64,000 nucleotides of DNA from Microcoleus sp. CAWBG506. Its GTDB lineage: Bacteria > Cyanobacteriota > Cyanobacteriia > Cyanobacteriales > Microcoleaceae. Both the position numbers and the translations under genes were made by a program. Under the pieces are notes generated by a model. The model was not told where the DNA came from, made no database searches, and saw only the letters and a list, made by a program, of their open reading frames with translations. The stretch lies in contig JAHREW010000007.1 of NCBI GenBank assembly GCA_020883125.1, positions 1 to 64,000 of the forward strand, given 5' to 3'. Within the stretch, counting starts at the first letter, position 1. Every line of letters begins with the position of its first letter. Shown piece after piece: positions 1 to 64,000 of the stretch.

Positions 1-197
1 TTGAACCAAATGTGCTATTACTATTTTTTGGCGGAGATCGAGAGAATATGCTTTCATTAATTTTTAATACAAGATGATATTTTGTTATTATTTATTGTAC
101 CATTATACAGCGGGAACCGCTGTAAAATATAGTTTGGCGATTTTGGCGGTTTATTTGTTAAGCTAGAAATTGCACTCTGTCAATAAACCTTAGATTT

Positions 198-1028
198 ATG
201 CACAGGTTATTAACTGGGAAACTGCGGGTAGAACATTTAACCATACCGATCGCCAATCTGCCAGCAAATCTATCGGGTACTAAACTGGTACAACTGACTG
301 ATTTTCACTATGACGGAGTGCGGCTTTCGGAAGGTTTGCTATTCGAGGCGATCGCTGCGGCAAATGAAGCGGAAGCAGACTTAATTTTCTTAACCGGAGA
401 TTTTATCACTCTGGAAACCGCCCCGATTCACGACTTAGTGCAACGATTAAAAAACTTGCAAAGTCGGGTGGGAATTTATGCTGTTTTAGGCAATCACGAC
501 CACTATTGGCCGGGGGGTAAAAGAGAGGTTACTAATGCTTTAAATAACGCTGGAATTCGGGTTTTGTACAATGAAGCTACCTATCCTTTGGGGGGAAATT
601 TAGCTTTAATTGGGCTGGCGGATTTTTGGTCAGGGGATTTTCAACCTGAACCTGTAATGACATCAGTCGATCTATCCATCCCTCGGATTGTCTTGTCTCA
701 CAATCCTGATACTGCTGAAAAGCTGCAAGGATACCGGATTGATTTGCAGTTTTCGGGACACACCCACGGTGGTCAAATAGTGATTCCCGGTATTGGGCCT
801 GTGTATGCTTGGCTAAAAAAAATTAACTCTGCTATTCCTCAATGGGTACGCAATTGGATGCCTTTTTTATCCATTGACGATCGAGTAGTTACTCACTGGG
901 AATGGGCCAGTGGTTTACATCGGGTAGGGAATAATTTACTATACGTGAATCGCGGTTTGGGAACCTATGCCCCCGGCAGGCTATTTTGTCCGCCGGAAGT
1001 GACAGTAATTACTTTAATTTGTGAATGA
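198..1028 (+). CDS. Calcineurin-like metallophosphoesterase (YkuE-like)
   Basis: A 276-residue two-metal phosphoesterase. The metal-binding blocks appear in the usual order: TDFHYD (about 34-39), GD (67-68), GNHDH (98-102) and GHTHGGQ (187-193), which is the complete calcineurin-like set. The GHTHGGQ form is typical of the YkuE/UDP-2,3-diacylglucosamine-hydrolase-like branch. Such proteins are often membrane-associated, but no clear membrane segment or signal peptide is visible here and the substrate cannot be deduced. The ATG at 198 is the first good start and gives a family-typical length. The gene converges on the minus-strand response regulator with an 85-bp gap. The family is certain; the substrate is unknown. 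Confidence 0.9.
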   Translation: MHRLLTGKLRVEHLTIPIANLPANLSGTKLVQLTDFHYDGVRLSEGLLFEAIAAANEAEADLIFLTGDFITLETAPIHDLVQRLKNLQSRVGIYAVLGNHDHYWPGGKREVTNALNNAGIRVLYNEATYPLGGNLALIGLADFWSGDFQPEPVMTSVDLSIPRIVLSHNPDTAEKLQGYRIDLQFSGHTHGGQIVIPGIGPVYAWLKKINSAIPQWVRNWMPFLSIDDRVVTHWEWASGLHRVGNNLLYVNRGLGTYAPGRLFCPPEVTVITLICE

Positions 1029-1113
1029 GTAAGAGGGGCAAGGATGGAGGAATTGCCCCTAAGAAATACCCTACATCTATTCAGCCCGTGCTTAATTCCT
1101 ATTAACCCTATCT

Positions 1114-1800
1114 TTAACTTCCTTCCCCAAACCGATAACCTCTGCCATAGACTGTATGAATCAGCACAGATTCGCGAGGGGCTTCTATTTTGCGGCGTAG
1201 CAGGCGAATTTGAGCAGCTAATACATTGCTGCTGGGTTTTTCTGCTTCATGCCACAAATATTGGTGGATTTGTTCATGGGTCAGCAATTGACCGGGATGG
1301 CGCATTAAATATTCTAACAACTGACATTCTTTGTCGGATAAGTCAATGGTGCGATCGCCCCGATAAGCCAATTGATTGTCGTAGTCTAGTTGCAAATCAC
1401 CAACTTGTAGCCTTCCCACACCCACATCAGCATCAAAAGTCGGAGGTCGTCGCAATAAGGCCCGGACTCTGGCGAGGAGTTCTCGCAATTCAAAAGGTTT
1501 TACCAGATAGTCGTCTGCACCGGCATCCAATCCTTGTACGCGGTCATCTAGGGTATCTTTGGCGGTGAGAAATAGGACTGGTGTATTCCGTCCTTGCGAT
1601 CGCAATTGTTGACAAATTGCCAATCCTGTTTTCTGAGGCAACATCCAATCCAAAATTAGCAAATCATAATTGCCCTGAATTGCTAAATTGTTGCCCGTTG
1701 CGCCATCAAAAGCCACATCAACCCTGTAACCCTCGCGGGTTAAAACTCGACTCAAGGGGTCAGTTAACTCAACTTCATCATCAACTAAAAGAATCCGCAT
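1114..1800 (-). CDS. OmpR/PhoB-family response regulator (RppA-like), orphan
   Basis: A 228-residue two-component response regulator. The receiver domain (1-120) has the acidic pair D7-D8, phosphoacceptor D51 in LILDWMLP, T79 and K101 in LVKPF. A winged-helix DNA-binding domain follows (about 128-225) and ends in the typical TVYGRGYRF wing. It resembles the group annotated as RppA in cyanobacteria, but I cannot separate it from other OmpR-type paralogues. RppA-like regulators usually sit beside a histidine kinase; here both neighbours are unrelated genes on the plus strand, so the cognate kinase must be elsewhere. The ATG at 1800 begins directly with the MRILLVDDE receiver strand. Confidence 0.92.
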   Translation of the reverse strand: MRILLVDDEVELTDPLSRVLTREGYRVDVAFDGATGNNLAIQGNYDLLILDWMLPQKTGLAICQQLRSQGRNTPVLFLTAKDTLDDRVQGLDAGADDYLVKPFELRELLARVRALLRRPPTFDADVGVGRLQVGDLQLDYDNQLAYRGDRTIDLSDKECQLLEYLMRHPGQLLTHEQIHQYLWHEAEKPSSNVLAAQIRLLRRKIEAPRESVLIHTVYGRGYRFGEGS

Positions 1801-1910
1801 TCTGATTTTAAATTTGAGATGGGAACAATTTGTGCTATTGTAGTCTAGGAAAAAGTCCTTTCCCTCTCTAGGCTCAAGCCACGCTTGTTTCCCACTTACC
1901 GAGTATTTTT

Positions 1911-2555
1911 ATGATTACCGTAGCACTTCCCAAAGGTGGACTGTTAGCAGATAGCATTCGACTGTTTAAAGCTGTTGGATTAGACTTCAGTGCTTTTTTG
2001 GATTCATCTAACCGCCAGCTTCAAATTTATGACCCTACTGGAACTGCAAAAGCTTTGCTAGTCAGAACCCATGATGTGCCGGTTTATGTGGAATATGGTC
2101 AAGCAGATTTGGGGATTTCTGGCTATGATGTTTTGCGGGAAAAACAGCCAAAAGTTGCCAGCTTAATTGATTTAAAATTTGGTGAATGTCGGCTATCTGT
2201 GGCAGTGAAAAAATCTAGTTCTTACCGCAGAAGTGTGGACTTGCCTCCTCATGGTAGAGTTGCTTCTAAGTTCGTCAACTGTGCTAGGGAATATTTTCAT
2301 AATTTGAATTTGCCTGTGGAAATTGTGCCGCTTTATGGTTCTGTGGAATTGGGACCGATTACGGGAATGTCGGAGGCAATTGTGGATTTGGTGGCGACGG
2401 GCAAAACTTTACAGGAAAATGGTTTGGTTGAGATTGATGTTTTGTTTCACAGTACGGCTTATTTGATTGGTCATCCTTTGAGTTACCGTTTGAATTCCGG
2501 TGGTGTGAATGAGGTGATTGGCAAAATGAGAGAGCAAGTTTTGGCTGCGGTTTGA
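1911..2555 (+). CDS. hisG: ATP phosphoribosyltransferase, short catalytic form
   Basis: First enzyme of histidine biosynthesis; joins ATP and PRPP to give phosphoribosyl-ATP. The 214-residue length matches the short HisG (HisG-S), which lacks the C-terminal regulatory domain and needs HisZ as a partner. The start MITVALPKG, the [10 protein letters not shown] stretch (about 62-71) and the late PRPP-binding motif with LVATGKTL (about 160-167) are characteristic. hisZ is not in the window. It is a lone gene between an antiparallel regulator and a convergent cyclase. The 206-bp convergent gap after it holds a purine-rich tract (about 2636-2662) but no clear terminator. Confidence 0.96.
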
Positions 2556-2761
2556 TTTAGCAGCAGGCTGAAGGCAGAAGGGCGGCGCTTTGCTGGCCCA
2601 ACTGACTCAGCCAGAATGTAACGGGGAAAAAATAAGTAGAAGCAAGAAGGAAGAGGGAAGAATATCGATGTGAAGAATAGCAAGCCATTAAGCTTTTGAT
2701 CGATTTGGATGTTGCATTTAATTAGGTGGACTTACTTAGCAGTTGCAGAACTTCTACTTCT

Positions 2762-4225
2762 TTAAGAATTAGGGTTTTGAGATGCTGGTAATAAACCCAG
2801 TTTTTGTTGACATCTTTCTATGTAAAGATTCACGACTGTATCAACGGGGTTTTGGGCTGCTAGTTGCTGGAAATATCCCAAAGCAGCGACATATTTTCCC
2901 GATTTCCACCCTTGAATTCCTTTGTTAAATAGTGCCTGGGTAAGCTGTTTTAGCTCAGAGTCAGGACTGGAGGAACTCCAAACTTCATAGATTTCAATAG
3001 CTTGCTGTTTTCCCCGTGGCGTTACTCTATCTATCCAGCGATAGTAATAATTTTTACCCTGAAACTGGCTGTCCATGACTGTTGTCTGAGAACTAGAAAC
3101 AAGAGTCTCCTGAGCTTTTCCTTGCAATTCGCACTTTAATAGGAGTTGTTCCTCGGAATCGGAGTGACAATTAGTGGTGTTGACAAATTCTCTGGCATGG
3201 AGGAGGGCTTTTTCGCTAACAATAATTGTGCAGCCGTATATTTTAGTTAAGTTTTCTAACCGAGAAGCTGTATTAACAACATCGCCAATTACGGTTGAAT
3301 CCATGCGGCGATCCGAACCTAAAGTGCCAATCATGCCAATACCTGTATGAATTCCTGTACCGATATTGACTGGAGATGATAAATTGTATTGGTGGCGATC
3401 GGCATTAAATTCTTGCAAACTTTTTTGGATGGCTACGGAGGCTTCGATCGCATCTCTAGCGTGAGAATTTGGTCGATCGAAGACCGCCATAATTGCATCG
3501 CCTAGGTATTTGTCAATAAAACCTCCGTGGGAACTAATGCAATCACTCATTTTAGTAAATAAAGCATTCAGCCATTCAAAAGTTTCGCGTGCTTCTTGAG
3601 CTTCGGCGATCGCCGTAAACCCGCGAATGTCGCAAAATAAAATAGTCAACTCTTCTTCTGTGACATTGCCTAACTGAATAGATTCTACTCCTTGAGGGGC
3701 AATTCGTTCGAGCAACTGCTCTGGCACAAATAGGTGAAATTTTTCAGCAAGATACTCATTAGCCTCCCAAGCAGCGGCTATTTGGCGTTTGCTTTGCTCT
3801 TTTACCTGCTGGTTGAATTCAGAAGAGACAACTTGCGATCGCATTTGGCTCAACTGCAAAACACTCTCAACCTTGGCCAACAACAAGCGACTGTTAAAAG
3901 GTTTGGTTAAATAATCATCTGCCATCATTTCTAACCCTTTGAGCCTAGAGGTATCGTCATCAAGGGCTGTTAAAAAAATTATAGGTACTGTTTGCAAAGT
4001 CGGATCTTTCCGCAGGCGATCGCACACATCAAAGCCGTTGAGATCCGGCATCATAATATCCAGTAAAATCAAGTCTGGTGGATGGACTCTGGCCTGGGAG
4101 AGTGCTTCGTTGCCAGATACTGCGGAAAAAGTAGTGTATCCTTTGAACTGCAACAATTCTTCGAGTAAAATCAGATTAGCTGGCTCATCATCAACCAACA
4201 GAATATAGGGCGACTTATTTGACAT
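2762..4225 (-). CDS. Receiver domain fused to class III adenylate cyclase
   Basis: Predicted phosphorylation-regulated adenylate cyclase making cAMP. I start it at the ATG at 4225 (MSNKSPYILL, 487 aa); the frame also opens at a TTG at 4261, but that only adds a nondescript dozen residues. A receiver domain (about 6-125) carries D11/D12, phosphoacceptor D56 and K108. After a helical linker comes a class III cyclase domain (about 185-370) with both metal-binding aspartates (D199 in LFCDIRGF, D243 in LGDAIMAVF). The purine-selecting Lys of DKYLGD and the Asp of VIGDVVNTASRLE favour ATP over GTP. A C-terminal helical segment of about 90 residues may be TPR-like. It lies 288 bp downstream of the hybrid kinase on the same strand; that kinase could phosphorylate it, which is inference. 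Confidence 0.92.
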   Translation of the reverse strand: MSNKSPYILLVDDEPANLILLEELLQFKGYTTFSAVSGNEALSQARVHPPDLILLDIMMPDLNGFDVCDRLRKDPTLQTVPIIFLTALDDDTSRLKGLEMMADDYLTKPFNSRLLLAKVESVLQLSQMRSQVVSSEFNQQVKEQSKRQIAAAWEANEYLAEKFHLFVPEQLLERIAPQGVESIQLGNVTEEELTILFCDIRGFTAIAEAQEARETFEWLNALFTKMSDCISSHGGFIDKYLGDAIMAVFDRPNSHARDAIEASVAIQKSLQEFNADRHQYNLSSPVNIGTGIHTGIGMIGTLGSDRRMDSTVIGDVVNTASRLENLTKIYGCTIIVSEKALLHAREFVNTTNCHSDSEEQLLLKCELQGKAQETLVSSSQTTVMDSQFQGKNYYYRWIDRVTPRGKQQAIEIYEVWSSSSPDSELKQLTQALFNKGIQGWKSGKYVAALGYFQQLAAQNPVDTVVNLYIERCQQKLGLLPASQNPNS

Positions 4226-4329
4226 TGAATATGATTGGTAGAGTGTGTCACCGATCGGCAAGACAGATGCCCCTGAAATCTATAAAAATAGCTGAGCTAG
4301 GGAACCTAGCATTCAACTTGAACGTCCAT

Positions 4330-4458
4330 CAGGACTTACGCAATTGTCAGTATTGGTAAGGTACGTCAGTTTCAGAACCGCTAAAAATTAATTGTTCAAA
4401 AAACTCCCTTGACACACCCTACAATTCCATACGATCGATGTGACTTGCCTAAGTCCTG
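4330..4458. repeat. MITE-like element with 14-bp terminal inverted repeats
   Basis: CAGGACTTACGCAA at 4330-4343 is matched in inverted form by TTGCCTAAGTCCTG at 4445-4458 (13 of 14 positions pair), bounding 129 bp without a gene. The AGGACTTACGCA end is, from memory, a frequent repeat end in Oscillatoriales genomes. No convincing target-site duplication is visible. It fills most of the gap between the hybrid kinase and the adenylate cyclase, so it may affect their co-transcription. Confidence 0.6.
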
Positions 4459-4513
4459 TCAATATTTCTCTACTATTGAGTCTAGCCTTTCCCGCAATAA
4501 ATTGTATTATTTT

Positions 4514-6727
4514 TTAACTAAGAAAAGAACGGACTGTAACGATCGCCAAATTCAGATCCAGGGGCTTGCTCAAATAATCAGAAGCTCCAGCTTCCAAACA
4601 GCGATCGCGATCGCCCGGCATCGCCATTGCCGTTACCGCAATCATCGGCACAGACTTCCACACAGGATCTGCCTTAACTCGTCGCATCAACTCAAAGCCA
4701 TCAACATCGGGTAACTGAATATCCATCAAAATCAAATCCGGCAGCAACTCCGGCGCTGCACTGGTAGCGGCAATGCGATCGAGCATCACCTTCCCATCCG
4801 CAATCATCTCTACCGCATAGCCCTCCAATTCCAGAACCTCAGAAATCAACATTTGGTTCAAAGGCTGGTCTTCGACAACCAAAATCCGCTTGCTACCGAT
4901 GGGTAAAGGCATCGCAGAGGCAGAGCTAAAACCGGAGTCTAGGGAAGAAGCCACAGATATTGCCAACTCTTGACGCATCTCCGTCAAAGGTAGCCAAACG
5001 CGGAACTGACTTCCCCGATCGCAACTAGACTGAAAAGAAACAGTCCCCCCGTGCAATTCTGCCAGTCGTTTAGTCAAAGCCAAACCCAAACCAGTACCTT
5101 CATGGCGCTTAGTCAGAGAAGAATCCACCTGTTGAAAAGGTCGAAACAGCAAGTGCCAGCGGTCTTCAGGAATGCCGATACCGGAGTCTTTGACCTCAAA
5201 ACAAAAATAAGGTGTGCTGGCATTTACAGGAGAACAGTCAGGGCGATAATCGCCCTTAATTTCATTACCGTAGGCCAAACGCCCGCTGAGTTTGACTTGT
5301 CCCTGCTCTGGGGTAAATTTGATGGCATTGGAAAGTAAATTAATCACAATTTGTCGCACTCGCCGTTCGTCGAGCAAAACCTTAGTAATGCGGTAGTCGA
5401 GTTCTAAAGACAAAGCAATGCGCTTTTTGTCAGCCCGCGGCTGAATCATTTTCAGACAGTCCGTCGCCAGTTCGTGAACGCGAACCGGCTGTAAATTCAG
5501 CTCTGTTTTGCCAGCTTCAATTTTAGAAAGGTCGAGAATATCATTGATTAGCTGCAACAAATGCTGCCCGCTTTTTTCAATCAATTCTACGTACTGGATT
5601 TGTCGGTTGCTCAACTGTCCGGCTGTTTGCCGCAGTAGCAAGTCAGAAAAGCCGAGAATGCTGTTGAGAGGTGTCCGCAATTCGTGGGACATCGATGCCA
5701 GAAACTCGGATTTCAACTGAGAAGAATACTCTAATTGTTGATTAACTTGGCGCAAGTCTTCTTGTGCCTGGGCTCGTTCGATGGCGGCTCCCAGAGTCCG
5801 ACAAGCAGCTTCGAGTACGTCTTGGTGGAGTGGGGTTTGTAGTTTTTTGACGTTACGGGACTCCAGGGTTAGTACGCCGATAATTGTACCATCGGTGGCT
5901 GCGATCGGGAAAATGCCCAATTGACCGATGCCTGGATGCCGAAATTGCGGCACTGCATTGGGATGTTTGGCATAATCCTCCACAAACAAAGGTTTACCAG
6001 TTGCTACTACTTCCCACAGCAAACCGGTGCCGTAGGGAATACCTTTGTCGAGGAGTTCTTGCATACCTGCGGCTACTGGTTCCCCGTAACTAGCCAGAAA
6101 TTGAGTGGAAACTTGGTTAGAAATCGCTGCGGCTTGTCGTTCATTTCCCTTGCCGCTAATCACCTTCACATCTCCGAAAGCTGCATTCATGGCTTCTACT
6201 AGATAGCTGAGGGCAAATTGACCGATTTCTTGCAAACTTTTCGAGTTTTGCAGGCGTTCAGTTAAACCTAGGAGAAATCTCAGTCGCCTGACTTCGGCGT
6301 TTAAGCTAGCTTGAGAGTTGTGGTATATGGTAACGTCTCTAAATGTAAATAGCCGTCCGCCGCTGTGGGTGATAGTGGCACATACTTCTAAACAAACCCC
6401 ATTGGATTGCTCGAAATAAAATGATAAATTTTCATCTACCGTTTTTTCTAGTGCTTGCTGAAACTGTTCCCACTGCTGAAGTGACCAGTAACCCCGATCG
6501 ACTATTTCGGCAAACAGCAGGTATGAATTGGGCTTAGTTGCCAGCCATTCTGGGGCGATTCCCCAGGTCTTGGCCAATTTTTGGTTAAACAAAACTAAGC
6601 TGTCAGAGGAGTCGAACAGAGCGATCGCATTGTCTACTTGGTCGAGAATTAGTTCTTGGTCTGCCCTCAACTGCTGCAAGTCTCTCTCCATTTTTTCTGT
6701 GTTGGTAGCTCTTAGTTTTGTCGTCAT
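4514..6727 (-). CDS. Hybrid histidine kinase (PAS-GAF-HisKA-HATPase-REC)
   Basis: A 737-residue soluble sensor kinase. Domains in order: N-terminal coiled coil and PAS (about 10-135), GAF (about 150-320), HisKA with the phosphorylated H348 in FLASMSHELRTPL, HATPase with the N-box VINLLSNAIKFTP and G-boxes DSGIGIP and GTGLGL, then a C-terminal receiver (about 610-735) with phosphoacceptor D669 in LMDIQLPD. No membrane segment is seen, so the signal is probably cytoplasmic. The receiver makes it a hybrid kinase that would need a phosphotransfer protein or act by intramolecular transfer. The receiver-cyclase gene lies just downstream on the same strand and is a plausible output partner. Confidence 0.93.
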   Translation of the reverse strand: MTTKLRATNTEKMERDLQQLRADQELILDQVDNAIALFDSSDSLVLFNQKLAKTWGIAPEWLATKPNSYLLFAEIVDRGYWSLQQWEQFQQALEKTVDENLSFYFEQSNGVCLEVCATITHSGGRLFTFRDVTIYHNSQASLNAEVRRLRFLLGLTERLQNSKSLQEIGQFALSYLVEAMNAAFGDVKVISGKGNERQAAAISNQVSTQFLASYGEPVAAGMQELLDKGIPYGTGLLWEVVATGKPLFVEDYAKHPNAVPQFRHPGIGQLGIFPIAATDGTIIGVLTLESRNVKKLQTPLHQDVLEAACRTLGAAIERAQAQEDLRQVNQQLEYSSQLKSEFLASMSHELRTPLNSILGFSDLLLRQTAGQLSNRQIQYVELIEKSGQHLLQLINDILDLSKIEAGKTELNLQPVRVHELATDCLKMIQPRADKKRIALSLELDYRITKVLLDERRVRQIVINLLSNAIKFTPEQGQVKLSGRLAYGNEIKGDYRPDCSPVNASTPYFCFEVKDSGIGIPEDRWHLLFRPFQQVDSSLTKRHEGTGLGLALTKRLAELHGGTVSFQSSCDRGSQFRVWLPLTEMRQELAISVASSLDSGFSSASAMPLPIGSKRILVVEDQPLNQMLISEVLELEGYAVEMIADGKVMLDRIAATSAAPELLPDLILMDIQLPDVDGFELMRRVKADPVWKSVPMIAVTAMAMPGDRDRCLEAGASDYLSKPLDLNLAIVTVRSFLS

Positions 6728-6880
6728 GATTTTTTAAGGATCTGGCAAAAAGTATTTTAAAATTATTTATTTAATTTGACATACTTTTCAGATTTTTGAC
6801 AGTGAGGGCGATCGATCTGGTTTGTGATCTGAGACACTTGCTGCGATGGGACGGCTGAGGACAGTGGTTTTTCGAGTAAA

Positions 6881-7285
6881 TTGTGCAACGGTGAAAAGCA
6901 TGACTGCAACAAATATGATTCCGGCATCAGCAGCGACTTACTTGAAGACTCAGAATTATCATCAACAGACAACAATGAAAATAACGCAGATATAGAAGGC
7001 ATAAGTGCCGATTTACTGGAAGACCCAGAACTATCTTCAGAGGATAACAATTCTAACCAAGTAGATTTAGCAGGCATAAGTGCCGACTTACTGGAATACC
7101 CAGAACTATCGTATGTTGATGATACTCTTACCGCATAAATTCCCAAAGTCTCAGCTAAAAATACCGACGATGACGCACTCTCGGCAGAAGCCGTTCCCGA
7201 ACCAACTACAGCATTAGGAACTTTATTAGCTCTAGCTGTATTTCCTGTAATTAAAAGACTCATAAACCGAAAAAACCAAGAGTAA
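6881..7285 (+). pseudogene. Chimeric remnant: module A start fused to module C tail, in-frame stop
   Basis: The first dozen residues (CNGEKHDCNKYD) match the N-terminus of the zinc-ribbon proteins at 8111 and 12559. The reading then jumps into the 25-residue [12 protein letters not shown] repeats of the PEP-CTERM proteins at 9978 and 14975, with three units. The frame stops at TAA 7136-7138 right after DDTLTA, yet continues in the same frame to 7285 with an intact AVPEP tail, hydrophobic stretch and basic end. It is therefore a deletion product of an A...C gene pair that later gained a stop. The final TAA overlaps the ATG of the next remnant exactly as at 17093-17097. It may still be transcribed, but a functional product is unlikely. 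Confidence 0.8.
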
Positions 7286-7387
7286 TGAAAACCCTCTACA
7301 CCCTGCTATATGCCCTCAGCATCATCCTCATTAACCCCTGGGGAAACAGCCGATGCTCGATAATTGCTGCCTTCACCCTCAGCATCG

Positions 7388-7507
7388 GAACAATTAGATG
7401 CTTTGAAAACTTATCTAGCAAGTCGCGAAGATTTGAAAGATGTTGCGGAGAGTATGCTGGAGGTGGCGCAGGGCTTACTGGGTGGGGGCGAGGAAGTTGT
7501 GGCATAA
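7388..7507 (+). pseudogene. C-terminal coding fragment of an unrecognised gene
   Basis: In a different frame from the module D remnant, 39 codons are open from 7388 and end at TAA 7505-7507. They encode an amphipathic, acidic tail containing LASREDLKDVAESMLEVAQG and a GGGEE stretch, which reads like a genuine protein end rather than chance translation. No start is present and the source gene is not in the window. It suggests that an unrelated gene was also truncated at this recombination site. Low certainty. Confidence 0.35.
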
Positions 7508-7535
7508 TTCTAGGTATTGGCATCGCAAGTCAGGG

Positions 7536-7576
<41 letters not shown>

Positions 7577-7611
7577 CGATTGTCTGTAAGAGCGAAGGTC
7601 GTGAAGCAATC

Positions 7612-7649
7612 TCAAAGCCTTGTTAAACCGTTACAATGCGTCCAGGACT
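7612..7649. repeat. 38-bp direct repeat, copy 1 (copy 2 at 8023-8060)
   Basis: The 38 bp ending in CGTTACAATGCGTCCAGGACT recur at 8023-8060 with 36 of 38 identical positions. Copy 2 lies 50 bp upstream of the intact module A gene at 8111; copy 1 lies about 225 bp upstream of the truncated module A copy at 7875. The stretch from 7627 to 8110 is thus two decayed copies of the same upstream region; I see no other gene in it. Confidence 0.85.
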
Positions 7650-7874
7650 ATCAGTGTTAAATAGACACAATTTCTTGCTTTTGTGAAGATTGTGTAAAGT
7701 CAACTTCTTTGTAACAGAGAAATATCTAATTAAGCCTAAGTTTCGGATACAAAGTGAATTCCCAAAAGCTCCGTATAAACCCTGTATCCATATCCAAATA
7801 TTTATGGTAATTTTCGTGCATCAGTTCAAGTGTTAGCTATCAATTCATTAATCAGGGAAATCTAATGAATAGTT

Positions 7875-7967
7875 ATGAACTACGGTCAAAAACACCGCAG
7901 CGAAAAGAATTACTGCGAGAAATCTCACTCTCCTTCACTAAAAAAGCTCGCACGTAACGAGTTTTAG
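7875..7967 (+). pseudogene. Truncated module A copy (30 codons)
   Basis: Starts MNYGQKHRSEKNYCEKS, matching the MNYGEKHYCN and MNYWQEHYGDKHYCN starts of the proteins at 8111 and 12559, and carries the same upstream TCATTAATCAGGGA element (7845-7858). It loses the Cys pattern and stops at TAG 7965-7967 after 30 codons, without the membrane helix. It is a decayed duplicate rather than a small gene. Confidence 0.7.
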
Positions 7968-8080
7968 ATCAATTGCCATCAAACAATAGAAGCCTTTCCA
8001 ACCTTGACGCTCAACACAAGTCTCAAAACCTTGTTACACCGTTACAATGCGTCCAGGACTGTGGTTGTCTGTCTGTCAAC

Positions 8081-8094
8081 TCATTAATCAGGGA
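8081..8094 (+). promoter_or_regulatory. Conserved 14-bp element upstream of module A genes
   Basis: TCATTAATCAGGGA occurs at 7845-7858, 8081-8094 and 12528-12541, ending 16 or 17 bp before the ATG of all three module A copies, while the flanks between copies differ. It is too far upstream to be a Shine-Dalgarno site. It could be an operator or a 5'-UTR element, or simply preserved from recent duplication. Confidence 0.45.
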
Positions 8095-8110
8095 ATTCAA
8101 AGGCATCGTT

Positions 8111-8563
8111 ATGAACTACGGCGAAAAACATTACTGCAATAATTTTCATTGCAGTCAACCGAAAAATCTGCATTGCAATCAGTTTTGTATTACTTGTTCG
8201 AGAACCATTGGCCCGCATCCAATTTTGGAGATAAGATCGGAGTTTGTCGCGGTGACAAAGAAGGAAATCGCTTCTCAAAAGCGCCTACCAGAGCATTTTC
8301 GACCCCAATTATGCTACGGCTATCTACCCGGTAGGCTGCGAGATACAGCGGAAAACTATCGCGATCCTTCCTTGTATCCTTACTACAAGAGTCAATCGGA
8401 TTATTGGTCGAATTCTCAACCACTTCAAAACGAATCCGGGCAAGTTTTAGGATATTACAGGTATATTTTGGTCAAACAGCCTGGAGAGTCGAGTGGGAGT
8501 TGGGGGAAGTTATTTTGGCTGATGGTATTTGGTGCGGCGGTGTGGTTCTGGTTTTTCCGTTGA
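8111..8563 (+). CDS. Module A: zinc-ribbon-like protein with C-terminal membrane helix
   Basis: Start set at 8111 (MNYGEKHYCN, 150 aa), although the frame is open from 7973, because the paralogue at 12559 and the remnant at 7875 begin at the same residue. The N-terminus has four cysteines spaced HYCNNFHCSQP...QFCITC. This resembles the small zinc ribbon found at the N-terminus of many cyanobacterial Ser/Thr kinases and FHA proteins (from memory). A middle region of about 80 residues is rich in Tyr and Pro. The last 19 residues (GKLFWLMVFGAAVWFWFFR) form one membrane helix right at the end, so the protein is probably tail-anchored facing the cytoplasm. It is followed after 57 bp by module B. 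No enzymatic motif; function unknown. Confidence 0.8.
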   Translation: MNYGEKHYCNNFHCSQPKNLHCNQFCITCSRTIGPHPILEIRSEFVAVTKKEIASQKRLPEHFRPQLCYGYLPGRLRDTAENYRDPSLYPYYKSQSDYWSNSQPLQNESGQVLGYYRYILVKQPGESSGSWGKLFWLMVFGAAVWFWFFR

Positions 8564-8620
8564 TGATTTCCGAATCAGTATTGATATCCTTCCTATGTAA
8601 AACTTAAAAGGTTAACCAAC

Positions 8621-9886
8621 ATGACATCAGAACAACTCAGTGACAACAACGCAATTGAAGTAAGTGGCATTAATATGGAAATTATGCTGCCTGACCCTAC
8701 GGCGCTAACCATCCCTGAAAATAGAGCGGGCATCACGCCTCCTATAAAATTCTATATTGACATTACCAATAACACTTCAACGTCTTTCCACTTCAACCTC
8801 TCTGAAACCTTGATTCCAGAACTTGTAACATCGGAGGGTCAAGCCTTACAGCCACAATTAGTTAACGAGAAGCCAGAAGGTGAAGTTCAACCGAACAGAT
8901 ATAGAACAGGATGGGCGGGCAGATTGACTGAATTCATATCGAACTTAAACTTATCGCAGGAGTGCTACGAAACCAGAGAAATTAATTATATGTTAGTTGA
9001 GCCTAGAGAATCCAAAACTATCACGATCGACGCAAGTCTTGCCTGGGAAGATAACTTACTTGTACTGAAAATTTCTACTGAGTTCAACGAATTTTTCGGG
9101 TCGATAAAACTTCACAATTTCTGGTTGTTTGAGGCACTATTGCCCGGAAATTACCAAATTAGGTTTATCTATCAACACAAATGTGCAAACAGAGTAATAC
9201 CTGAGATAGATAATCTCGAAATAACAAATGTAGAAGAGAGCAAGTCAGAACTATTGATTACTCCTTTTGTAAATCTTCGCTTGGTTCAACCAGTAGAAGC
9301 AGACAGCAATGCTGTGGAAATGGATGGTGTTCGCTTTGAAATTTTAGTACCAGAGCGAGTTTTAAGCATACCCAAAAATAATTTAATACATAAACTTCTG
9401 TACCTAATGAAATTTTTATCACCTATATCAATTTACTACTCCTCCTTTATAATCCCCGTGCAGATTGGTATTCGGATTACCAATAATACATCTACTCCCC
9501 TTAGATTTAGCTTTTATTTCACCTTATTTCTAGAAATTATGGGAGTAGATGGACTAATTCCATTCGCAGATGGGTGGATTCGCGCTAGCTGCCTCTCTAA
9601 TTCTGATATTCTTTCCGTTATGCCCGGAGAGGATATTACCTTCTTTCCAGAAACAGAAATTTTTGGGCTTTGGGAAGATCAATTTGGAGTTAGGATTACT
9701 ACAGGAAATGGTGACATATTGATTTTTGAACCTCTAACTCTAGAAACATACCAAGTTCGGCTTAGATATAGCAGCCAGCAAGCAATAGTTAAAATATACG
9801 ACTCTGTAGAAACATACACGACTTTAGATGTCTGGAGCGGTCAAATATCAACTCCATTTGTAGACTTTCGCTTAGTACATTCTTGA
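8621..9886 (+). CDS. Module B: two-domain beta-rich protein, no signal peptide
   Basis: A 421-residue protein made of two copies of a domain of about 200 residues. Each copy starts with a V-x-G-(I/V)-x-F/M-E motif (IEVSGINMEIMLP and VEMDGVRFEILVP), has a central ITNNTSTPxxF strand and ends in TPFVxxRLV. The pattern suggests an immunoglobulin-like beta-sandwich, but I do not recognise the family. It starts MTSEQLSDNN with no signal peptide, unlike the paralogue at 13026. The leader AAAAGGTTAACCAACATG resembles the sequence before an internal ATG (13143) of that paralogue, so this start probably reflects the ancestral one. It lies between modules A and C. Confidence 0.8.
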   Translation: MTSEQLSDNNAIEVSGINMEIMLPDPTALTIPENRAGITPPIKFYIDITNNTSTSFHFNLSETLIPELVTSEGQALQPQLVNEKPEGEVQPNRYRTGWAGRLTEFISNLNLSQECYETREINYMLVEPRESKTITIDASLAWEDNLLVLKISTEFNEFFGSIKLHNFWLFEALLPGNYQIRFIYQHKCANRVIPEIDNLEITNVEESKSELLITPFVNLRLVQPVEADSNAVEMDGVRFEILVPERVLSIPKNNLIHKLLYLMKFLSPISIYYSSFIIPVQIGIRITNNTSTPLRFSFYFTLFLEIMGVDGLIPFADGWIRASCLSNSDILSVMPGEDITFFPETEIFGLWEDQFGVRITTGNGDILIFEPLTLETYQVRLRYSSQQAIVKIYDSVETYTTLDVWSGQISTPFVDFRLVHS

Positions 9887-9977
9887 ATTGAGCTTGAAGT
9901 AAAAGAGCCTATTTCATCTAATTATCCTCACAAGCTGATATTTCTTTTAAACCTCATACGTCTAGGAGTCACAACCC

Positions 9978-12047
9978 ATGTTATTTAGACAATATCCCCA
10001 AGTTTTGTTAACATCATTCTTAATAGTTGGATTGACGAGCAGAGCAAGTATTGCTTTTAATATTATTCCCCCAAATTCCAATGCTACCAGGTTTTATAGG
10101 CCTGAATCTATTTACCAAATAGATAAGAATCGAGAAAGCAAAACGGAGATAGATATGGGATTATGGTCGGAGCCTCTGCCCCATGGTGGAACGTCTACTT
10201 TTAAAAATGCTCTTTCATTATGGTCGTCTTTTAAGTCTGAACAAGGTCGGTCTGGTTGGTCTCTTAATGCAGCCGCAGAGGACTTAAAGGGTAGTTTTGA
10301 GGTGATAACTTATCAAGCTTGCTCTCCTCTGGATGGGTGTGGTGGGGCTAGTACGCCTATCAGTGACATAAATCCAACTTATCGAGGAGTGGGCTCTCTT
10401 TTTCACTTAAAGTATCATCCAGGAAAGGGCGATCCTCAACCAGGTGAAGGTAAACTTCATTGGATTCAGATGGTGCAAGCTAACTACGGTAGCAATGTAG
10501 CAGGTGCATCTCTGATACATGGTGTTCCTTTTATCGATAATTTTAATAGAAAACAAAATCCCTACTACGACCGTCCAAACTCTCCTGTTGCAGGTGAAGA
10601 CTTCTTTATGGATCAACCATATGCTGGCGGTTTAAAAAAGGCGTCGGCTAGCAGAAACAATTATTTCAAAGCGCAACTCTACCTAGTTCAAGAGACTACA
10701 CCACCAAGAAGTAAGAAAAGAACAATCACAATTTACAACGGAATCAAATGGGGTTGGAAAAACACAGTAACTCGTCGCAAAGAACCAGTTCCCGTTCCCG
10801 TTCCAGCTCCAAAGCCAACTAAAACACCCGAAATTGAACTTCCACTTTGTCCGCCAAATATGTTGACTAAAAGCGGTAGCACGATTATCGCCAGCAGTAG
10901 CAGCGGTGGCGGTGGCATCGGTTGCGTGGCAGTATCGCCAACACCATCGCCAACCCCGTCAGCAACACCTCGACCAACCCCGTCAGCAACACCTCGACCA
11001 ACCCCGTCACCTTTGCCAAGCCCTCGTCCAGCACCTGGACCAAGCCCGTCACCAACACGATCGCCCATAATATTAGTATCACCTGCACCATCACTTAGGC
11101 CTGCACCGTCACCCGGGCCTGCACCAGTACCCTCAGCTTGGACTTCATCACCAACTCCTACGCCCTCAGCTTGGACTCCATCACCTTGGCCTACGCCTGC
11201 AACATGGGCAACAACAGCAACACCATCACCTCGGCTAACCTCGTCACCTTTGCCAACTCCCTCACCTTGGACTCCCTCACCCTGGCCTACACCTACACCT
11301 TGGGTAACATCTCCACTAGGGTCAACATCATCAACTGTCGTTGTCTCAACAACAACTACTACTACATCACCCTCATCCTTTCAGCGGCCCAGCTCGCCAA
11401 TTCGCGCTGTCCGCGCCAACGCAACTTTTGGTATTGATAGCGATGCCACAGACCTAGCAAATATCAGCAGTGAGTTACTTGAAGACCCAGAACTATCATC
11501 AACAGACAGCAGTTTGAACAATGCGAAGGTAGCTGGCGTTAGTCGTGATTTACTAGAAAACCCAGAAGTATCATCAACAGAAAGCAACGAAAATCAAGTC
11601 AATTTAGCTAGCATCAGCAGCGACTTACTTGAAGACTCAGAACTATCATCAACAGACAGCAAACAAAACCAACTCAATTTAACTAGCATCAGCAGCAGCT
11701 TACTTGAAAACCCAGAATTATCATCAACAGACAACAACAAAAATAACGCAGATATCGGAGGCATTAGCGCCGACTTACTTGAAGACACAGAACTATCTTC
11801 AGAGGATAACAATTCCGATGCAGTAGATTTAGCAGAAATCAGCAGCGACTTATTGGAAGACCCAGAACTCTCGTATGTTGATGATACTCTCACTGCAAAA
11901 AATCAAAATGTTTCATCGAAAAACACCGACGACGATGCTCTCCCAGCCGAAGCCGTTCCCGAACCCACCAACGGATTAGGCACTCTCTTAGCACTCACCG
12001 GATTAGGCCTATTCCTCAAGCTCAAAAACAGGAAAACCAAAGAGTAG
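9978..12047 (+). CDS. Module C: secreted Pro-rich repeat protein with PEP-CTERM tail
   Basis: A 689-residue exported protein. A signal peptide (1 to about 27, ending SIA) is followed by a conserved domain (about 30-260) containing EDLKGSF and [14 protein letters not shown], which is shared with the protein at 14975. Next are a Gly/Ser block ([19 protein letters not shown]), a long Pro-rich stalk of PTPSATPRP and WTPSPWPTP units, and six units of a 25-residue acidic repeat built on [15 protein letters not shown]. The C-terminus is a classic PEP-CTERM signal: AVPEP, a hydrophobic stretch ([15 protein letters not shown]) and a basic end. An exosortase would be expected to cut it and place it at the cell surface. 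Function unknown; an adhesin or envelope role is inference. Confidence 0.88.
11451..11886. repeat. 75-bp coding tandem repeats (25-residue unit)
   Basis: Six tandem units encoding D-L-A[17 protein letters not shown] followed by a variable Asn/Glu-rich spacer. Related arrays lie at about 16577-16960 (five units) and 6920-7130 (three units). The varying copy number across paralogues points to unequal recombination between units. Confidence 0.85.
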
Positions 12048-12558
12048 TAGAGTATTTATTGAGGTTGTTGTCTATTTGTTTTCGATCGCCCTTTCGACTA
12101 AATTATGCAAAAAGTGCGATCGCCCTTTCGACTGGCATCACACACTTAAGTAAAACTACTTGCATACAACACTTAGACTCACTTGAGGCAAGTTCGAGAG
12201 GAAATTGTATTTTTTGCTGCTGTCGAATCACCTATTTTACAGTCAATCGCATACCATGTATAACCCTCGGCAACAATCTGTTCTGAAAAGCCCGTCAACT
12301 TAACTGACACTCGTGTAAAAATTCTGTAAACTTAACTTCATCGTACCTACATATAAATACCCACATTGTGTCATTTGCCATGTTTTATTAATTTAAATTA
12401 AGCAGAAGTTACTAATATATATGAGTTTTATTTATCAATTATATTTATAGGATAGTTTTTTTTTATAACTATTGCCAATCTATTTAATTACCGCTTAAGG
12501 TTATCCCATCGCTATGAATCTCTTCGTTCATTAATCAGGGACATAAAAAGGAAGAGTT
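12048..12558. other. 511-bp intergenic region, no gene seen
   Basis: No convincing coding sequence. A 17-bp direct repeat, CGATCGCCCTTTCGACT, lies at 12083-12099 and 12117-12133, followed by an AT-rich stretch (about 12360-12490) and the conserved TCATTAATCAGGGA element at 12528-12541. No copy of module D follows this module C, unlike at 17095 and 7285. It may hold the promoter of the second A-B-B-C-D block. Confidence 0.6.
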
Positions 12559-12999
12559 ATGAACTACTGGCAAGAACACTACGGTGACAAGCATTACTGC
12601 AACAAATATAATTGCAGACACCCTTCAAAGCTCGAATACCATCAATTTTGTAGCAGTTTCTATCAAACAATTAGACCTAATCAGACTGGCGACTATAAGT
12701 TGGAGTTTGTACCGCTGACGGCGAAGCAAATTGCCGATCAGCAACGCCTACCGCAGCATTGGCGTCTACAAATATCCTACGGTTTTCCCCCCAGTGGAGT
12801 TCGGATGCCGGGAGATGATCGGTCAAAATCAGTGTTTGATTGGCCGATGTCTAGACCAGTTCAGCACTATACTCAGCCAGTGCAGGGATATTACAAGTAC
12901 ACTTTGATTAAGTCGCCTGGAGAGTCGAGTGGAAGTGGCGGTAAATTGTTTTGGCTGATGGTAATTGGTGCGGCGGTTTGGTTCTGGTTTTTCCGCTGA
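12559..12999 (+). CDS. Module A paralogue: zinc-ribbon-like, fourth Cys lost
   Basis: A 146-residue paralogue of the protein at 8111, with the same start context and an almost identical tail from GESSGS through the FWLMVIGAAVWFWFFR membrane helix. In the N-terminal ribbon the first three cysteines are kept (HYCNKYNC...QFC) but the fourth position is Phe (QFCSSF), so zinc binding may be weakened or lost. The middle region keeps the SEFV-like (LEFVPLTAKQIADQQRLP) block. It is followed by module B after 26 bp. Function unknown; the divergence of a ligand between paralogues hints at relaxed constraint or specialisation. Confidence 0.8.
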   Translation: MNYWQEHYGDKHYCNKYNCRHPSKLEYHQFCSSFYQTIRPNQTGDYKLEFVPLTAKQIADQQRLPQHWRLQISYGFPPSGVRMPGDDRSKSVFDWPMSRPVQHYTQPVQGYYKYTLIKSPGESSGSGGKLFWLMVIGAAVWFWFFR

Positions 13000-13025
13000 T
13001 TGTCCGGTGATTCAGGGAGCGAGCG

Positions 13026-14282
13026 ATGAGGTATTTTCTGCGGTTTTTATTGGCTTTAGTGATGGCTGCGCTCCTGGTAGTAACCTATGGGAGTATACAA
13101 GCTGTTGGCAATCAAAATTCAAAACTTGAAAAGGTAACAAATATGGCATCTAGAAAATCTAAGCGCAGCAATCTTGTTAAACAAGATGGTCTCCAACTGG
13201 AAATCATAGGGCCAGAAATTGTGGCATTATCCATCCCTGAAAACAAGCCCAGTGCCACTGCTCCATTGAGCTTTACTGTCAGCGTTAGCAATAATACACA
13301 AGCTCCTATTCCACTCATAGATGATGCTTTAATTCCAGAAATATTTGGGCCCTCTGGTCAAGCACTGCACCGAAGAGAACCGATAAATAGGCAGGCTGCG
13401 AGCGGAGAATATGATGGCTCGTTAGTTGGGGTCGGGCAGCAGACATCTCAATCTATGGAGGGAAGACTGTTTTGGAAAAATAATTTGCTTCAACTGATAT
13501 TACATTCCCCAACCTACGATGAAAGCCCTATAGACCTCGATAAATCTTGGTCTTTTGATACTGTGGGGCCGGGAGACTATCAGATTCGATTCACTTCTGA
13601 AACCCCTACTGGGACGATATTATACCCAGATCCAGTCACTTTTATTGAGACTAGACAAGAAATTGGAATAGAAGTAACTGGAACAAGTCAGTTGGCAACT
13701 CCCTTAGCTAATTTTCGGCTACTTCAACCTGTGGGATTGAATAACAGTGCAGTGGAAATAGATGGTATTCGTTTTGAAACTTTCATACCAGAGCCATTGT
13801 TAACCCTGCCAAATAAGAGTAACAGTTCATACCAATCTGTACAGATTGGTATGCGGATCACAAATAATACTCTAACCCCATTTCACTTTAGCTTTTATGG
13901 TAGTTATTACTCAGACCTGGTAACGCCAGATGGTGAGGTGAAGCGGGCAGCCTGTGGTAACGACTGGATGAGAGGGCCAGAAGAATCTGACTTTTTGTTA
14001 GTCACACCCGGAAAAAGTCTGGCATTCTTTCCAGATATCGGCCTCTTCTGGACTAATCATAGCCAATTTTCGCTTAATGTCTCTAGCGGATATGGTGGCG
14101 GATGCTCTTTTGAGCAACTCAAGCAAGGTATATATCACTTCCGCTTCCAGTATTACAATACGAGTGATACCATACCGAAGACAAATCTTGCTGGGGAGTC
14201 GATTGAAAGTCGGCCAATAGAAAAAGTTTGGACTGGGTGGGTGGATACTCCCTTTGTTGAATTCCGCTTAATCGAGCTTTGA
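13026..14282 (+). CDS. Module B paralogue with signal peptide or membrane anchor
   Basis: A 418-residue protein with two of the beta-rich domains seen at 8621: domain 1 (LQLEIIGPEIVALSIPEN...) and domain 2 (VEIDGIRFETFIPEP...), each ending in a TPxxxFRL strand. It differs at the N-terminus, where MRYFLRFLLALVMAALLVV is a good signal peptide or signal anchor, so this copy should be exported. An internal ATG at 13143 (MASRKSKR) has a leader like that of the unsignalled paralogue and is a possible alternative start. Both forms could exist. It is preceded by module A (26 bp) and followed by a single-domain copy at 14404. Confidence 0.8.
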   Translation: MRYFLRFLLALVMAALLVVTYGSIQAVGNQNSKLEKVTNMASRKSKRSNLVKQDGLQLEIIGPEIVALSIPENKPSATAPLSFTVSVSNNTQAPIPLIDDALIPEIFGPSGQALHRREPINRQAASGEYDGSLVGVGQQTSQSMEGRLFWKNNLLQLILHSPTYDESPIDLDKSWSFDTVGPGDYQIRFTSETPTGTILYPDPVTFIETRQEIGIEVTGTSQLATPLANFRLLQPVGLNNSAVEIDGIRFETFIPEPLLTLPNKSNSSYQSVQIGMRITNNTLTPFHFSFYGSYYSDLVTPDGEVKRAACGNDWMRGPEESDFLLVTPGKSLAFFPDIGLFWTNHSQFSLNVSSGYGGGCSFEQLKQGIYHFRFQYYNTSDTIPKTNLAGESIESRPIEKVWTGWVDTPFVEFRLIEL

Positions 14283-14403
14283 GATGAACGAGGAATGATT
14301 CAAGGCGATATAGTCACAAATACTGAATTAATATCTGTTCAGTTACAGTATACATCTTGTTTCAAAAAAAGCTGCAATTAAAAATTTATTAGTAACAAAG
14401 AAG

Positions 14404-14949
14404 GTGCGTATTATGATATCTAATAAAATCAATAATGTAGTTGAAGCAAATGGCATTCTATTTGAAACTTTGATGCCGGAAGTAGTAGTAACAATCCCAA
14501 ATAATGGCGGTATCAGCCCCGTGCAATTTGGGATTCGTGTCACCAATATTTCATCACATTCTTATCGTTTTATGCTCCCTTACGTACTCCCAGAACTTTT
14601 TTACCCAGACGGGCAAGCAATGCAGAGAAGTTATGTCAGTAATGTGTATCTTCCATCTAAAAGATATTATTTTCAGTTGGCTAGACCTCAAGAAAGTTTG
14701 ACATTCTTTATGAAGGCTGAGTTTAAATGGTATAGGAACTCACTGATACTTATAGGTAAGGCTACAGATGGAGGGATTTGGAGATTTTACGACTTTCAAA
14801 GTGGTATATATTTAGTTCAGTTTACTTATACAAATGAAAATAAAAAGAAACAAATAAGGTGGAGGAGTGGAAAATTCAGTGTCTGGCAAGACTTATGGGT
14901 TGGTCAAGTATCAACTCCTCAGATCGAGTTTTGCCTGCAATCATCCTAA
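14404..14949 (+). CDS. Module B paralogue, single domain
   Basis: A 181-residue protein containing one copy of the module B domain: VEANGILFETLMPEVVV, PVQFGIRVTNIS and the closing STPQIEFCL strand. No signal peptide. It corresponds best to domain 2 of the proteins at 8621 and 13026, so it may have arisen by partial duplication of 13026. The ATG at 14404 is preceded by AGGTGCGTATT; a Met two codons later would also serve. Followed by module C after 25 bp. Function unknown. Confidence 0.72.
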   Translation: MRIMISNKINNVVEANGILFETLMPEVVVTIPNNGGISPVQFGIRVTNISSHSYRFMLPYVLPELFYPDGQAMQRSYVSNVYLPSKRYYFQLARPQESLTFFMKAEFKWYRNSLILIGKATDGGIWRFYDFQSGIYLVQFTYTNENKKKQIRWRSGKFSVWQDLWVGQVSTPQIEFCLQSS

Positions 14950-14974
14950 AGAGACTCACAAATCAAGTTAAGCT

Positions 14975-16549
14975 ATGTTGTTCACGGTAAAAAAAATGCG
15001 AGTACAACGTTCAGTAACATATCTATTCGCTTTCTTGACAACACCATTTGTCATTATAAATACGCCTGACCAAGGAAGCGCATTTACTCTGACATATAAC
15101 CCCTTATTCCCCGAGCTATATCGTACTGGCGCTTATTACAAAACCCCTGTGGGTAATGACGGCCATGTCTGGGTAGATCAACCTATTAGACCATTACCTC
15201 CTCCAGGACCAAACTCTCAAATTCAGCGTTTATTAAGGCAGTCTTTCTTTTCTCCAAAGTGGACATTTAAAACTGCCAAGAAAGACTTAAAAGGTGCTTT
15301 TGATATCAAAGCTTATTATCCTTGTGCTCCTGTGCCTTCTACAATTCCATGCGGTCAAGGGATACCTGATATTGTTGTTCCCAAATTAAATGTAGTAGGC
15401 TCTGCTATTGAATTAAATTACATTCCGTTTGGCGAAGATCCGCGACCGAGTACAGGTCGAATTAGATGGATTCAAAGGGTAGCAAGTAACCATTCCATAA
15501 AGAGCGATATTCACGGCGATAAGGAAAATGTTATCGACATTGATGAGGGCGCACCATACCCTTACTACGATGGAGAGATAGGACAAGTATATAACTCTAG
15601 GATTCATCCTTTTTATGATGTACCCTCCAGAGGTGACGTTGATTCGAGTCATGACTGGGTAGCTCAACTCTACCTAGCTTACGAAACTACACCCATAGGC
15701 GGCGCACAAAGGACAATTACTATTTACAACGGAATCCAATGGGGCTGGCACAACAGAGTAGCGGAGAAAAAAAAACAACCAGTTCCCGTCCCCGTTCCTG
15801 TTCCAAAGCCAACTCCGACTCCAGTTCCATTTATAATTCCAATTCCATCATTTCCACCAATTCCCAATCTAAATCCACCTCAACGTGCACTGTGTCCACC
15901 AGGTTTCTCTCCTAAAAGTGGCAGCACGATTATCGCCAGCAGTAGCAGCGGTGGCGGTGGCATCGGTTGCGTGGCAGTATCGCCAACACCATCGCCAACC
16001 CCGTCAGCAACACCTCGACCAACTCCGTCGCCAACTCCTCGACCAACTCCGTCACCGAGACCATCGCCAACTCCTCGACCAACCCTGTCACCGAGACCAT
16101 CGCCAACTCCTCGACCAACCCCATCGCCGACACCAGGACCATCACTCGTAGTGTTACCTGCACCGTCACCCTCACCTTGGACTCCGACACCTTTGCCAAC
16201 AACCTCACCTTGGACTCCAACACCTTGGCCGACGCCTGCGCCTTGGGCTTCATCACCTTGGTCGACGCCTGCGCCTTGGTCAACATCATCATCAACATCA
16301 TCAACATCATCATCAACATCATCATCAACATCATCATCAACATCATCATCAACATCATCAACATCAACAATCGTTGTTGTCTCAACGTCAAAACCCAGCC
16401 CAGCGCCGTCACCCTCCCCCAAACCCAGTTCTCTAAACCGCACTAACGCCAACAGAGTTTTTGCTACCGACTATGTAGAGTCTGAGTTACCACTTCCCGA
16501 TACAAAACTCGGTAATACCACAGCAAATACCGACTCAGATTTATCCTAA
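14975..16549 (+). CDS. Module C paralogue truncated by in-frame TAA
   Basis: A 524-residue exported protein homologous to 9978: signal peptide (cleavage near residue 35), conserved domain with KDLKGAF and [14 protein letters not shown], the identical [19 protein letters not shown] block, a Pro-rich stalk and a Ser/Thr-rich (SSST)n segment. It ends at TAA 16547-16549. The same frame then stays open to 17095 and encodes five acidic repeats and an intact PEP-CTERM tail, so one nonsense codon separates a 706-position frame into two pieces. If only the first piece is made, the protein would be exported but not exosortase-anchored. A start within the first few Met codons is equally possible (M8 also has a basic context). 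Confidence 0.8.
   Translation: MLFTVKKMRVQRSVTYLFAFLTTPFVIINTPDQGSAFTLTYNPLFPELYRTGAYYKTPVGNDGHVWVDQPIRPLPPPGPNSQIQRLLRQSFFSPKWTFKTAKKDLKGAFDIKAYYPCAPVPSTIPCGQGIPDIVVPKLNVVGSAIELNYIPFGEDPRPSTGRIRWIQRVASNHSIKSDIHGDKENVIDIDEGAPYPYYDGEIGQVYNSRIHPFYDVPSRGDVDSSHDWVAQLYLAYETTPIGGAQRTITIYNGIQWGWHNRVAEKKKQPVPVPVPVPKPTPTPVPFIIPIPSFPPIPNLNPPQRALCPPGFSPKSGSTIIASSSSGGGGIGCVAVSPTPSPTPSATPRPTPSPTPRPTPSPRPSPTPRPTLSPRPSPTPRPTPSPTPGPSLVVLPAPSPSPWTPTPLPTTSPWTPTPWPTPAPWASSPWSTPAPWSTSSSTSSTSSSTSSSTSSSTSSSTSSTSTIVVVSTSKPSPAPSPSPKPSSLNRTNANRVFATDYVESELPLPDTKLGNTTANTDSDLS
16280..16369. repeat. Coding microsatellite (ACATCATCATCA-type)
   Basis: A run of TCATCA/ACATCA triplets encoding about 30 Ser/Thr residues in the protein at 14975, absent from its paralogue at 9978. 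Triplet slippage would change length without a frameshift. Confidence 0.9.
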
Positions 16550-17095
16550 AATCTTGGATACTCATCAATTCATAACGATGCCACAGATTTAGCAAATATC
16601 AGTGGCAACTTACTCGAAGACCCCGAACTATCATCAACAAACAACAACGAAAACCAAGTTGATTTAGCAAGCGCCAGTAGCGAATTACTGCAAGACCCCG
16701 AATTATCATCAACAGATAGTAACGCAAATGAACTCGATTTAGCAAGCGCCAGTAGCGAATTGCTGAAAGACCCCGAATCATCATCAACAGAAAGTAACGA
16801 AAATGAACTTGATTTAGCAAGCGCCAGTAGCGATTTACTTGCTGATCCAGAATTATCATCAACAGACAGTAACGAAAATGAACTTGATTTAGCAAGCATC
16901 AGCGGCGACTTACTCGAAGACCCAGAATTAGCATCAAAGGATAACAACTCCCTAGCCTCCAAAACTAACAAACGTGACGACGATGCCCTCCCCGCCGAAG
17001 CCGTTCCCGAACCTAACACGGAATTAGGAACGCTATTAGCATTCACCGGATTAGGCATATTCCTCAAGCTCAAAAACAGGAAAACCAAAGAGTAA
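16550..17095 (+). pseudogene. 3' part of module C gene after nonsense codon (repeats + PEP-CTERM)
   Basis: In frame with 14975-16549 but beyond TAA 16547-16549. It encodes [11 protein letters not shown], five 25-residue SSELLxDPELSS units and the tail AVPEPNTELG, a hydrophobic stretch and KLKNRKTKE. All 181 codons are free of stops and well conserved with 9978, so the nonsense change must be recent, or the segment is still used (readthrough, or internal start, for example at Met 16760). The last base of its stop (17093-17095) is the first base of the downstream ATG. Confidence 0.75.
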
Positions 17096-20070
17096 TGAAA
17101 ACCCTTTACACCATCCTGTATGCCCTCAGCATCATCCTCATCAACCCCTGGGGAACTACGCGGGGCCTCATCTGGACATCGCCCAAAGTATTGATTATTT
17201 GGCTCATAATTTCCCTCAACATCGCGCTTTTCTTATCGCAAAAAACATCGATCGCAATTCCCCAAAACTGGAAAAATAGCCTGATACTTTGGACGATATT
17301 TCTCTCCATAGGAGCCATCTCTACCCTGCACAGTCCCTTCCCTTTAACCTCTTTTCTCGGTCAAGACCAAATGGGCGACGGTTGGCTCTACTGGCTGTTA
17401 ATCGCTGCCTTTACTCTCAGCAACAGCTTACTCTTAATCGCACGCCCGCAACTGCTCAATTCACAATTCCAAGGATTGCTAATTGGTGGTATTATTCTCG
17501 CTATCAGTATCTTCCCCCAAATCGTGGACTGGCGGATTGACTACACGGCTACAATGGGCAAACTGATTAGGGGTGATGTTTTAGCCAGCAGTATTTTTCA
17601 AGGACAACAACCAATAGGATTGTACTCTCACCGCGGCCACGCAGCTATAGTTTTAGCGTTGACGGCAATTACTGCGATTGTCGGTTGGTTTTGGAGATTT
17701 ACGAATACTACATTAACTGCTATTACTTTGATTTTAACTGTTCCCGCACTGCTACTAACTTCTACTCGCAGTGCAATTGTAGCTTTGATTGTTGCCTGTG
17801 CTTATTTGTTGGGACGCCCTTATTACAAAATTCTCACCGGCATGGCCTTGATTAGCGCCCTCGCTGTGGGCATTATGACCCTTAACAGACCCCTCAACTG
17901 GCAAAAACCGAGCATCGAACAAGTCATGTCCAGCCGATCGCCCATGTGGGAACTCGCAGCCAGAGGTATCAAAAAACGCCCGTTATTTGGATGGGGATTT
18001 GACGGCTTAGGGATTGCCTATCCTTATATCAGGAATCCTCAAGTAACTCCGAGAGTTGTCAACTTGAACGAGTTTACCTACGACTATATTAACATAAAAG
18101 GTGAAATTAGCACCAGAGAAATTCCTACTTATAAAGCTCACAATTGGATTTTGGATACAACGGTATCAGTTGGGATTTTGGGGCTGATTGCTGCGATCGC
18201 ACTTTGGGGATATTATTTCTCTTTGGCGCTGCAATCCTCTCTGCGCGGGATTGCAGCAGTTGCTATTGCTTATCTGGTTTTTGCTGTGACTTGGTTCGAT
18301 TGCGCTCAATACGCACATATTGCCTGGTGGACGCTCAGTTTCGCCACAGTTAGATATCCTTGTTCTCAAGATAACGAGAAAAGAAGATTGATTTCAAATC
18401 TAGTTCAGGTTTATATGTTTCTGAGTTTATTTATTATATCGTTAATCGGAAGTTTTTATGTAACTAACTTCAATAATATTAACAACTTTATGGTCAAAGC
18501 AAAATCATCGCTATTTCCCGGACAACTGTTAGGCTGCGGAAGTTCCAGCGGCGGGCCGACGGATAATCCGATAGATTCTCGGTACGGCAAAAAATCTTAT
18601 CCTTGGACATCGGAAATTAAATGGAGTTGCGCATACAATATCAAAGATTTTCCAGGTGGCACTCTGATTGACAGGTTTAACTTTGTCAGAGATATTGCTG
18701 CTGCTAACGGTGGCGGAGTTATCTATTTTCCAGCGGGGACTTATGAGTTTGCAGATAGCATCTATTTGAAGTCGGGAGTAGTCATTCGAGGGGAAACTCC
18801 CGCAACAACAGATGCTAAACAAAGTTTGTACAATCCTCCGACAAAATTTGTGTTTCCTAAATACGAACCGGAACTTTCAGGGAATGGAACTCCGAACAGC
18901 ACGGCTTTTAAAAGAATCTTTACTGAAAATCCTAATACTGATAGCAATATCGGTGTTGTAAATCTAGATATTAACCGATCGCCAATTTACTTGCTCAGCA
19001 ACCTCGACTACAGTCAAAATAGCAATATTGTGGTTTACGGCCTCCGCAGCAATAACGTTGCGGAACCCAGCCCCTCAGTCCCAAACCTAAATTTTCAAGC
19101 AGCGTGGCAGCGATATGCCAATCCCTATGTCGCTAATATCAAAGTTAATGCTTTGGCTAATGTGTTAATTGCCAACAATCGGCTTAACGATAGTATCACA
19201 GATAATTACCAGCAACCTGAATATCAAGTGAAATCTGGGGAGACAGGTGCGATCGCCCAATATGATGTTAGATTCGACTACAGCAACCATTTCGGCATTT
19301 TAGTCAACCGTTCCAAGGCGGGCAAATCTGAAGAAAACTTTGTGCCGACGGCGGAACCAAAGGCTGAGCCGGGTCTGTTTCGCAAAGGGATTGCGATTCG
19401 TGATAATTGGGTTTATCATACCATGAGGGCAGGAATCCGAGCGTCGGGAAATGGGTTGGTTGTTAAAAATAATGCGATTCGAGATGATGTCGGCAAGCGC
19501 TGGTGGACGGACGATATAGGTGCGGGAGTCGCTGGGGAAAATACGAGTTTTAACAGTCGGGCGATCGAATGGGCCGGCTGGAATGTTTTAATCCAAGATA
19601 ATGATTTTCAAGTGTACCGGCACCGACTGAAAGATTCAAAGTTTTTCAGCAATGATGGAGGGGGAATTGTGATTCATGCTTGCTGCGGCGGGACTTCGGT
19701 TCGGCAGGCGAATATTGTCGGCAATTCTGGCAATTCTTACATTGGGATTGTTCAAGTTCCTGGGATTCGAGATGTGAGGATTTTTGGGAATAAGTTATTG
19801 TCGAATGTTAAGGGTGATTTGCCTTTGATTTATGTGAATGCGGACAGCGAGCAAAAAAATCATGAAATGCAGAATGTGATTGTAGAAAATAATACGGTTA
19901 AGGGAAGTTTGCTGGCAGTCGCGAGTCAGGGAGGAAGTGGAAATGCGATTAGAAATAACAGCGGTTTTAATGTTGGTTCGATTAAATCTTCTTGTCAGGT
20001 TACGGTTAGTGAAAATAAGGGCTTTGTGAGGTCTCCTTGTTGGCGGCGCAGAAACGAAGACGGCGGTTGA
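17095..20070 (+). CDS. Module D: O-antigen-ligase-like membrane protein fused to parallel beta-helix
   Basis: A 991-residue protein. The first 460 or so residues are polytopic, with about ten or more hydrophobic helices. The middle segment SRSPMWELAARGIKKRPLFGWGFDG and a later HNWILDTTVSVGILGL match the Wzy/WaaL O-antigen ligase family, which joins or polymerises surface glycans at the outer face of the plasma membrane. From about 510 the sequence becomes a pectate-lyase-type right-handed beta-helix (AANGGGVIYFPAGTYEF, then many N-x-(V/I)-x-x-N rungs) to the end. Such a ligase-plus-beta-helix fusion is unusual. The start overlaps the stop of module C (TAATG), implying translational coupling. 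The last codons and the TGA lie inside a genomic repeat (20059-20088), so the original C-terminus may be altered. Substrate unknown. Confidence 0.82.
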   Translation: MKTLYTILYALSIILINPWGTTRGLIWTSPKVLIIWLIISLNIALFLSQKTSIAIPQNWKNSLILWTIFLSIGAISTLHSPFPLTSFLGQDQMGDGWLYWLLIAAFTLSNSLLLIARPQLLNSQFQGLLIGGIILAISIFPQIVDWRIDYTATMGKLIRGDVLASSIFQGQQPIGLYSHRGHAAIVLALTAITAIVGWFWRFTNTTLTAITLILTVPALLLTSTRSAIVALIVACAYLLGRPYYKILTGMALISALAVGIMTLNRPLNWQKPSIEQVMSSRSPMWELAARGIKKRPLFGWGFDGLGIAYPYIRNPQVTPRVVNLNEFTYDYINIKGEISTREIPTYKAHNWILDTTVSVGILGLIAAIALWGYYFSLALQSSLRGIAAVAIAYLVFAVTWFDCAQYAHIAWWTLSFATVRYPCSQDNEKRRLISNLVQVYMFLSLFIISLIGSFYVTNFNNINNFMVKAKSSLFPGQLLGCGSSSGGPTDNPIDSRYGKKSYPWTSEIKWSCAYNIKDFPGGTLIDRFNFVRDIAAANGGGVIYFPAGTYEFADSIYLKSGVVIRGETPATTDAKQSLYNPPTKFVFPKYEPELSGNGTPNSTAFKRIFTENPNTDSNIGVVNLDINRSPIYLLSNLDYSQNSNIVVYGLRSNNVAEPSPSVPNLNFQAAWQRYANPYVANIKVNALANVLIANNRLNDSITDNYQQPEYQVKSGETGAIAQYDVRFDYSNHFGILVNRSKAGKSEENFVPTAEPKAEPGLFRKGIAIRDNWVYHTMRAGIRASGNGLVVKNNAIRDDVGKRWWTDDIGAGVAGENTSFNSRAIEWAGWNVLIQDNDFQVYRHRLKDSKFFSNDGGGIVIHACCGGTSVRQANIVGNSGNSYIGIVQVPGIRDVRIFGNKLLSNVKGDLPLIYVNADSEQKNHEMQNVIVENNTVKGSLLAVASQGGSGNAIRNNSGFNVGSIKSSCQVTVSENKGFVRSPCWRRRNEDGG

Positions 20071-20232
20071 AACCGCGCCTACAAAAACATAGACGGCGGT
20101 TGAAACCGCGCCTACAAAAACGAATTCTGCCTCCGCAGACTGAAGAGCATAATATAATCTTCACAGTCCCTTCTTCAACCCGCGGAGGCGCGTGAGTGTT
20201 TGTGTAGACGCGGTTTTAACCGCCCAGTCTTC
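20059..20232. repeat. Direct and inverted copies of a cyanobacterial palindromic repeat
   Basis: The 30-bp unit GACGGCGGTTGAAACCGCGC... occurs at 20059-20088 and 20092-20121, and a related inverted copy (TGTAGACGCGGTTTTAACCGCC) spans about 20197-20232. Between them CCTCCGCAGACTG and CCCGCGGAGG also pair. The whole forms a long potential stem. The TGA of the preceding gene (20068-20070) lies in the first unit. Confidence 0.85.
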
Positions 20233-20235
20233 TTG

Positions 20236-20949
20236 TTAATGTTTATGAGGCTTTTTCGGAAAAGGAATGCCTAAACTTTCGTGAAAAACAAGTTGAGTTT
20301 TATATGTCAAACGGCGGTTAACTTGTTTGATAATTTTTTCCAAAATTCCTTCACCAGTTTTTTGAATTAAAGATTTAGACATCGATCGAATAAATTTCGG
20401 AAAGGAAACTCCCACAGCTAAATCCAGGTTCCACCCAGCAATGGTAATCAGAGGCGGTAACTGAGAGCGATCGGAACCAGGCCAATTTTTGGCAAACTCG
20501 TCAGCAGATATTTCCACCAAATTCATAGCGGAACAAAAATTCACTTCATATCCGGGTGGCGTATAATTCGGAACTGGAATTGTCTGAATCAAATAGCAGC
20601 CATCAGCATTAGGAGGTAGTAACTCTAGACCAATTCTTGCTTCCACGCGGTAGCCGAAAGCACCAAAACGCCCGATTAATAAATCGTAGCCATTTTCTGC
20701 GATCGGCTCAGCCTTCATCGGCAAAGCACACTGAGAAAACCAACTCTTATGGTTGTTCAAATGCTGCGCCACCGTAGCAGCATCAGCATACATCTCCATG
20801 GTGTCTTCAAAATGTGTACTAAACCAAATCAGTTCAAGTTCCTCGGCGACATCTGCACCTCCACTCGACGGTAGCTGGAAACTCCCTTCTGGGTAGCAAA
20901 TTTCCTCAGAAGTCTCAACGGTTGGATATTCAGCGGAATCCTGCTTCAT
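20236..20949 (-). CDS. DUF1997 family protein
   Basis: Cyanobacteria- and plastid-restricted family of unknown function. The core (FxxxMEMYADAATVAQHLNNH, IGRFGAFGYRVEARIGLELLPP, LTYKTQLVFHESLGIPFP) is characteristic. I start it at ATG 20949 (MKQDSAEYP, 237 aa) because AGGAG lies 8 bp upstream; the frame also opens at 21042, adding 31 residues that look non-conserved. The fold is probably a START/polyketide-cyclase-like lipid or ligand pocket, from memory of related families. It is divergent from the SDR gene at 21081 with a 131-bp shared upstream region. Confidence 0.85.
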   Translation of the reverse strand: MKQDSAEYPTVETSEEICYPEGSFQLPSSGGADVAEELELIWFSTHFEDTMEMYADAATVAQHLNNHKSWFSQCALPMKAEPIAENGYDLLIGRFGAFGYRVEARIGLELLPPNADGCYLIQTIPVPNYTPPGYEVNFCSAMNLVEISADEFAKNWPGSDRSQLPPLITIAGWNLDLAVGVSFPKFIRSMSKSLIQKTGEGILEKIIKQVNRRLTYKTQLVFHESLGIPFPKKPHKH

Positions 20950-21080
20950 GGTTTGCTCTCCTGTTATAGACGATGCCGATCGATCGGGGGGATGTGGCAA
21001 GTTCGGAAACTCCCTACAATTAACAAATGGATAGTTGCTCATAGCAATAAAATTTACCCTTGTTCAGCATAACTCGACTT

Positions 21081-21740
21081 ATGAAAGCATTTGTAGCAGG
21101 AGCCACAGGTCAAACTGGCCGCCGAATTGTCACAGAATTGGTCAAGCGCGGGATTCCCGTACGTGCTCTAGTCCGTAATTTAGAGACAGCTAGGCAAATT
21201 TTACCCCCGGAAGCTGAGTTAGTCACGGGAGATGTATTAAATGCGACTTCCCTAGCCGATGCGATCGGTGATAGTACGGTGTTACTGTGCGCCACGGGTG
21301 CAGCCCCAGGCTTTGACCCTACCTTGCCCTATCGGGTGGATTTTGAGGGAACCAAAAATTTGGTGGATGCAGCTAAGGCTAAGGGAATTGAGCATTTTGT
21401 GCTAGTAACTTCTCTGTGCGTCTCGAACTTTTTTCACCCGCTGAATTTGTTTTGGCTGATTTTGGTTTGGAAGAAGCAAGCTGAAGAATATTTGCAAAAA
21501 AGTGGGCTGACATATACTATTGTCCGGCCTGGTGGTCTCAAAAATGAGGATAATTCTAATGCGATCGTCATGGAGTCAGCAGACCAACTATCAGATGGTA
21601 GCATTCCCCGCACTAAGGTAGCTCAAGTGTGCGTGGAAGCCCTATTTGAACCCGCTTCTGGCAATAAGCTAGTGGAGATTGTGGCAAAGCCTGATGCCCC
21701 GCAAAAGAGTTTTGAGCAGTTGTTTGCCAGTGTGATGTAA
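21081..21740 (+). CDS. NAD(P)-binding SDR-family protein (NmrA/Ycf39-like)
   Basis: A 219-residue atypical short-chain dehydrogenase. Start at ATG 21081 (MKAFVAGATGQTGRRI); the frame extends to a TTG at 21060, but the family begins with this Rossmann strand. The glycine motif GATGQTG (about 7-13) binds the dinucleotide, R33 and the following residues suggest NADP, and YTIVRPGGL (about 148-156) is the conserved NmrA-like block. The classical YxxxK active site is not clear, so it may be a regulator or assembly factor rather than a reductase. Followed by a strong hairpin terminator at 21757-21787. Confidence 0.85.
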   Translation: MKAFVAGATGQTGRRIVTELVKRGIPVRALVRNLETARQILPPEAELVTGDVLNATSLADAIGDSTVLLCATGAAPGFDPTLPYRVDFEGTKNLVDAAKAKGIEHFVLVTSLCVSNFFHPLNLFWLILVWKKQAEEYLQKSGLTYTIVRPGGLKNEDNSNAIVMESADQLSDGSIPRTKVAQVCVEALFEPASGNKLVEIVAKPDAPQKSFEQLFASVM

Positions 21741-21756
21741 AACGAGTTGGCGATCG

Positions 21757-21787
21757 GAGTCCCGACTTATTAAAGCAGTCGGGACTC
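21757..21787 (+). terminator. Hairpin terminator after SDR gene
   Basis: GAGTCCCGACT pairs perfectly with AGTCGGGACTC across a 9-nt loop, 17 bp after the SDR stop codon. No T-run follows, so it may act as an RNA-stabilising 3' stem rather than an efficient intrinsic terminator. Confidence 0.6.
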
Positions 21788-21966
21788 TGGTGTGCAGAGG
21801 GTGAGGAGTCGATGGTTATTTAATTTAAATTACTCTCATCTGGGCAAAAAAGTAGATTTAAAATGATATAAAACTTCAAATTCCAGCAACTTTCCATATT
21901 TAGATAGATGTTGTATTTTGAATTATTTGTTTACCTTGAATATAGATAGTTATTAATAAAAATGCT

Positions 21967-22215
21967 GTGATTGATCCCACTCCCGCTCCCTTTCCAGGGC
22001 CGCAGATTCCCAGTACCGAACCGGGGTTGCCGACTATACCCGCATCGCCACCAGTGCCTGGTCCGGTTCCCGAAATAGTGCCAGGGATAGTACCGGAGCC
22101 AGTACCAGCCCCAATTCCGCAGCCAATTCCCGAACCGGTGCCGGAAACTGTACCCTCGCCGATTCCTCAGACAGTGCCGGGGCCAATTCCTCAGACAATC
22201 CCGGAACCTGTTTAA
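21967..22215 (+). CDS. Small Pro-rich (P-x-P-x-V) protein, tentative
   Basis: An 82-codon frame from GTG 21967 encodes almost only Pro, Val, Ile, Glu and Gln in PxPxPEPVP-type steps, ending IPEPV. There is no signal peptide and no ATG in frame; an ATG at 21962 is in another frame and stops at once. Such sequence could be a real spacer or periplasmic-bridge-like peptide, or the surviving stalk of a larger lost gene. The strong third-position and composition bias suggests that it was coding. I do not recognise it. Confidence 0.4.
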   Translation: MIDPTPAPFPGPQIPSTEPGLPTIPASPPVPGPVPEIVPGIVPEPVPAPIPQPIPEPVPETVPSPIPQTVPGPIPQTIPEPV

Positions 22216-22347
22216 ATTATTTTTAGTTGAAAGGGAAATTTAAGATTGTTTGTGAGGCCGATCGCAAAAACTCAATTTTCCCAAAGTCTAACATCCGTTC
22301 GATGAATATCAGACTTGAAAAAACCCAGTTTTTGCGTCAATTATCGA

Positions 22348-22704
22348 TTACCTAAAGTTGAGCGCAGTCTCTTCACAAAGGTCAACAGCATCCAACTCTG
22401 TGTATTTGCCGTCAGAATATTCGGCTCTGACATCAAACACACAGCCCGCTTCGGAGCCTCCGTAGTCGGCTCGATTCCACTCGAAATCTGCCTTTTCGCG
22501 ATCGCCAATGGGAAATTTTAGCTCGTTTTTTCCCCAAGTATCCTTATCGGGAGGAGACATATAGACTGCTTTCATAGTTTGGCCACTGTTGTTAACAACC
22601 GAAACTTTCACCATCTGAGCGAAAACGCTAGATGCTGCCAGTGCCACCAGTGGCAAAGACAACCCAGCAGCGATCGTTAATTTGCTTAACAACTTGTTAA
22701 CCAT
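22348..22704 (-). CDS. Small exported protein of unknown function
   Basis: A 118-residue protein with a clear Sec signal peptide (1-30, KLTIAAGLSLPLVALAASSVFA with cleavage after AxA). The mature part is a short beta-rich domain (VSVVNNSGQTMKAVYMSPP, WGKNEL) with two cysteines (about C88 and C110) that could form a disulphide. It resembles a widespread small secreted family with NNxGxxIxxxYxSPxxxxxWG that has no known role. Monocistronic and divergent from ychF across 121 bp. Confidence 0.75.
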   Translation of the reverse strand: MVNKLLSKLTIAAGLSLPLVALAASSVFAQMVKVSVVNNSGQTMKAVYMSPPDKDTWGKNELKFPIGDREKADFEWNRADYGGSEAGCVFDVRAEYSDGKYTELDAVDLCEETALNFR

Positions 22705-22825
22705 GGAGCCATCTACCTCAAGTTACATATTTATACAAGCTTAGCTTTAGAAGCGAGCACAGACAAGTCAAATATATTGGTATTGCTTATGATATTTTGA
22801 AACAGTGATACGTTTCTAAATAGCC

Positions 22826-23917
22826 ATGCTTACCGCCGGAATTGTCGGACTGCCTAATGTTGGCAAATCTACTTTGTTTAATGCCCTGGTTGCTAATGCC
22901 AAGGCGACTGCTGCTAATTTTCCTTTCTGTACGATCGAGCCAAATACGGGTGTCGTGGCAGTGCCAGACGAACGGTTGAAGGTGCTGAGCGATATTTGCA
23001 ATTCCGCGCAAACAGTGCCGACGCGGATGGAGTTTGTGGATATTGCAGGTTTGGTGAAGGGGGCGAGTCAAGGGGAAGGATTGGGAAATCAATTTTTGTC
23101 TCATATTCGGGCTGTAGATGCGATCGTCCATGTTGTCCGCTGTTTTGAGAATGATGATATCATTCACGTTGCGGGTTCTGTCGATCCCCTCCGAGATATT
23201 GACATTATCAATCTCGAATTAATTCTCGCAGATTTAGCTCAAATTGAACGCAGGCTCGATCGCACTCGCAAGCTAGCCCGCAACAACAAAGAAGCTCAGG
23301 CAGAAGTAGACATCCTCGAAAAATTGGTCGCAGTTTTGAATGCGGGTAAACCAGCACGACAGTACAGTTTCACCCAGGAGGAATCTGAGTTAGTCAAAGG
23401 TTTGGAATTACTAACCAATAAACCAATTATCTATGCTGCCAACGTATCTGAGGATGATTTGGCCACAGGAAATAGCTATGTGGAACAGGTGGGGGCAGTA
23501 GCAGCAGCAGAAAATGCTAAAGTTGTTATAGTTTCGGCACAAGTTGAGTCAGAATTGGTGGAGTTATCCGAGGAAGAACGCACTGATTTCCTAGAATCTC
23601 TGGGGGTGAAAGAAGGTGGCTTAAAATCTCTGATTCGAGCTACTTACGAATTGTTAGGTTTGCGGACTTATTTTACTAGCGGGCCAAAAGAAACTCGTGC
23701 TTGGACGATTATCGCCGGAATGTTGGCACCGCAAGCTGCGGGAGTGATTCACTCCGATTTTGAACGGGGCTTCATCCGGGCTGAAACTGTGGCTTATCAA
23801 GATTTAGTTACCACGGGTGGGATGAATGCGGCTAAGGAAAAAGGCCTGGTTCGCAGTGAAGGTAAAGAGTATGTTGTACAAGAGGGGGATGTGCTGTTGT
23901 TCCGATTTAATGTTTAG
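22826..23917 (+). CDS. ychF: Redox-regulated ATPase YchF (OBG-type P-loop NTPase)
   Basis: A 363-residue translation-associated P-loop NTPase of the OBG family that binds ribosomes and usually prefers ATP. Seen directly: G1 GLPNVGKST (about 7-15), G3 DIAGLVKGAS, the hydrophobic-residue switch typical of YchF, a central coiled-coil insert (RRLDRTRKLARNNKEAQ), and the C-terminal TGS domain (TYELLGLRTYFTSGPKETRAWTI ... VQEGDVLLFRFNV). Full length. The holin-like gene follows after 21 bp on the same strand and may be co-transcribed. Confidence 0.97.
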   Translation: MLTAGIVGLPNVGKSTLFNALVANAKATAANFPFCTIEPNTGVVAVPDERLKVLSDICNSAQTVPTRMEFVDIAGLVKGASQGEGLGNQFLSHIRAVDAIVHVVRCFENDDIIHVAGSVDPLRDIDIINLELILADLAQIERRLDRTRKLARNNKEAQAEVDILEKLVAVLNAGKPARQYSFTQEESELVKGLELLTNKPIIYAANVSEDDLATGNSYVEQVGAVAAAENAKVVIVSAQVESELVELSEEERTDFLESLGVKEGGLKSLIRATYELLGLRTYFTSGPKETRAWTIIAGMLAPQAAGVIHSDFERGFIRAETVAYQDLVTTGGMNAAKEKGLVRSEGKEYVVQEGDVLLFRFNV

Positions 23918-23938
23918 ATTATTTAAGGAGATTGGCAC

Positions 23939-24307
23939 ATGAATATTGTTTCGCTGGCTATTGCTTGGTTGGTAACATCGGTGAGCTTTTTCATTATTTC
24001 CAAGTTGCCAATTGGGGTAGATATTGACAGTTTTGGAAAAGCAATGATTTCGGCTGCGGTTTTTGGATTACTGAATGTTGTAGTCCAACCATTGGTGACT
24101 GGCTTAAGCTTACCATTAATCTGGCTTACCTTTGGTTTGTTTATGATTGTTGTCAATGCCATTATCTTTGGATTGGCGGCTTGGCTAGTAGATGGATTTC
24201 GCTTGCGGCATGGTATTTGGAGTGCTTTGTTGGGGGCTATGGCTCTTGGTTTTATCAACTCTTTTCTCTATAAAATGTTGGGCCCGATGCTTACTTTCGG
24301 TAGGTAA
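23939..24307 (+). CDS. Small four-helix membrane protein (phage-holin-4-2-like family)
   Basis: A 122-residue protein with four hydrophobic helices. The pattern AxWLVTSVSFFI, AxxFGLLNVVVQPLVTGLSLP and GxINSFLYKMLGP is typical of the widespread holin_4_2/DUF360-like family. Despite the name this is a normal chromosomal membrane protein with no phage genes nearby; role unknown. A good GGAG ribosome site lies about 10 bp upstream. It sits 21 bp after ychF. Confidence 0.85.
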   Translation: MNIVSLAIAWLVTSVSFFIISKLPIGVDIDSFGKAMISAAVFGLLNVVVQPLVTGLSLPLIWLTFGLFMIVVNAIIFGLAAWLVDGFRLRHGIWSALLGAMALGFINSFLYKMLGPMLTFGR

Positions 24308-24321
24308 AATCAACCAAAGCA

Positions 24322-24382
24322 CAGGGGATTTAAGCCCCCACCTTTAGGTAGATTGTTTTTAGTCAGGGGCTTAAATCCCCTG
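24322..24382. repeat. 17-bp perfect inverted repeat between convergent genes
   Basis: CAGGGGATTTAAGCCCC (24322-24338) and its exact reverse complement (24366-24382) flank a 27-bp loop, just after the holin-like gene. It could act as a terminator for that gene and is a common cyanobacterial dispersed palindrome. Three CACAGGT heptamers follow at 24400-24420. Confidence 0.85.
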
Positions 24383-24502
24383 CCTAAAAACTTCGCTGTC
24401 ACAGGTCACAGGTCACAGGTCAACTGCTATAACTGGTTCCTAGACTCTGCCTAGGAATCAATATCACTCTTGCTCTACCTCGCTTTGACAGCCGAAAAAT
24501 TA

Positions 24503-24548
24503 GAGGCAGAGCCTCCGGATCTGCGTTACTAGGCTCTGCCTAGTAACG
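24503..24548. repeat. Two hairpins of a GGCAGAGCC-type dispersed repeat
   Basis: GAGGCAGAGCCTC (24503-24515) and CGTTACTAGGC-TCT-GCCTAGTAACG (24524-24548, perfect 11-bp stem) share the GGCnnnGCC core; a weaker relative lies at about 24436-24458 (CTAGACTCTGCCTAG). Located at the 3' end of the minus-strand DUF3531 gene, where it could terminate transcription. Confidence 0.75.
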
Positions 24549-24570
24549 AGGTGAAAGAGGTATTCATGAG

Positions 24571-25023
24571 TTAATTATCAGGCTCAAAACCCTCTCTATT
24601 TCTCCTATTATCAACTGGCCAATCTGCATTCTCACCGCCAATGATTAGCTCTTCTACAGTCACAAATTCTTGGCTGAGTTGCTGGAAAACATTAATCAAA
24701 ACATCGAGGGCGATCGCATCGCTAGTACCCAAATCAAACCAACAACGAGCCCAAACTCCCTCGTACTCAATCTCTCCCATATTGTGCATCAAAGCCATCA
24801 TGCTCCCATCGGCAAGATTAACATCGTAATCCATATCATTGATATCTAACCCCTCATCTTGGACTTGCAGGTTTTCGGCATTAAATCCTCCGAGTTTTCC
24901 CAAGAAAAACCAAGAATCAAACACCTCTTCAACGTACTGTTTTTCACCATTGGAAGGCACATTGCTGAACTTCAGCCAAATCCACAAGTCAAAGGGATTA
25001 AATTCGCGAAACTGTACTTTCAT
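24571..25023 (-). CDS. DUF3531 family protein
   Basis: A 150-residue protein of a cyanobacteria/plant-restricted family. The N-terminal FREFNPFDLWIWLKF is the family signature, followed by a hydrophilic alpha/beta domain rich in acidic residues (YEGVWARCWFDLGTSDAIALDVLINVFQQLS). No signal peptide or membrane segment. It lies 15 bp after the TPR gene on the same strand, so it is probably its operon partner. Function unknown. Confidence 0.82.
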   Translation of the reverse strand: MKVQFREFNPFDLWIWLKFSNVPSNGEKQYVEEVFDSWFFLGKLGGFNAENLQVQDEGLDINDMDYDVNLADGSMMALMHNMGEIEYEGVWARCWFDLGTSDAIALDVLINVFQQLSQEFVTVEELIIGGENADWPVDNRRNREGFEPDN

Positions 25024-25038
25024 AATTTTTTGGTGTTT

Positions 25039-26061
25039 TTATAATGGTGGTAAGGCCGCCGGCCCCCAGATACCGTCTGCATCTCGAATTTTATCGCGCA
25101 TTGGGTCGCAGTCACGAGTTTTATTGTCGAGACGGTTGCGGGTTCTGCACTGCTGAAAGAAAATTTCTGCAACTAAACTTCTCGGTAATTGATCGGATTT
25201 TGCCAAGGAAGCATCAAAGTTTTTGCGAGCTTCTTCTAGTAAATTTTTATTATATTCTTTGCCATCTTTACCCTTTGCCTGAGTAAATAAGATTTGGGCT
25301 TTTAGATAAAGAATTTCGGGATTTTGGGGTGTTTCTGCCAGTGCTTTGTTGGCAAATTCTAGGGCTGAGTCGTATTTCTTTAGGTCTCGATAGCCTACGG
25401 ACATTCCCCGATAGGCTAAGTAGCGGGGAGAGGCTTTTTGTTCTAGTCTTTGAATAGCGTCGCTGGCGTTGGAAAATGGCAGGTTGGTGGCTAGCATTAA
25501 ATCCATGTAGCCTTTGATTAAGTTGAGTTCTGGGTCGTTTGGATCTATTTTTTCGGCGGCATCTAGATATTGAAATACGACTCGCAGTTTGTTGAGTGCT
25601 TGGGGTGCGCCTTTGGCTGTTCCTTCTTTGGCTATGACATTTGCTCCTTCTAAAAAGTGACCTGCTGCTGTGTAAATGTTGCCACGTAGGGGATTTGTTT
25701 TAGTCAATTGTTCGCCGATTTCGCGGGTTTTTTTCGCGTAGGAATTCATCGAGTTTAAGTCTTGCTCGATGTACGATAATGAGGCTGCCATTGCATAGGC
25801 TAGTGGCTCGTTTGGTTCGGAGGATAGTGCTTGTTGAACTTGAGCTTTTGCTGTTTTGTAGTTTCCTTGCTGAAACATTGTTTTGAAGGCGGTTTCGGTT
25901 TTGGGTCCGATCGCCTGTGGGTATGTCGAGCGAAACGGATCGCCCGCTAATGCTGAGTTGATGCACATACTCAAGGCGATCGCCATACTCGCCATCGTAC
26001 CCACTGTCTGTTTATTTCTGCTAATTTGTTTGCCAAGGGACGCTAAAATGGTTTTCATCAT
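25039..26061 (-). CDS. Exported TPR protein (Sll0314/Alr1548 type)
   Basis: A 340-residue cyanobacterial protein with an N-terminal signal peptide or anchor (about 10-40, ending SALA before GDPFRSTYPQAIG) and several TPR-like helix pairs (YKTAKAQVQQALSSEPNEPLAYAMAA, YDSALEFANKALAETPQNPEILYLKA). Conserved C-terminal QQCRTRNRLDNKTRDCDPMRDKIRDADGI contains two cysteines. I start at ATG 26061, since the longer frame begins with TTG. Probably a periplasmic or thylakoid-lumen scaffold; partner unknown. Followed by DUF3531. Confidence 0.85.
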   Translation of the reverse strand: MMKTILASLGKQISRNKQTVGTMASMAIALSMCINSALAGDPFRSTYPQAIGPKTETAFKTMFQQGNYKTAKAQVQQALSSEPNEPLAYAMAASLSYIEQDLNSMNSYAKKTREIGEQLTKTNPLRGNIYTAAGHFLEGANVIAKEGTAKGAPQALNKLRVVFQYLDAAEKIDPNDPELNLIKGYMDLMLATNLPFSNASDAIQRLEQKASPRYLAYRGMSVGYRDLKKYDSALEFANKALAETPQNPEILYLKAQILFTQAKGKDGKEYNKNLLEEARKNFDASLAKSDQLPRSLVAEIFFQQCRTRNRLDNKTRDCDPMRDKIRDADGIWGPAALPPL

Positions 26062-26187
26062 CGTCAATTCTCTGAAGGCAATAAATAAATTTTAACTGGG
26101 AATCGGAAAGTTGAAATTTCAGACTTCGGGGCCGCGACTCAAAAAATGATAGGATGGTCTTGATTTTTGCGGGCTATTGCCCTATAA

Positions 26188-26244
26188 TTTAATAATGGGA
26201 ATATGAGCATTTCTAAAAAAAATGCACATATTTCCATTATTAAA
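26188..26244. repeat. Long imperfect hairpin (24-bp arms)
   Basis: TTTAATAATGGGAATATGAGC... (26188-26211) and its near-complement (26221-26244) form a 24-bp AT-rich stem with two mismatches and a 9-nt loop, in the 470-bp region between the TPR gene and the ABC gene. It could be a small palindromic element or an upstream regulatory structure of the TPR gene. I see no gene in this region. Confidence 0.65.
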
Positions 26245-26418
26245 ATATACCATAAAGCAATTTGAAAATCAAGCGCCCAAGTTCAAAAAAAAAGGCCGAT
26301 TTTTGTAAAGATTTATGTAAAATTTAGGTAAAATCATGGTGGGCGATCGGCACAAGCCAGAAAAAGCCCTAATTATTAATAGCACAACCAAGAAGTTAAC
26401 GAAAGAGCGAACAAATAT

Positions 26419-26530
26419 TTTCTTCCTTCTTCCCTCTTCCCTCTTCCTTCTTCCCTCTTCCCTCTTTCCTCTTCCCTCTTTCCTCTTCCCTCTTCCCTCT
26501 TCCTTCTTCCTTCTTCCTTCTTCCTTCTCC
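26419..26530. repeat. Polypyrimidine tract (TTCCTTC/TTCCCTC)n
   Basis: About 112 bp made only of C and T apart from nothing else, in 7-bp TTCTTCC/CTCTTCC steps, ending two bases before the ATG of the ABC gene. The same kind of tract lies at 45742-45771 and 45840-45872, also right before a start codon. It leaves the ABC gene with no Shine-Dalgarno purines. Confidence 0.95.
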
Positions 26531-26532
26531 CC

Positions 26533-27204
26533 ATGCTATATCTAAAAAACCTAGTCTATCATCCTACAGCCTGTCCGAATCCTATTCTCAAAAACATCAA
26601 TTTAGAACTGCCATCCCAGCAAATGGGGCTGATAGTCGGCCGCAGCGGTTCAGGCAAAAGTACCTTCTTAGAAATATTAGCAGGTTTAGCAGAAAAAACT
26701 AGCGGTGACATCCGCTGGCGCGAACAAGAATTAACTCCCGAACACTTGCAACAGTTAGGAGGTTTAGTATTTCAATTTCCCGAAAGACATTTTTGCGGAG
26801 GCACAATTTTAGAAGAATTGCGCTTGGGACACCCGGAATTGGGACAAGAACAAATTAATAAAGCCATGGGTGAAGTGGGACTCGGAAATTTACCACTGAG
26901 CACTTCTCCCCATGCTTTGAGTGGAGGACAACAGCGACGGGTGGCGCTGGCGGTACAGCTAATTCGCCAGCCGCATTTGCTGCTTTTGGACGAACCGACG
27001 GCGGGTTTGGATTGGTCGATGCGCCGGCAATTGGTAAGCTTATTGAGTAAGTTAAAAAGTCACTGGACTCTGTTGATTGTCACTCACGATGCTAGCGATT
27101 TATTGACTGTTGCCGATAAATTTTGGACTTTAGATCGCGGGGATTTGCAGGAAGTCGATCGGGCGAAATTAGAAGCTAAGGAAACGAGTTTTGTTAGTCA
27201 TTAG
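26533..27204 (+). CDS. ABC transporter ATP-binding protein (CbiO/ECF or plastid ABCI11-like)
   Basis: A 223-residue single ABC ATPase. Walker A GRSGSGKST (about 36-44), Q-loop FQFPERHF, signature LSGGQQRR (about 135-142), Walker B LLLLDEPTAG and H-loop THD are all intact. The FPERHF Q-loop neighbourhood is typical of cobalt/ECF-type ATPases and the plant plastid homologue. No permease is adjacent, so its partner is encoded elsewhere. The ATG comes straight after a C/T tract, with no ribosome site; an unusual 5' region. Its stop codon forms part of the palindromic element at 27203-27271. Confidence 0.9.
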   Translation: MLYLKNLVYHPTACPNPILKNINLELPSQQMGLIVGRSGSGKSTFLEILAGLAEKTSGDIRWREQELTPEHLQQLGGLVFQFPERHFCGGTILEELRLGHPELGQEQINKAMGEVGLGNLPLSTSPHALSGGQQRRVALAVQLIRQPHLLLLDEPTAGLDWSMRRQLVSLLSKLKSHWTLLIVTHDASDLLTVADKFWTLDRGDLQEVDRAKLEAKETSFVSH

Positions 27205-27271
27205 ACATCTCCCAAAAAGCCTATCTTGAACAGGCATCCAGCCTGTTCCACAAGAATTATGAGAGATGTCT
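27203..27271. repeat. 69-bp palindromic insertion flanked by 9-bp direct repeats
   Basis: AGACATCTC (27203-27211) pairs with GAGATGTCT (27263-27271), and inside it TCTTGAACAGGC pairs with GCCTGTTCCACAAGA, giving a nested cruciform. TTAGTCATT lies on both sides (27194-27202 and 27273-27281), as a target duplication would. The left copy contains the TAG stop of the ABC gene. Confidence 0.7.
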
Positions 27272-27317
27272 ATTAGTCATTGGTTTAGAGTATGTCAATA
27301 AAAAGTGGAAATAGAAG

Positions 27318-28061
27318 ATGAATCAGATTATAATGCCTGTACTACCGCAGATGAATGAGTTGTGGCAGGAATCCCTTAATTGGGTACCAAATGAGTCACA
27401 ACAGCAACATTTTCAGCGACTATACGAGTTGATTGTCGAGGGCAATCGCTCCTTGAATTTAACTCGAATTACTGAGCCGATCGAGTTTTGGGAAAAACAT
27501 TTGTGGGATTCTCTGCGGGGAATTGCGAGGCTGCTACCAGCTAATGACAATTCTGGCGAAAATCGCGAATCTCCAGCACCTGCGGTGCTAAAAGCGATTG
27601 ATATTGGCACTGGTGGAGGTTTTCCGGGGTTGCCTGTGGCGATCGCACTTCCCAATTTATCAGTTACTTTGCTTGATTCTACCCGGAAAAAAATTGATTT
27701 TCTGGAAACAGTTTTACCATCATTACCAATAAAAAATGCTGCGACTTTGCTCGGTAGATCCGATGAAATTTGGCGGCAACCACCTCACAAAGCAGCTTAC
27801 AATCTGGCGTTTCTGCGAGCAGTGGGAGCCGCCTCTGTTTGTGGTAAATATGCCCTGCCTTTCCTGAAAAATGGCGGTTTAGCTGTGCTTTATCGAGGTA
27901 ATTGGACGGCGGAGGAAGAGACAGAGTTGCAAAGTGCGATCGAACCTTTGGGTGGCACAGTTGAGTCAGTCGAAGCATTCACAACTCCCGTGAGTCATAG
28001 TGTGCGACACTGCGTTTACTTGCGGAAAGTTGTACAGCAGTTTGAGCGTCCTGTTCGCTAA
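27318..28061 (+). CDS. rsmG: 16S rRNA (guanine(527)-N7)-methyltransferase RsmG
   Basis: A 247-residue GidB/RsmG enzyme that methylates N7 of G527 in 16S rRNA using SAM. The SAM-binding DIGTGGGFPGLPVAIALP (about 95-112) and the following DSTRKKIDFLE are diagnostic; LNLTRITEPIEFWEKHLWDSL (about 48-68) is the conserved RsmG front. ATG 27318 and the in-frame ATG at 27333 are both possible. Upstream is the ABC gene, separated by a palindromic element; downstream is a hairpin repeat. Confidence 0.96.
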   Translation: MNQIIMPVLPQMNELWQESLNWVPNESQQQHFQRLYELIVEGNRSLNLTRITEPIEFWEKHLWDSLRGIARLLPANDNSGENRESPAPAVLKAIDIGTGGGFPGLPVAIALPNLSVTLLDSTRKKIDFLETVLPSLPIKNAATLLGRSDEIWRQPPHKAAYNLAFLRAVGAASVCGKYALPFLKNGGLAVLYRGNWTAEEETELQSAIEPLGGTVESVEAFTTPVSHSVRHCVYLRKVVQQFERPVR

Positions 28062-28068
28062 CTTGTAG

Positions 28069-28121
28069 GGACACGGCACTGCCGTGTCCTGTATTTGATC
28101 TGCCGTGTCCTGTATTTGATC
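28069..28121. repeat. Hairpin plus perfect 21-bp tandem duplication
   Basis: GGACACGGCA-C-TGCCGTGTCC (28069-28089) is a strong 10-bp stem just after rsmG. The 21 bp from 28080 to 28100 (beginning TGCCGTGTCC) are repeated exactly at 28101-28121. It lies between the convergent rsmG and superoxide dismutase genes and could terminate either. Confidence 0.85.
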
Positions 28122-28131
28122 AAATTGAAAA

Positions 28132-28884
28132 CTATATCGCCTTTTCGTAACGCTTGTTAATCTCTGTCCAATTAACAACATTCCACCAAGCTTTTAAGTA
28201 GTCGGCGCGCAAGTTTTGATATTTGAGATAATAAGCGTGTTCCCAAACATCATTACCCATAATTGGATAATTTCCCTCCATTAAAGGAGAGTCTTGATTC
28301 GGAGTAGTTGCAATCTCAAGTTTGCCGGCTTTTGTGCGGACTAACCACACCCAACCACTACCAAAACGCTTTGTACCTGCCTCATTAAATTTTGCTTTGA
28401 AAGCATCAACGCTACCGAAGCTTTCGTTAATTGCTTTGGCAATGGAACCTGTGGGTTCACCACCACCTTTGGGACTCATGATTTCCCAAAACATACTATG
28501 ATTTACGTGTCCGCCGCCATTGTTACGAACTGTCATGCGAATATCTTCCGGCACTTTACTCAAATCTCGCAGCATATCTTCTGCACTCATATTTTTGAGT
28601 TGCGGATATTTGCTAACAGCATCGTTGAGGTTTTTAACGTAAGCTGCGTGATGTTTATCGTGATGGAATTGCATTGTCCGCCCATCGATGTGCGGTTCTA
28701 AGGCATTGTATTCGTAGGGCAGAGGTGGCAGTGTAAAAGGCCCCGGAGTTTGAGCTATCTTGGTTGCTTCGGCAATTGGACTTGCTTGCGCTACATTATT
28801 TCCTGACGCTTGGCAAGCACCTGCGGTAATAGCTCCGACGCTGGCACTTAGTAAATACAAGAAATTCCGACGTTTCAGAGTCAT
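28132..28884 (-). CDS. sodA: Manganese superoxide dismutase, exported (Tat/lipoprotein-like N-terminus)
   Basis: Converts superoxide to oxygen and peroxide. The core from about residue 48 ([18 protein letters not shown]) carries the metal ligands H in [13 protein letters not shown] in [12 protein letters not shown], and D and H in [24 protein letters not shown] favours manganese over iron. The N-terminus [22 protein letters not shown] combines twin arginine, a hydrophobic stretch and a lipobox-like AGAC. This suggests export by Tat and possibly lipid attachment, in keeping with the membrane-bound MnSOD of filamentous cyanobacteria. 250 residues, full length. Monocistronic. Confidence 0.93.
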
Positions 28885-28995
28885 ATACAGTACCTAAGTG
28901 AATTATTAACTGTTTAAACCATATTACACTATCCGCCAATTCCCTACTTATTCAATAAGTAAGGAATCTCCAAAATAGCCTTGTTTTTGATATTA

Positions 28996-30177
28996 TTATT
29001 TGGATAAGCGCTGAACAGATTCACCTCCAAAAAGTTCATCGGCTGCTTTGAGAATACCGGGAATTTTAGCAGCGTGGGGACTGTGAGCGAGACAGCGACG
29101 CAAGTCTAATTCATCGAGGCGATCGGCTTTTTGACCTGGGAACCAGTGGCTGGCGTTACCAAGCAGATTGTACCGCATTTTGCAATACTCTATAGTATTA
29201 TAAGCCTGCGCTAAATTCCACAGCCACAAAATCACATAAATGTTAATATTTCCCGGAGTATTTTCTATGGTTGGTAAACCGACGTGCCAAGTTTTAAACC
29301 AATCTTCTCCTAATTGATTAATTGCTGCGGTTTCCAATCTTGCTAATATTGGTGGCAAAAGTCCATCGGCTTTATCTAACAATTGTACAGCTTTGAGATG
29401 TTCGTTAAAATCTTCAGGTTTTGCTGCACCCAAACTCAAAGTGTGTACTTGCGGATGGGACAAACAAAATAAGTCGTTAAACACCATCGGACTCAGAGGA
29501 TAGCACAAGTCGATCAATTTTTGTGGCGGGTTGTAAAGTTGACCGCCTTTATCGGAAGGACTAATGATAAAAACGCCCATGTCGTGAAGTTTAGCAGATT
29601 CAATGGCTGGCCAGTTAATTTGATTAATGTAGTACCAGTGCAGGTTAATATAATCGAATTGATTGGTTTCAATTGTTTTGACAATCACATCCGTCGGGCC
29701 GTGAGTTGAAAAACCGATAAACCGCACTTTTCCCTCTGCTTGCAATTTTCTAGCCACATCCATGCAGCCACCTGGACGAATGGAATCTTCTAGTAATTCC
29801 CAGGTATTAATGCCATGTATGGATAGTAAATCGACGTATTTTAGTTGTAAATAAGCTAAGGATGTCTCAAATTCTTCGCGGAATTTATGCGCGTTAGGTT
29901 GGACAGTAACTTTTGTTTGAACGATTAGTTTTTCACGGGGCAACTTCGGTAATATTAATCCTAATTGCATTTCAGAAGTGCCGTAACCGCGAGCAGTTTA
30001 TATGTGATTGATGCCACATTCTACAGAGTAGCGAATCGTTTTTTCGAGATTTTCTTGATTGTCAAGAGGAATTTCATTTAGTGGTATGTCTTGCCATTTG
30101 TAGTGATATCTCATGCCACCGCAGGAAAAGACTGGCATGGATAATTCTGTGCGTCCGAATCTGCGATATTGCATCAT
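28996..30177 (-). pseudogene. Aldo/keto reductase interrupted by a nonsense codon
   Basis: Reading from ATG 30177 (MMQYRRFGRTELSMPVF) the frame runs through GGMRYHYKWQD to GINHI and meets TAA at 29998-30000. It then continues in the same frame with TARGYGTSEMQLGLILP to the normal end at 28996. Homologues have Glu at that spot (GINHIETARGYGTSE, from memory), so one G-to-T change (GAA to TAA) explains it. The part after the stop keeps an internal ATG (29970) and 324 codons with all later motifs (HWYYINQ, FSTHGPTD). A protein from that ATG would lack the first strand and the catalytic Tyr region. Recent pseudogene, or sequencing error. Confidence 0.85.
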
Positions 30178-30279
30178 AAGTATAAGTAAGAAGTCGTCAA
30201 CATCATTTCTTTATAGCAATATAAAATTAAAATTTGGCTATTTTTGATTGCGGTAAATTACATTTTATGTCATTTTAAA

Positions 30280-30300
30280 GAACAGGCAAAATGCCTGTTC
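30280..30300 (-). terminator. Hairpin downstream of rpiA
   Basis: GAACAGGCA and TGCCTGTTC pair around a 3-nt loop, 31 bp past the rpiA stop codon. The same GAACAGGC/GCCTGTTC stem occurs in the element at 27203-27271, so it may be a dispersed repeat that serves as a 3' stem. Confidence 0.55.
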
Positions 30301-30331
30301 TACCAAGAGTCTATGATTGCCAGTGGGTAAG

Positions 30332-31060
30332 TTATGATTGCTTGAAAATCTCGCGGACTACAGGTTTGCCATCTTTAATTTCACCAACCAAAACTAAATC
30401 CGTGCAGTTAACAAACAAGCCATTTTCCAACACGCCGGGAATGTTATTTAAAGTTTTTTCAAGTTCGACTGGGTGATCTAGGTTGTCGAATTGGACATCA
30501 ATTACCATGTTACCTTGGTCGGTAATTACTGGCCCTGCTTTTCTGATTCCCATGCGGAGTTCTGGTTTTCCTCCCAGTTTTTCAATGGCGCGGGTGACAG
30601 GGGCGATCGCCATCGGTATCACTTCGATTGGGACTCGAAAAGTCGAACCCAATTTATCTACCATTTTAGAACTGTCAACTACTACAATAAACTGAGCTGC
30701 GAGGCAATCGACAACTTTTTCGCGAGTGTGGGCTGCGCCACCACCTTTAATTAAGTTTAGCTGCGGATCGACTTCATCCGCACCGTCAATCGCCACATCT
30801 ATTCTGTCAATTTCATCCAGGGTTGTCAGCGGGACTCCGTATTGTTTGGCTAACACTTCTGATTGAAAAGATGTTGGCACTCCTTTGATATCTTTGAGTT
30901 GACCTGATTTGATGCGATCGCCCAAGGCCTGAATAGTATAAGCTGTAGTTGACCCCGTGCCCAGTCCCACAATCATTCCTGACTGTACGCGATCGGCGGC
31001 AGCAAACCCTACTTGCTGTTTCATCAATTTTACGGGGTCTTGTTCTGTGGTCATGTTCAA
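30332..31060 (-). CDS. rpiA: Ribose-5-phosphate isomerase A
   Basis: Interconverts ribose 5-phosphate and ribulose 5-phosphate in the Calvin cycle and pentose phosphate pathway. [13 protein letters not shown] (about 30-42) is the phosphate loop, [24 protein letters not shown] (about 92-115) holds the catalytic Asp and Glu, and [12 protein letters not shown] is conserved. 242 residues. ATG 31060 and ATG 31054 are both possible starts. Monocistronic, followed by a hairpin. Confidence 0.97.
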
Positions 31061-31097
31061 TAATCCTGAATAGTTTTAAAATTATAGCACTGATGGA

Positions 31098-31261
31098 TTT
31101 AATGAACCGCAGAGAGCGCAGAGAACCCAGAGAGGAAGAGGAAGAGATAAAACTACCAAATTATTTCAACTCGAACTGCGATAAGTTTTATATCATTTGG
31201 GAACCTATCTATTTATTCTCTATTTCTTCTCTGCGCCCTCTGCGGCCTCTGTGGTTTAATA
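31098..31261. repeat. Inverted pair of a GCAGAG-rich dispersed repeat
   Basis: TTTAATGAACCGCAGAGAGC... (31098-31146) and ...CTCTGCGGCCTCTGTGGTTTAATA (about 31217-31261) are imperfect inverted copies separated by 70 bp, filling the 330-bp gap between the divergent rpiA and TPR/OGT genes. A related CTCTGCGCCCTCTGCG segment lies inside the alpha-mannosidase gene near 42303-42330. I see no gene here; promoters of both neighbours must be nearby. Confidence 0.8.
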
Positions 31262-31388
31262 AAAAAAATCTAGTTCACAAATCGATGGATAATTGCCCTA
31301 TCCATGGTGTACTTGGTTGGTACGATCCCGATCGCGGGTAAAATGGCTGAATAGTATTATTATCAAAACTGTAACAGTGGTAGAACAA

Positions 31389-34300
31389 ATGATTGCGGAA
31401 TCGTTAGTGAACTTAGAAGCAGCTCAAAATTATTTCCAAAAGGCAAATCGGCTCAAAGACACAGGTAGGCTTGATGAGGCGATCGCCCATTATCATAAAT
31501 CTCTAGAGTTCAATGGGGAAGATGCAGAAGTTTACAAAACCTTGGCGGAAGTTTATGCTTTGCAAGGGGAATTTGAAAAGGCGATCGACTCCTGCCATCT
31601 CGCCGTTAAATTTAACCCTAGTTTTGCTCCCGCTTACTTGACAATGGGCAATGCTTTACATAGTCAAAATAAGCTGGAAATGGCAATTAAAGCTTATTTA
31701 CAAGCCTTAAAAATTCATCCACAATTTGCAGAAGCCAGCGCTAATTTGGGCAGTATGTATTACAAATTAGGACAATTATCTGAGGCAGAAAACTATTACA
31801 AAACAGCTATTGCTATTAATCCAAATTTGTGTTCAGTACGTTTAATGCTTGGTAGCGTTCTCCACTATCAAGGCAAGTTAGATGCAGCCATTGCTTGTTA
31901 TCAAAAAGTCCTGGAAAAGCAACCGGAAGATGCAAGCACAGCAGATAAAATATCCGATTTACTTAAACAAAAAGAGCAGGAAAATACCCCTAGCAATTTT
32001 TTGGAATTAGAACCTGAATCTGACCCAGAACAAGGGGTAACTGTCAACAAGGACGAAGGCTATGGTTTACAGCCTTCAAGTATCAATTTACCGCCTTCGG
32101 AAACCAATGATAATTTAAATAGTTCCTTCACAAATCCAGCGGAAGTTTCGGAACAAGTTTCTCAATTGAATGTTCCAAATAACGACGAAGTTGCTAGTTT
32201 TAAAGAAGTTGAACATTACAAAAATCTGGCAGAAGATTGTTTGGTAAAAGGTAAAGTTACTGAAGCGATCGCAGCTTGTCATTTGGCCATCAAAACTAGA
32301 CCAGATTACATTCATGCTTACGTCACTTTAGGGAATGCTTTGCAAGCTATAGGTAAACTTGAAGCAGCAATTCGCTCCTATTCTCACGCCTTAGAATTGC
32401 GACCAAATTTTGCTGAAGTCCGTGCTAATATCGGCAGTATGTATTTCAAAATGGATCGCTTGGAAGAGGCGATCGCCCATTACGAAGCAGCCATTGTCCT
32501 CAGTCCAAATTTAGCGGGAGCTCACTGGAATTTAGGTAAAGTATATCACAAATATGGCAACATCGAAGCCGCGATCGCCTGTTTTCAGAGAACATCCGAA
32601 CTTAATCCCCAGCTAGTCGGTGCAGACTTCCACTTTAACTTAGCTAACCGACTTTTCACTCAAGGCAAGCGCGATGAAGCTATTGAAAGCTACTTAAAGG
32701 CGATCGCCATTAAGCCAGATTGGGCAGAAGCCTATGCTAACATCGGCAGTGCGCGATCGCAACAAGGTAATCTCGATGCAGCCATCAGTTATTATCAAAA
32801 AGCTGTAGAATTAAAGCCTGAATTAGAAGTTTTGCACTCCAACCTTGCCAATTCATTTTTGCAGCAAGGAAAGTACGAATTAGCAGTTACCAGTTATCAA
32901 AATGCACTCAAAATAAAGCCAGACTGGGCAGATGTTCATGCTAATTTAGGCAACGCTTTATCTATGTTAGGCAAACTAGAAGAAGCCCAAGCCAGCTATC
33001 AAGAAGCCCTGGTATTCAAACCAAATTGGGCAGAAGTTTACTGTCGGATGGGACACATTCAAAAGCAGGATAAGCCCTTGGAGGCGATCGCCAATTTTGA
33101 AAAGGCGATCGAATTCAACCCCAAATTCAGCGAAGCCCACCAACAATTGTGCGACTTACTAAGCCATTCCACCAACCTAGCAGGAGCTCGCAGAGTCGCC
33201 GACAAATACTGCGAACACTGTGGCGAACAAGTACCAGTCATGTCAGCCACAGCCTACGTTTTCTCCTATCTGCAATCAGGGGTGAGTCAACAGGCAATTC
33301 AGAAACTAGAAGAAATCGAAGCACTCTCCTACGAAAAAATCGAAACCTTTACCAATATCGAACTAAAACTGCTCTACGAAATCTTCTTATTTGCAGTCTC
33401 TCACCTGCGAGATAATCGCGAGAAAAATGCCAGCTTTTACCGATTAGTTGCCAAGGAATACTACAAAAAAGTCCTTCCTCCACGGCAATCAATCGACAGA
33501 ATCAAACCAGTCAATTACCAAACAAACCAAAAACCTTTAAGAATCGGCTTCCTCTCAAAACACTTCCGTCGTCACTCCGTCGGCTGGTGCAGCGAAGCTT
33601 TAATTCGGGAATTAAGCCACATCACTCCCCACCTTCACCTCTACGTCACCGGCAAACTTAACAAAGATGAAGTAACCCAGCGATTTGAAGACATGGCGGG
33701 CAAATTTTATTGGCCCAAAAAGTATCCCAATGGTTTTGCAGATGGTGGTGAAATTCTCGCCGAAGTGCGGCAAGACGATTTGGATGTATTAATCGATTTA
33801 GACTCGATGACAGTACCAACAAATGTAGAAGTGTTGCACCAGTATCCCGCTGGCATATGTGTTTCTTGGCTAGGATTTGATGCGCCTTATATCTCAGACA
33901 ATCACTATTTTCTGTGTGACGAACACACTCACCCCGCCGGTGTTGAAAAACATTACTTAGAACAGTTAGTGAGATTGCCTAGTTGTTCCGTAGCAATTGG
34001 GGCATTAGAAAGCATTTCAGTGGATCGAGAAGCGATTAGAACTTCCCTCGGCATTGGGGTAGATCAAATGACTTATCTCTGCGTTGCGCCCGGAAGAAAA
34101 ACTAATCCTGAAATGGTGCGCGCTCAAGTTAAAATACTAAAAGAAGTTCCTGATAGTTTGCTAATCCGTAAAGGTCAAGGCGATCCAGAAGTCATTCACA
34201 GCACTTACCGCGAAGAATGCGCTCTTCAAGGAGTAGATTTTAGTCGGATTAAGTTTGTCGGGCAAACCAAGACGGAAGAAGAACACCGCGCCATTTATTA

Positions 34301-34643
34301 TGTGGCTGACGTGCTTTTAGATTCCTATCCTTATAATGGTGGCACTCATAATTTGGAGGCTTTGTGGGCCAATTTGCCAGTGGTAACTAGATCCGGCGAC
34401 CAATATCTTTCGCGGATGGGTTATGCTTTTCTCAAAAGTGCAAATCTTGATGTGGGTGCGGCTTGGAGTTGGGAAGAATACACGCAGTGGGGAGTTAAGT
34501 TTGGGCAAGATGCGAGTTTCCGAAATGCGGTGAAACAGCACTTGGTTAAATCTAAACAGCCAGAACATCTTGCACCTTTGTGGAATCCTCAAAAGTTGGC
34601 AAGGGAAATGTATGAAGTGTTTCAAAAACTGTTAGCTAAATAA
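31389..34643 (+). CDS. TPR protein with SPINDLY/O-GlcNAc-transferase-like domain (GT41)
   Basis: A 1084-residue soluble protein. Start at ATG 31389 (MIAESLVNLEAAQNYF); a GTG at 31377 is an alternative and the frame is open further up. Two arrays of 34-residue TPR units (about 8-200 and 275-600, for example AEAYANIGSARSQQGNLDAAISYYQKA) are joined by an acidic linker. From about 715 comes a GT41 domain: PLRIGFLSKHFRRHSVGWCSEAL, later PYNGGTHNLEALWANLPVVT, the UDP-sugar site of OGT-type transferases. It probably glycosylates Ser/Thr of proteins or O-fucosylates them; donor and target unknown. Ends against a convergent diguanylate cyclase with a shared hairpin. Confidence 0.9.
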   Translation: MIAESLVNLEAAQNYFQKANRLKDTGRLDEAIAHYHKSLEFNGEDAEVYKTLAEVYALQGEFEKAIDSCHLAVKFNPSFAPAYLTMGNALHSQNKLEMAIKAYLQALKIHPQFAEASANLGSMYYKLGQLSEAENYYKTAIAINPNLCSVRLMLGSVLHYQGKLDAAIACYQKVLEKQPEDASTADKISDLLKQKEQENTPSNFLELEPESDPEQGVTVNKDEGYGLQPSSINLPPSETNDNLNSSFTNPAEVSEQVSQLNVPNNDEVASFKEVEHYKNLAEDCLVKGKVTEAIAACHLAIKTRPDYIHAYVTLGNALQAIGKLEAAIRSYSHALELRPNFAEVRANIGSMYFKMDRLEEAIAHYEAAIVLSPNLAGAHWNLGKVYHKYGNIEAAIACFQRTSELNPQLVGADFHFNLANRLFTQGKRDEAIESYLKAIAIKPDWAEAYANIGSARSQQGNLDAAISYYQKAVELKPELEVLHSNLANSFLQQGKYELAVTSYQNALKIKPDWADVHANLGNALSMLGKLEEAQASYQEALVFKPNWAEVYCRMGHIQKQDKPLEAIANFEKAIEFNPKFSEAHQQLCDLLSHSTNLAGARRVADKYCEHCGEQVPVMSATAYVFSYLQSGVSQQAIQKLEEIEALSYEKIETFTNIELKLLYEIFLFAVSHLRDNREKNASFYRLVAKEYYKKVLPPRQSIDRIKPVNYQTNQKPLRIGFLSKHFRRHSVGWCSEALIRELSHITPHLHLYVTGKLNKDEVTQRFEDMAGKFYWPKKYPNGFADGGEILAEVRQDDLDVLIDLDSMTVPTNVEVLHQYPAGICVSWLGFDAPYISDNHYFLCDEHTHPAGVEKHYLEQLVRLPSCSVAIGALESISVDREAIRTSLGIGVDQMTYLCVAPGRKTNPEMVRAQVKILKEVPDSLLIRKGQGDPEVIHSTYREECALQGVDFSRIKFVGQTKTEEEHRAIYYVADVLLDSYPYNGGTHNLEALWANLPVVTRSGDQYLSRMGYAFLKSANLDVGAAWSWEEYTQWGVKFGQDASFRNAVKQHLVKSKQPEHLAPLWNPQKLAREMYEVFQKLLAK

Positions 34644-34650
34644 GTCATCC

Positions 34651-34719
34651 TTTGTAGTGATAACTTTAGTTTTCTCTGCAAGCTGTTAGCTAATCCAGGA
34701 CTAAAGTTATTACTACAAA
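34651..34719. terminator. Bidirectional terminator hairpin between convergent genes
   Basis: TTTGTAGTGATAACTTTAGT (34651-34670) pairs with 34700-34719 along 20 positions with one mismatch and a 29-nt loop. It lies exactly between the stops of the TPR/OGT gene (34643) and the diguanylate cyclase gene (34731), so it can serve both. Confidence 0.75.
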
Positions 34720-34730
34720 CCACTTATCGA

Positions 34731-37700
34731 CTACTGATTAATCCCTACTCGATCGCGCCCGCTAGACTTAGCTTCATAAAGCGCTTTATCCGCCGCTTCT
34801 ATCAGCATTTTAGGTGAGTTTTGACCTTCTGAAATGCTAGCAACTCCCAAGCTCAGAGTCACGCAATCGCTGACAACCGACTTGATGTGGGGAATAGCTA
34901 AAGCTTTAACACGGCTGCGGATTGCTTCAGCAACTACCAGCGCCCTAGACAGGTCTGTATTTGGCAAAATTACCCCAAATTCTTCGCCACCATATCTAGC
35001 AGGCAAATAAAGCTGTTCTGGACATACTTCTGCACAAGTATCTCCGATCGCCCGTGCCACTTGTTGCAAACAAGCATCCCCCGTTTGATGTCCATAATTG
35101 TCGTTGTAAAGTTTAAAACAATCAATGTCACACATAATCAAAGATAGTGGCTGGGAACTACTACATTGCTCCCATTCTTTGTTCAAAACTTCGTCAAAGC
35201 GACGACGATTTCCTAGTTGAGTCAGACTGTCCAAATTCACCAAGCCATCTAATCTTTGATTCGCTGCTGCTAACTGCTGGTAAAGTAAAGATTGTTCGAT
35301 CGCGATCGCCAATTGAGTAGCCAACTGACTCAGTAAATCCATATCAAACTGTTGCCACCTACGAGGTCCAGAACAGTTGTGAGCTATCAACAAACCCCAC
35401 AACTTCGGTACAGGACAAGAAGCGTTACCTTCCCTAGATTCTATACCCTGCTGTAGGATAGGCACCACCAAATTCGCCTTCACCTGACACTCCCTCAAAA
35501 AATTAACGTGACACTCATCCAAACCCGCAGCTTGAATATCCTCAACAGCTTGAATTCTGCCTTTCAAATACTGTCCGATATAAGAATTCGCAAAACAACA
35601 ATCATCAAAAACCATCCCCAAAAGTGATATCCAATCTTCCCCAACTGACTCCACCACCACATCTCCATTCCAATCAGGTCGGAAGCGGAAAACGATCGCT
35701 CGATCAGTTGCTAAAAACTCCCGCACTTCCGCTACCGTAGTATTTAGGATATCTTGGAGGTCTAGGGAAGAACGGATGCGCGATTGAATCTGCGCAATTA
35801 GGCGTTCCCGTTCTACCTGCTGTCGTAGGGCGATTTGAGCTTGCTTGCTTTCTGTAATATCTCGACCTTCCGGTAATAGCAATACCACTTGACCAGTTTC
35901 ATCGGTTACTGGTTTAAGAGAAAAATCTATAGTTGCCGTCCGATTTATACCTTTAAATTCCACTTCATAGCGGACTAATTCACCTTGTGCAGAGCGAGAA
36001 ATTGCTTGTTTTAACTGTTCTTGAATTTCCTCACCCCCTCCCCACCAAGGTCCTTGCCAAAATGGAAGATTAGCCACATCCCGCAGATTGATTCCTGCAA
36101 AATCTAGAGAAGTTTGGTTAGCTTCTAACAAAGTACCATCCGGTTTCAACAGGCTCACAAATTGGAACGAAGAATCAAAAATTGCCCGAAAACGTCTTTG
36201 GCTATCTCCCAACATTGCCGTCACCTTAGACCGAGAGGTAATATCACGGAAGCGCCACACCCGGCCAATAATATTGTGTCCCACTCTAATGGGCTGAGTA
36301 TAGCGTTCAAAAGTGCGACCATCCTTAAATTCTAGAATGTCGCAGATTTCAGCTTCAGCATGGTTATAAATTTCTTGAATTCGGCAGATAAAAGCTTTGG
36401 GGTCTGTAACTTGTTGAGTAAGAAATTCCAAGCGCATTCTGCGATCCATTGAGTTTTTAATTTCTTCGGTAATTCCCCACATTTTGACTAAGTTTTCATT
36501 AAAACTAATCATTTCTCCCGCTGTAGTGACCGCCAAAATACCATCGGCTGTTGCTTCCAAAGTCGCGTGCAAAATAGAACGCGACCTCTCTAATTCTGCT
36601 TCTAGTAATTTACTTTCTGTCAAGTCTCGCACGGCTTTAACCTGAAGTAATCGACCTTCATATAATACGAATTTGCTGCGAACTTCAGCAGAAAAAGTTG
36701 TCCCGTCTCGCTTGATAAAAACGGTTTCGCAGATTGTATTACTGGCTGCCGAAATCATTTGTGGTGCTTGTTTATAAGATTGTGGCGACAGCAGTTCCAA
36801 CAAACTCATCCCCGCCATTTCCTGCGGTTTGTAACCGAATAACTGCCCAAAAATTTGGCTGACATTCAAAATAGTGTCCCGGTCTGCCACGGCAACAGCT
36901 TCAAAATAAGCTTCACATTCTAGCAATTGATCCGTGGCGGTTTTACGGCTAATTTGTTCGGGAAAATTATCACTTTTTATTAATTGTTGAAGCTGCATAT
37001 TTGCTGAGTACAAAGCAGTCATTGCTTGCCTGTACATCCCTGTGCGTTTTTCAACTCTTTCTTTCAATCTATTCCGCGATTCTCGCAGTCTTATTTCTAG
37101 TTGTTTTAACTCCGTAATATCTACTGAAAAAACTATCACACCTGCTACTTTACCTGCGCTGTCGTGGTAAGGTATTTTGTCTGTGCGTACCCAGGCTTTT
37201 TGACCGGAGACAGTCGGCAGTTGGTGAATTTTGCCTAATCGGGGAACGCCGGAATTAATTACTTGTAAGTCTTCTAAATAATATTGCTCTGCTTCGTCGG
37301 GATATATTTCATAAAATGATTTACCTTCTAATTGCTCTGGAGGCAAACCTCTAGATGCTGCTGCCACTTTGTTAATTCGCAGCAAATGACTTTCGGTATC
37401 TTTGTACCAAATCATGGCTGGTATGGAATCCAGAATAATTTGCTGTTCTTGCTGCTGCTGTCGGATTTCTGCCTCTATTTGTTCTTTTTTAACTATTTTT
37501 TCGGTCAGTTTTTGATTGGCTTTACTGAGTTCTGCTGTGCGTTTTTCTACTCGTGATTCTAGTTTTTCGTAAAAATCATTCAGCAAGTTTTGCTGCTGTT
37601 GTCGTCGCGTTAATTCGATTTTTGCTCTTTCACTGCTTGACAAACTTGTTGAGACAAAATCTGCTAATATTTTGATGATATACTGTTCGTCTTCCGTCCA

Positions 37701-38681
37701 CTCACTGTCACAAGCAGCGCGCTCAATATTGACAATTCCTACCATTTTACCAGCCAACATAATTGGTACGTTTAATAGGGAAGTAATACCTCGATCGGAC
37801 AAATAAAGACCAGCAAGTTCTCGCGTTCTGGGGTCGTTAGTTGCCGCCGCCACTGCGATCGTACTTTCGGACTTCAACGCTCCAAAATAGGCTGGACAGT
37901 CTGCTGCTGTGACAATTATTTGTACGAAATGGAGTTTGGTATTTTGTTCGTAAAGGTCTATACAGTGAAGCTGGCTGCGGTCTTCGCTGTACAGCCAAAT
38001 GCTGGCTCGATCGCATCTTACAACATTCACAGCCGTTTCCGTGATTTCTCGGATAAATTCTTCTATATTTTTCCTTTCATCAGCTTGACTTTTGGCTAAT
38101 TTGGCGATCGCCTCAGTTTGATTTCGCCAAATTTGATGAGCTCTTTCCTCTGGTGTTAGATACGTGGGTAATGTAATTTCTTCGCAAACTAGCAATACGC
38201 TCGGCAGTTGGAAAGTTTCAAAGGAATTGCTACTATTTTTGACTATTTCCCAGGCTGGTTCCGCCATAGTTAATGCGGTTGCTTTTACCCAGATTTTCCT
38301 GCCATCTTTACAAGTCAATCTGCATTCCCAAGCCTTCATTTTTTGGCTATAACCACTATCTTCTGGCTGTACGAATTCGGCAAACTCTGCCTGCAATTTA
38401 CCTTGATTTTCGCTTTCAAATATGTTAAAAATTGAATGAAAAACTAATTTTGGGGCGTTGTAACCCAGGCGAGATGCACCGAATTGATTGATCGAAAATA
38501 CTCTTCCCAAAGCGTCGAGAACGAAGTAAATGCCTGGGAAATTATCGTAAAGAGTACGATACCAATTGCGTTCAATTTCTCTACTGCACGAAATTCTTTC
38601 TGTTCCGAGTTCGTTCCCCGTGCAGATAGGATGAGAATTGCTTGTTTCTGGGTTAATTGAATGGTTATTGTTAGCAAACAC
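34731..38681 (-). CDS. Multi-PAS/GAF diguanylate cyclase
   Basis: A 1316-residue soluble sensor making c-di-GMP. Order: PAS (about 40-165), GAF (about 205-365), coiled coil, a series of PAS domains (about 405-530, 585-700, 705-825, 830-960), a second GAF with the bilin-type context VVVESVGEDWISLLG and FLRECQVKANLVVPIL (about 975-1140), and GGDEF at the end. The active motif is intact (GGEEF 1231-1235). No RxxD inhibitory site precedes it, so product inhibition is probably absent. No EAL domain. The second GAF lacks an obvious Cys-His chromophore pair, but this needs alignment. The start is a GTG at 38681. Confidence 0.92.
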   Translation of the reverse strand: MFANNNHSINPETSNSHPICTGNELGTERISCSREIERNWYRTLYDNFPGIYFVLDALGRVFSINQFGASRLGYNAPKLVFHSIFNIFESENQGKLQAEFAEFVQPEDSGYSQKMKAWECRLTCKDGRKIWVKATALTMAEPAWEIVKNSSNSFETFQLPSVLLVCEEITLPTYLTPEERAHQIWRNQTEAIAKLAKSQADERKNIEEFIREITETAVNVVRCDRASIWLYSEDRSQLHCIDLYEQNTKLHFVQIIVTAADCPAYFGALKSESTIAVAAATNDPRTRELAGLYLSDRGITSLLNVPIMLAGKMVGIVNIERAACDSEWTEDEQYIIKILADFVSTSLSSSERAKIELTRRQQQQNLLNDFYEKLESRVEKRTAELSKANQKLTEKIVKKEQIEAEIRQQQQEQQIILDSIPAMIWYKDTESHLLRINKVAAASRGLPPEQLEGKSFYEIYPDEAEQYYLEDLQVINSGVPRLGKIHQLPTVSGQKAWVRTDKIPYHDSAGKVAGVIVFSVDITELKQLEIRLRESRNRLKERVEKRTGMYRQAMTALYSANMQLQQLIKSDNFPEQISRKTATDQLLECEAYFEAVAVADRDTILNVSQIFGQLFGYKPQEMAGMSLLELLSPQSYKQAPQMISAASNTICETVFIKRDGTTFSAEVRSKFVLYEGRLLQVKAVRDLTESKLLEAELERSRSILHATLEATADGILAVTTAGEMISFNENLVKMWGITEEIKNSMDRRMRLEFLTQQVTDPKAFICRIQEIYNHAEAEICDILEFKDGRTFERYTQPIRVGHNIIGRVWRFRDITSRSKVTAMLGDSQRRFRAIFDSSFQFVSLLKPDGTLLEANQTSLDFAGINLRDVANLPFWQGPWWGGGEEIQEQLKQAISRSAQGELVRYEVEFKGINRTATIDFSLKPVTDETGQVVLLLPEGRDITESKQAQIALRQQVERERLIAQIQSRIRSSLDLQDILNTTVAEVREFLATDRAIVFRFRPDWNGDVVVESVGEDWISLLGMVFDDCCFANSYIGQYLKGRIQAVEDIQAAGLDECHVNFLRECQVKANLVVPILQQGIESREGNASCPVPKLWGLLIAHNCSGPRRWQQFDMDLLSQLATQLAIAIEQSLLYQQLAAANQRLDGLVNLDSLTQLGNRRRFDEVLNKEWEQCSSSQPLSLIMCDIDCFKLYNDNYGHQTGDACLQQVARAIGDTCAEVCPEQLYLPARYGGEEFGVILPNTDLSRALVVAEAIRSRVKALAIPHIKSVVSDCVTLSLGVASISEGQNSPKMLIEAADKALYEAKSSGRDRVGINQ

Positions 38682-38869
38682 TTTTAAATTAACTCAATTG
38701 TAATTAAATTTACTGACTCTGGTTCAACTTTTTTATGTAACAAAGTCAAACCTTTTTTACAATAAAGCTGCTTAGCTGTAACAAATTTACAACTCTGTCC
38801 CTGGGGACGTTTGCGATTCCCAATCCTAGTCCTGTGTTAGTTTACGCTCATCAAAGGTTTTAAATATAT

Positions 38870-39413
38870 ATGATAACACTGAAATATCTATTGTTGGGAT
38901 TAACCTATCTGGGTTTCGGGTGGGGCTATGTACCGGGTTTACGGATGAACCGGGCGGGGATCGCTATTGTTGGGTCAGGTTTTATGGTGGCTTTGGGGGT
39001 AGTTAATCTCAAAACCGCATGTGGACTGGAATCTGCTAGTTATGTTTGCCGGATTGTTCGTTGTGACTAAAGCAACTCAACAACTGGGTTTATTGGATAG
39101 TTTAACTGGTTTACCTAACACGCCGTTGAGTTTATTGGGAGTAACTGTCATTCTTTCTAACTTAATTTCTAACGTCCCCGCTGTCTTAGTTCTACAATCC
39201 CTAATTCCCAAAACAGATACCCAAGCTTGGTTATTATTGGCCACGGGTTCTACCCTAGCTGGAAATTTAACATTATTAGGTTCGGTTGCTAATTTAATTG
39301 TCGCTGAACTGGCCACAAAATCCGGTAATAATTTGACTTTTCAGGAACACTTGCGCTTCGGACTCCTACTAACTTTGGTTACTTTGGCGATTGCTTATTT
39401 TTGGCTCTACTAA
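38870..39413 (+). pseudogene. Anion/ArsB-NhaD-type permease with large internal deletion
   Basis: The first 50 residues (MITLKYLLLGLTYLGFGWGYVPGLRMNRAG ... VNLKTA) match the N-terminus of a cyanobacterial ion-transporter-superfamily permease. The frame then shifts at about 39015. The second frame (GTG 39021 to TAA 39413) encodes its C-terminus (VDWNLLVMFAGLFVVTKATQQLG, then NLISNVPAVLVL and SVANLIVAE). Family members are about 400 residues (from memory), so roughly 230 residues in the middle are gone. Neither piece can form the transporter. The two frames overlap by 50 bp around the deletion junction. Confidence 0.85.
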
Positions 39414-39415
39414 AC

Positions 39416-42400
39416 TTATTTGTTGTCACCATAAGCGATCGAAAAACTGGCGATTTTCCAAGGAGATATTTGGAAACCTTTCCCATCCTCTGATTTTTCT
39501 GGTAAAGTTGTCGGTTGTTCTAACAAGTTCACTGACTGACTAATCGCCAAACTCAAATCGCTCTCTAATTCTAACCGAGCCTCTTTACCCTGGGATTCAT
39601 AACACCTTAAAATCCACAAATTAGCATTGTCTTCCGACTGTTTGAAAGCCATCAAAACTAAGTTTTCTGCTGATAAATCGAGGAATTTACCTACAGTCGG
39701 CAAAGTCCGGTGGTGATTTTCCTCTAACTTGGGAAATACCTTGACTAATAGTGGCAAATTCAATTCATATCCCTGTCGTACAGTACCAGCATCTTGCCAA
39801 TTTCCGAGGTGAGGATAAACTGCACAAGTAAATTCATGAATGCCGATATCAGCTTGTTCATCTGGCCAAGTCGAACTCCTAAGTAATGTGAGGCGAATTT
39901 GATTTGGTTGAAGGTCGCAACCATATTTACAATCATTCAGTATGCTGACTCCAAAATCATCATTACTGATATCTGTCCACCGTAATATCGGCACTTCCCA
40001 TTTGGCTTTTTCCGCCGCAGTCTGCGGTTTGGTTGTGCGCTCGATCGCACCTCCGGGAATTTCGCACGTTGCAAAATCTGCTTCTACATTTAACCCAAAG
40101 GCAGCTTTTACTAAAACGTGCTTTTCTTGCCAATCTACCACTGTCTTAATTTTCAGCACTGGCGAACCAATTTCTACTATATAATCTTGGTAAAACTCCG
40201 ATTTGCCAATTTGTCTGACTACACGCAAACTCTGCCTTATTTCTCCTTGGGATATCCAGGTAATATCTTTTAGTATCGGCGCTGCTAATGGATGTTTTGC
40301 ATAATTTGGATCGATGTTCCAAGCGTCCCAATATTGACCGCTATCTTGAAATGATTGCAGTTGATTGCCTCCAGATCCATTCAGGACTTCCCTATGATTT
40401 AGTTTATCCCAAATACTCGATAAATTTCCAGTTTCGCTGTCTACTTTTACTCGAATAAATTCATTTTCTAGCAGCATTATTGGGGGGACAAAATCAGTTT
40501 CTTGACAAATACCCTCGTTTCGTGTCATGGTAGTTGTATGCTGACCTAACCATGTCTTGTTGTGATTTGCGGGTAATAGTGACGAGTTTTCAAGGGTTTC
40601 AGCAGCTTCGGGACAGATCCAAAACACCCGGTAGCCGACAGGGGGAAGATTATTTGCCGAAAATAACAGTGTAGATTGTGGTTGTGTTCGATCGCACTGT
40701 TGAATTTGCGTAGTCAGCCGTTGTCCTGACAAGTCGTAAATCGCCCAAGTGGTAGCAGCGGAATCGAGAAGGGGTAAAGAGACAACTTCCGAACGCGCCC
40801 AATTGAGGGAGTTAAAGATTAAAATCGGTTGAGCATCAGGTTGGGGTGGAGAAGGCAGAGAAATTTGAGTGGCGATCACATCCAAAGATGTTAGCACAAT
40901 TGAACGACAAGTGCGATCGACCTCAGCCCATCCTAGATTAGCATCAGCATAAACTTGGGCGATCGAAGAACCAGGCAAAATATCGTGAAACTGGTTAAAT
41001 AAAACTTTTTTCCAGGCTATTTCTAATTCAGACTTGGGATAAACCGCACCCGCGCAAATCGTGGCGAAGGAAGACAACAACTCAGCTTGGTAAAGCAATT
41101 CTTCACAGCGGCGATTGTAACGCTTTTGATCCGCGTGAGTTGTGTAACAACCTCGGTGGAATTCCAGGTAAAGTTCATCCCTCCACAGGGGAAGAAGAGG
41201 AAGTCTCGAAACATCAGCTTGAGACGGGGAAGTTTCACCCAAATTAGCAGATTCAGCCACAGCATAATTACCAATTTCACCCTGTTTCCCAATCGGCTGA
41301 TTTTCCCCAATCGAAACATCGACTGGAAACTGGGAAGTTTTACCCAAATTAGCAGATTCAGCCACAGCATAATTACCAATTTCACCCTGTTTCCCAATCG
41401 GCTGATTTTCCCCAATCGAAACATCGGCTTGAGACTCGGAAACTTCCGGCGAAAACTGACTCTCAATCAACGCCAAATAATCCACAGCCTTCACAAACTC
41501 CAACCTCGGAAAAAAAGGCGACAATTCCCAGCGTTTCGCAACCTCCAACATATCACGAGTCGGGCCACCACCATGGTCGCCAATTCCCGGTAGCCAAACA
41601 GCAGATTGTAAACCCGTTTTAAATTGCCAATCAAAAAGATGATTCGCCATTTTCACAGATTCGATGTTTTCACCGATCGGACCCGACATCATGCTAAATA
41701 TTTTAGTACCATCCAAACCTTCCCACCAAAATGCACCATAGGGAAACTCAGTGGTATCATTCCAACGCAACTTTTGCGTCACAAAATAATCAACTCCACC
41801 ATCACGCAAAATCTGAGGTAATTGCCATCCAAAACCAAAAGTATCCGGTAGCCAAACTACCCGCATTAATTCCCCGAACTTTTCTTGAGTATAACGCTGT
41901 CCATAAACAACTTGTCTCACCATTGATTCAGCCGAAATCAAGTTTAAATCAGGTTCCACCCACATCCCACCAACAACTTCCCAAAGTCCAGCAACTACCT
42001 GTTTTTTAATCTCTGCAAATAAATCAGGCCGATGCTCTTCTATCCAAGCATAAAGTGCAGGAGTTGAATGACAGAAAATTAAATTAGGAAACTCCGATTG
42101 TAACTTCAATGCCGACTCAAAAGTCCGTTGCGCCGCTTCCCAAGTTTCCGCAACAGGCCATAACCAAGCCAAGTCCAAATGAGCATGACCCACTAAATAA
42201 ATTTTACCTTTATATATAGAAGATTTTTCGCTACATTCTCCTATATATATAGATGTACTCTCATCACTTTCTACCCTCCCAAAAAACCTCTCTCTTCCAC
42301 CTCCCTCTGCGCCCTCTGCGCCCTCTGCGGTTTCAAAATTTAAACCATCCTGAAAACCGCCCAAAAATCCCAGTAAATTTTGTCGTAAACTAGAGAGTGA

Positions 42401-43105
42401 ACGATCGAACTTTTGTCGATCGCCCACCACAGACCAATCAATCAAACCCACCGCCAATTCCACTTGAGATTTTAGCGTTTCCCCCTTGACAACAAACTCA
42501 CCATGGACTATATTTTTAGTGGGGGAGTATTGGGAATTTAAATTTGAGAAATTACCAGACAGGGAATTTTGCAAAATCTCCAATTCATCAGCCACAAAAC
42601 CAGGGTCAAAACAAGCAGAATCAGCAGCTTCATAGACACAAACTGACTTCACCAAAGCACCCGAATCGTGACTAGGACTCACCAACCGCAAAATTACTAA
42701 AAATTCATCTCCCGGAAGAACAGAGGGACTGAGCAAAAGTCGCACCGCACAATCAAATAAATCTCCGACTCCAACTAACTCTCCATTCACAAAAATCTGA
42801 ACATTGTCTGCCCACCAAGTCAAGCTCAACAGCAAACGCAACCCCGTCACAGGATAGGCTGACAAACTTGCAGGAACTACAAATTTTTGTCCCAAATAAA
42901 AAACTTGTTTACCAGCAGGCCAAGCAAGATGTCCTTTATGGTTAAGTTCGGCAACAGGCCAGTTACAAATATTTACCCCATTGACAACAGCCAAGTCTGA
43001 GTCGTAGTACCTCCAGCCAGATTGCGCATCCCATAGGGTGAGGCGACGCAACCTTTCGACAACTTCAGAAATATTATTGCTAGCAGATGACACAGAAGCA
43101 CTCAT
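39416..43105 (-). CDS. Glycoside hydrolase family 38 alpha-mannosidase
   Basis: A 1229-residue cytoplasmic-type GH38 enzyme that removes alpha-linked mannose. The zinc site begins VGHAHLDLAW (H309, D311), the nucleophile is D421 in WLPDTFGFGWQLPQIL, and GIGDHGGGPTRDML (about 507-520) is conserved. An N-terminal beta domain (1-250) and the C-terminal beta-sandwich domains (about 700-1229) complete the usual layout. Odd points: residues about 259-300 (EGAEGAEGGGRERFFGRVES...) are encoded by dispersed-repeat DNA, and residues about 561-625 are a 35-residue tandem duplication. Both are in loops outside the core motifs, so the enzyme may still be active. The stop lies next to the permease remnant. 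Confidence 0.92.
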   Translation of the reverse strand: MSASVSSASNNISEVVERLRRLTLWDAQSGWRYYDSDLAVVNGVNICNWPVAELNHKGHLAWPAGKQVFYLGQKFVVPASLSAYPVTGLRLLLSLTWWADNVQIFVNGELVGVGDLFDCAVRLLLSPSVLPGDEFLVILRLVSPSHDSGALVKSVCVYEAADSACFDPGFVADELEILQNSLSGNFSNLNSQYSPTKNIVHGEFVVKGETLKSQVELAVGLIDWSVVGDRQKFDRSLSSLRQNLLGFLGGFQDGLNFETAEGAEGAEGGGRERFFGRVESDESTSIYIGECSEKSSIYKGKIYLVGHAHLDLAWLWPVAETWEAAQRTFESALKLQSEFPNLIFCHSTPALYAWIEEHRPDLFAEIKKQVVAGLWEVVGGMWVEPDLNLISAESMVRQVVYGQRYTQEKFGELMRVVWLPDTFGFGWQLPQILRDGGVDYFVTQKLRWNDTTEFPYGAFWWEGLDGTKIFSMMSGPIGENIESVKMANHLFDWQFKTGLQSAVWLPGIGDHGGGPTRDMLEVAKRWELSPFFPRLEFVKAVDYLALIESQFSPEVSESQADVSIGENQPIGKQGEIGNYAVAESANLGKTSQFPVDVSIGENQPIGKQGEIGNYAVAESANLGETSPSQADVSRLPLLPLWRDELYLEFHRGCYTTHADQKRYNRRCEELLYQAELLSSFATICAGAVYPKSELEIAWKKVLFNQFHDILPGSSIAQVYADANLGWAEVDRTCRSIVLTSLDVIATQISLPSPPQPDAQPILIFNSLNWARSEVVSLPLLDSAATTWAIYDLSGQRLTTQIQQCDRTQPQSTLLFSANNLPPVGYRVFWICPEAAETLENSSLLPANHNKTWLGQHTTTMTRNEGICQETDFVPPIMLLENEFIRVKVDSETGNLSSIWDKLNHREVLNGSGGNQLQSFQDSGQYWDAWNIDPNYAKHPLAAPILKDITWISQGEIRQSLRVVRQIGKSEFYQDYIVEIGSPVLKIKTVVDWQEKHVLVKAAFGLNVEADFATCEIPGGAIERTTKPQTAAEKAKWEVPILRWTDISNDDFGVSILNDCKYGCDLQPNQIRLTLLRSSTWPDEQADIGIHEFTCAVYPHLGNWQDAGTVRQGYELNLPLLVKVFPKLEENHHRTLPTVGKFLDLSAENLVLMAFKQSEDNANLWILRCYESQGKEARLELESDLSLAISQSVNLLEQPTTLPEKSEDGKGFQISPWKIASFSIAYGDNK
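41231..41425. repeat. 105-bp coding tandem duplication inside the mannosidase gene
   Basis: Two nearly identical 90-bp stretches 105 bp apart encode DVSIGENQPIGKQGEIGNYA... twice, followed by a third partial SQADVS. DNA identity is nearly complete, so the duplication is recent, and it keeps frame. Confidence 0.9.
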
Positions 43106-43163
43106 ATTTCGCTAAGATTGAGAATTAGACAGAAACAAGGTTTAATCAACCTCAAATTAAATT

Positions 43164-45149
43164 ATGTCTTCAAGTAACTACGGTGGCCCGTACCAAAGCC
43201 GACTATTAAAATTTATATCCAAACAGTCCCGCCAAGTTGCTGAAAATTGCGATCGCACTTGGCGACAAGTTACATCCGCAACGCTTAACACTACCCAAAT
43301 TCTACTTTATCCAGCATACTTGCTGGTGCAAAGTTCGCGAATGTTAGCCAGACAACTGCGGGAATCAAGTCAAAAAATAGATTTACCGGAATTGCAGGAA
43401 TTTGCTGAAAGAGAAAATTTGAAATTTTCTCAGAATTCATCCCCAAATGGGTGGGATGAGGAGATAGGCGCAGAAAGTGCGATCGTAGACATTGTGCACA
43501 TGGCTGAAAATATACTCCTCCCATCGCAAACAACGACAAAATCCGACAATTTATCCTTTGTAATTACAGCCGAAAATTTGCCAGCCCCAGTGACACCACA
43601 GGCTTTAGGCGCACAAACACACTTTACCCGAAACCTGGCCAAAACTCCCAGGAATTTAGTTTTAGAACATCAAGACTCTCAAACTCCAGTAACCGAAATT
43701 TCCATCAACAATGGCGCAGCCGTTGACACCAAACCGAAAGTTCGGGGAATTGCGACTTTTTTACCAGCCCGCAGTTTAGTATTGGTGGGAGCAGAAAATC
43801 AGATTTTAGATATTTTAACCCAGGAACAGCAGGAACTCTTGGAAGGTCGCATAACTTGGGAAATAGCCAACTCCGGGCCTGGGCGACGAGAAATTGCTAA
43901 AAAAGAATTAAAATTTAATCTCGGCTTAGAAGAGGCTGCGGCAAAATCCCTACTTCCGCCAGTGCGCGGTTTTTGGCAATTGATGACTTGGGTACAAACA
44001 AGTCCCTTGGCGCTGAAAAGAAATCAGTTTGGAGAATCAATCCTGGCGATCAAAAAAGCCATTAATACTGGTGCCGATCGCCATTTAATCATAGCCCAAA
44101 CAGCTAGGGCGCAAATCACCGGAGTCAAAACCGATCGACCGGCAATTACCTCCGCCAGTGCGATCGACTACCATACATCAGAATTAACCACAGATTTTTA
44201 TAGTAAGTTCGATCGAGCCACCAATCCTCTATCCTTTGTCACAATACTCGATCGCGCCGCCGTCAACATCGAAGAATTCACCATACCCCAAGTATCAAAA
44301 ATCACTGGTGACTTAACAGACCGCCAGCCAGCTCAGATAGAGCCAACAACCGAGAAGTTGAGTCCAAGCACCCGTGAAATAGTCGAAAACTACGCCAAAA
44401 GCATCGAACAGATGATTTGGTCATCAGTAGACTACCTCCTAGGCAAAGAAACAGCCGCCAGTGATCATACAGAAAAATCTCTAGCAATCAAGTATTCTTT
44501 GCAACAAAGAGCTGCGGAAAACACTGAAAAAGCCGAGACCAAGGGCGATCGACCTTGGCTAAATTGGCAAGACCTATTTGGAGAGCCAGCACCGCCCTCC
44601 CTAGAGCAAGTGCCACCGCCAGCAATAGAGGTAACACAAACAAGCACAAAAGTCAAGCCAGAAAATACGGAAATCGAAAAATTGCCCCCTGGTCGATCGA
44701 CACCAAAATCCCCATCACCATACCCAGAAGCAATTCAAAACCTGATCGCCCAGCTCAAAAGTAGCATTAACACAAAAGTAACAAAAAGTCAACCCCAAAA
44801 AACATCTAATTTAGAAAATCTTCAAAAAAATAGCAGACAGAGCAACCTAGAAGCATCAACTCAGATCCAGACACAGAAAACTCAACCAGAAACAGCAACC
44901 ACCCCTGATCTGGGCCCAACCACCAGCAAATACATCAGCATCACCAAAGAAACAAAAAAGAACAGCCCAGAGGAACAAGCACAGGAGTGCTTAGAAACCA
45001 CAGCAGAATCAATCGGATACATCAAGCACCCCCTAGAACAAGTGCTAGAATGGCTCGATCGCATCATGGTGCGGCTAGAAACCATAGTCGAACAACTGTG
45101 GGAATGGGCAAAAATCAACTTCCCAAAAATCATCAACAGCAAAGATTAA
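43164..45149 (+). CDS. Conserved cyanobacterial protein of unknown function, 661 aa
   Basis: Not recognised beyond being cyanobacterial in style. The N-terminal 75 residues are amphipathic helices with a moderately hydrophobic stretch (TLNTTQILLYPAYLLVQSS). Next is a disordered acidic part, a compact segment near 190-290 (VRGIATFLPARSLVLVGAENQILDIL and GFWQLMTWVQTSPLALKRN), then a long low-complexity Pro/Lys/Ser/Gln-rich region. It ends with an amphipathic helix (LEQVLEWLDRIMVRLETIVEQLWEWAKI). Probably membrane-associated. It is divergent from the mannosidase (58 bp) and 83 bp before psbI on the same strand. Confidence 0.75.
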   Translation: MSSSNYGGPYQSRLLKFISKQSRQVAENCDRTWRQVTSATLNTTQILLYPAYLLVQSSRMLARQLRESSQKIDLPELQEFAERENLKFSQNSSPNGWDEEIGAESAIVDIVHMAENILLPSQTTTKSDNLSFVITAENLPAPVTPQALGAQTHFTRNLAKTPRNLVLEHQDSQTPVTEISINNGAAVDTKPKVRGIATFLPARSLVLVGAENQILDILTQEQQELLEGRITWEIANSGPGRREIAKKELKFNLGLEEAAAKSLLPPVRGFWQLMTWVQTSPLALKRNQFGESILAIKKAINTGADRHLIIAQTARAQITGVKTDRPAITSASAIDYHTSELTTDFYSKFDRATNPLSFVTILDRAAVNIEEFTIPQVSKITGDLTDRQPAQIEPTTEKLSPSTREIVENYAKSIEQMIWSSVDYLLGKETAASDHTEKSLAIKYSLQQRAAENTEKAETKGDRPWLNWQDLFGEPAPPSLEQVPPPAIEVTQTSTKVKPENTEIEKLPPGRSTPKSPSPYPEAIQNLIAQLKSSINTKVTKSQPQKTSNLENLQKNSRQSNLEASTQIQTQKTQPETATTPDLGPTTSKYISITKETKKNSPEEQAQECLETTAESIGYIKHPLEQVLEWLDRIMVRLETIVEQLWEWAKINFPKIINSKD

Positions 45150-45232
45150 ATTCGCTAATCTTTGACATATGATAAAAAAGTTGCACCAGCAACAAATCAC
45201 TCAGCTCGATCGCATTCTTGGAGACTCCCACA

Positions 45233-45349
45233 GTGCTAACCCTCAAAATCGTAGTTAATATAGTTGTCCTATTCTTTGTTTCCCTGTTCATATTTGGATT
45301 TTTGTCCAATGACCCAGCTCGGAACCCCAACCGCAGAGACATGGAATAA
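45233..45349 (+). CDS. psbI: Photosystem II reaction center protein I
   Basis: A 38-residue single-helix subunit of photosystem II that sits beside D1 and helps assembly. The translation [16 protein letters not shown]... then [20 protein letters not shown] matches PsbI along its whole length: short lumenal N-terminus, one membrane helix, and the conserved FGFLSxDPxRNPxRxD tail. The start is GTG 45233, where other PsbI have Met; GGAG lies 12 bp upstream, and TTGACA/TATGAT-like boxes are seen near 45162-45173. Stop TAA 45347-45349. It stands alone, as psbI often does. Confidence 0.96.
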
Positions 45350-45557
45350 GATCCATGTCGGGTTGCACCGGAAAGACTGTCCATGGTTGAAAGTGAGTCC
45401 AAAAACCAAAAATTGTACTTAGGCGTTGGTAGCCACTTGACTCAACCACAGAAATCCGATGCTAGCGGATTGGATACAAGCGAGCAATCCATCCAGCAGA
45501 TGAGGGGCGGGCCACAGCAGCCCCTGCTATGAACCCACAAACCATCAAAAATTAGTT

Positions 45558-45590
45558 AAAAAAAACTTAACCTCGCTGGTCAGTGAGGTT
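45558..45590 (-). terminator. Rho-independent-type terminator on the minus strand
   Basis: On the minus strand AACCTC(a)CTG pairs with CAG(c)GAGGTT and is followed by AAG and eight T residues, a textbook intrinsic terminator. No minus-strand gene lies upstream of it for several kilobases, so it may end a small non-coding RNA starting within about 45600-45880. Confidence 0.55.
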
Positions 45591-45680
45591 ATCTTGTGGT
45601 GAAAGCAAGTTCTAACAGCAGCCAGCATCCCAAGCAGCGCAGCCACTGCAAATTTCAGACATCAAATTTCTGTTTAAACA

Positions 45681-45832
45681 TTTATAGCAACCTAAATAGG
45701 TAACTAGGACATTTTCAATTGCTCAAACCATTAATTTTATTCCTTCTTCCTTCTTCCTTCTTCCTTCTTCCTTTATAGCAACCTAAATAGGTAACTAGGA
45801 CATTTTCAATTGCTCAAACCATTGATTTTATT
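45681..45832. repeat. 61-bp direct repeat (45681-45741 and 45772-45832)
   Basis: The two copies, beginning TTTATAGCAACCTAAATAGG, differ at one base (ATTAATTTT versus ATTGATTTT). Each is followed by TTCCTTC repeats (45742-45771 and about 45838-45872). It looks like a tandem duplication of a 91-bp unit mediated by the C/T tract. Confidence 0.92.
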
Positions 45833-45882
45833 GCATATTCCTTCTTCCTTCTTCCTTCTTCCTTCTTCCTTCTGCTATAACT

Positions 45883-48450
45883 ATGCCCTATCCGGTACCG
45901 CCACCAGAACCCCCTGCCATCATCAATATCACAAAGCCCAAAAAAGTCGCCCTCGCTGTGGCGGCCAGTGATAGAGACACCCGCAGCAACTCCACAGAAC
46001 AACCGGAACCAAGCCCAGCTATAGTTCTGTCAGAAGCAAAACCAGCCACCGAACCAGCACCCTCAGCCAGACTCCTGGACCCAACCGCAGCAGCAGGTGA
46101 GCCTTCAGAAATTGACGACCCCCTAGCAGCAGTGGCAAACGGCACTGCTGAGTTGAGATTTCAAAATCCCACTCCCGTTGTAGAAACCGCAACCAGGGAA
46201 ACTCCCAAAGACTCTTCCTTTACTACTTATCATTTTGCACCGCCACAAAATCGCCTTTCCGGTAGGAATCCAGCACCAACCCCAGAGGCATTATTGACTC
46301 AGAAAAAACCGGGGGAACAGGAACAACCGCAGGTTTCAGACCCCGATGAAGGCAGTTATCAGGCAAAGGGGCTGCAACTAGAAGATAAGTCACCTCCTGA
46401 ACCCCAGGATATTCCAGTTCCCGAACCACCGCCGGAACCAACACCAAGCGGACAACCACAGTTAGAAATTCCGACTCCGGGTACCGCCCCAACCCCCGGA
46501 ACGCCAGCATCGCCAAAACCGAAGCCCAAACCAGGCCCAGCCCCAGGAGTCCGCACCCCACCTTCCCAGCGGACGGTACCTTTCCCTGTGAGTCCGGCAG
46601 ATACGATTGAGGTGAAAGCAGACAGTCAGGAGTTTGATGACAAGCAGCAAATTGTCACGGCTATTGGTAATGTGGTGGTGCGGTTCCGACAAACGGTGAT
46701 TGATGCCGATCGCGCGATCGTCAATTTAGTCACCCGCCAAGTGATAGCATCCGGTAATGTCGCCTATACCCGCGGCCAACAAGTAGTCCGCGGGGAACGG
46801 ATGGACTTTAATCTCGGTCTCAATTCCGGTGCTGTCGAACAGGCAAAAGGTGAACTGTTCTTACCCGCAGCAGGTAGCGAGTTAACCCCCACACTCCCCA
46901 CAGATATCAGTGCTGGGACGATTCTCAATCAGCCCCTGAGCGATCGAATTACCAGTCAGCAGCCAGTGCGCGGAGTTCGCTCCCCCGGAGCTGCTACCTT
47001 TACCATCGGCGGTGGCGGACAGGGCTCACAGGTGACCGCACCCCAAATCACTGGGGCCGTTAACCGCGTTCGCTTTGAAGCAGAACGCCTCGAACTCCGA
47101 CCCGATGGCGTGAGGGTGGCTACTAATATTCGGATTACTAATGACCCCTTTTCTCCGCCGGAACTGGAATACCGCGCCCAGACGGCGACGATTAGAAGGA
47201 TTTCTCCCACGGCGGAGGAATTGGTCACAACTAAACCTCGTTTGGTGTTCGACAACCGGGTGAAAATACCTGTGTATCCTCGCCGACAGGTGTTTGACAG
47301 TCAGCAGCGGAATGGCCCGTGTTTGACCTTTGGCTTCGATGGGGGCGATCGCGGTGGTTTGTATGCTGAGTGCGCTTTGGATGTACTGCAAGCAGGGCCA
47401 GTCAGGCTGACTTTGACTCCCCAGGTTTATCTTCAGCGGACGATCGAAAAACACGGCGGTAGCCCCTTTTCCCCCGATAGTTACGGCCTGAAAGCGAAGT
47501 TGACAGCGGCCCTGGGCCCTCGCACTAGGCTCGACGGTTCGGCAATATTTCTCAATTTTGATAATTTCCCGAATCTAGCTGAAAATGCTTTTCGGGGTAA
47601 TTTGCGTTTGCGGCAGTCGATCGGCACTCACACTCTGGTGGGGGAATATAGCTATCGCGATCGTCTCTTTAACGGTTCTCTAGGCTTTCAAACCGTCAAC
47701 AGCAGCCTGGGAGTTGTTCTCACTTCCCCCATCATCCCCCTGGGAAAGTCTGGCATTAATCTTAGTTACCAAGCCGGTTATCAATTTATCAATGCTGACA
47801 CCGACAGATTTGACTTGCTCGAACCTGTGAGGGAAAATAACCGCATCGATTTGAGCCGCTTACAACTGAGCGCAGCCTTAACCCGCGACTTTACCCTATG
47901 GCAGGGTAAATCCCTCCCCCGCACTCCTACCCAGGGTTTGAAGTATACGCGGACTCCGGTGGTTCCTTACGTGAAACTGGCTTTGGGTATCCGTGGTGTT
48001 GGGAGTTTTTACAGCAGTGACGATCGACAAAATTCTCTCGCCGGTAGTGTCGGCATTCAAGGGCAATTCGGTCATTTCTCCCGCCCTTTCCTGGACTACA
48101 CTGGGTTTAACGTGACTTACACTCAGGTAGGACGGGATGGTCTATCCCCATTTTTGTTCGATCGCCTGGTAGATGTCAGAATCCTTTCCTTTGGACTTGT
48201 CCAACAAGTTTATCGCGGGTTTCGAGTCGGAATTCAAAGTGCTATTAATTTAGATACCAAGGAAACCATTAGTACAAATTACACTTTGGAATACAGTCGC
48301 CGCAGTTATGCAATCATTTTACGTTTTAATCCAGAACGTCAAGTCGGTAGCCTGACTTTTAGGATTAGCGACTTCAATTGGAATGGCACTCCAGAATCCT
48401 TTGGTGGGGATGTGCGAAGTGTAGAAGGAGGCGTGCGTTTATCCGATTAA
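45883..48450 (+). CDS. DUF3769 protein: OstA/LptD-like outer-membrane LPS assembly protein
   Basis: An 855-residue protein, the cyanobacterial counterpart of LptD. The first 240 residues are Pro/Glu-rich and disordered, without a clear signal peptide, so the true start may be further up or in a different context than the ATG 45883 chosen here. Residues about 240-330 form an OstA/LptA-like beta-jelly-roll (DSQEFDDKQQIVTAIGNVVVRFRQ, VIASGNVAYTRGQQ). The C-terminal 480 or so residues are a beta-barrel with alternating hydrophobic strands (TLVGEYSYRDRLFNGSLGF, TLEYSRRSYAIILRFNPERQ). Predicted role: insertion of lipopolysaccharide in the outer membrane. The ATG follows a C/T tract, as for the ABC gene at 26533. 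Confidence 0.85.
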   Translation: MPYPVPPPEPPAIINITKPKKVALAVAASDRDTRSNSTEQPEPSPAIVLSEAKPATEPAPSARLLDPTAAAGEPSEIDDPLAAVANGTAELRFQNPTPVVETATRETPKDSSFTTYHFAPPQNRLSGRNPAPTPEALLTQKKPGEQEQPQVSDPDEGSYQAKGLQLEDKSPPEPQDIPVPEPPPEPTPSGQPQLEIPTPGTAPTPGTPASPKPKPKPGPAPGVRTPPSQRTVPFPVSPADTIEVKADSQEFDDKQQIVTAIGNVVVRFRQTVIDADRAIVNLVTRQVIASGNVAYTRGQQVVRGERMDFNLGLNSGAVEQAKGELFLPAAGSELTPTLPTDISAGTILNQPLSDRITSQQPVRGVRSPGAATFTIGGGGQGSQVTAPQITGAVNRVRFEAERLELRPDGVRVATNIRITNDPFSPPELEYRAQTATIRRISPTAEELVTTKPRLVFDNRVKIPVYPRRQVFDSQQRNGPCLTFGFDGGDRGGLYAECALDVLQAGPVRLTLTPQVYLQRTIEKHGGSPFSPDSYGLKAKLTAALGPRTRLDGSAIFLNFDNFPNLAENAFRGNLRLRQSIGTHTLVGEYSYRDRLFNGSLGFQTVNSSLGVVLTSPIIPLGKSGINLSYQAGYQFINADTDRFDLLEPVRENNRIDLSRLQLSAALTRDFTLWQGKSLPRTPTQGLKYTRTPVVPYVKLALGIRGVGSFYSSDDRQNSLAGSVGIQGQFGHFSRPFLDYTGFNVTYTQVGRDGLSPFLFDRLVDVRILSFGLVQQVYRGFRVGIQSAINLDTKETISTNYTLEYSRRSYAIILRFNPERQVGSLTFRISDFNWNGTPESFGGDVRSVEGGVRLSD

Positions 48451-48459
48451 TTAAATTAG

Positions 48460-48528
48460 TTATTGGTGATTATTTATTGGTTGTTTTCCGCAACCAAATA
48501 ACAACTCACCCTAAACAATCACCAATAA
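48460..48528. terminator. Hairpin after DUF3769 gene
   Basis: TTATTGGTGATT (48460-48471) pairs perfectly with AATCACCAATAA (48517-48528), with an inner GGTTGTT/AACAACT-type stem. It is followed by AACTAACAA tandem repeats up to the next gene (48530-48595). Confidence 0.55.
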
Positions 48529-48595
48529 CCACTAACAAATAACCACTAACAAATAATAACTAACAACTAACAACTAACAAAACAATAACTAACAA

Positions 48596-49264
48596 ATGAC
48601 AGAAGTGACGGCAATATCTGCACAAGCAGCAGCTCTGCTGGTTCACTATGGTTTTGACCTAGGTGGCAAGAAAGCAGAAAAATTGGCGGGTGAATGGTTG
48701 ACTAATTATCCGAGCCAGTGGCTCCGTTTAGCAGTGATTGAAGCGCTTTATCAAGGTCGTTACAAAGCCGTTTCTGTGGCACAAATATTGAGTATGTGGC
48801 AACGTTTGAACCAACCTGTATATCATTTTAATGGCGAGTTTGAACGCTTAGTTTGCAGCAATTTTCCTCAAGAATTAATGCTGGAAACTAATTTTAACTT
48901 TTCCGAAGAACAGAGATTTTCACCGAATCCAGAATCGCATTTAGGTGAGCTAGAACTAGATTTGCTTCCGACTCCAGATGTTGAATTTGATCCCGCCGAT
49001 GATGCAGAACTCCCTAAAGTAGAGACTGAGGAAATATCAGAATTGTCCGCAGTCAATCGCACCAGGGAAAATGCAGAAGTTGTAATTTATGAAGATTTGG
49101 CAGTAACTGCTGTGGCAGATAAAGCCGAAGCTGATATTTCAGTCGCCTCGCAATTGGTTGAAAAATCAGTCCCCATCGTCAAATATACTGATTTTCACTC
49201 CAAGTTAAAAGCTATTGCCAAAGAAGGCCGCAGAAAAAAGGGAGAAAGAAGAAAAAAAGTCTGA
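48596..49264 (+). CDS. Conserved cyanobacterial protein of unknown function, 222 aa
   Basis: The N-terminal 100 residues are a compact helical domain (AAALLVHYGFDLGGKKAEKLAGEWL, WLRLAVIEALYQGRYKAVSVAQILSMWQR) that looks like a small DNA- or protein-binding helical fold; I cannot name it. A 60-residue acidic linker follows, then a short basic end, GRRKKGERRKKV. That end is encoded by GAAGAAGG-like purine repeats similar to the tracts elsewhere in the window, so it may be a recent addition. No signal peptide. Confidence 0.75.
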   Translation: MTEVTAISAQAAALLVHYGFDLGGKKAEKLAGEWLTNYPSQWLRLAVIEALYQGRYKAVSVAQILSMWQRLNQPVYHFNGEFERLVCSNFPQELMLETNFNFSEEQRFSPNPESHLGELELDLLPTPDVEFDPADDAELPKVETEEISELSAVNRTRENAEVVIYEDLAVTAVADKAEADISVASQLVEKSVPIVKYTDFHSKLKAIAKEGRRKKGERRKKV

Positions 49265-49376
49265 TACGGGCCTTGGGAACTGGGCGAAGCGAACGGGAGG
49301 AATTGGTTATGGGTTATTCGTTATTGATTATTAGTTATCAGAAACAACAAATAACAAATAACAAATAACAAAAAAA

Positions 49377-49889
49377 TTATTTTTTGGGGGCGGCTCCCAT
49401 CCGAATTTCTGAACAAAAAGAAGCTTGTTCATTACCGTTAGCTTCCTTGACAACACTGGTACGCAGTCGTAGGTTGGGGATGAGATACCAGAGGCGTTCT
49501 TCGGCATGAATAGTTTCAGATTCCGTAATCAATGTCAGCACGTCATCACAGCCCATCACGTAGCGAGTATTGCCCTTGTCTTGGAGCAGTTTGCCTTCCA
49601 TGGGATTGTCGGCATTGGGTAAGACGGCTAATATTGTAGAACCGATTTGTTTTTGCTCAGTGCGATCGGGAGTACCCTCCCAACTCACCCTAACGCTAGT
49701 TAAGCCAGTGGAATTCGGATCGATCGAGTGCTGTTGGCACAGCTTCACGACTGCGGGTTCGGTAGCCGTCAGTATTTCTATTTTGAGTTCAGATTTGCCA
49801 GCCTGCAATTCCCCGGAATTGAGATGGTGTACGGTACGCTGGGAAAACCATTTGCCTGCACTTAGCTCGAAAAACTCGATAACATCCAT
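49377..49889 (-). CDS. Phycobiliprotein chromophore lyase, CpcS/CpeS family (CpcS or CpcU)
   Basis: Attaches phycocyanobilin to a Cys of phycobiliprotein subunits. The 170-residue protein begins MDVIEFFELSAGKWFSQRTVHHL, the family hallmark, and ends with WYLIPNLRLRTSVV and ASFCSEIRMG, which are diagnostic for the lipocalin-like S-type lyase. Start chosen at ATG 49889; the longer frame begins with TTG 49910. CpcS and CpcU paralogues cannot be told apart reliably without alignment. Phycobilisome genes are not nearby. Confidence 0.92.
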   Translation of the reverse strand: MDVIEFFELSAGKWFSQRTVHHLNSGELQAGKSELKIEILTATEPAVVKLCQQHSIDPNSTGLTSVRVSWEGTPDRTEQKQIGSTILAVLPNADNPMEGKLLQDKGNTRYVMGCDDVLTLITESETIHAEERLWYLIPNLRLRTSVVKEANGNEQASFCSEIRMGAAPKK

Positions 49890-50257
49890 GAATTTTGTCT
49901 CTGAACTCAATACTTCTCTATTTTGTATATTTTAAAGGAAATGAGGAACAACTGCAAAGCTGTCAAGGGGTTTTCAGTTTGAAATTAATCAGTTCAAGTA
50001 ACCGTAGAGGGCGCTTAGGCTACATAAAAATACCAGAGACAGCAACAGAGGGACAATCATCCTGTCAGCAGGATATATTAACAAGAATCAAAAAACTAAA
50101 ATAATGATATAATTCTTAACTACAAAGATGGGTGCGATACCACTAGCAAACAGAAATTAAATATGTCATGCTAACAAAAGAGACAAGTTTCTCGATCGGG
50201 TTGTTAGTAAGGTGCAGTTAGCGATCGCATACATTTGACAAAAACATCCAAAAATTT
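49890..50257. other. About 370-bp intergenic region, no gene seen
   Basis: Divergent promoters of the bilin lyase and WD40 genes must lie here. Short frames are present but have no composition bias or ribosome site. No repeat or hairpin stands out. Confidence 0.5.
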
Positions 50258-52489
50258 ATGAGCGAGTTTACGCCAGGGTCAGAGCCTATGCTGCCGGCAG
50301 CACAGATTCCAGAACTGGAAATCCAGCCCAGTCAGTTAGTCGCCAATTCCGACGTCAATCGATTATACAGCTTACTAACAGATTACAATTTTATTCAAAC
50401 TAAGCTGTCAGCATCGGGACTACAGCCCCTAATAGAAGATTACAATTTAGCAATAAACCTCCCGAATTTACTAGACTCTCACCACATAAAAACCCTCAAA
50501 TTAATCCAAGAAACACTGCGAATTTCTGCCCACATTATCCTCCCAGATCATACCCAACTACCCACACAACTAATTGCCCGCTTGATGTGTTTTGAAAATC
50601 CCGAAATTCAAGCACTACTAGCCCAAGCAAACCACCAGAAATATCCCTGGTTCCGACCATTAACTCCCAGTTTCACCCCTCCGGGAGGAAGATTGCAACG
50701 CACCCTCACGGGACATACAGATTGGGTACAAGCTGTAGCAATTACCCCCGACAGTAAGCGGGTAATTTCTGGCTCATCCGACCATAATATCAAAGTTTGG
50801 CATTTAGAAACAGGAGAGGAAATTTTCACCCTGACAGGTCATCTTACCTACGTCAATGCTGTGGCAGTAACCCCCGATGGCACTCAACTAATTTCCGGTT
50901 CTTGGGATAATACGATCAAGATTTGGAACCTCGAAACAGGACAAGAAGTATTTACCTTTGCCGGTGATATCTTTGCCGTAGAAGCTGTAGCAGTTACTCC
51001 CGACGGCAAAGCACTAATTTCTGGTTCATGGGATGGCAGTATTAAGGTTTGGGATTTAAAAAACAGGGAAATAATTTTTAACCTCAAAAGTCATACAAGT
51101 TTTGTACAATCTGTAGCAGTAACACCGGACAGCAAGCGGTTGATTTCTGGTTCCGGCGATAACAGCATCAAAGTCTGGAATTTAGAAACTGGAAAAGAAA
51201 TTTTCACTCTGACTGGTCATCGCGATTGGGTCAAATCAGTAGTAGTTAGTCCCGACGGAGAAAAGATTATTTCTGGTAGTTATGACGGCACAATAAAAGT
51301 CTGGAGTTTGAGAGAAAGAAAGAAACTATTTACATTAGGAACTCATGACAGTTTCATCCAATCTGTGGCAATAACTCCCGATGGCCAGCGAGTAATTTCT
51401 GCTTCCGGTGACAAAACTATCAAAGTTTGGCATCTAGAAACCAAAGCAGAAATATTCAGTTTTACAGATCACATCGCCCCGGTGAATGCTGTGGCGGTGA
51501 GTGCGGACGGTAAATGGATAGTTTCTGGTTCCTCTGACAAAACTCTCAAAGTTTTGTCAGAGGAACCAGAAACAGAAAATGTATCATTTATAGCTCATCA
51601 TGACTCGGTAAATTCTGTGGTAGTGACAGCAGATGGTACTAAAGCAATTTCGGGATCCGGCGACAACACCATTAAAGTCTGGAATCTGGGAAATGGAGAA
51701 GAAATTTTGACTATTGATGGTCATAAAGATTGGGTTAAAGCAATCGCTGTCACCCCAGACAGCCAGCGAATAATTTCTGGTTCCGGAGACCAAACTATGA
51801 AAGTTTGGAATCTGAAAACAGGAGAGGAAATTAGGAGTTTCGCAGGTCATACAGACTGGATAAATTCTGTAGCTGTGACTGCGGACAGCAGGATGGTAAT
51901 TTCTGGTTCCGGTGACAAAACTATTAAGGTTTGGAGTCTGGAAACAGGAGAAGAAATTTTTACATTTGTAGGTCATACTGACGGGATAAAAGCTGTTGCA
52001 GTTACTGCTGACGGTAAACGCTTAATTTCTGCGGCTGGTGATAAAACTCTCAAAGTTTGGAGTTTGGGAACCGAAAAAAATAGTTTGGCTGACCTCTGGA
52101 ATTTAGTAGTAAAAAATCAACTTTTCACTCTCAAAGGTGATGAAAATTCAGTCAATGCTGTAGCAGTTACAGCGGATGGTAAATGGGCAGTTTCTGGGGG
52201 TAGGAAGAGCCTGATTAAAGTTTGGGATTTGTCAAGTAGAAAGCAAATTTTCACTTTGGCTGGTCATGGTGATGCGGTAACAGCTTTGGCGACGGTGGGG
52301 ACTAGGGTGATTTCTGTTTCTGATGACAATACCCTGAGAGTTTGGGATTTGTTAAGTCGGGAAGTAATTGCTATTTTTCGGGGAGATAGTGCGTTGAAAT
52401 CTTGTGCTATTGCACCGGATGGGGTGACAATTGTGGTGGGGGAAGTTTCGGGGCGGGTGCATTTTTTAAAGTTAGAAAATAGTTATTAG
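50258..52489 (+). CDS. WD40 beta-propeller protein, 14 repeats, no NTPase domain
   Basis: A 743-residue scaffold. Residues 1-145 are helical (LYSLLTDYNFIQTKLSASGLQPLIEDYNLA) and resemble the helical arm that links NB-ARC or kinase domains to WD40 repeats in cyanobacterial signalling proteins. They are followed by 14 WD40 units (for example GHTDWVQAVAITPDSKRVIS), which is enough for two seven-blade propellers. No NB-ARC, kinase or peptidase domain is present, so it is either a free scaffold or the remnant of a STAND protein. No signal peptide. The PLD-helicase operon starts 107 bp downstream on the same strand; a functional link is possible but unsupported. Confidence 0.92.
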   Translation: MSEFTPGSEPMLPAAQIPELEIQPSQLVANSDVNRLYSLLTDYNFIQTKLSASGLQPLIEDYNLAINLPNLLDSHHIKTLKLIQETLRISAHIILPDHTQLPTQLIARLMCFENPEIQALLAQANHQKYPWFRPLTPSFTPPGGRLQRTLTGHTDWVQAVAITPDSKRVISGSSDHNIKVWHLETGEEIFTLTGHLTYVNAVAVTPDGTQLISGSWDNTIKIWNLETGQEVFTFAGDIFAVEAVAVTPDGKALISGSWDGSIKVWDLKNREIIFNLKSHTSFVQSVAVTPDSKRLISGSGDNSIKVWNLETGKEIFTLTGHRDWVKSVVVSPDGEKIISGSYDGTIKVWSLRERKKLFTLGTHDSFIQSVAITPDGQRVISASGDKTIKVWHLETKAEIFSFTDHIAPVNAVAVSADGKWIVSGSSDKTLKVLSEEPETENVSFIAHHDSVNSVVVTADGTKAISGSGDNTIKVWNLGNGEEILTIDGHKDWVKAIAVTPDSQRIISGSGDQTMKVWNLKTGEEIRSFAGHTDWINSVAVTADSRMVISGSGDKTIKVWSLETGEEIFTFVGHTDGIKAVAVTADGKRLISAAGDKTLKVWSLGTEKNSLADLWNLVVKNQLFTLKGDENSVNAVAVTADGKWAVSGGRKSLIKVWDLSSRKQIFTLAGHGDAVTALATVGTRVISVSDDNTLRVWDLLSREVIAIFRGDSALKSCAIAPDGVTIVVGEVSGRVHFLKLENSY

Positions 52490-52562
52490 TCCTCCGTCCC
52501 TAGTCATTAGTTACTGTGGCGATGGTTAAATAATCGCACTTTTGTAGTTGTACCAGTAGAAT

Positions 52563-52598
52563 ATAGCCTAATGCAACAAGCGAACAAAGGTAGGCTAT
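52563..52598 (+). promoter_or_regulatory. Start-codon hairpin or operator of the helicase operon
   Basis: ATAGCCTA (52563-52570) and TAGGCTAT (52591-52598) are a perfect 8-bp inverted repeat with a 20-nt loop. The second arm includes the first two bases of the ATG (52597), and the AAAGG ribosome site (52586-52590) is in the loop. In RNA this could mask the start; in DNA it could bind a dimeric repressor. Confidence 0.5.
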
Positions 52599-55500
52599 GT
52601 CACAGCATGATTCTTCTCTCCCAAAGTCGGCAATTAGAGACAACCGTCATCGCGGAACTGTGGGCGATTTTTTGAAAGCCAAGGTTGAGGAAAACTCAAC
52701 CCTATCCATTGTTTCTGCTTACTTTACAATTTATGCCTTTGATGCTTTGAAGGAACAACTTCTAGGTATTAAAAGCTTGAAATTTCTCTTTGGCGAACCG
52801 CGCTTCATCAAGTCTCTTGACCCCAGTAAAACTGATAAAAAGGCGTTCCAAATTGAGGATCAGGGCTTGCAGCTACAGAATCGGTTGCAGCAAAAACGGG
52901 TTGCGAAAGAATGTGCAGAATGGATTGAAAAAAAAGTCCAGATACGGTCTGTAAAGCAATCTAATTTACTGCATGGCAAAATGTATCATATTGCTCATAA
53001 CGGAAGTGAAAATGCTATTATGGGCAGTTCTAATTTTACCGTGCGGGGACTGGGATTAGGTACGAAATATAACAATATTGAACTCAATCTAGAAGTAGAT
53101 AGTAAACGGGATACCCGCGACCTTAAAGCCTGGTTTGATGAACTCTGGAATGATGCCGAACTAATCGAAGATGTCACACAAGACGTGCTGCTGTACCTAG
53201 AGCAACTTTACCAGAATAATTCTCCTGAGTTCATCTACTACAAAACTTTATTTCATATCTTCGAGACATTCCTAGATGACCTAGAAAAAAGCGATATTCT
53301 CAGCGAACAGCTACACCTATTTGACACAGAAATCTGGAAATCTCTATTTGAATTTCAAAAAGACGGAGTTAAGGCAGCCATTAATAAAATCCGACGATAT
53401 AACGGGTGTATTATTGCTGATAGTGTTGGTTTAGGTAAAACATTTGAAGCTCTAGCGGTGATTAAATATTTTGAACTTCGCAATGAAAAAGTTTTGGTTC
53501 TTTGTCCCAAAAAACTCCGCGAGAATTGGACTGTATATCTAGCACAGAATAATAGCGATCTCAATCCTTTGGTTAAAGACCGCTTTAACTATACAGTCCT
53601 GTCTCACACCGACTTGAGTCGTGACTCTGGTTACTCTGGGGACATTAATTTAGCAACGATTAATTGGGGTAACTATGACTTGGTAGTTATTGACGAATCG
53701 CACAATTTCCGCAACAACATCAAGAGCAAACGGGACGAATCTGGCAATCCAATTAGAAAGAGCCGTTACGAAAGGTTGATGGATGACATTATCAAGAGCG
53801 GTGTCAAAACTAAGGTGTTACTCTTATCAGCAACTCCGGTTAACAATGATTTAAAGGATTTGCGGAATCAACTTTATTTTATAACAGAAGGTAGCGACGG
53901 TGCGTTTCGCGAATCGCTGGGAATTGTCAGTCTGCGCGATACACTAGCTGATGCTCAGGGGAAATTTACCAAGTGGGCTAAGAAAAGTCGCGATCGCAAA
54001 ACTAGCGAACTGCTGGAAGAACTAAGTTCTGCTTTTTTCAAACTGCTGGACGAATTGACGATCGCCCGATCGCGCAAACACATTCAAAAATACTACAAAG
54101 ATGCGATCGCCCAATTAGGCGGCTTTCCAGAACGGCTCAAACCGATCTCCGTATTTCCTGAGATTGACCGAGAGGGTGAGTTCATGTCCTACGAACAGCT
54201 TAACAGCGAAATTTCTAAATATCAACTCTCGTTATTCAACCCTTCAAAATATGTCCTGTCGCCATACCGTTCAGTGTATGAAAATAAAACAGGGCGAAAT
54301 TTCAAACAGAGCGATCGCGAACGGTGTTTGATTGGTATGATGAAAGTCAATTTCCTTAAACGCTTAGAAAGCTCCATCCATTCCTTTGCGCTGACAATAG
54401 AGCGCACAATTACCAAAATTGAATATCTAGAGACCAAAATTCAAAAGTTTCAGCAATTGCAGCAATCTCGTGACGCTAACGAGACAGTTATTTTCAGCGA
54501 TTTGATGATTGAAGATTTCGACGATGAAGAGTTGCAAGATGCCATGCAAGTAGGTCAAAAGCTGACATTTCAAATGGCGCACCTCAATGTCGAAACGTGG
54601 TTAAAAGACCTGAAACGTGACAAGGAACAGCTTAAAAAAATCTACAATTCTGCCCAAAGCATTTCTGTTGAACGCGATGCCAAGCTGGCTCAGTTAAAAT
54701 CACTGATCGCCGAGAAAGTCAAGCATCCTACAACTAACAAGCAGGGCCAACCAAATCGCAAGGTTTTAGTCTTTACTGCCTTTGCTGATACAGCAGTCTA
54801 TCTCTACGAAGGATTGCGGGAGTGGGCAACATTAGACTTAAAAATTAACTTAGCTTTGGTGACTGGTGGTTCGGCGAAAAATCAGACCACCTTTGGCAAA
54901 AATGAGTTCAATCACGTCCTGACAAATTTTTCGCCTTTCGCCAAGAAACGCGCCAAAATTCCATCTATGCGGCAAGACGGCGAGATTGACCTATTAATTG
55001 CCACAGATTGTATTTCAGAAGGACAAAATTTACAAGATTGTGATTATCTGATTAACTACGACATACACTGGAACCCAGTCCGAATTATCCAGCGGTTCGG
55101 TAGGTGCGATCGCATTGGTAGCCCCAACCACACGGTACAATTAATTAATTTTTGGCCTACAGAGGACTTGGATCAGTACATAAATCTGAAAAATCGAGTA
55201 GAAGCACGGATGGCTTTAGCGGACATAGCTGGTACATTTGAAGATAACCTGCTGGAGGTAAAGGAGATTCAAGAACGGATTGAGAGTGATTTGAAATACC
55301 GCGACAAGCAGTTGCTGCGATTGAAAGACGAGGTGCTGGATCTCGAAGATTTCACCGAGACTGTAGCCCTAACGGAATTCACTCTCGATGATTTCCGAAT
55401 GGAACTAGCCAAATACATTGAGAGCAACCGCAAACTACTCCAAGATGCCCCTTTAGGACTCTATGCAGTAGTTCCAACTAACTCGGAGTACCCGATAATT

Positions 55501-55908
55501 GCTCCGGGCGTAATTTTTTGCCTCAAACAAAAAGGCGATTGTCTTGATAATAAAACCGTCAACCCGCTGCAACCATACTTTTTAGTTTACGTTCGAGAAA
55601 ATAAGGAAGTGCGATTAACTTTTGCTCAACCCAAACAAATACTTGAAATATATCAGTTGCTGTGCGCGGGGCGTACTGTTCCCTATGAAGAGTTGTGCAA
55701 CTTGTTCGATCGACAAACTAACAACGGATTTGATATGAGTTTATATAACGATTTGCTGAAGCGGGCGGTTGATTCAATTGCAGGTATTTACAACAAGCGG
55801 CTCATCGGCAACCTGCTGTCTAGCCGTAGTGCTGTGTTGGTTGAGCAAGCGCATCAGGTTAAAGCAACAACTGATTTTGAACTGATTACCTGGCTGGTGA
55901 TTAAATGA
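52597..55908 (+). CDS. PLD nuclease-SNF2/HepA-type helicase fusion (defence-like)
   Basis: A 1103-residue protein. The N-terminal phospholipase-D-type domain (about 18-200) has the half-site H126-x-K128 (LLHGKMYH) and GSSN 143-146, which is enough for one catalytic half; two would come from dimerisation. An SF2 helicase follows: Walker [10 protein letters not shown] (274-282), DESH (366-369), [11 protein letters not shown], then the second lobe with [32 protein letters not shown] and the arginine-finger motif [15 protein letters not shown]-terminal domain (about 900-1103) is unassigned. PLD-SNF2 fusions occur in prokaryotic defence loci and are commonly paired with Eco57I-like methylases (from memory). 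Its stop overlaps the next ATG by 4 bp (ATGA), so the two genes are translationally coupled. Confidence 0.9.
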
Positions 55909-58900
55909 GCGTCAGCGAACAGCAAGCCAAAGCATCTATTGACCAAGCTTTAAGTAGTTTTACCAAGGGAAAACTTGCCGATAACGCCCGTAATTTGTTT
56001 TGGGTTCTTGGCTACCGCAGTGAGAAAATTTCGGACTTGGTTCCTAATAGTTCGGAGAATTTTATTGCCAACTTTGATATTGATCAAAAACTGAACTCCC
56101 AAAAAGCTCTCTTAAAGGAATGGCTGTCGGTTGATTTTCTCTTCCAGTTTACCGGGACAGAAATTGCTGATAATGACCAGTTCGTCGAATTTAATACTAG
56201 CAGCAATGGCGAAAGTGCCTTCTTTACTTCCTACTTGTTTTTCGCGATCGCACTGCGGAGGAGTGCGTACACTATCGAAGAACTTGATGGCATTATCCGC
56301 GAGATTAATGAACTTTTACGAATGCCAGCGATCGTTCTCTTTCAGCATGGAGAAAATCTGACTTTATCCATTATCAACCGCCGCCAACACAAACGCAATC
56401 AATCTGAAGATGTATTGGGAAAAGTCAAACATATTAAAGATATCCCATTCGCCAGTCCGACAAACTCTCATTTAAAAATGCTCTTCAATATTTTTGTGAC
56501 AGAGTTGCATGAAAATCATGGCTTTAGCAACTTTGACGAATTTCATGAAGCTTGGCATAAAACTATTCCTGACAATATCAAATTCAAAAAAGACCGTATA
56601 CCGTCAGATTCACTTCGCGTTTACCTGCAAGAAATCGGTCGAATTCCCATGCTCCAAGCTTACGAAGAGATTGAACTAGCTCGTAAAATTGCTGAGTTAG
56701 AATTAGAGGGCTGCCGAAAAGCTAAAGACAAAATGGTAGAGTCTAACTTGCGGCTGGTAGTCTCAATTGCTAAAAGATATCAAAATCGAGGGCTGGATTT
56801 CTTAGACTTGATTCAGGAGGGAAATCTCGGTTTAATCAAGGCTGTAGAAAAGTTTGATTGCACCAAGGGCTACAGGCTTTCCACCTACGCGACTTGGTGG
56901 ATTCGTCAAGGAATTACGCGGGCAATTTGCAACTATTCCCGCACCATTCGGCTACCAGTTCACCTTAACCAAACTATCTCACGGATCAATAAGATTACCA
57001 AACGGCTTTCTCAACAAATTGGCCGCAAGCCTACGGAAGAAGAAATCGCTACTAAAATGGAGATGACAATTGCAAAATTGCGCTTTGTTATTCAATCGGA
57101 TCGGCCGATCATTTCCTTAGATACTCGAATCGGTGAGGAGGAAGGTTCTACATTGGGAGAGTTAATTGAATTCGATGGGGAAACACCAGAAGACCAAGTA
57201 TCGAAAAATTTGCTCCGCGAAGATTTGGAAAGTGTTTTAGATACTCTGGGCCCTCGACAACGTGACGTTATTCGGATGCGATTCGGATTGGATGATGGCG
57301 GCGAGAAGAGTCTACAGGAAATCGGCAATATATTTGATGTTACCCGCGAGTGGATTCGGCAAATTGAGATTAAGGCTTTGAACAAGTTGGGCGATCCAAA
57401 CTGCAACAGCATCTTAGAAGATTATATTCGCCCGACAGCAATTGACCAAACTCCGACAAAAAGACCGATCGCCCAACCGATGCAGCCAAGACACTTCAAC
57501 ATTCCAGAAAACTTATCTCGCAGCGGCGACACTTTCTTACAGGAGCCTGTTGGTGATAAAATAGTTGATATAGCTAATATGATCGAACCATTAGTTTATT
57601 TTAACAATTTCAGAGACAAATCAAATATAGAACAAGAAACGTTGGCTCAGACCTACCTGTCGAGTGCCGATGAAAGTGAAAATAATTTCAATTATGCAAA
57701 TAATGAGCCGAATTTTCACATTGCAGAACAGACAGAAAATAACTTAAATGGAGTGATCAAACCGATGGAACACAATTCAGCAGACTTACTTAAACAACTC
57801 ACCGAACTGGAGCAGATTTTTTCCGAACTGGAAGCACGGCTGTCAGAGGCGAGTCGAAAGTTGCTTGACCCTGGTATACCTATATCTCAACAGCTTATTC
57901 AAGAACTTGACGAGTCCCATAAAAACTTTATTCAGCTTCGCGACAAGGTGCTAGAAGTGGCTGAATATTTGGCAGTATCGCCAATTCTGCAAGCTGAGGA
58001 AATTGGTTCTTTAGCAGATATTAAGTCTGTACTTGACCGTGTTGATTTGGCCCAGAAGCAAAAAAGTGCGATCGCTCTTGTCCGCGATTCTGCTTTGAGG
58101 GTTCTGGAACGAATTTTGGCGATCGCCCATCGAGTAGACAGCAATTTTCAGTCATTGCTGGAATGTCAGGAAAAAGCCCGCGAACTTCAACGCGCCATCT
58201 CCGAATCCCAGGAGTCTGACTTGCATCCCGACACCCAACTCTTGGCTGATGGCTATCATCCATTCTCAAAACTGCTAACACTAATTGCAGAATGCGAACA
58301 AGCAGATGACGAACGTTTAGATTTCTTAGAAGATGCCGTAGCCGAATCATTTGGAAGATATCTGGCGAGGGCGGCCGTGAGAGGTAAACTGATTATTCAG
58401 TCGGAAAAAATACCAGATTTGCCTGCTGTTTCTACTAACAATAACTTAGACGAAACTTCCTTAGTTGATGAGCCGGAATCTGAAACTGTGCTTATTGTCG
58501 AACAACCACCCGCAGCAGAGTTGAAATCGGTATTGAAAGATGAGGCGATCGCGCAGCCAACCCATGAAGATATCCCATATATTCAACCAACAGAACTGCC
58601 AACCGCAACTCAGATCGAGCTGCCAAATTCTGAAAACAAGCAAGGAAAAGAAGTAGAAAATCAGGGTAATAAAAAAAGAGAAGAAAAACAGCCTCTTTAC
58701 AGCTCATCGCCCAATGATACCGCTCAACAAATCGCTCAATCCATCTTGGATGACCCCGATATAGAACGGCCAGCAGTTCTGCGCGACTTAGTTTGGCGGC
58801 TGATTCTTGAACAAAAACTCAGCCTTGCCTTTCATTTAGCTCGCTGCTTTGAAAAACAATACTCCAACTTCGCTCCGCACCTGCCACCGCAGTTAATTCG

Positions 58901-61900
58901 AGCAATATTGCTAGGACAAAACCTGCGCTATGACATAGGCTCTGGACAACTGGCAAATCTGCTTAAAGATGACTTCATTGGTTACAGCGAAAGCTATGTA
59001 TTACCAGATAAAAGTGAATGGACTCAAGCTGCAAGCTTGCTCTTGGCAGCAGCAGCACTACGCCCATCTTTGCTAGCGCCAAATACTGGTGCGAAGCACC
59101 TTCTCCAGGATATTCAATTCGGTAAAGCTGGACTCGACAAACTGTATGATTATTGCCAAATTATCGCCAAACACGGCGATGGGCAGCGGGCGCTGGATAT
59201 CAAAGCTATCAAGAAAGCAAAAACTCTGGCAGCCTTGCAAAAAGATTTAGACGATTTGTATGTAAAAATTGAGGATTGGTGGTCTCAAGCGCCCCAACAA
59301 GATTTGATTTACGGTCATGCAAAGAAAGTTTGGGTCGAGTGGTTAAATCCCGGTGAACTTTTTTACACTCTGTGGCTTCCCATCAAGCAAAGAGATTTGA
59401 GCCAACTTCCCTTTCTCAAGGAGAAGATCGAGCGATTGTCTAATGAGTCCAATCTAGACTCGGAAATTCAGCGAACAGAGCGCAATATTCGTCGCCCTAA
59501 AGGTGCTGGTATCATTACAGGTAAAGCCCTCAGTCAGCTTCGCTCTCGCGCTCGGCAATTTTTGAATTTGGTGGGTCGCTGGGTTAAGGAGCAAGAATCG
59601 CGCTTAGCTGAAAGCGAAAATTATCTTCAGAAAGAAGCCAAACAGCTAAAACAAGATATTGAGAATCTTCAAGATACTGTTCTCCAAGAATTGGATAGCT
59701 TTGAGGCGACAAAACCTCCAGTGTTTATTTTAGCTGGTATCGTTTGTTGCCGAAAAGCTGTGGAAGACATCGGCAATATCTTCGATCCAGATACTGAATT
59801 GCCAACCGCAGAACCTTATCCAAGACATATCCTGCACGCGGATCTTTTAAGAATGCCGTCTCTGCCTATCAACGATGACTGGGAAATGGATATCGCTAAT
59901 CCTGAAGCGGGTATAGATGGAATTTTAGAGTTGGTTAAAAATGATATTTGGGATTGGCAACAAGCATTCGATATGCAGAGTTATCTCTGTAGTTCAAAAG
60001 CTGTGGGCAATCACGAGGCTACGGCGCGTATTATCGAATACCTAGAACACAACCCCGAACCAACTTTAGACCTCGCTCAGCTAAAGGACGACTGCAATAA
60101 TCGGATTCAAGAGTGCCGAAAAGTTTTGCAAGAGCAGGTCGAGACTACTAGCAAACAGCTCGAAAGTGTCGTAGCTTTTGGTTTACTAAGAGAAACAGAT
60201 AGAACTGCTTATGCAGCAAAGATTGAAACCATTAAAAATGCTTTGGAGACAACCAGGCGGTTTTCCGAAAAAATTGAGCTGCTTCGCGCGATTGGTGAAG
60301 CAATTAGCGCCAAGCGCCAGGAACAGATCGATCGAGTGTCGGAGCAATTAAATAGTCTTCAGCAGACAGGTATAGCAGATGCCGATCGTACCAGAATTTG
60401 CAGTGTATTGGAGCAAGGCGATATCCTGACTGCTAATGAATACATATATATGCTGCAACGGGGGCGATCGCTTCCTGAACCAGAGGAAAAGAGAGATGCT
60501 TTTAAAGATTTCTTCGTGCATAAGTATGCTGCGATCGAAAAAGTGCTTGAGGAGTGCGATCGCGATCGACAAAAAAAGCAAAATCTAACTATAGACATTG
60601 GCAAAGGGAAAAGTATCGCCAAAATTCAGATGCCGCGGGGGGCTCAAGCCAAAAAAGCCGCTGAAATGCTCGATGCTTGGTTTGCAGTCAAGGGCCGAAG
60701 TCAAATCACAGAGAAAGATGCTAACCAAATTCTCAGCAACCTCGGTTTTAACATAAAATCTGTTACCGTCAAAAGATTAGGAAACTATACCTGGATTGAC
60801 GTTAATTCGGAGCCGATATCTGACCAAAATCGCTGTCCTGTGTCTGCCTATGGTTCAGACGCGAAAGGCCATTACCGCATTCTTTGCGTATGGGATAGAC
60901 CAAACGAACAGGATCTCCTCAATGCCGTTGGAGAAACTGCTCTTGGAGGGCCAGTATTCGCCTTTCATTTTGGGCGAATGACCGAAAAGAGACGCCGAGA
61001 TTTGGCTGATTTGTGCCGGCAGCGTCGGAGCACTTTCATTGTTATAGATGATGTGCTGATGCTCTACCTTTGCGGGGAACAAAAAACACGCCTACCTGTA
61101 TTGTTTGATTGTACCTTACCCTTTACTTTCCTAGAACCGTATAACACCGCAGCCGGAGAGGTTCCGCCTGAGATGTTTTACGGGCGAGTAGGAGAACGGG
61201 AATCCATAATCAATCCTCTGGGTTCTTGTTTAATTTATGGAGGCAGGCAGTTAGGTAAAACGGTTTTGCTTAAGTATGTACACCGGACTTTTCACGCAAA
61301 CGACGCGGGAAGGAATGCCCTATTTTTGGATATCAAAGAAATTGGACGCAAGCAACTGTTAGATAAGATTTGGCATCTACTAAACGAAGAATTGGATAAA
61401 TTGAAAGTTCCCGATACCAATCGGCGAAATTCCGTCAGCGAAAGCAGCTTGCAGCGGATTAAAATTTGGCTGGAATTGGACAATCAGCGGCGCTTTTTGC
61501 TGTTGTTGGATGAGGCAGATAATTTCCTGGAAGCTGATGGTAAGGAGGATTTCCTGCGCTGCGATGAGTTCAGAAAATTAATGGCGGAAACTAACCGACG
61601 TTTTAAGGTAGTCTTTGCCGGATTGCACAACGTTCTGAGAACCACTAGACAACCCAACCATCCGCTGGCTCACTTTGGCAAGCCGATCTGCATTGGGCCT
61701 CTTCTGAATAATGGTGAAATGCGAGCCGCAACAGCTTTGGTAGAACGTCCGCTGGCTAGTCTTGGCTATCGTTTTGAATCGCCAGATTTAATCCCGCGCA
61801 TTCTGTGGCAGACTAACTATTATCCGAGCTTGATTCAACTTTATTGCGAGCAGTTACTGAAACACATCACTAACCCAGATATCCCTACTTTTGATGCGAA

Positions 61901-63260
61901 AATTAGTCCGCCTTACGTGATTACTTCTCGCCATGTAGAAGAAGCTTATCAAAGTCAAGACCTTCGCAATAATATTCGCGATCGCTTTAAGTTGACACTG
62001 GGACTAGATAAGCGCTACGAAGTAATTGCCTACTCAATTGCTCATGGTTCTCAGGAGAACGAAACAGGCATGGAGGATGGATTTTATGTATCTTGGATTC
62101 GCGAACAAGTCTTGTATTGGTGGTCTGAGGGATTCGCGGGAAGGTCATCGGAAGATGAAATCCTTGCTTTACTAGAAGAAATGGTCGGATTAGGAGTTTT
62201 ACGAGAAACCGATGCAGGTTGCTTCACTCTGAGAAGTTCTAATTTAGCCTTGCTTATGGGTACGCAGCCAGAAATTGAAGCAGAACTTCTGAGACCGCGT
62301 GAAGCTCCACCTGAATACGAACCTGCTACTTTTCGGTCTCCTCTGAGCGTGAAAAATAAAGCTGATTCTCGGCGAAGTCCTTTAACTGTTCAACAGGAAT
62401 CTCAACTTCAAATCCGTAATAACTGCGTCTCCATTCTATTTGGCTGTCAAGCCGCAGGACTTGACGATTTGAGAGTTTTTATGGAAGCAGCCTTTAGTAA
62501 TAAGGATTGCAAAATTCACTATTTAGAAAACCTTTCAGACCGCTCGGATTTCAGCCAGCGTTTGACAGAAATTAGTAACCGCCGCAAGAAAGATACCACG
62601 ACGATTGTTGTTGTGTCAGCCACCACCGATTGGACTAAGGATTGGGTTGATGAGGCAATTAAGAAAGTCAAAAAATTGAGGAAAGAAGACTCTTTTATGC
62701 AGCTTGTTTTTGTCGCAGATCCTCAGAAGGCTTGGCAGTTAGTTAATCATAATTCCACAGGTTTTGATTACTCTAAGGAACTGAGATATTTAAGTCTAAA
62801 ACCTTGGCACGATGCCGCGCTGCGACATTGGTTGGAAGATGTTAATTTGCCCAGGGAACTAGAAGTTAGAAAGAAGATTACGGAAGTGACAGGAAATTGG
62901 TCAAACCTGCTGCAAGAATTCTATCAATTTTCCCAAGCCGATCCGCGCTGGCAAGATTCCTTGGCCCAACTGAAGAATCAATTTAATAAATCTGACAAAT
63001 TAATTAATTCAATGGGTTTTGACGGTTGCGAACCTCAAAGAAAACTGGTCATGAGAACTTTGGCCCAATGGGGAGAAGCAGCGGTTGAGGAATTAATTGA
63101 TCTTGTTGATGATGTATCGCCTGAAGTTGTCAAGCAGACTCTCAGATGGGCGGATATCCTCAGTCTGGTCTCGCATTTAGGAAATCAGAAGCAAGACGGT
63201 AAGGATTACTGGGAGATTGACTCTGTAGTTGGCTGTTTGCTCCAATCTATGGCAGATTAA
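55905..63260 (+). CDS. Giant chimera: methylase-type N-domain + sigma-70 factor + AAA/STAND ATPase
   Basis: An uninterrupted 2451-residue frame. Residues 1-225 resemble the front domain of Eco57I-type restriction methylases ([27 protein letters not shown]... then [12 protein letters not shown]). Residues 234-510 are a primary-type sigma factor: region 1.2 ([15 protein letters not shown]), a shortened non-conserved segment, region 2 with [26 protein letters not shown] and [16 protein letters not shown], region 3, and region 4.2 ([10 protein letters not shown], Trp483 where VTRER is usual). Then a linker, a coiled coil (about 621-720), a helical part to about 1700, and an ATPase with Walker A GGRQLGKT (1779-1786) and Walker B LLLDEAD (D1869). 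Last is a domain (about 2160-2300, [23 protein letters not shown]) and a winged-helix-like end. No methylase motif NPPY is present. Likely regulator/effector partner of the helicase. Confidence 0.88.
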
Positions 63261-63504
63261 TACAAACTTTCTGCTGTGCGATGTACTCAAGTGGATGGGG
63301 TAGGGAGGGGGACACTATTCCTACAAAATCGGGATTTTTCCGAGAATGAAACAGCCCTGGGGGCTAGGGGGGATCTAAGCTTAATAGTCAAACAGCACTC
63401 TGTGGCTAGGTTTGAACTGAAGTTGTCACCAATAGCCGGTTTGTGACTACAAAACCCCGAAGGCTCAACATGGGCTGCAATCATTAATCTTAATTTAATT
63501 TAAT

Positions 63505-64000
63505 TTAATTCAGTGCTTTCATGGCTGCAACGACTTGCTGCGATACAAAAGGCAAAATTTGTTCGTTTTTACTATTGTGTTTCCCTTCGGTAAATACCAC
63601 TAACAAGTAAGGGCGCAGATTTGGTATTTCAATGTATGCCGCATCGTGACGCACTTGACTTGTGAGCCCAGCTTTTGACCACAATTTCGCTTCTAATGGT
63701 AATCCGCTACCTAAAAAACCTGTAACTTGATTTTCGGGATCTGCTTCTAATTCCGCTGGTTCTAAGCTACGTTTCATTAAACCCATCATCTCTTGGGATG
63801 CTTTGGCGGAAACAGCTACACCACCGATGATACTATGCAACAAAATCGCGGTGGCATTGGTGGTTAGCATATTTCTATTTTCCATTAATTCGCCCAAAAA
63901 TTCTCGCTCCCGACCATAGGGGCCGTCGCACCATGTTTTTTGATTGAGGTTAATGTCTTGTAAGTCTAGCCAATTTAATGATTGAAAGTAACGGTTGATG
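63505..64000 (-). CDS. Serine hydrolase, beta-lactamase class A-like (partial, 5' end outside window)
   Basis: The C-terminal 165 residues of a gene entering from the right edge; the frame is open to base 64000 (INRYFQSLNWLDLQD...), so the start lies beyond. The visible part has PLEAKLWSKAGLTSQVRHDAAYI, matching the K-S/T-G region of penicillin-binding/beta-lactamase-like folds (here SKAG), and a typical end FVSQQVVAAMKALN. The catalytic SxxK motif would be upstream. Cyanobacterial members are usually uncharacterised and not necessarily resistance enzymes. The 244 bp between it and the sigma chimera hold no gene. Confidence 0.82.
   Translation of the reverse strand, partial: INRYFQSLNWLDLQDINLNQKTWCDGPYGREREFLGELMENRNMLTTNATAILLHSIIGGVAVSAKASQEMMGLMKRSLEPAELEADPENQVTGFLGSGLPLEAKLWSKAGLTSQVRHDAAYIEIPNLRPYLLVVFTEGKHNSKNEQILPFVSQQVVAAMKALN

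Follow-up and report, generated by a model that had tools for sequence, protein, structure and literature searches.

The window, the whole 64,000-nt stretch of Microcoleus sp. CAWBG506 DNA analyzed here, contains at 17095-20070 on the forward strand a single open frame of 991 codons (ATG at 17095, stop at 20068-20070, zero internal stops). The product, a 991-aa protein of a filamentous cyanobacterium, consists of a WaaL-like Wzy_C domain, a linker and a right-handed beta-helix; the coordinates of these parts and of the upstream features are collected in Table 1. A preliminary description, made from the sequence alone, had proposed a fusion without an intervening stop, and the same in-frame join was indeed detected in seven other genomes; given the 991 uninterrupted codons and these parallels, the possibility that two adjacent genes were misread as one was rejected. 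The two-domain layout proposed originally stands, with the boundaries slightly shifted. None of the three upstream cassette genes has a Pfam match over the cut-off.

Table 1. The fusion gene, its parts and the upstream features in the window
Feature	Position	Strand	Basis
WaaL/Wzy_C-type ligase domain, residues 1-420	17095..18354	+	Pfam Wzy_C, WaaL profile match, invariant columns
Linker with extra transmembrane segment, residues 421-478	18355..18528	+	hydropathy and charge scan
Right-handed parallel beta-helix domain, residues 479-991	18529..20067	+	AlphaFold2 model, VIA-align
TAATG stop-start overlap of PEP-CTERM frame and fusion	17093..17097	+	sequence; same overlap at many relatives' sites
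PEP-CTERM frame, likely partner/acceptor, Pro/Ser/Thr-rich, in-frame TAA 16547-16549	14975..17095	+	sequence
Three upstream cassette genes (12559-12999, 13026-14282, 14404-14949)	12559..14949	+	homologues, same order before ligases elsewhere
Second PEP-CTERM protein (689 aa), uninterrupted paralogue of the 14975 copy	9978..12047	+	NCBIfam TIGR02595
Decayed remnant of a ligase start (residues 1-26, 81% identity) in another cassette copy	7285..7362	+	behind PEP-CTERM tail 6920-7282

The identification of the N-terminal half as an O-antigen-ligase-like domain was confirmed: residues 211-367 match Pfam Wzy_C (PF04932; E = 2e-12, 47.6 bits, over the gathering cut-off of 31.7), a family that spans polymerases and ligases. 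The match of the ligase family profile to the O-antigen ligase WaaL (7tpg; E = 3e-6) aligns R225 and R281 with WaaL arginines, and WaaL is the sole PDB sequence found by this profile at E 1 or better. Nine segments were counted in the ligase part by a hydropathy scan, a number that does not fix the side of the C-terminus; WaaL has twelve transmembrane segments. The full-length structural model is weak (pLDDT 75.5, pTM 0.57), and its match to WaaL has an E value of 1.5e-3. R225 (17767-17769), R281 (17935-17937) and H349 (18139-18141) are invariant in the 31 aligned rows including the window, as are K347 and N350, which together with H349 form a K-x-H-N motif in a long loop. By its invariance, H349 is a candidate for the histidine of a putative Arg/His site, presumably on the periplasmic side; jointly, the invariant K347, H349 and N350 and the aligned arginines fit what is described for WaaL and PglS, namely arginines together with a catalytic histidine (excerpt of PMC12800693).

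Compared with WaaL (7tpg/7tpj), likewise a polytopic Wzy_C-type protein, the fusion shows low overall similarity, is partnered by a PEP-CTERM gene and not by one for LPS, and carries the added C-terminal beta-helix. The protein O-oligosaccharyltransferases PglS and PglL are WaaL-like, with an Arg/His site and a protein acceptor, as would be the case here; PglS, too, has a C-terminal periplasmic domain (residues 438-548; excerpt of PMC12800693), whereas that of the fusion is a 513-residue beta-helix. No PglL-type or Wzy_C_2 profile was found among the Pfam matches listed at E 1 or better. TIGR03097, the putative O-glycosylation ligase associated with exosortase A, is also a ligase in a PEP-CTERM setting, but the fusion ligase matches this NCBIfam profile weakly and partially, at 24.7 bits, far below the cut-off of 188.1, and is not a member by that cut-off.

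The linker contains an extra transmembrane segment (approximately residues 436-454, nt 18400-18456) preceded by basic residues. The preliminary description had assigned it to the polytopic domain, but hydropathy reveals an N-terminal segment of this kind in all 32 stand-alone relatives scanned, that is, the stand-alone helices passing the length filter, so that it looks like the N-terminal anchor of a beta-helix protein. Because the linker segment resembles the start of all these relatives, the fusion is, as judged from sequence, one of a whole ligase with a whole anchored beta-helix protein. Across the linker region (alignment columns 406-520), there is no position at which as many as four of the seven genus rows have a start-type codon, so that an internal start for translating the helix separately is not conserved.

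The suggestion of a pectate-lyase-like beta-helix is borne out by structure prediction: the AlphaFold2 model of this half (pLDDT 89.3, pTM 0.92) is classified as a right-handed parallel beta-helix. At the sequence level, the Pfam pectate-lyase-like family PF12708 (Pect-lyase_RHGA_epim) is matched by residues 535-587 below its 27-bit cut-off (E = 1.4e-4, 22.2 bits), and the helix profile weakly matches AlgE4 (E = 8.3e-5, 41 positions). Among the 50 listed fold matches (VIA-align Z 20.4-26.5), the top ones are polysaccharide epimerases and lyases, the closest being the mannuronan C5-epimerases AlgE6 (26.5) and AlgE4 (26.4), followed by the alginate epimerase/lyase 8ja4 (25.9) and, further down, RbmB (24.2); phage tailspikes, polygalacturonases, inulin lyases and the adhesin PfbA also score high. 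To our knowledge, RbmB and the other beta-helix polysaccharide lyases, which resemble this half by their right-handed fold, come without a ligase half. RbmB is described as a polysaccharide lyase (excerpt of PMC11637428), and the mark of mannuronan C5-epimerases is the DPH(D) motif (excerpt of PMC4444821). All 35 aligned helix rows lack DPH, and membership in the C5-epimerases was rejected despite the AlgE4/AlgE6-like fold. Sixty-five polar columns are conserved in at least 34 of the 35 rows; the predicted fold and the conserved residues would fit holding or trimming of a glycan alike.

The PEP-CTERM frame adjoining the fusion has the C-terminal PEP motif, a hydrophobic stretch and a basic tail; with TIGR02595 (cut-off 16 bits) it scores 12.8, below the cut-off, and the paralogue at 9978 is just over it at 16.6. 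It spans 707 codons with one TAA, against 708 codons without a stop for its equivalent in another genome (G001, locus L140); in G004, the frame looks broken as well. Of the proposed translational coupling to this gene, the arrangement holds, with the frame directly upstream and the TAATG overlap in place, but the coupling itself may be broken in the window because the TAA at 16547-16549 ends translation from 14975 about 545 nt before the ligase. A clear PEP-CTERM tail ends no more than 151 nt upstream of the ligase start at 29 of 35 sites, and a degenerate one at 2 more; at 23 of the 35, one of them degenerate, the tail lies within 3 nt of the start (many sites come from one genus and are not independent, and the counts are our own reading of the site comparison). 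The pairing of PEP-CTERM gene and ligase is thus conserved, which by itself only suggests glycan transfer to a protein.

The fusion is present in 7 of the 29 genomes of the genus, including the one analyzed here, as well as in G220, a genome from a different family, and thus in eight genomes altogether, in which the linkers differ and the frame is conserved. Pairwise dN/dS among the seven genus fusions (21 pairs) is 0.12-0.18 in the ligase and 0.15-0.29 in the helix, well under 1 in each half, so that both are under purifying selection. Relatives with two separate genes, which the preliminary description had named as evidence against it, were for the most part not encountered in that form: ligase and helix are separate genes in other genera, but they are not neighbors in the mapped loci, and an adjacent intact two-gene pair was found in none of the 20 loci of one mapping or the 71 of another. 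Five genomes of the genus retain linker remnants and no helix. In one more, G015, there are two frames, but this arrangement was rejected as the ancestral two-gene state because a deletion of about 296 nt crosses the junction (two gaps relative to G007, one of 124 and one of 172 nt, separated by 4 aligned bases) and also removes the anchor segment. Among plasmids, PLSDB yielded only ligase matches (5 records) and no fusion at the sensitivity used.

The stand-alone membrane-anchored beta-helix protein of filamentous cyanobacteria, as we call it here, has its own N-terminal transmembrane segment and differs from the fusion in being a separate gene; in most rows it is about 45-58% identical to the fused helix. 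Its neighbors gave no functional hint in the mapped loci. Since these genes do not lie near ligases in the mapped loci, and 14 of 51 helix loci (some genomes counted twice) are close to recR, the usual role of the helix need not involve this ligase.

In phylogenetic trees (41 helix rows and 43 ligase rows; duplicate loci, the partial ligase L038, rows under the length filters and the G054 helix, L062, were left out), the helix halves of the fusions, those of the genus and that of G220, group together in a single clade (100/96) separate from the stand-alone helices, so that the fusion has apparently lasted in two families. Grouping of the ligases of all fusion loci, genus and G220, into one clade was rejected (AU p 1.8e-80, 7 divergent ligase rows left out), and grouping of the G220 fused helix with the stand-alone helices of its family was marginally rejected (p 0.04, L129 left out); both groups were named after the trees had been seen, which makes these p-values rough. 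The phylogenies may reflect a single fusion event with later losses and swapping of ligase halves or, alternatively, two captures of one helix lineage.

The reading that we prefer, tentatively and with slightly less than even confidence, is that of a ligase serving the PEP-CTERM protein paired with it and carrying a tethered beta-helix that acts on glycans. A WaaL/O-oligosaccharyltransferase-type glycan ligase of the inner membrane, joined end-to-end with a complete membrane-anchored beta-helix protein, would take an undecaprenyl-diphosphate-linked glycan and transfer it, via a periplasmic-side arginine/histidine site, to the Pro/Ser/Thr-rich protein encoded just upstream; the beta-helix, on the same membrane side, would cut, epimerize or hold that glycan. 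In this reading we infer the topology, the chemistry, the acceptor role of the PEP-CTERM protein and a helix that acts on the very glycan being ligated. A bolder version, doubtful although with an appreciable chance of being right, is a single-chain edit-and-attach enzyme: in the periplasm, the helix would epimerize or cut the lipid-linked glycan, which the ligase would then attach in its edited form to the cell-surface PEP-CTERM protein, linking the surface protein covalently to the sheath polysaccharide.

Several other readings have to be weighed against these. The fused helix might be catalytically dead and only bind the glycan or position the acceptor for the ligase, which we consider unlikely: although PfbA, an adhesin, is among the high fold matches and all six genus fusion rows have Gly in a DGEG motif whose Glu is present in 27 or more of the 28 stand-alone rows, with several neighboring changes and yet a low dN/dS, the G220 fusion retains this Glu. 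Of the 85 polar columns that the stand-alone rows conserve, 62 stay the same throughout the seven fusion rows, candidate Asp, His, Arg and Tyr residues among them. Equally improbable, in our view, is a Wzy-type polymerase with a helix that edits or trims the growing polymer. The breadth of the Wzy_C family would accommodate it, but the neighbor is a PEP-CTERM gene at most sites, the family profile leads to WaaL alone in the PDB at E 1 or better, and none of the five cassette neighbors is a polymer-synthesis gene by Pfam; a parallel exists in alginate producers, where a periplasmic beta-helix epimerase belongs to the polymerization/export complex (excerpt of PMC4444821).

That read-through accidentally joined two secreted or membrane proteins with functionally unlinked halves would agree with the scarcity of the fusion and with the loss of the helix in five genomes of the genus and its splitting in a sixth; this is harder to believe still, given that both halves are in frame and under purifying selection and that the fused helices form a clade of their own. 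As for a sequencing or assembly error that erased a stop between two genes, all six full-fusion records other than the genome analyzed here and G004 are metagenome-assembled genomes, but the same in-frame join recurs in eight genomes, whose linkers differ while the frame is conserved, and the mapped loci contain only a deletion derivative in place of an adjacent intact pair, which leaves this explanation with hardly any credibility. The fusion is a real, partly conserved pairing and not a chance event; an assembly slip is unlikely because six other genomes of the genus, and G220 from another family, share it in frame.

Judging by titles and the beginnings of abstracts in the open-licence PMC literature, we found no paper on such a fusion of an O-antigen ligase with a beta-helix; in PMC4594306, on cyanobacterial Wzy/WaaL proteins, a term search of the main text returned neither "fusion" nor "pectate" nor "PEP-CTERM." In filamentous cyanobacteria, the stop-start overlap between a PEP-CTERM gene and a WaaL-like ligase gene points to a specific candidate pair of enzyme and acceptor. 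The fused helix contributes a candidate domain acting on glycans and, with it, a hypothesis on the fate of the glycan prior to its attachment or in the course of it. PEP-CTERM proteins have many glycosylation-linked residues and are considered to anchor exopolysaccharide at the cell surface, and motility and biofilm formation of Nostoc punctiforme need an exosortase (excerpt of PMC12188702). The genome analyzed here contains three exosortase-family matches over the cut-off.

The preliminary description held that a ligase-like domain continues into a beta-helix, and this was borne out: both domains lie in a single open frame of 991 codons, and each aligns with stand-alone relatives encoded by separate genes, the ligase-type domain across approximately residues 1-420 and the beta-helix across approximately residues 479-991. 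The Pfam search produced a Wzy_C match at residues 211-367 (E 2e-12) and, at residues 535-587, a weak match to a pectate-lyase-like family, under that family's cut-off. As a domain combination, the fusion is real, new, and conserved in part; its function is predicted, as a hypothesis only.

Coordinates of the fusion gene and associated PEP-CTERM features
Feature	Coordinates	Strand	Remark
Fusion frame	17095-20070	+	open over 991 codons
PEP-CTERM frame directly upstream of the fusion	14975-17095	+	
TAATG overlap, PEP-CTERM frame stop / fusion start	17093-17097	+	sequence
PEP-CTERM paralogue	9978-12047	+	intact

The 58-residue linker between the halves includes a transmembrane segment (approximately 436-454) preceded by basic residues. 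The 32 stand-alone beta-helix proteins retained by the length filter each have a similar N-terminal segment, with basic residues more common before than after it. Because these proteins all start with such a segment, the fusion joins an entire ligase to an entire membrane-anchored beta-helix protein. The nine segments detected in the ligase part by a hydropathy scan do not settle its topology. In WaaL, the C-terminus is cytoplasmic and ligation occurs on the periplasmic side; if the ligase part likewise ends in the cytoplasm, the helix would be placed in the periplasm, where WaaL ligates.

The search for the same fusion in relatives yielded six further genomes of the genus (G001, G004, G007, G008, G023, and G025; 59 relatives searched besides the window's own genome), with frames ending a little early in G007 (966 residues) and G023 (983 residues). 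A member of another family, G220, which also carries a second, stand-alone helix, has the sole helix-ligase fusion outside the genus among 291 genomes of the order; outside the genus, fusion status was judged from open-frame length and, for fetched loci, also by blastp. The helix is present in 50 of these 291 genomes and the ligase in 55 of 388 genomes of the order. At the class level, 388 genomes were searched and 19 gave any match, with no further fusion recognized by frame length. The contig scan produced 71 loci, including a split locus in G015 and six full fusions with named records, all from metagenome-assembled genomes (MAGs). The preliminary description named relatives with two separate genes and a stop codon near 18500 as its refutation; no adjacent intact pair of ligase and helix genes was present in the mapped loci (sets of 20 and 71).

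Among the 51 fetched helix loci, 14 (some genomes counted twice; for example, L040, L042, and L154) have recR within about 550 bases of the stand-alone beta-helix gene. Beta-helix relatives with 36% identity occur in non-cyanobacterial MAGs labelled Cytophagaceae (L204, L206, and L207), and giant open frames of 1972 and 1686 codons in L085 (G257) and L086 (G299), respectively, contain a partial beta-helix match near the start. Stand-alone ligase relatives are encoded on the cyanobacterial plasmids NC_019677.1, NC_019773.1, NZ_CP064892.1, AP018245.1, and NZ_CP063800.1.

Helix loss is clear in G014 and G010: each retains linker remnants that carry stops and extend into part of the anchor segment, and has no helix (the G010 ligase starts at a contig end). 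In G028, G005, and G021, a short tail resembling the linker start is followed by a stop, again with no helix; loss is likely here as well, the alternative being a ligase that never had a helix. The downstream genes in G005, G014, and G021 are those that follow the fusions of the window, G004, and G001, and therefore these loci represent the same site as the window fusion. The G021 ligase contains an in-frame TAG, and the G015 halves are in different frames because about 296 nt were deleted across the junction. Two stand-alone ligase paralogues, 77-78% identical, are located on another contig of the window's genome.

Structure prediction, proposed at the outset, gave a confident beta-helix model for the C-terminal part. 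The nearest solved folds by VIA-align were AlgE6 (Z 26.5) and AlgE4 (Z 26.4), followed by an alginate epimerase/lyase (Z 25.9), RbmB (Z 24.2), and the Sf6 tailspike (Z 23.7); the adhesin PfbA also ranked high in Foldseek. The helix lacks the AlgG/AlgE motif DPH (PMC4444821) in all 35 aligned rows. Polar residues are kept in at least 34 of these 35 rows in 65 columns. The stand-alone rows share 85 polar columns, each conserved in 27 or more of the 28. Of these columns, 62 stay unaltered in all seven fusion rows; the remaining 23, not preserved across the fusion rows, include the Glu of DGEG, replaced by Gly in the six genus fusion rows and retained in G220. Given these changes, catalysis may be altered or lost in the genus fusions, with binding still retained.

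In the ligase half, WaaL was the single PDB sequence found by the family profile at E 1 or better (E 3e-6); R225 and R281 align onto WaaL arginines in the profile match, and K347, H349, and N350 do not vary across the 31 aligned rows. For PglS, an active site of arginines and a histidine has been proposed from comparison with WaaL (PMC12800693). The full-length predicted structure of the fusion is weak.

The helix halves of the fusions, including that of G220, form a single clade (100/96). The ligase halves do not: the G220 ligase falls outside the genus ligases, and a tree constrained to unite the ligases from every fusion locus was rejected. This history can be explained by one fusion followed by losses and exchange of ligase halves, or by the capture of a single helix lineage on two occasions. 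For the seven genus fusions, pairwise dN/dS ranges over 0.12-0.18 in the ligase part, 0.15-0.29 in the helix part, and 0.14-0.62 in the short linker.

The conserved PEP-CTERM/ligase pairing, to which the fusion is attached, may be of greater importance than the fusion. A clear PEP-CTERM tail ends at most 151 nt upstream of 29 of the 35 ligase start sites, and a degenerate one at 2; at 23 sites (one degenerate), the tail is within 3 nt of the start. The scripted scan found no tail at 4 of the 35 (a window remnant, L146, L190, and L191), although separate inspection of the remnant does show one, containing a TAA. This remnant (6920-7362) is a decayed copy of the cassette, in which ligase residues 1-26 (fragment at 7285) follow the tail. 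Translational coupling of the fusion to the upstream PEP-CTERM gene, also claimed initially, stands only in part: the stop and start overlap, but the PEP-CTERM frame as sequenced is interrupted by an in-frame TAA at 16547-16549, which may be genuine or a sequence error. The frame in G001 (L140) is stop-free over 708 codons; the G004 gene looks broken as well, because its 478-codon frame starts within the N-terminal match. The middle of the PEP-CTERM protein is rich in Pro/Ser/Thr and, by composition, would be suited to O-glycosylation. Three exosortase-family matches are present in the window's genome.

Both PEP-CTERM proteins of the window contain repeated stretches along with long Pro/Ser/Thr-rich parts. 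At the 3' end of the fusion gene, a 30-base unit noticed by eye, GACGGCGGTTGAAACCGCGCCTACAAAAAC, occurs twice (20059-20121), and the final residues of the fusion, DGG, and its stop codon fall within this unit.
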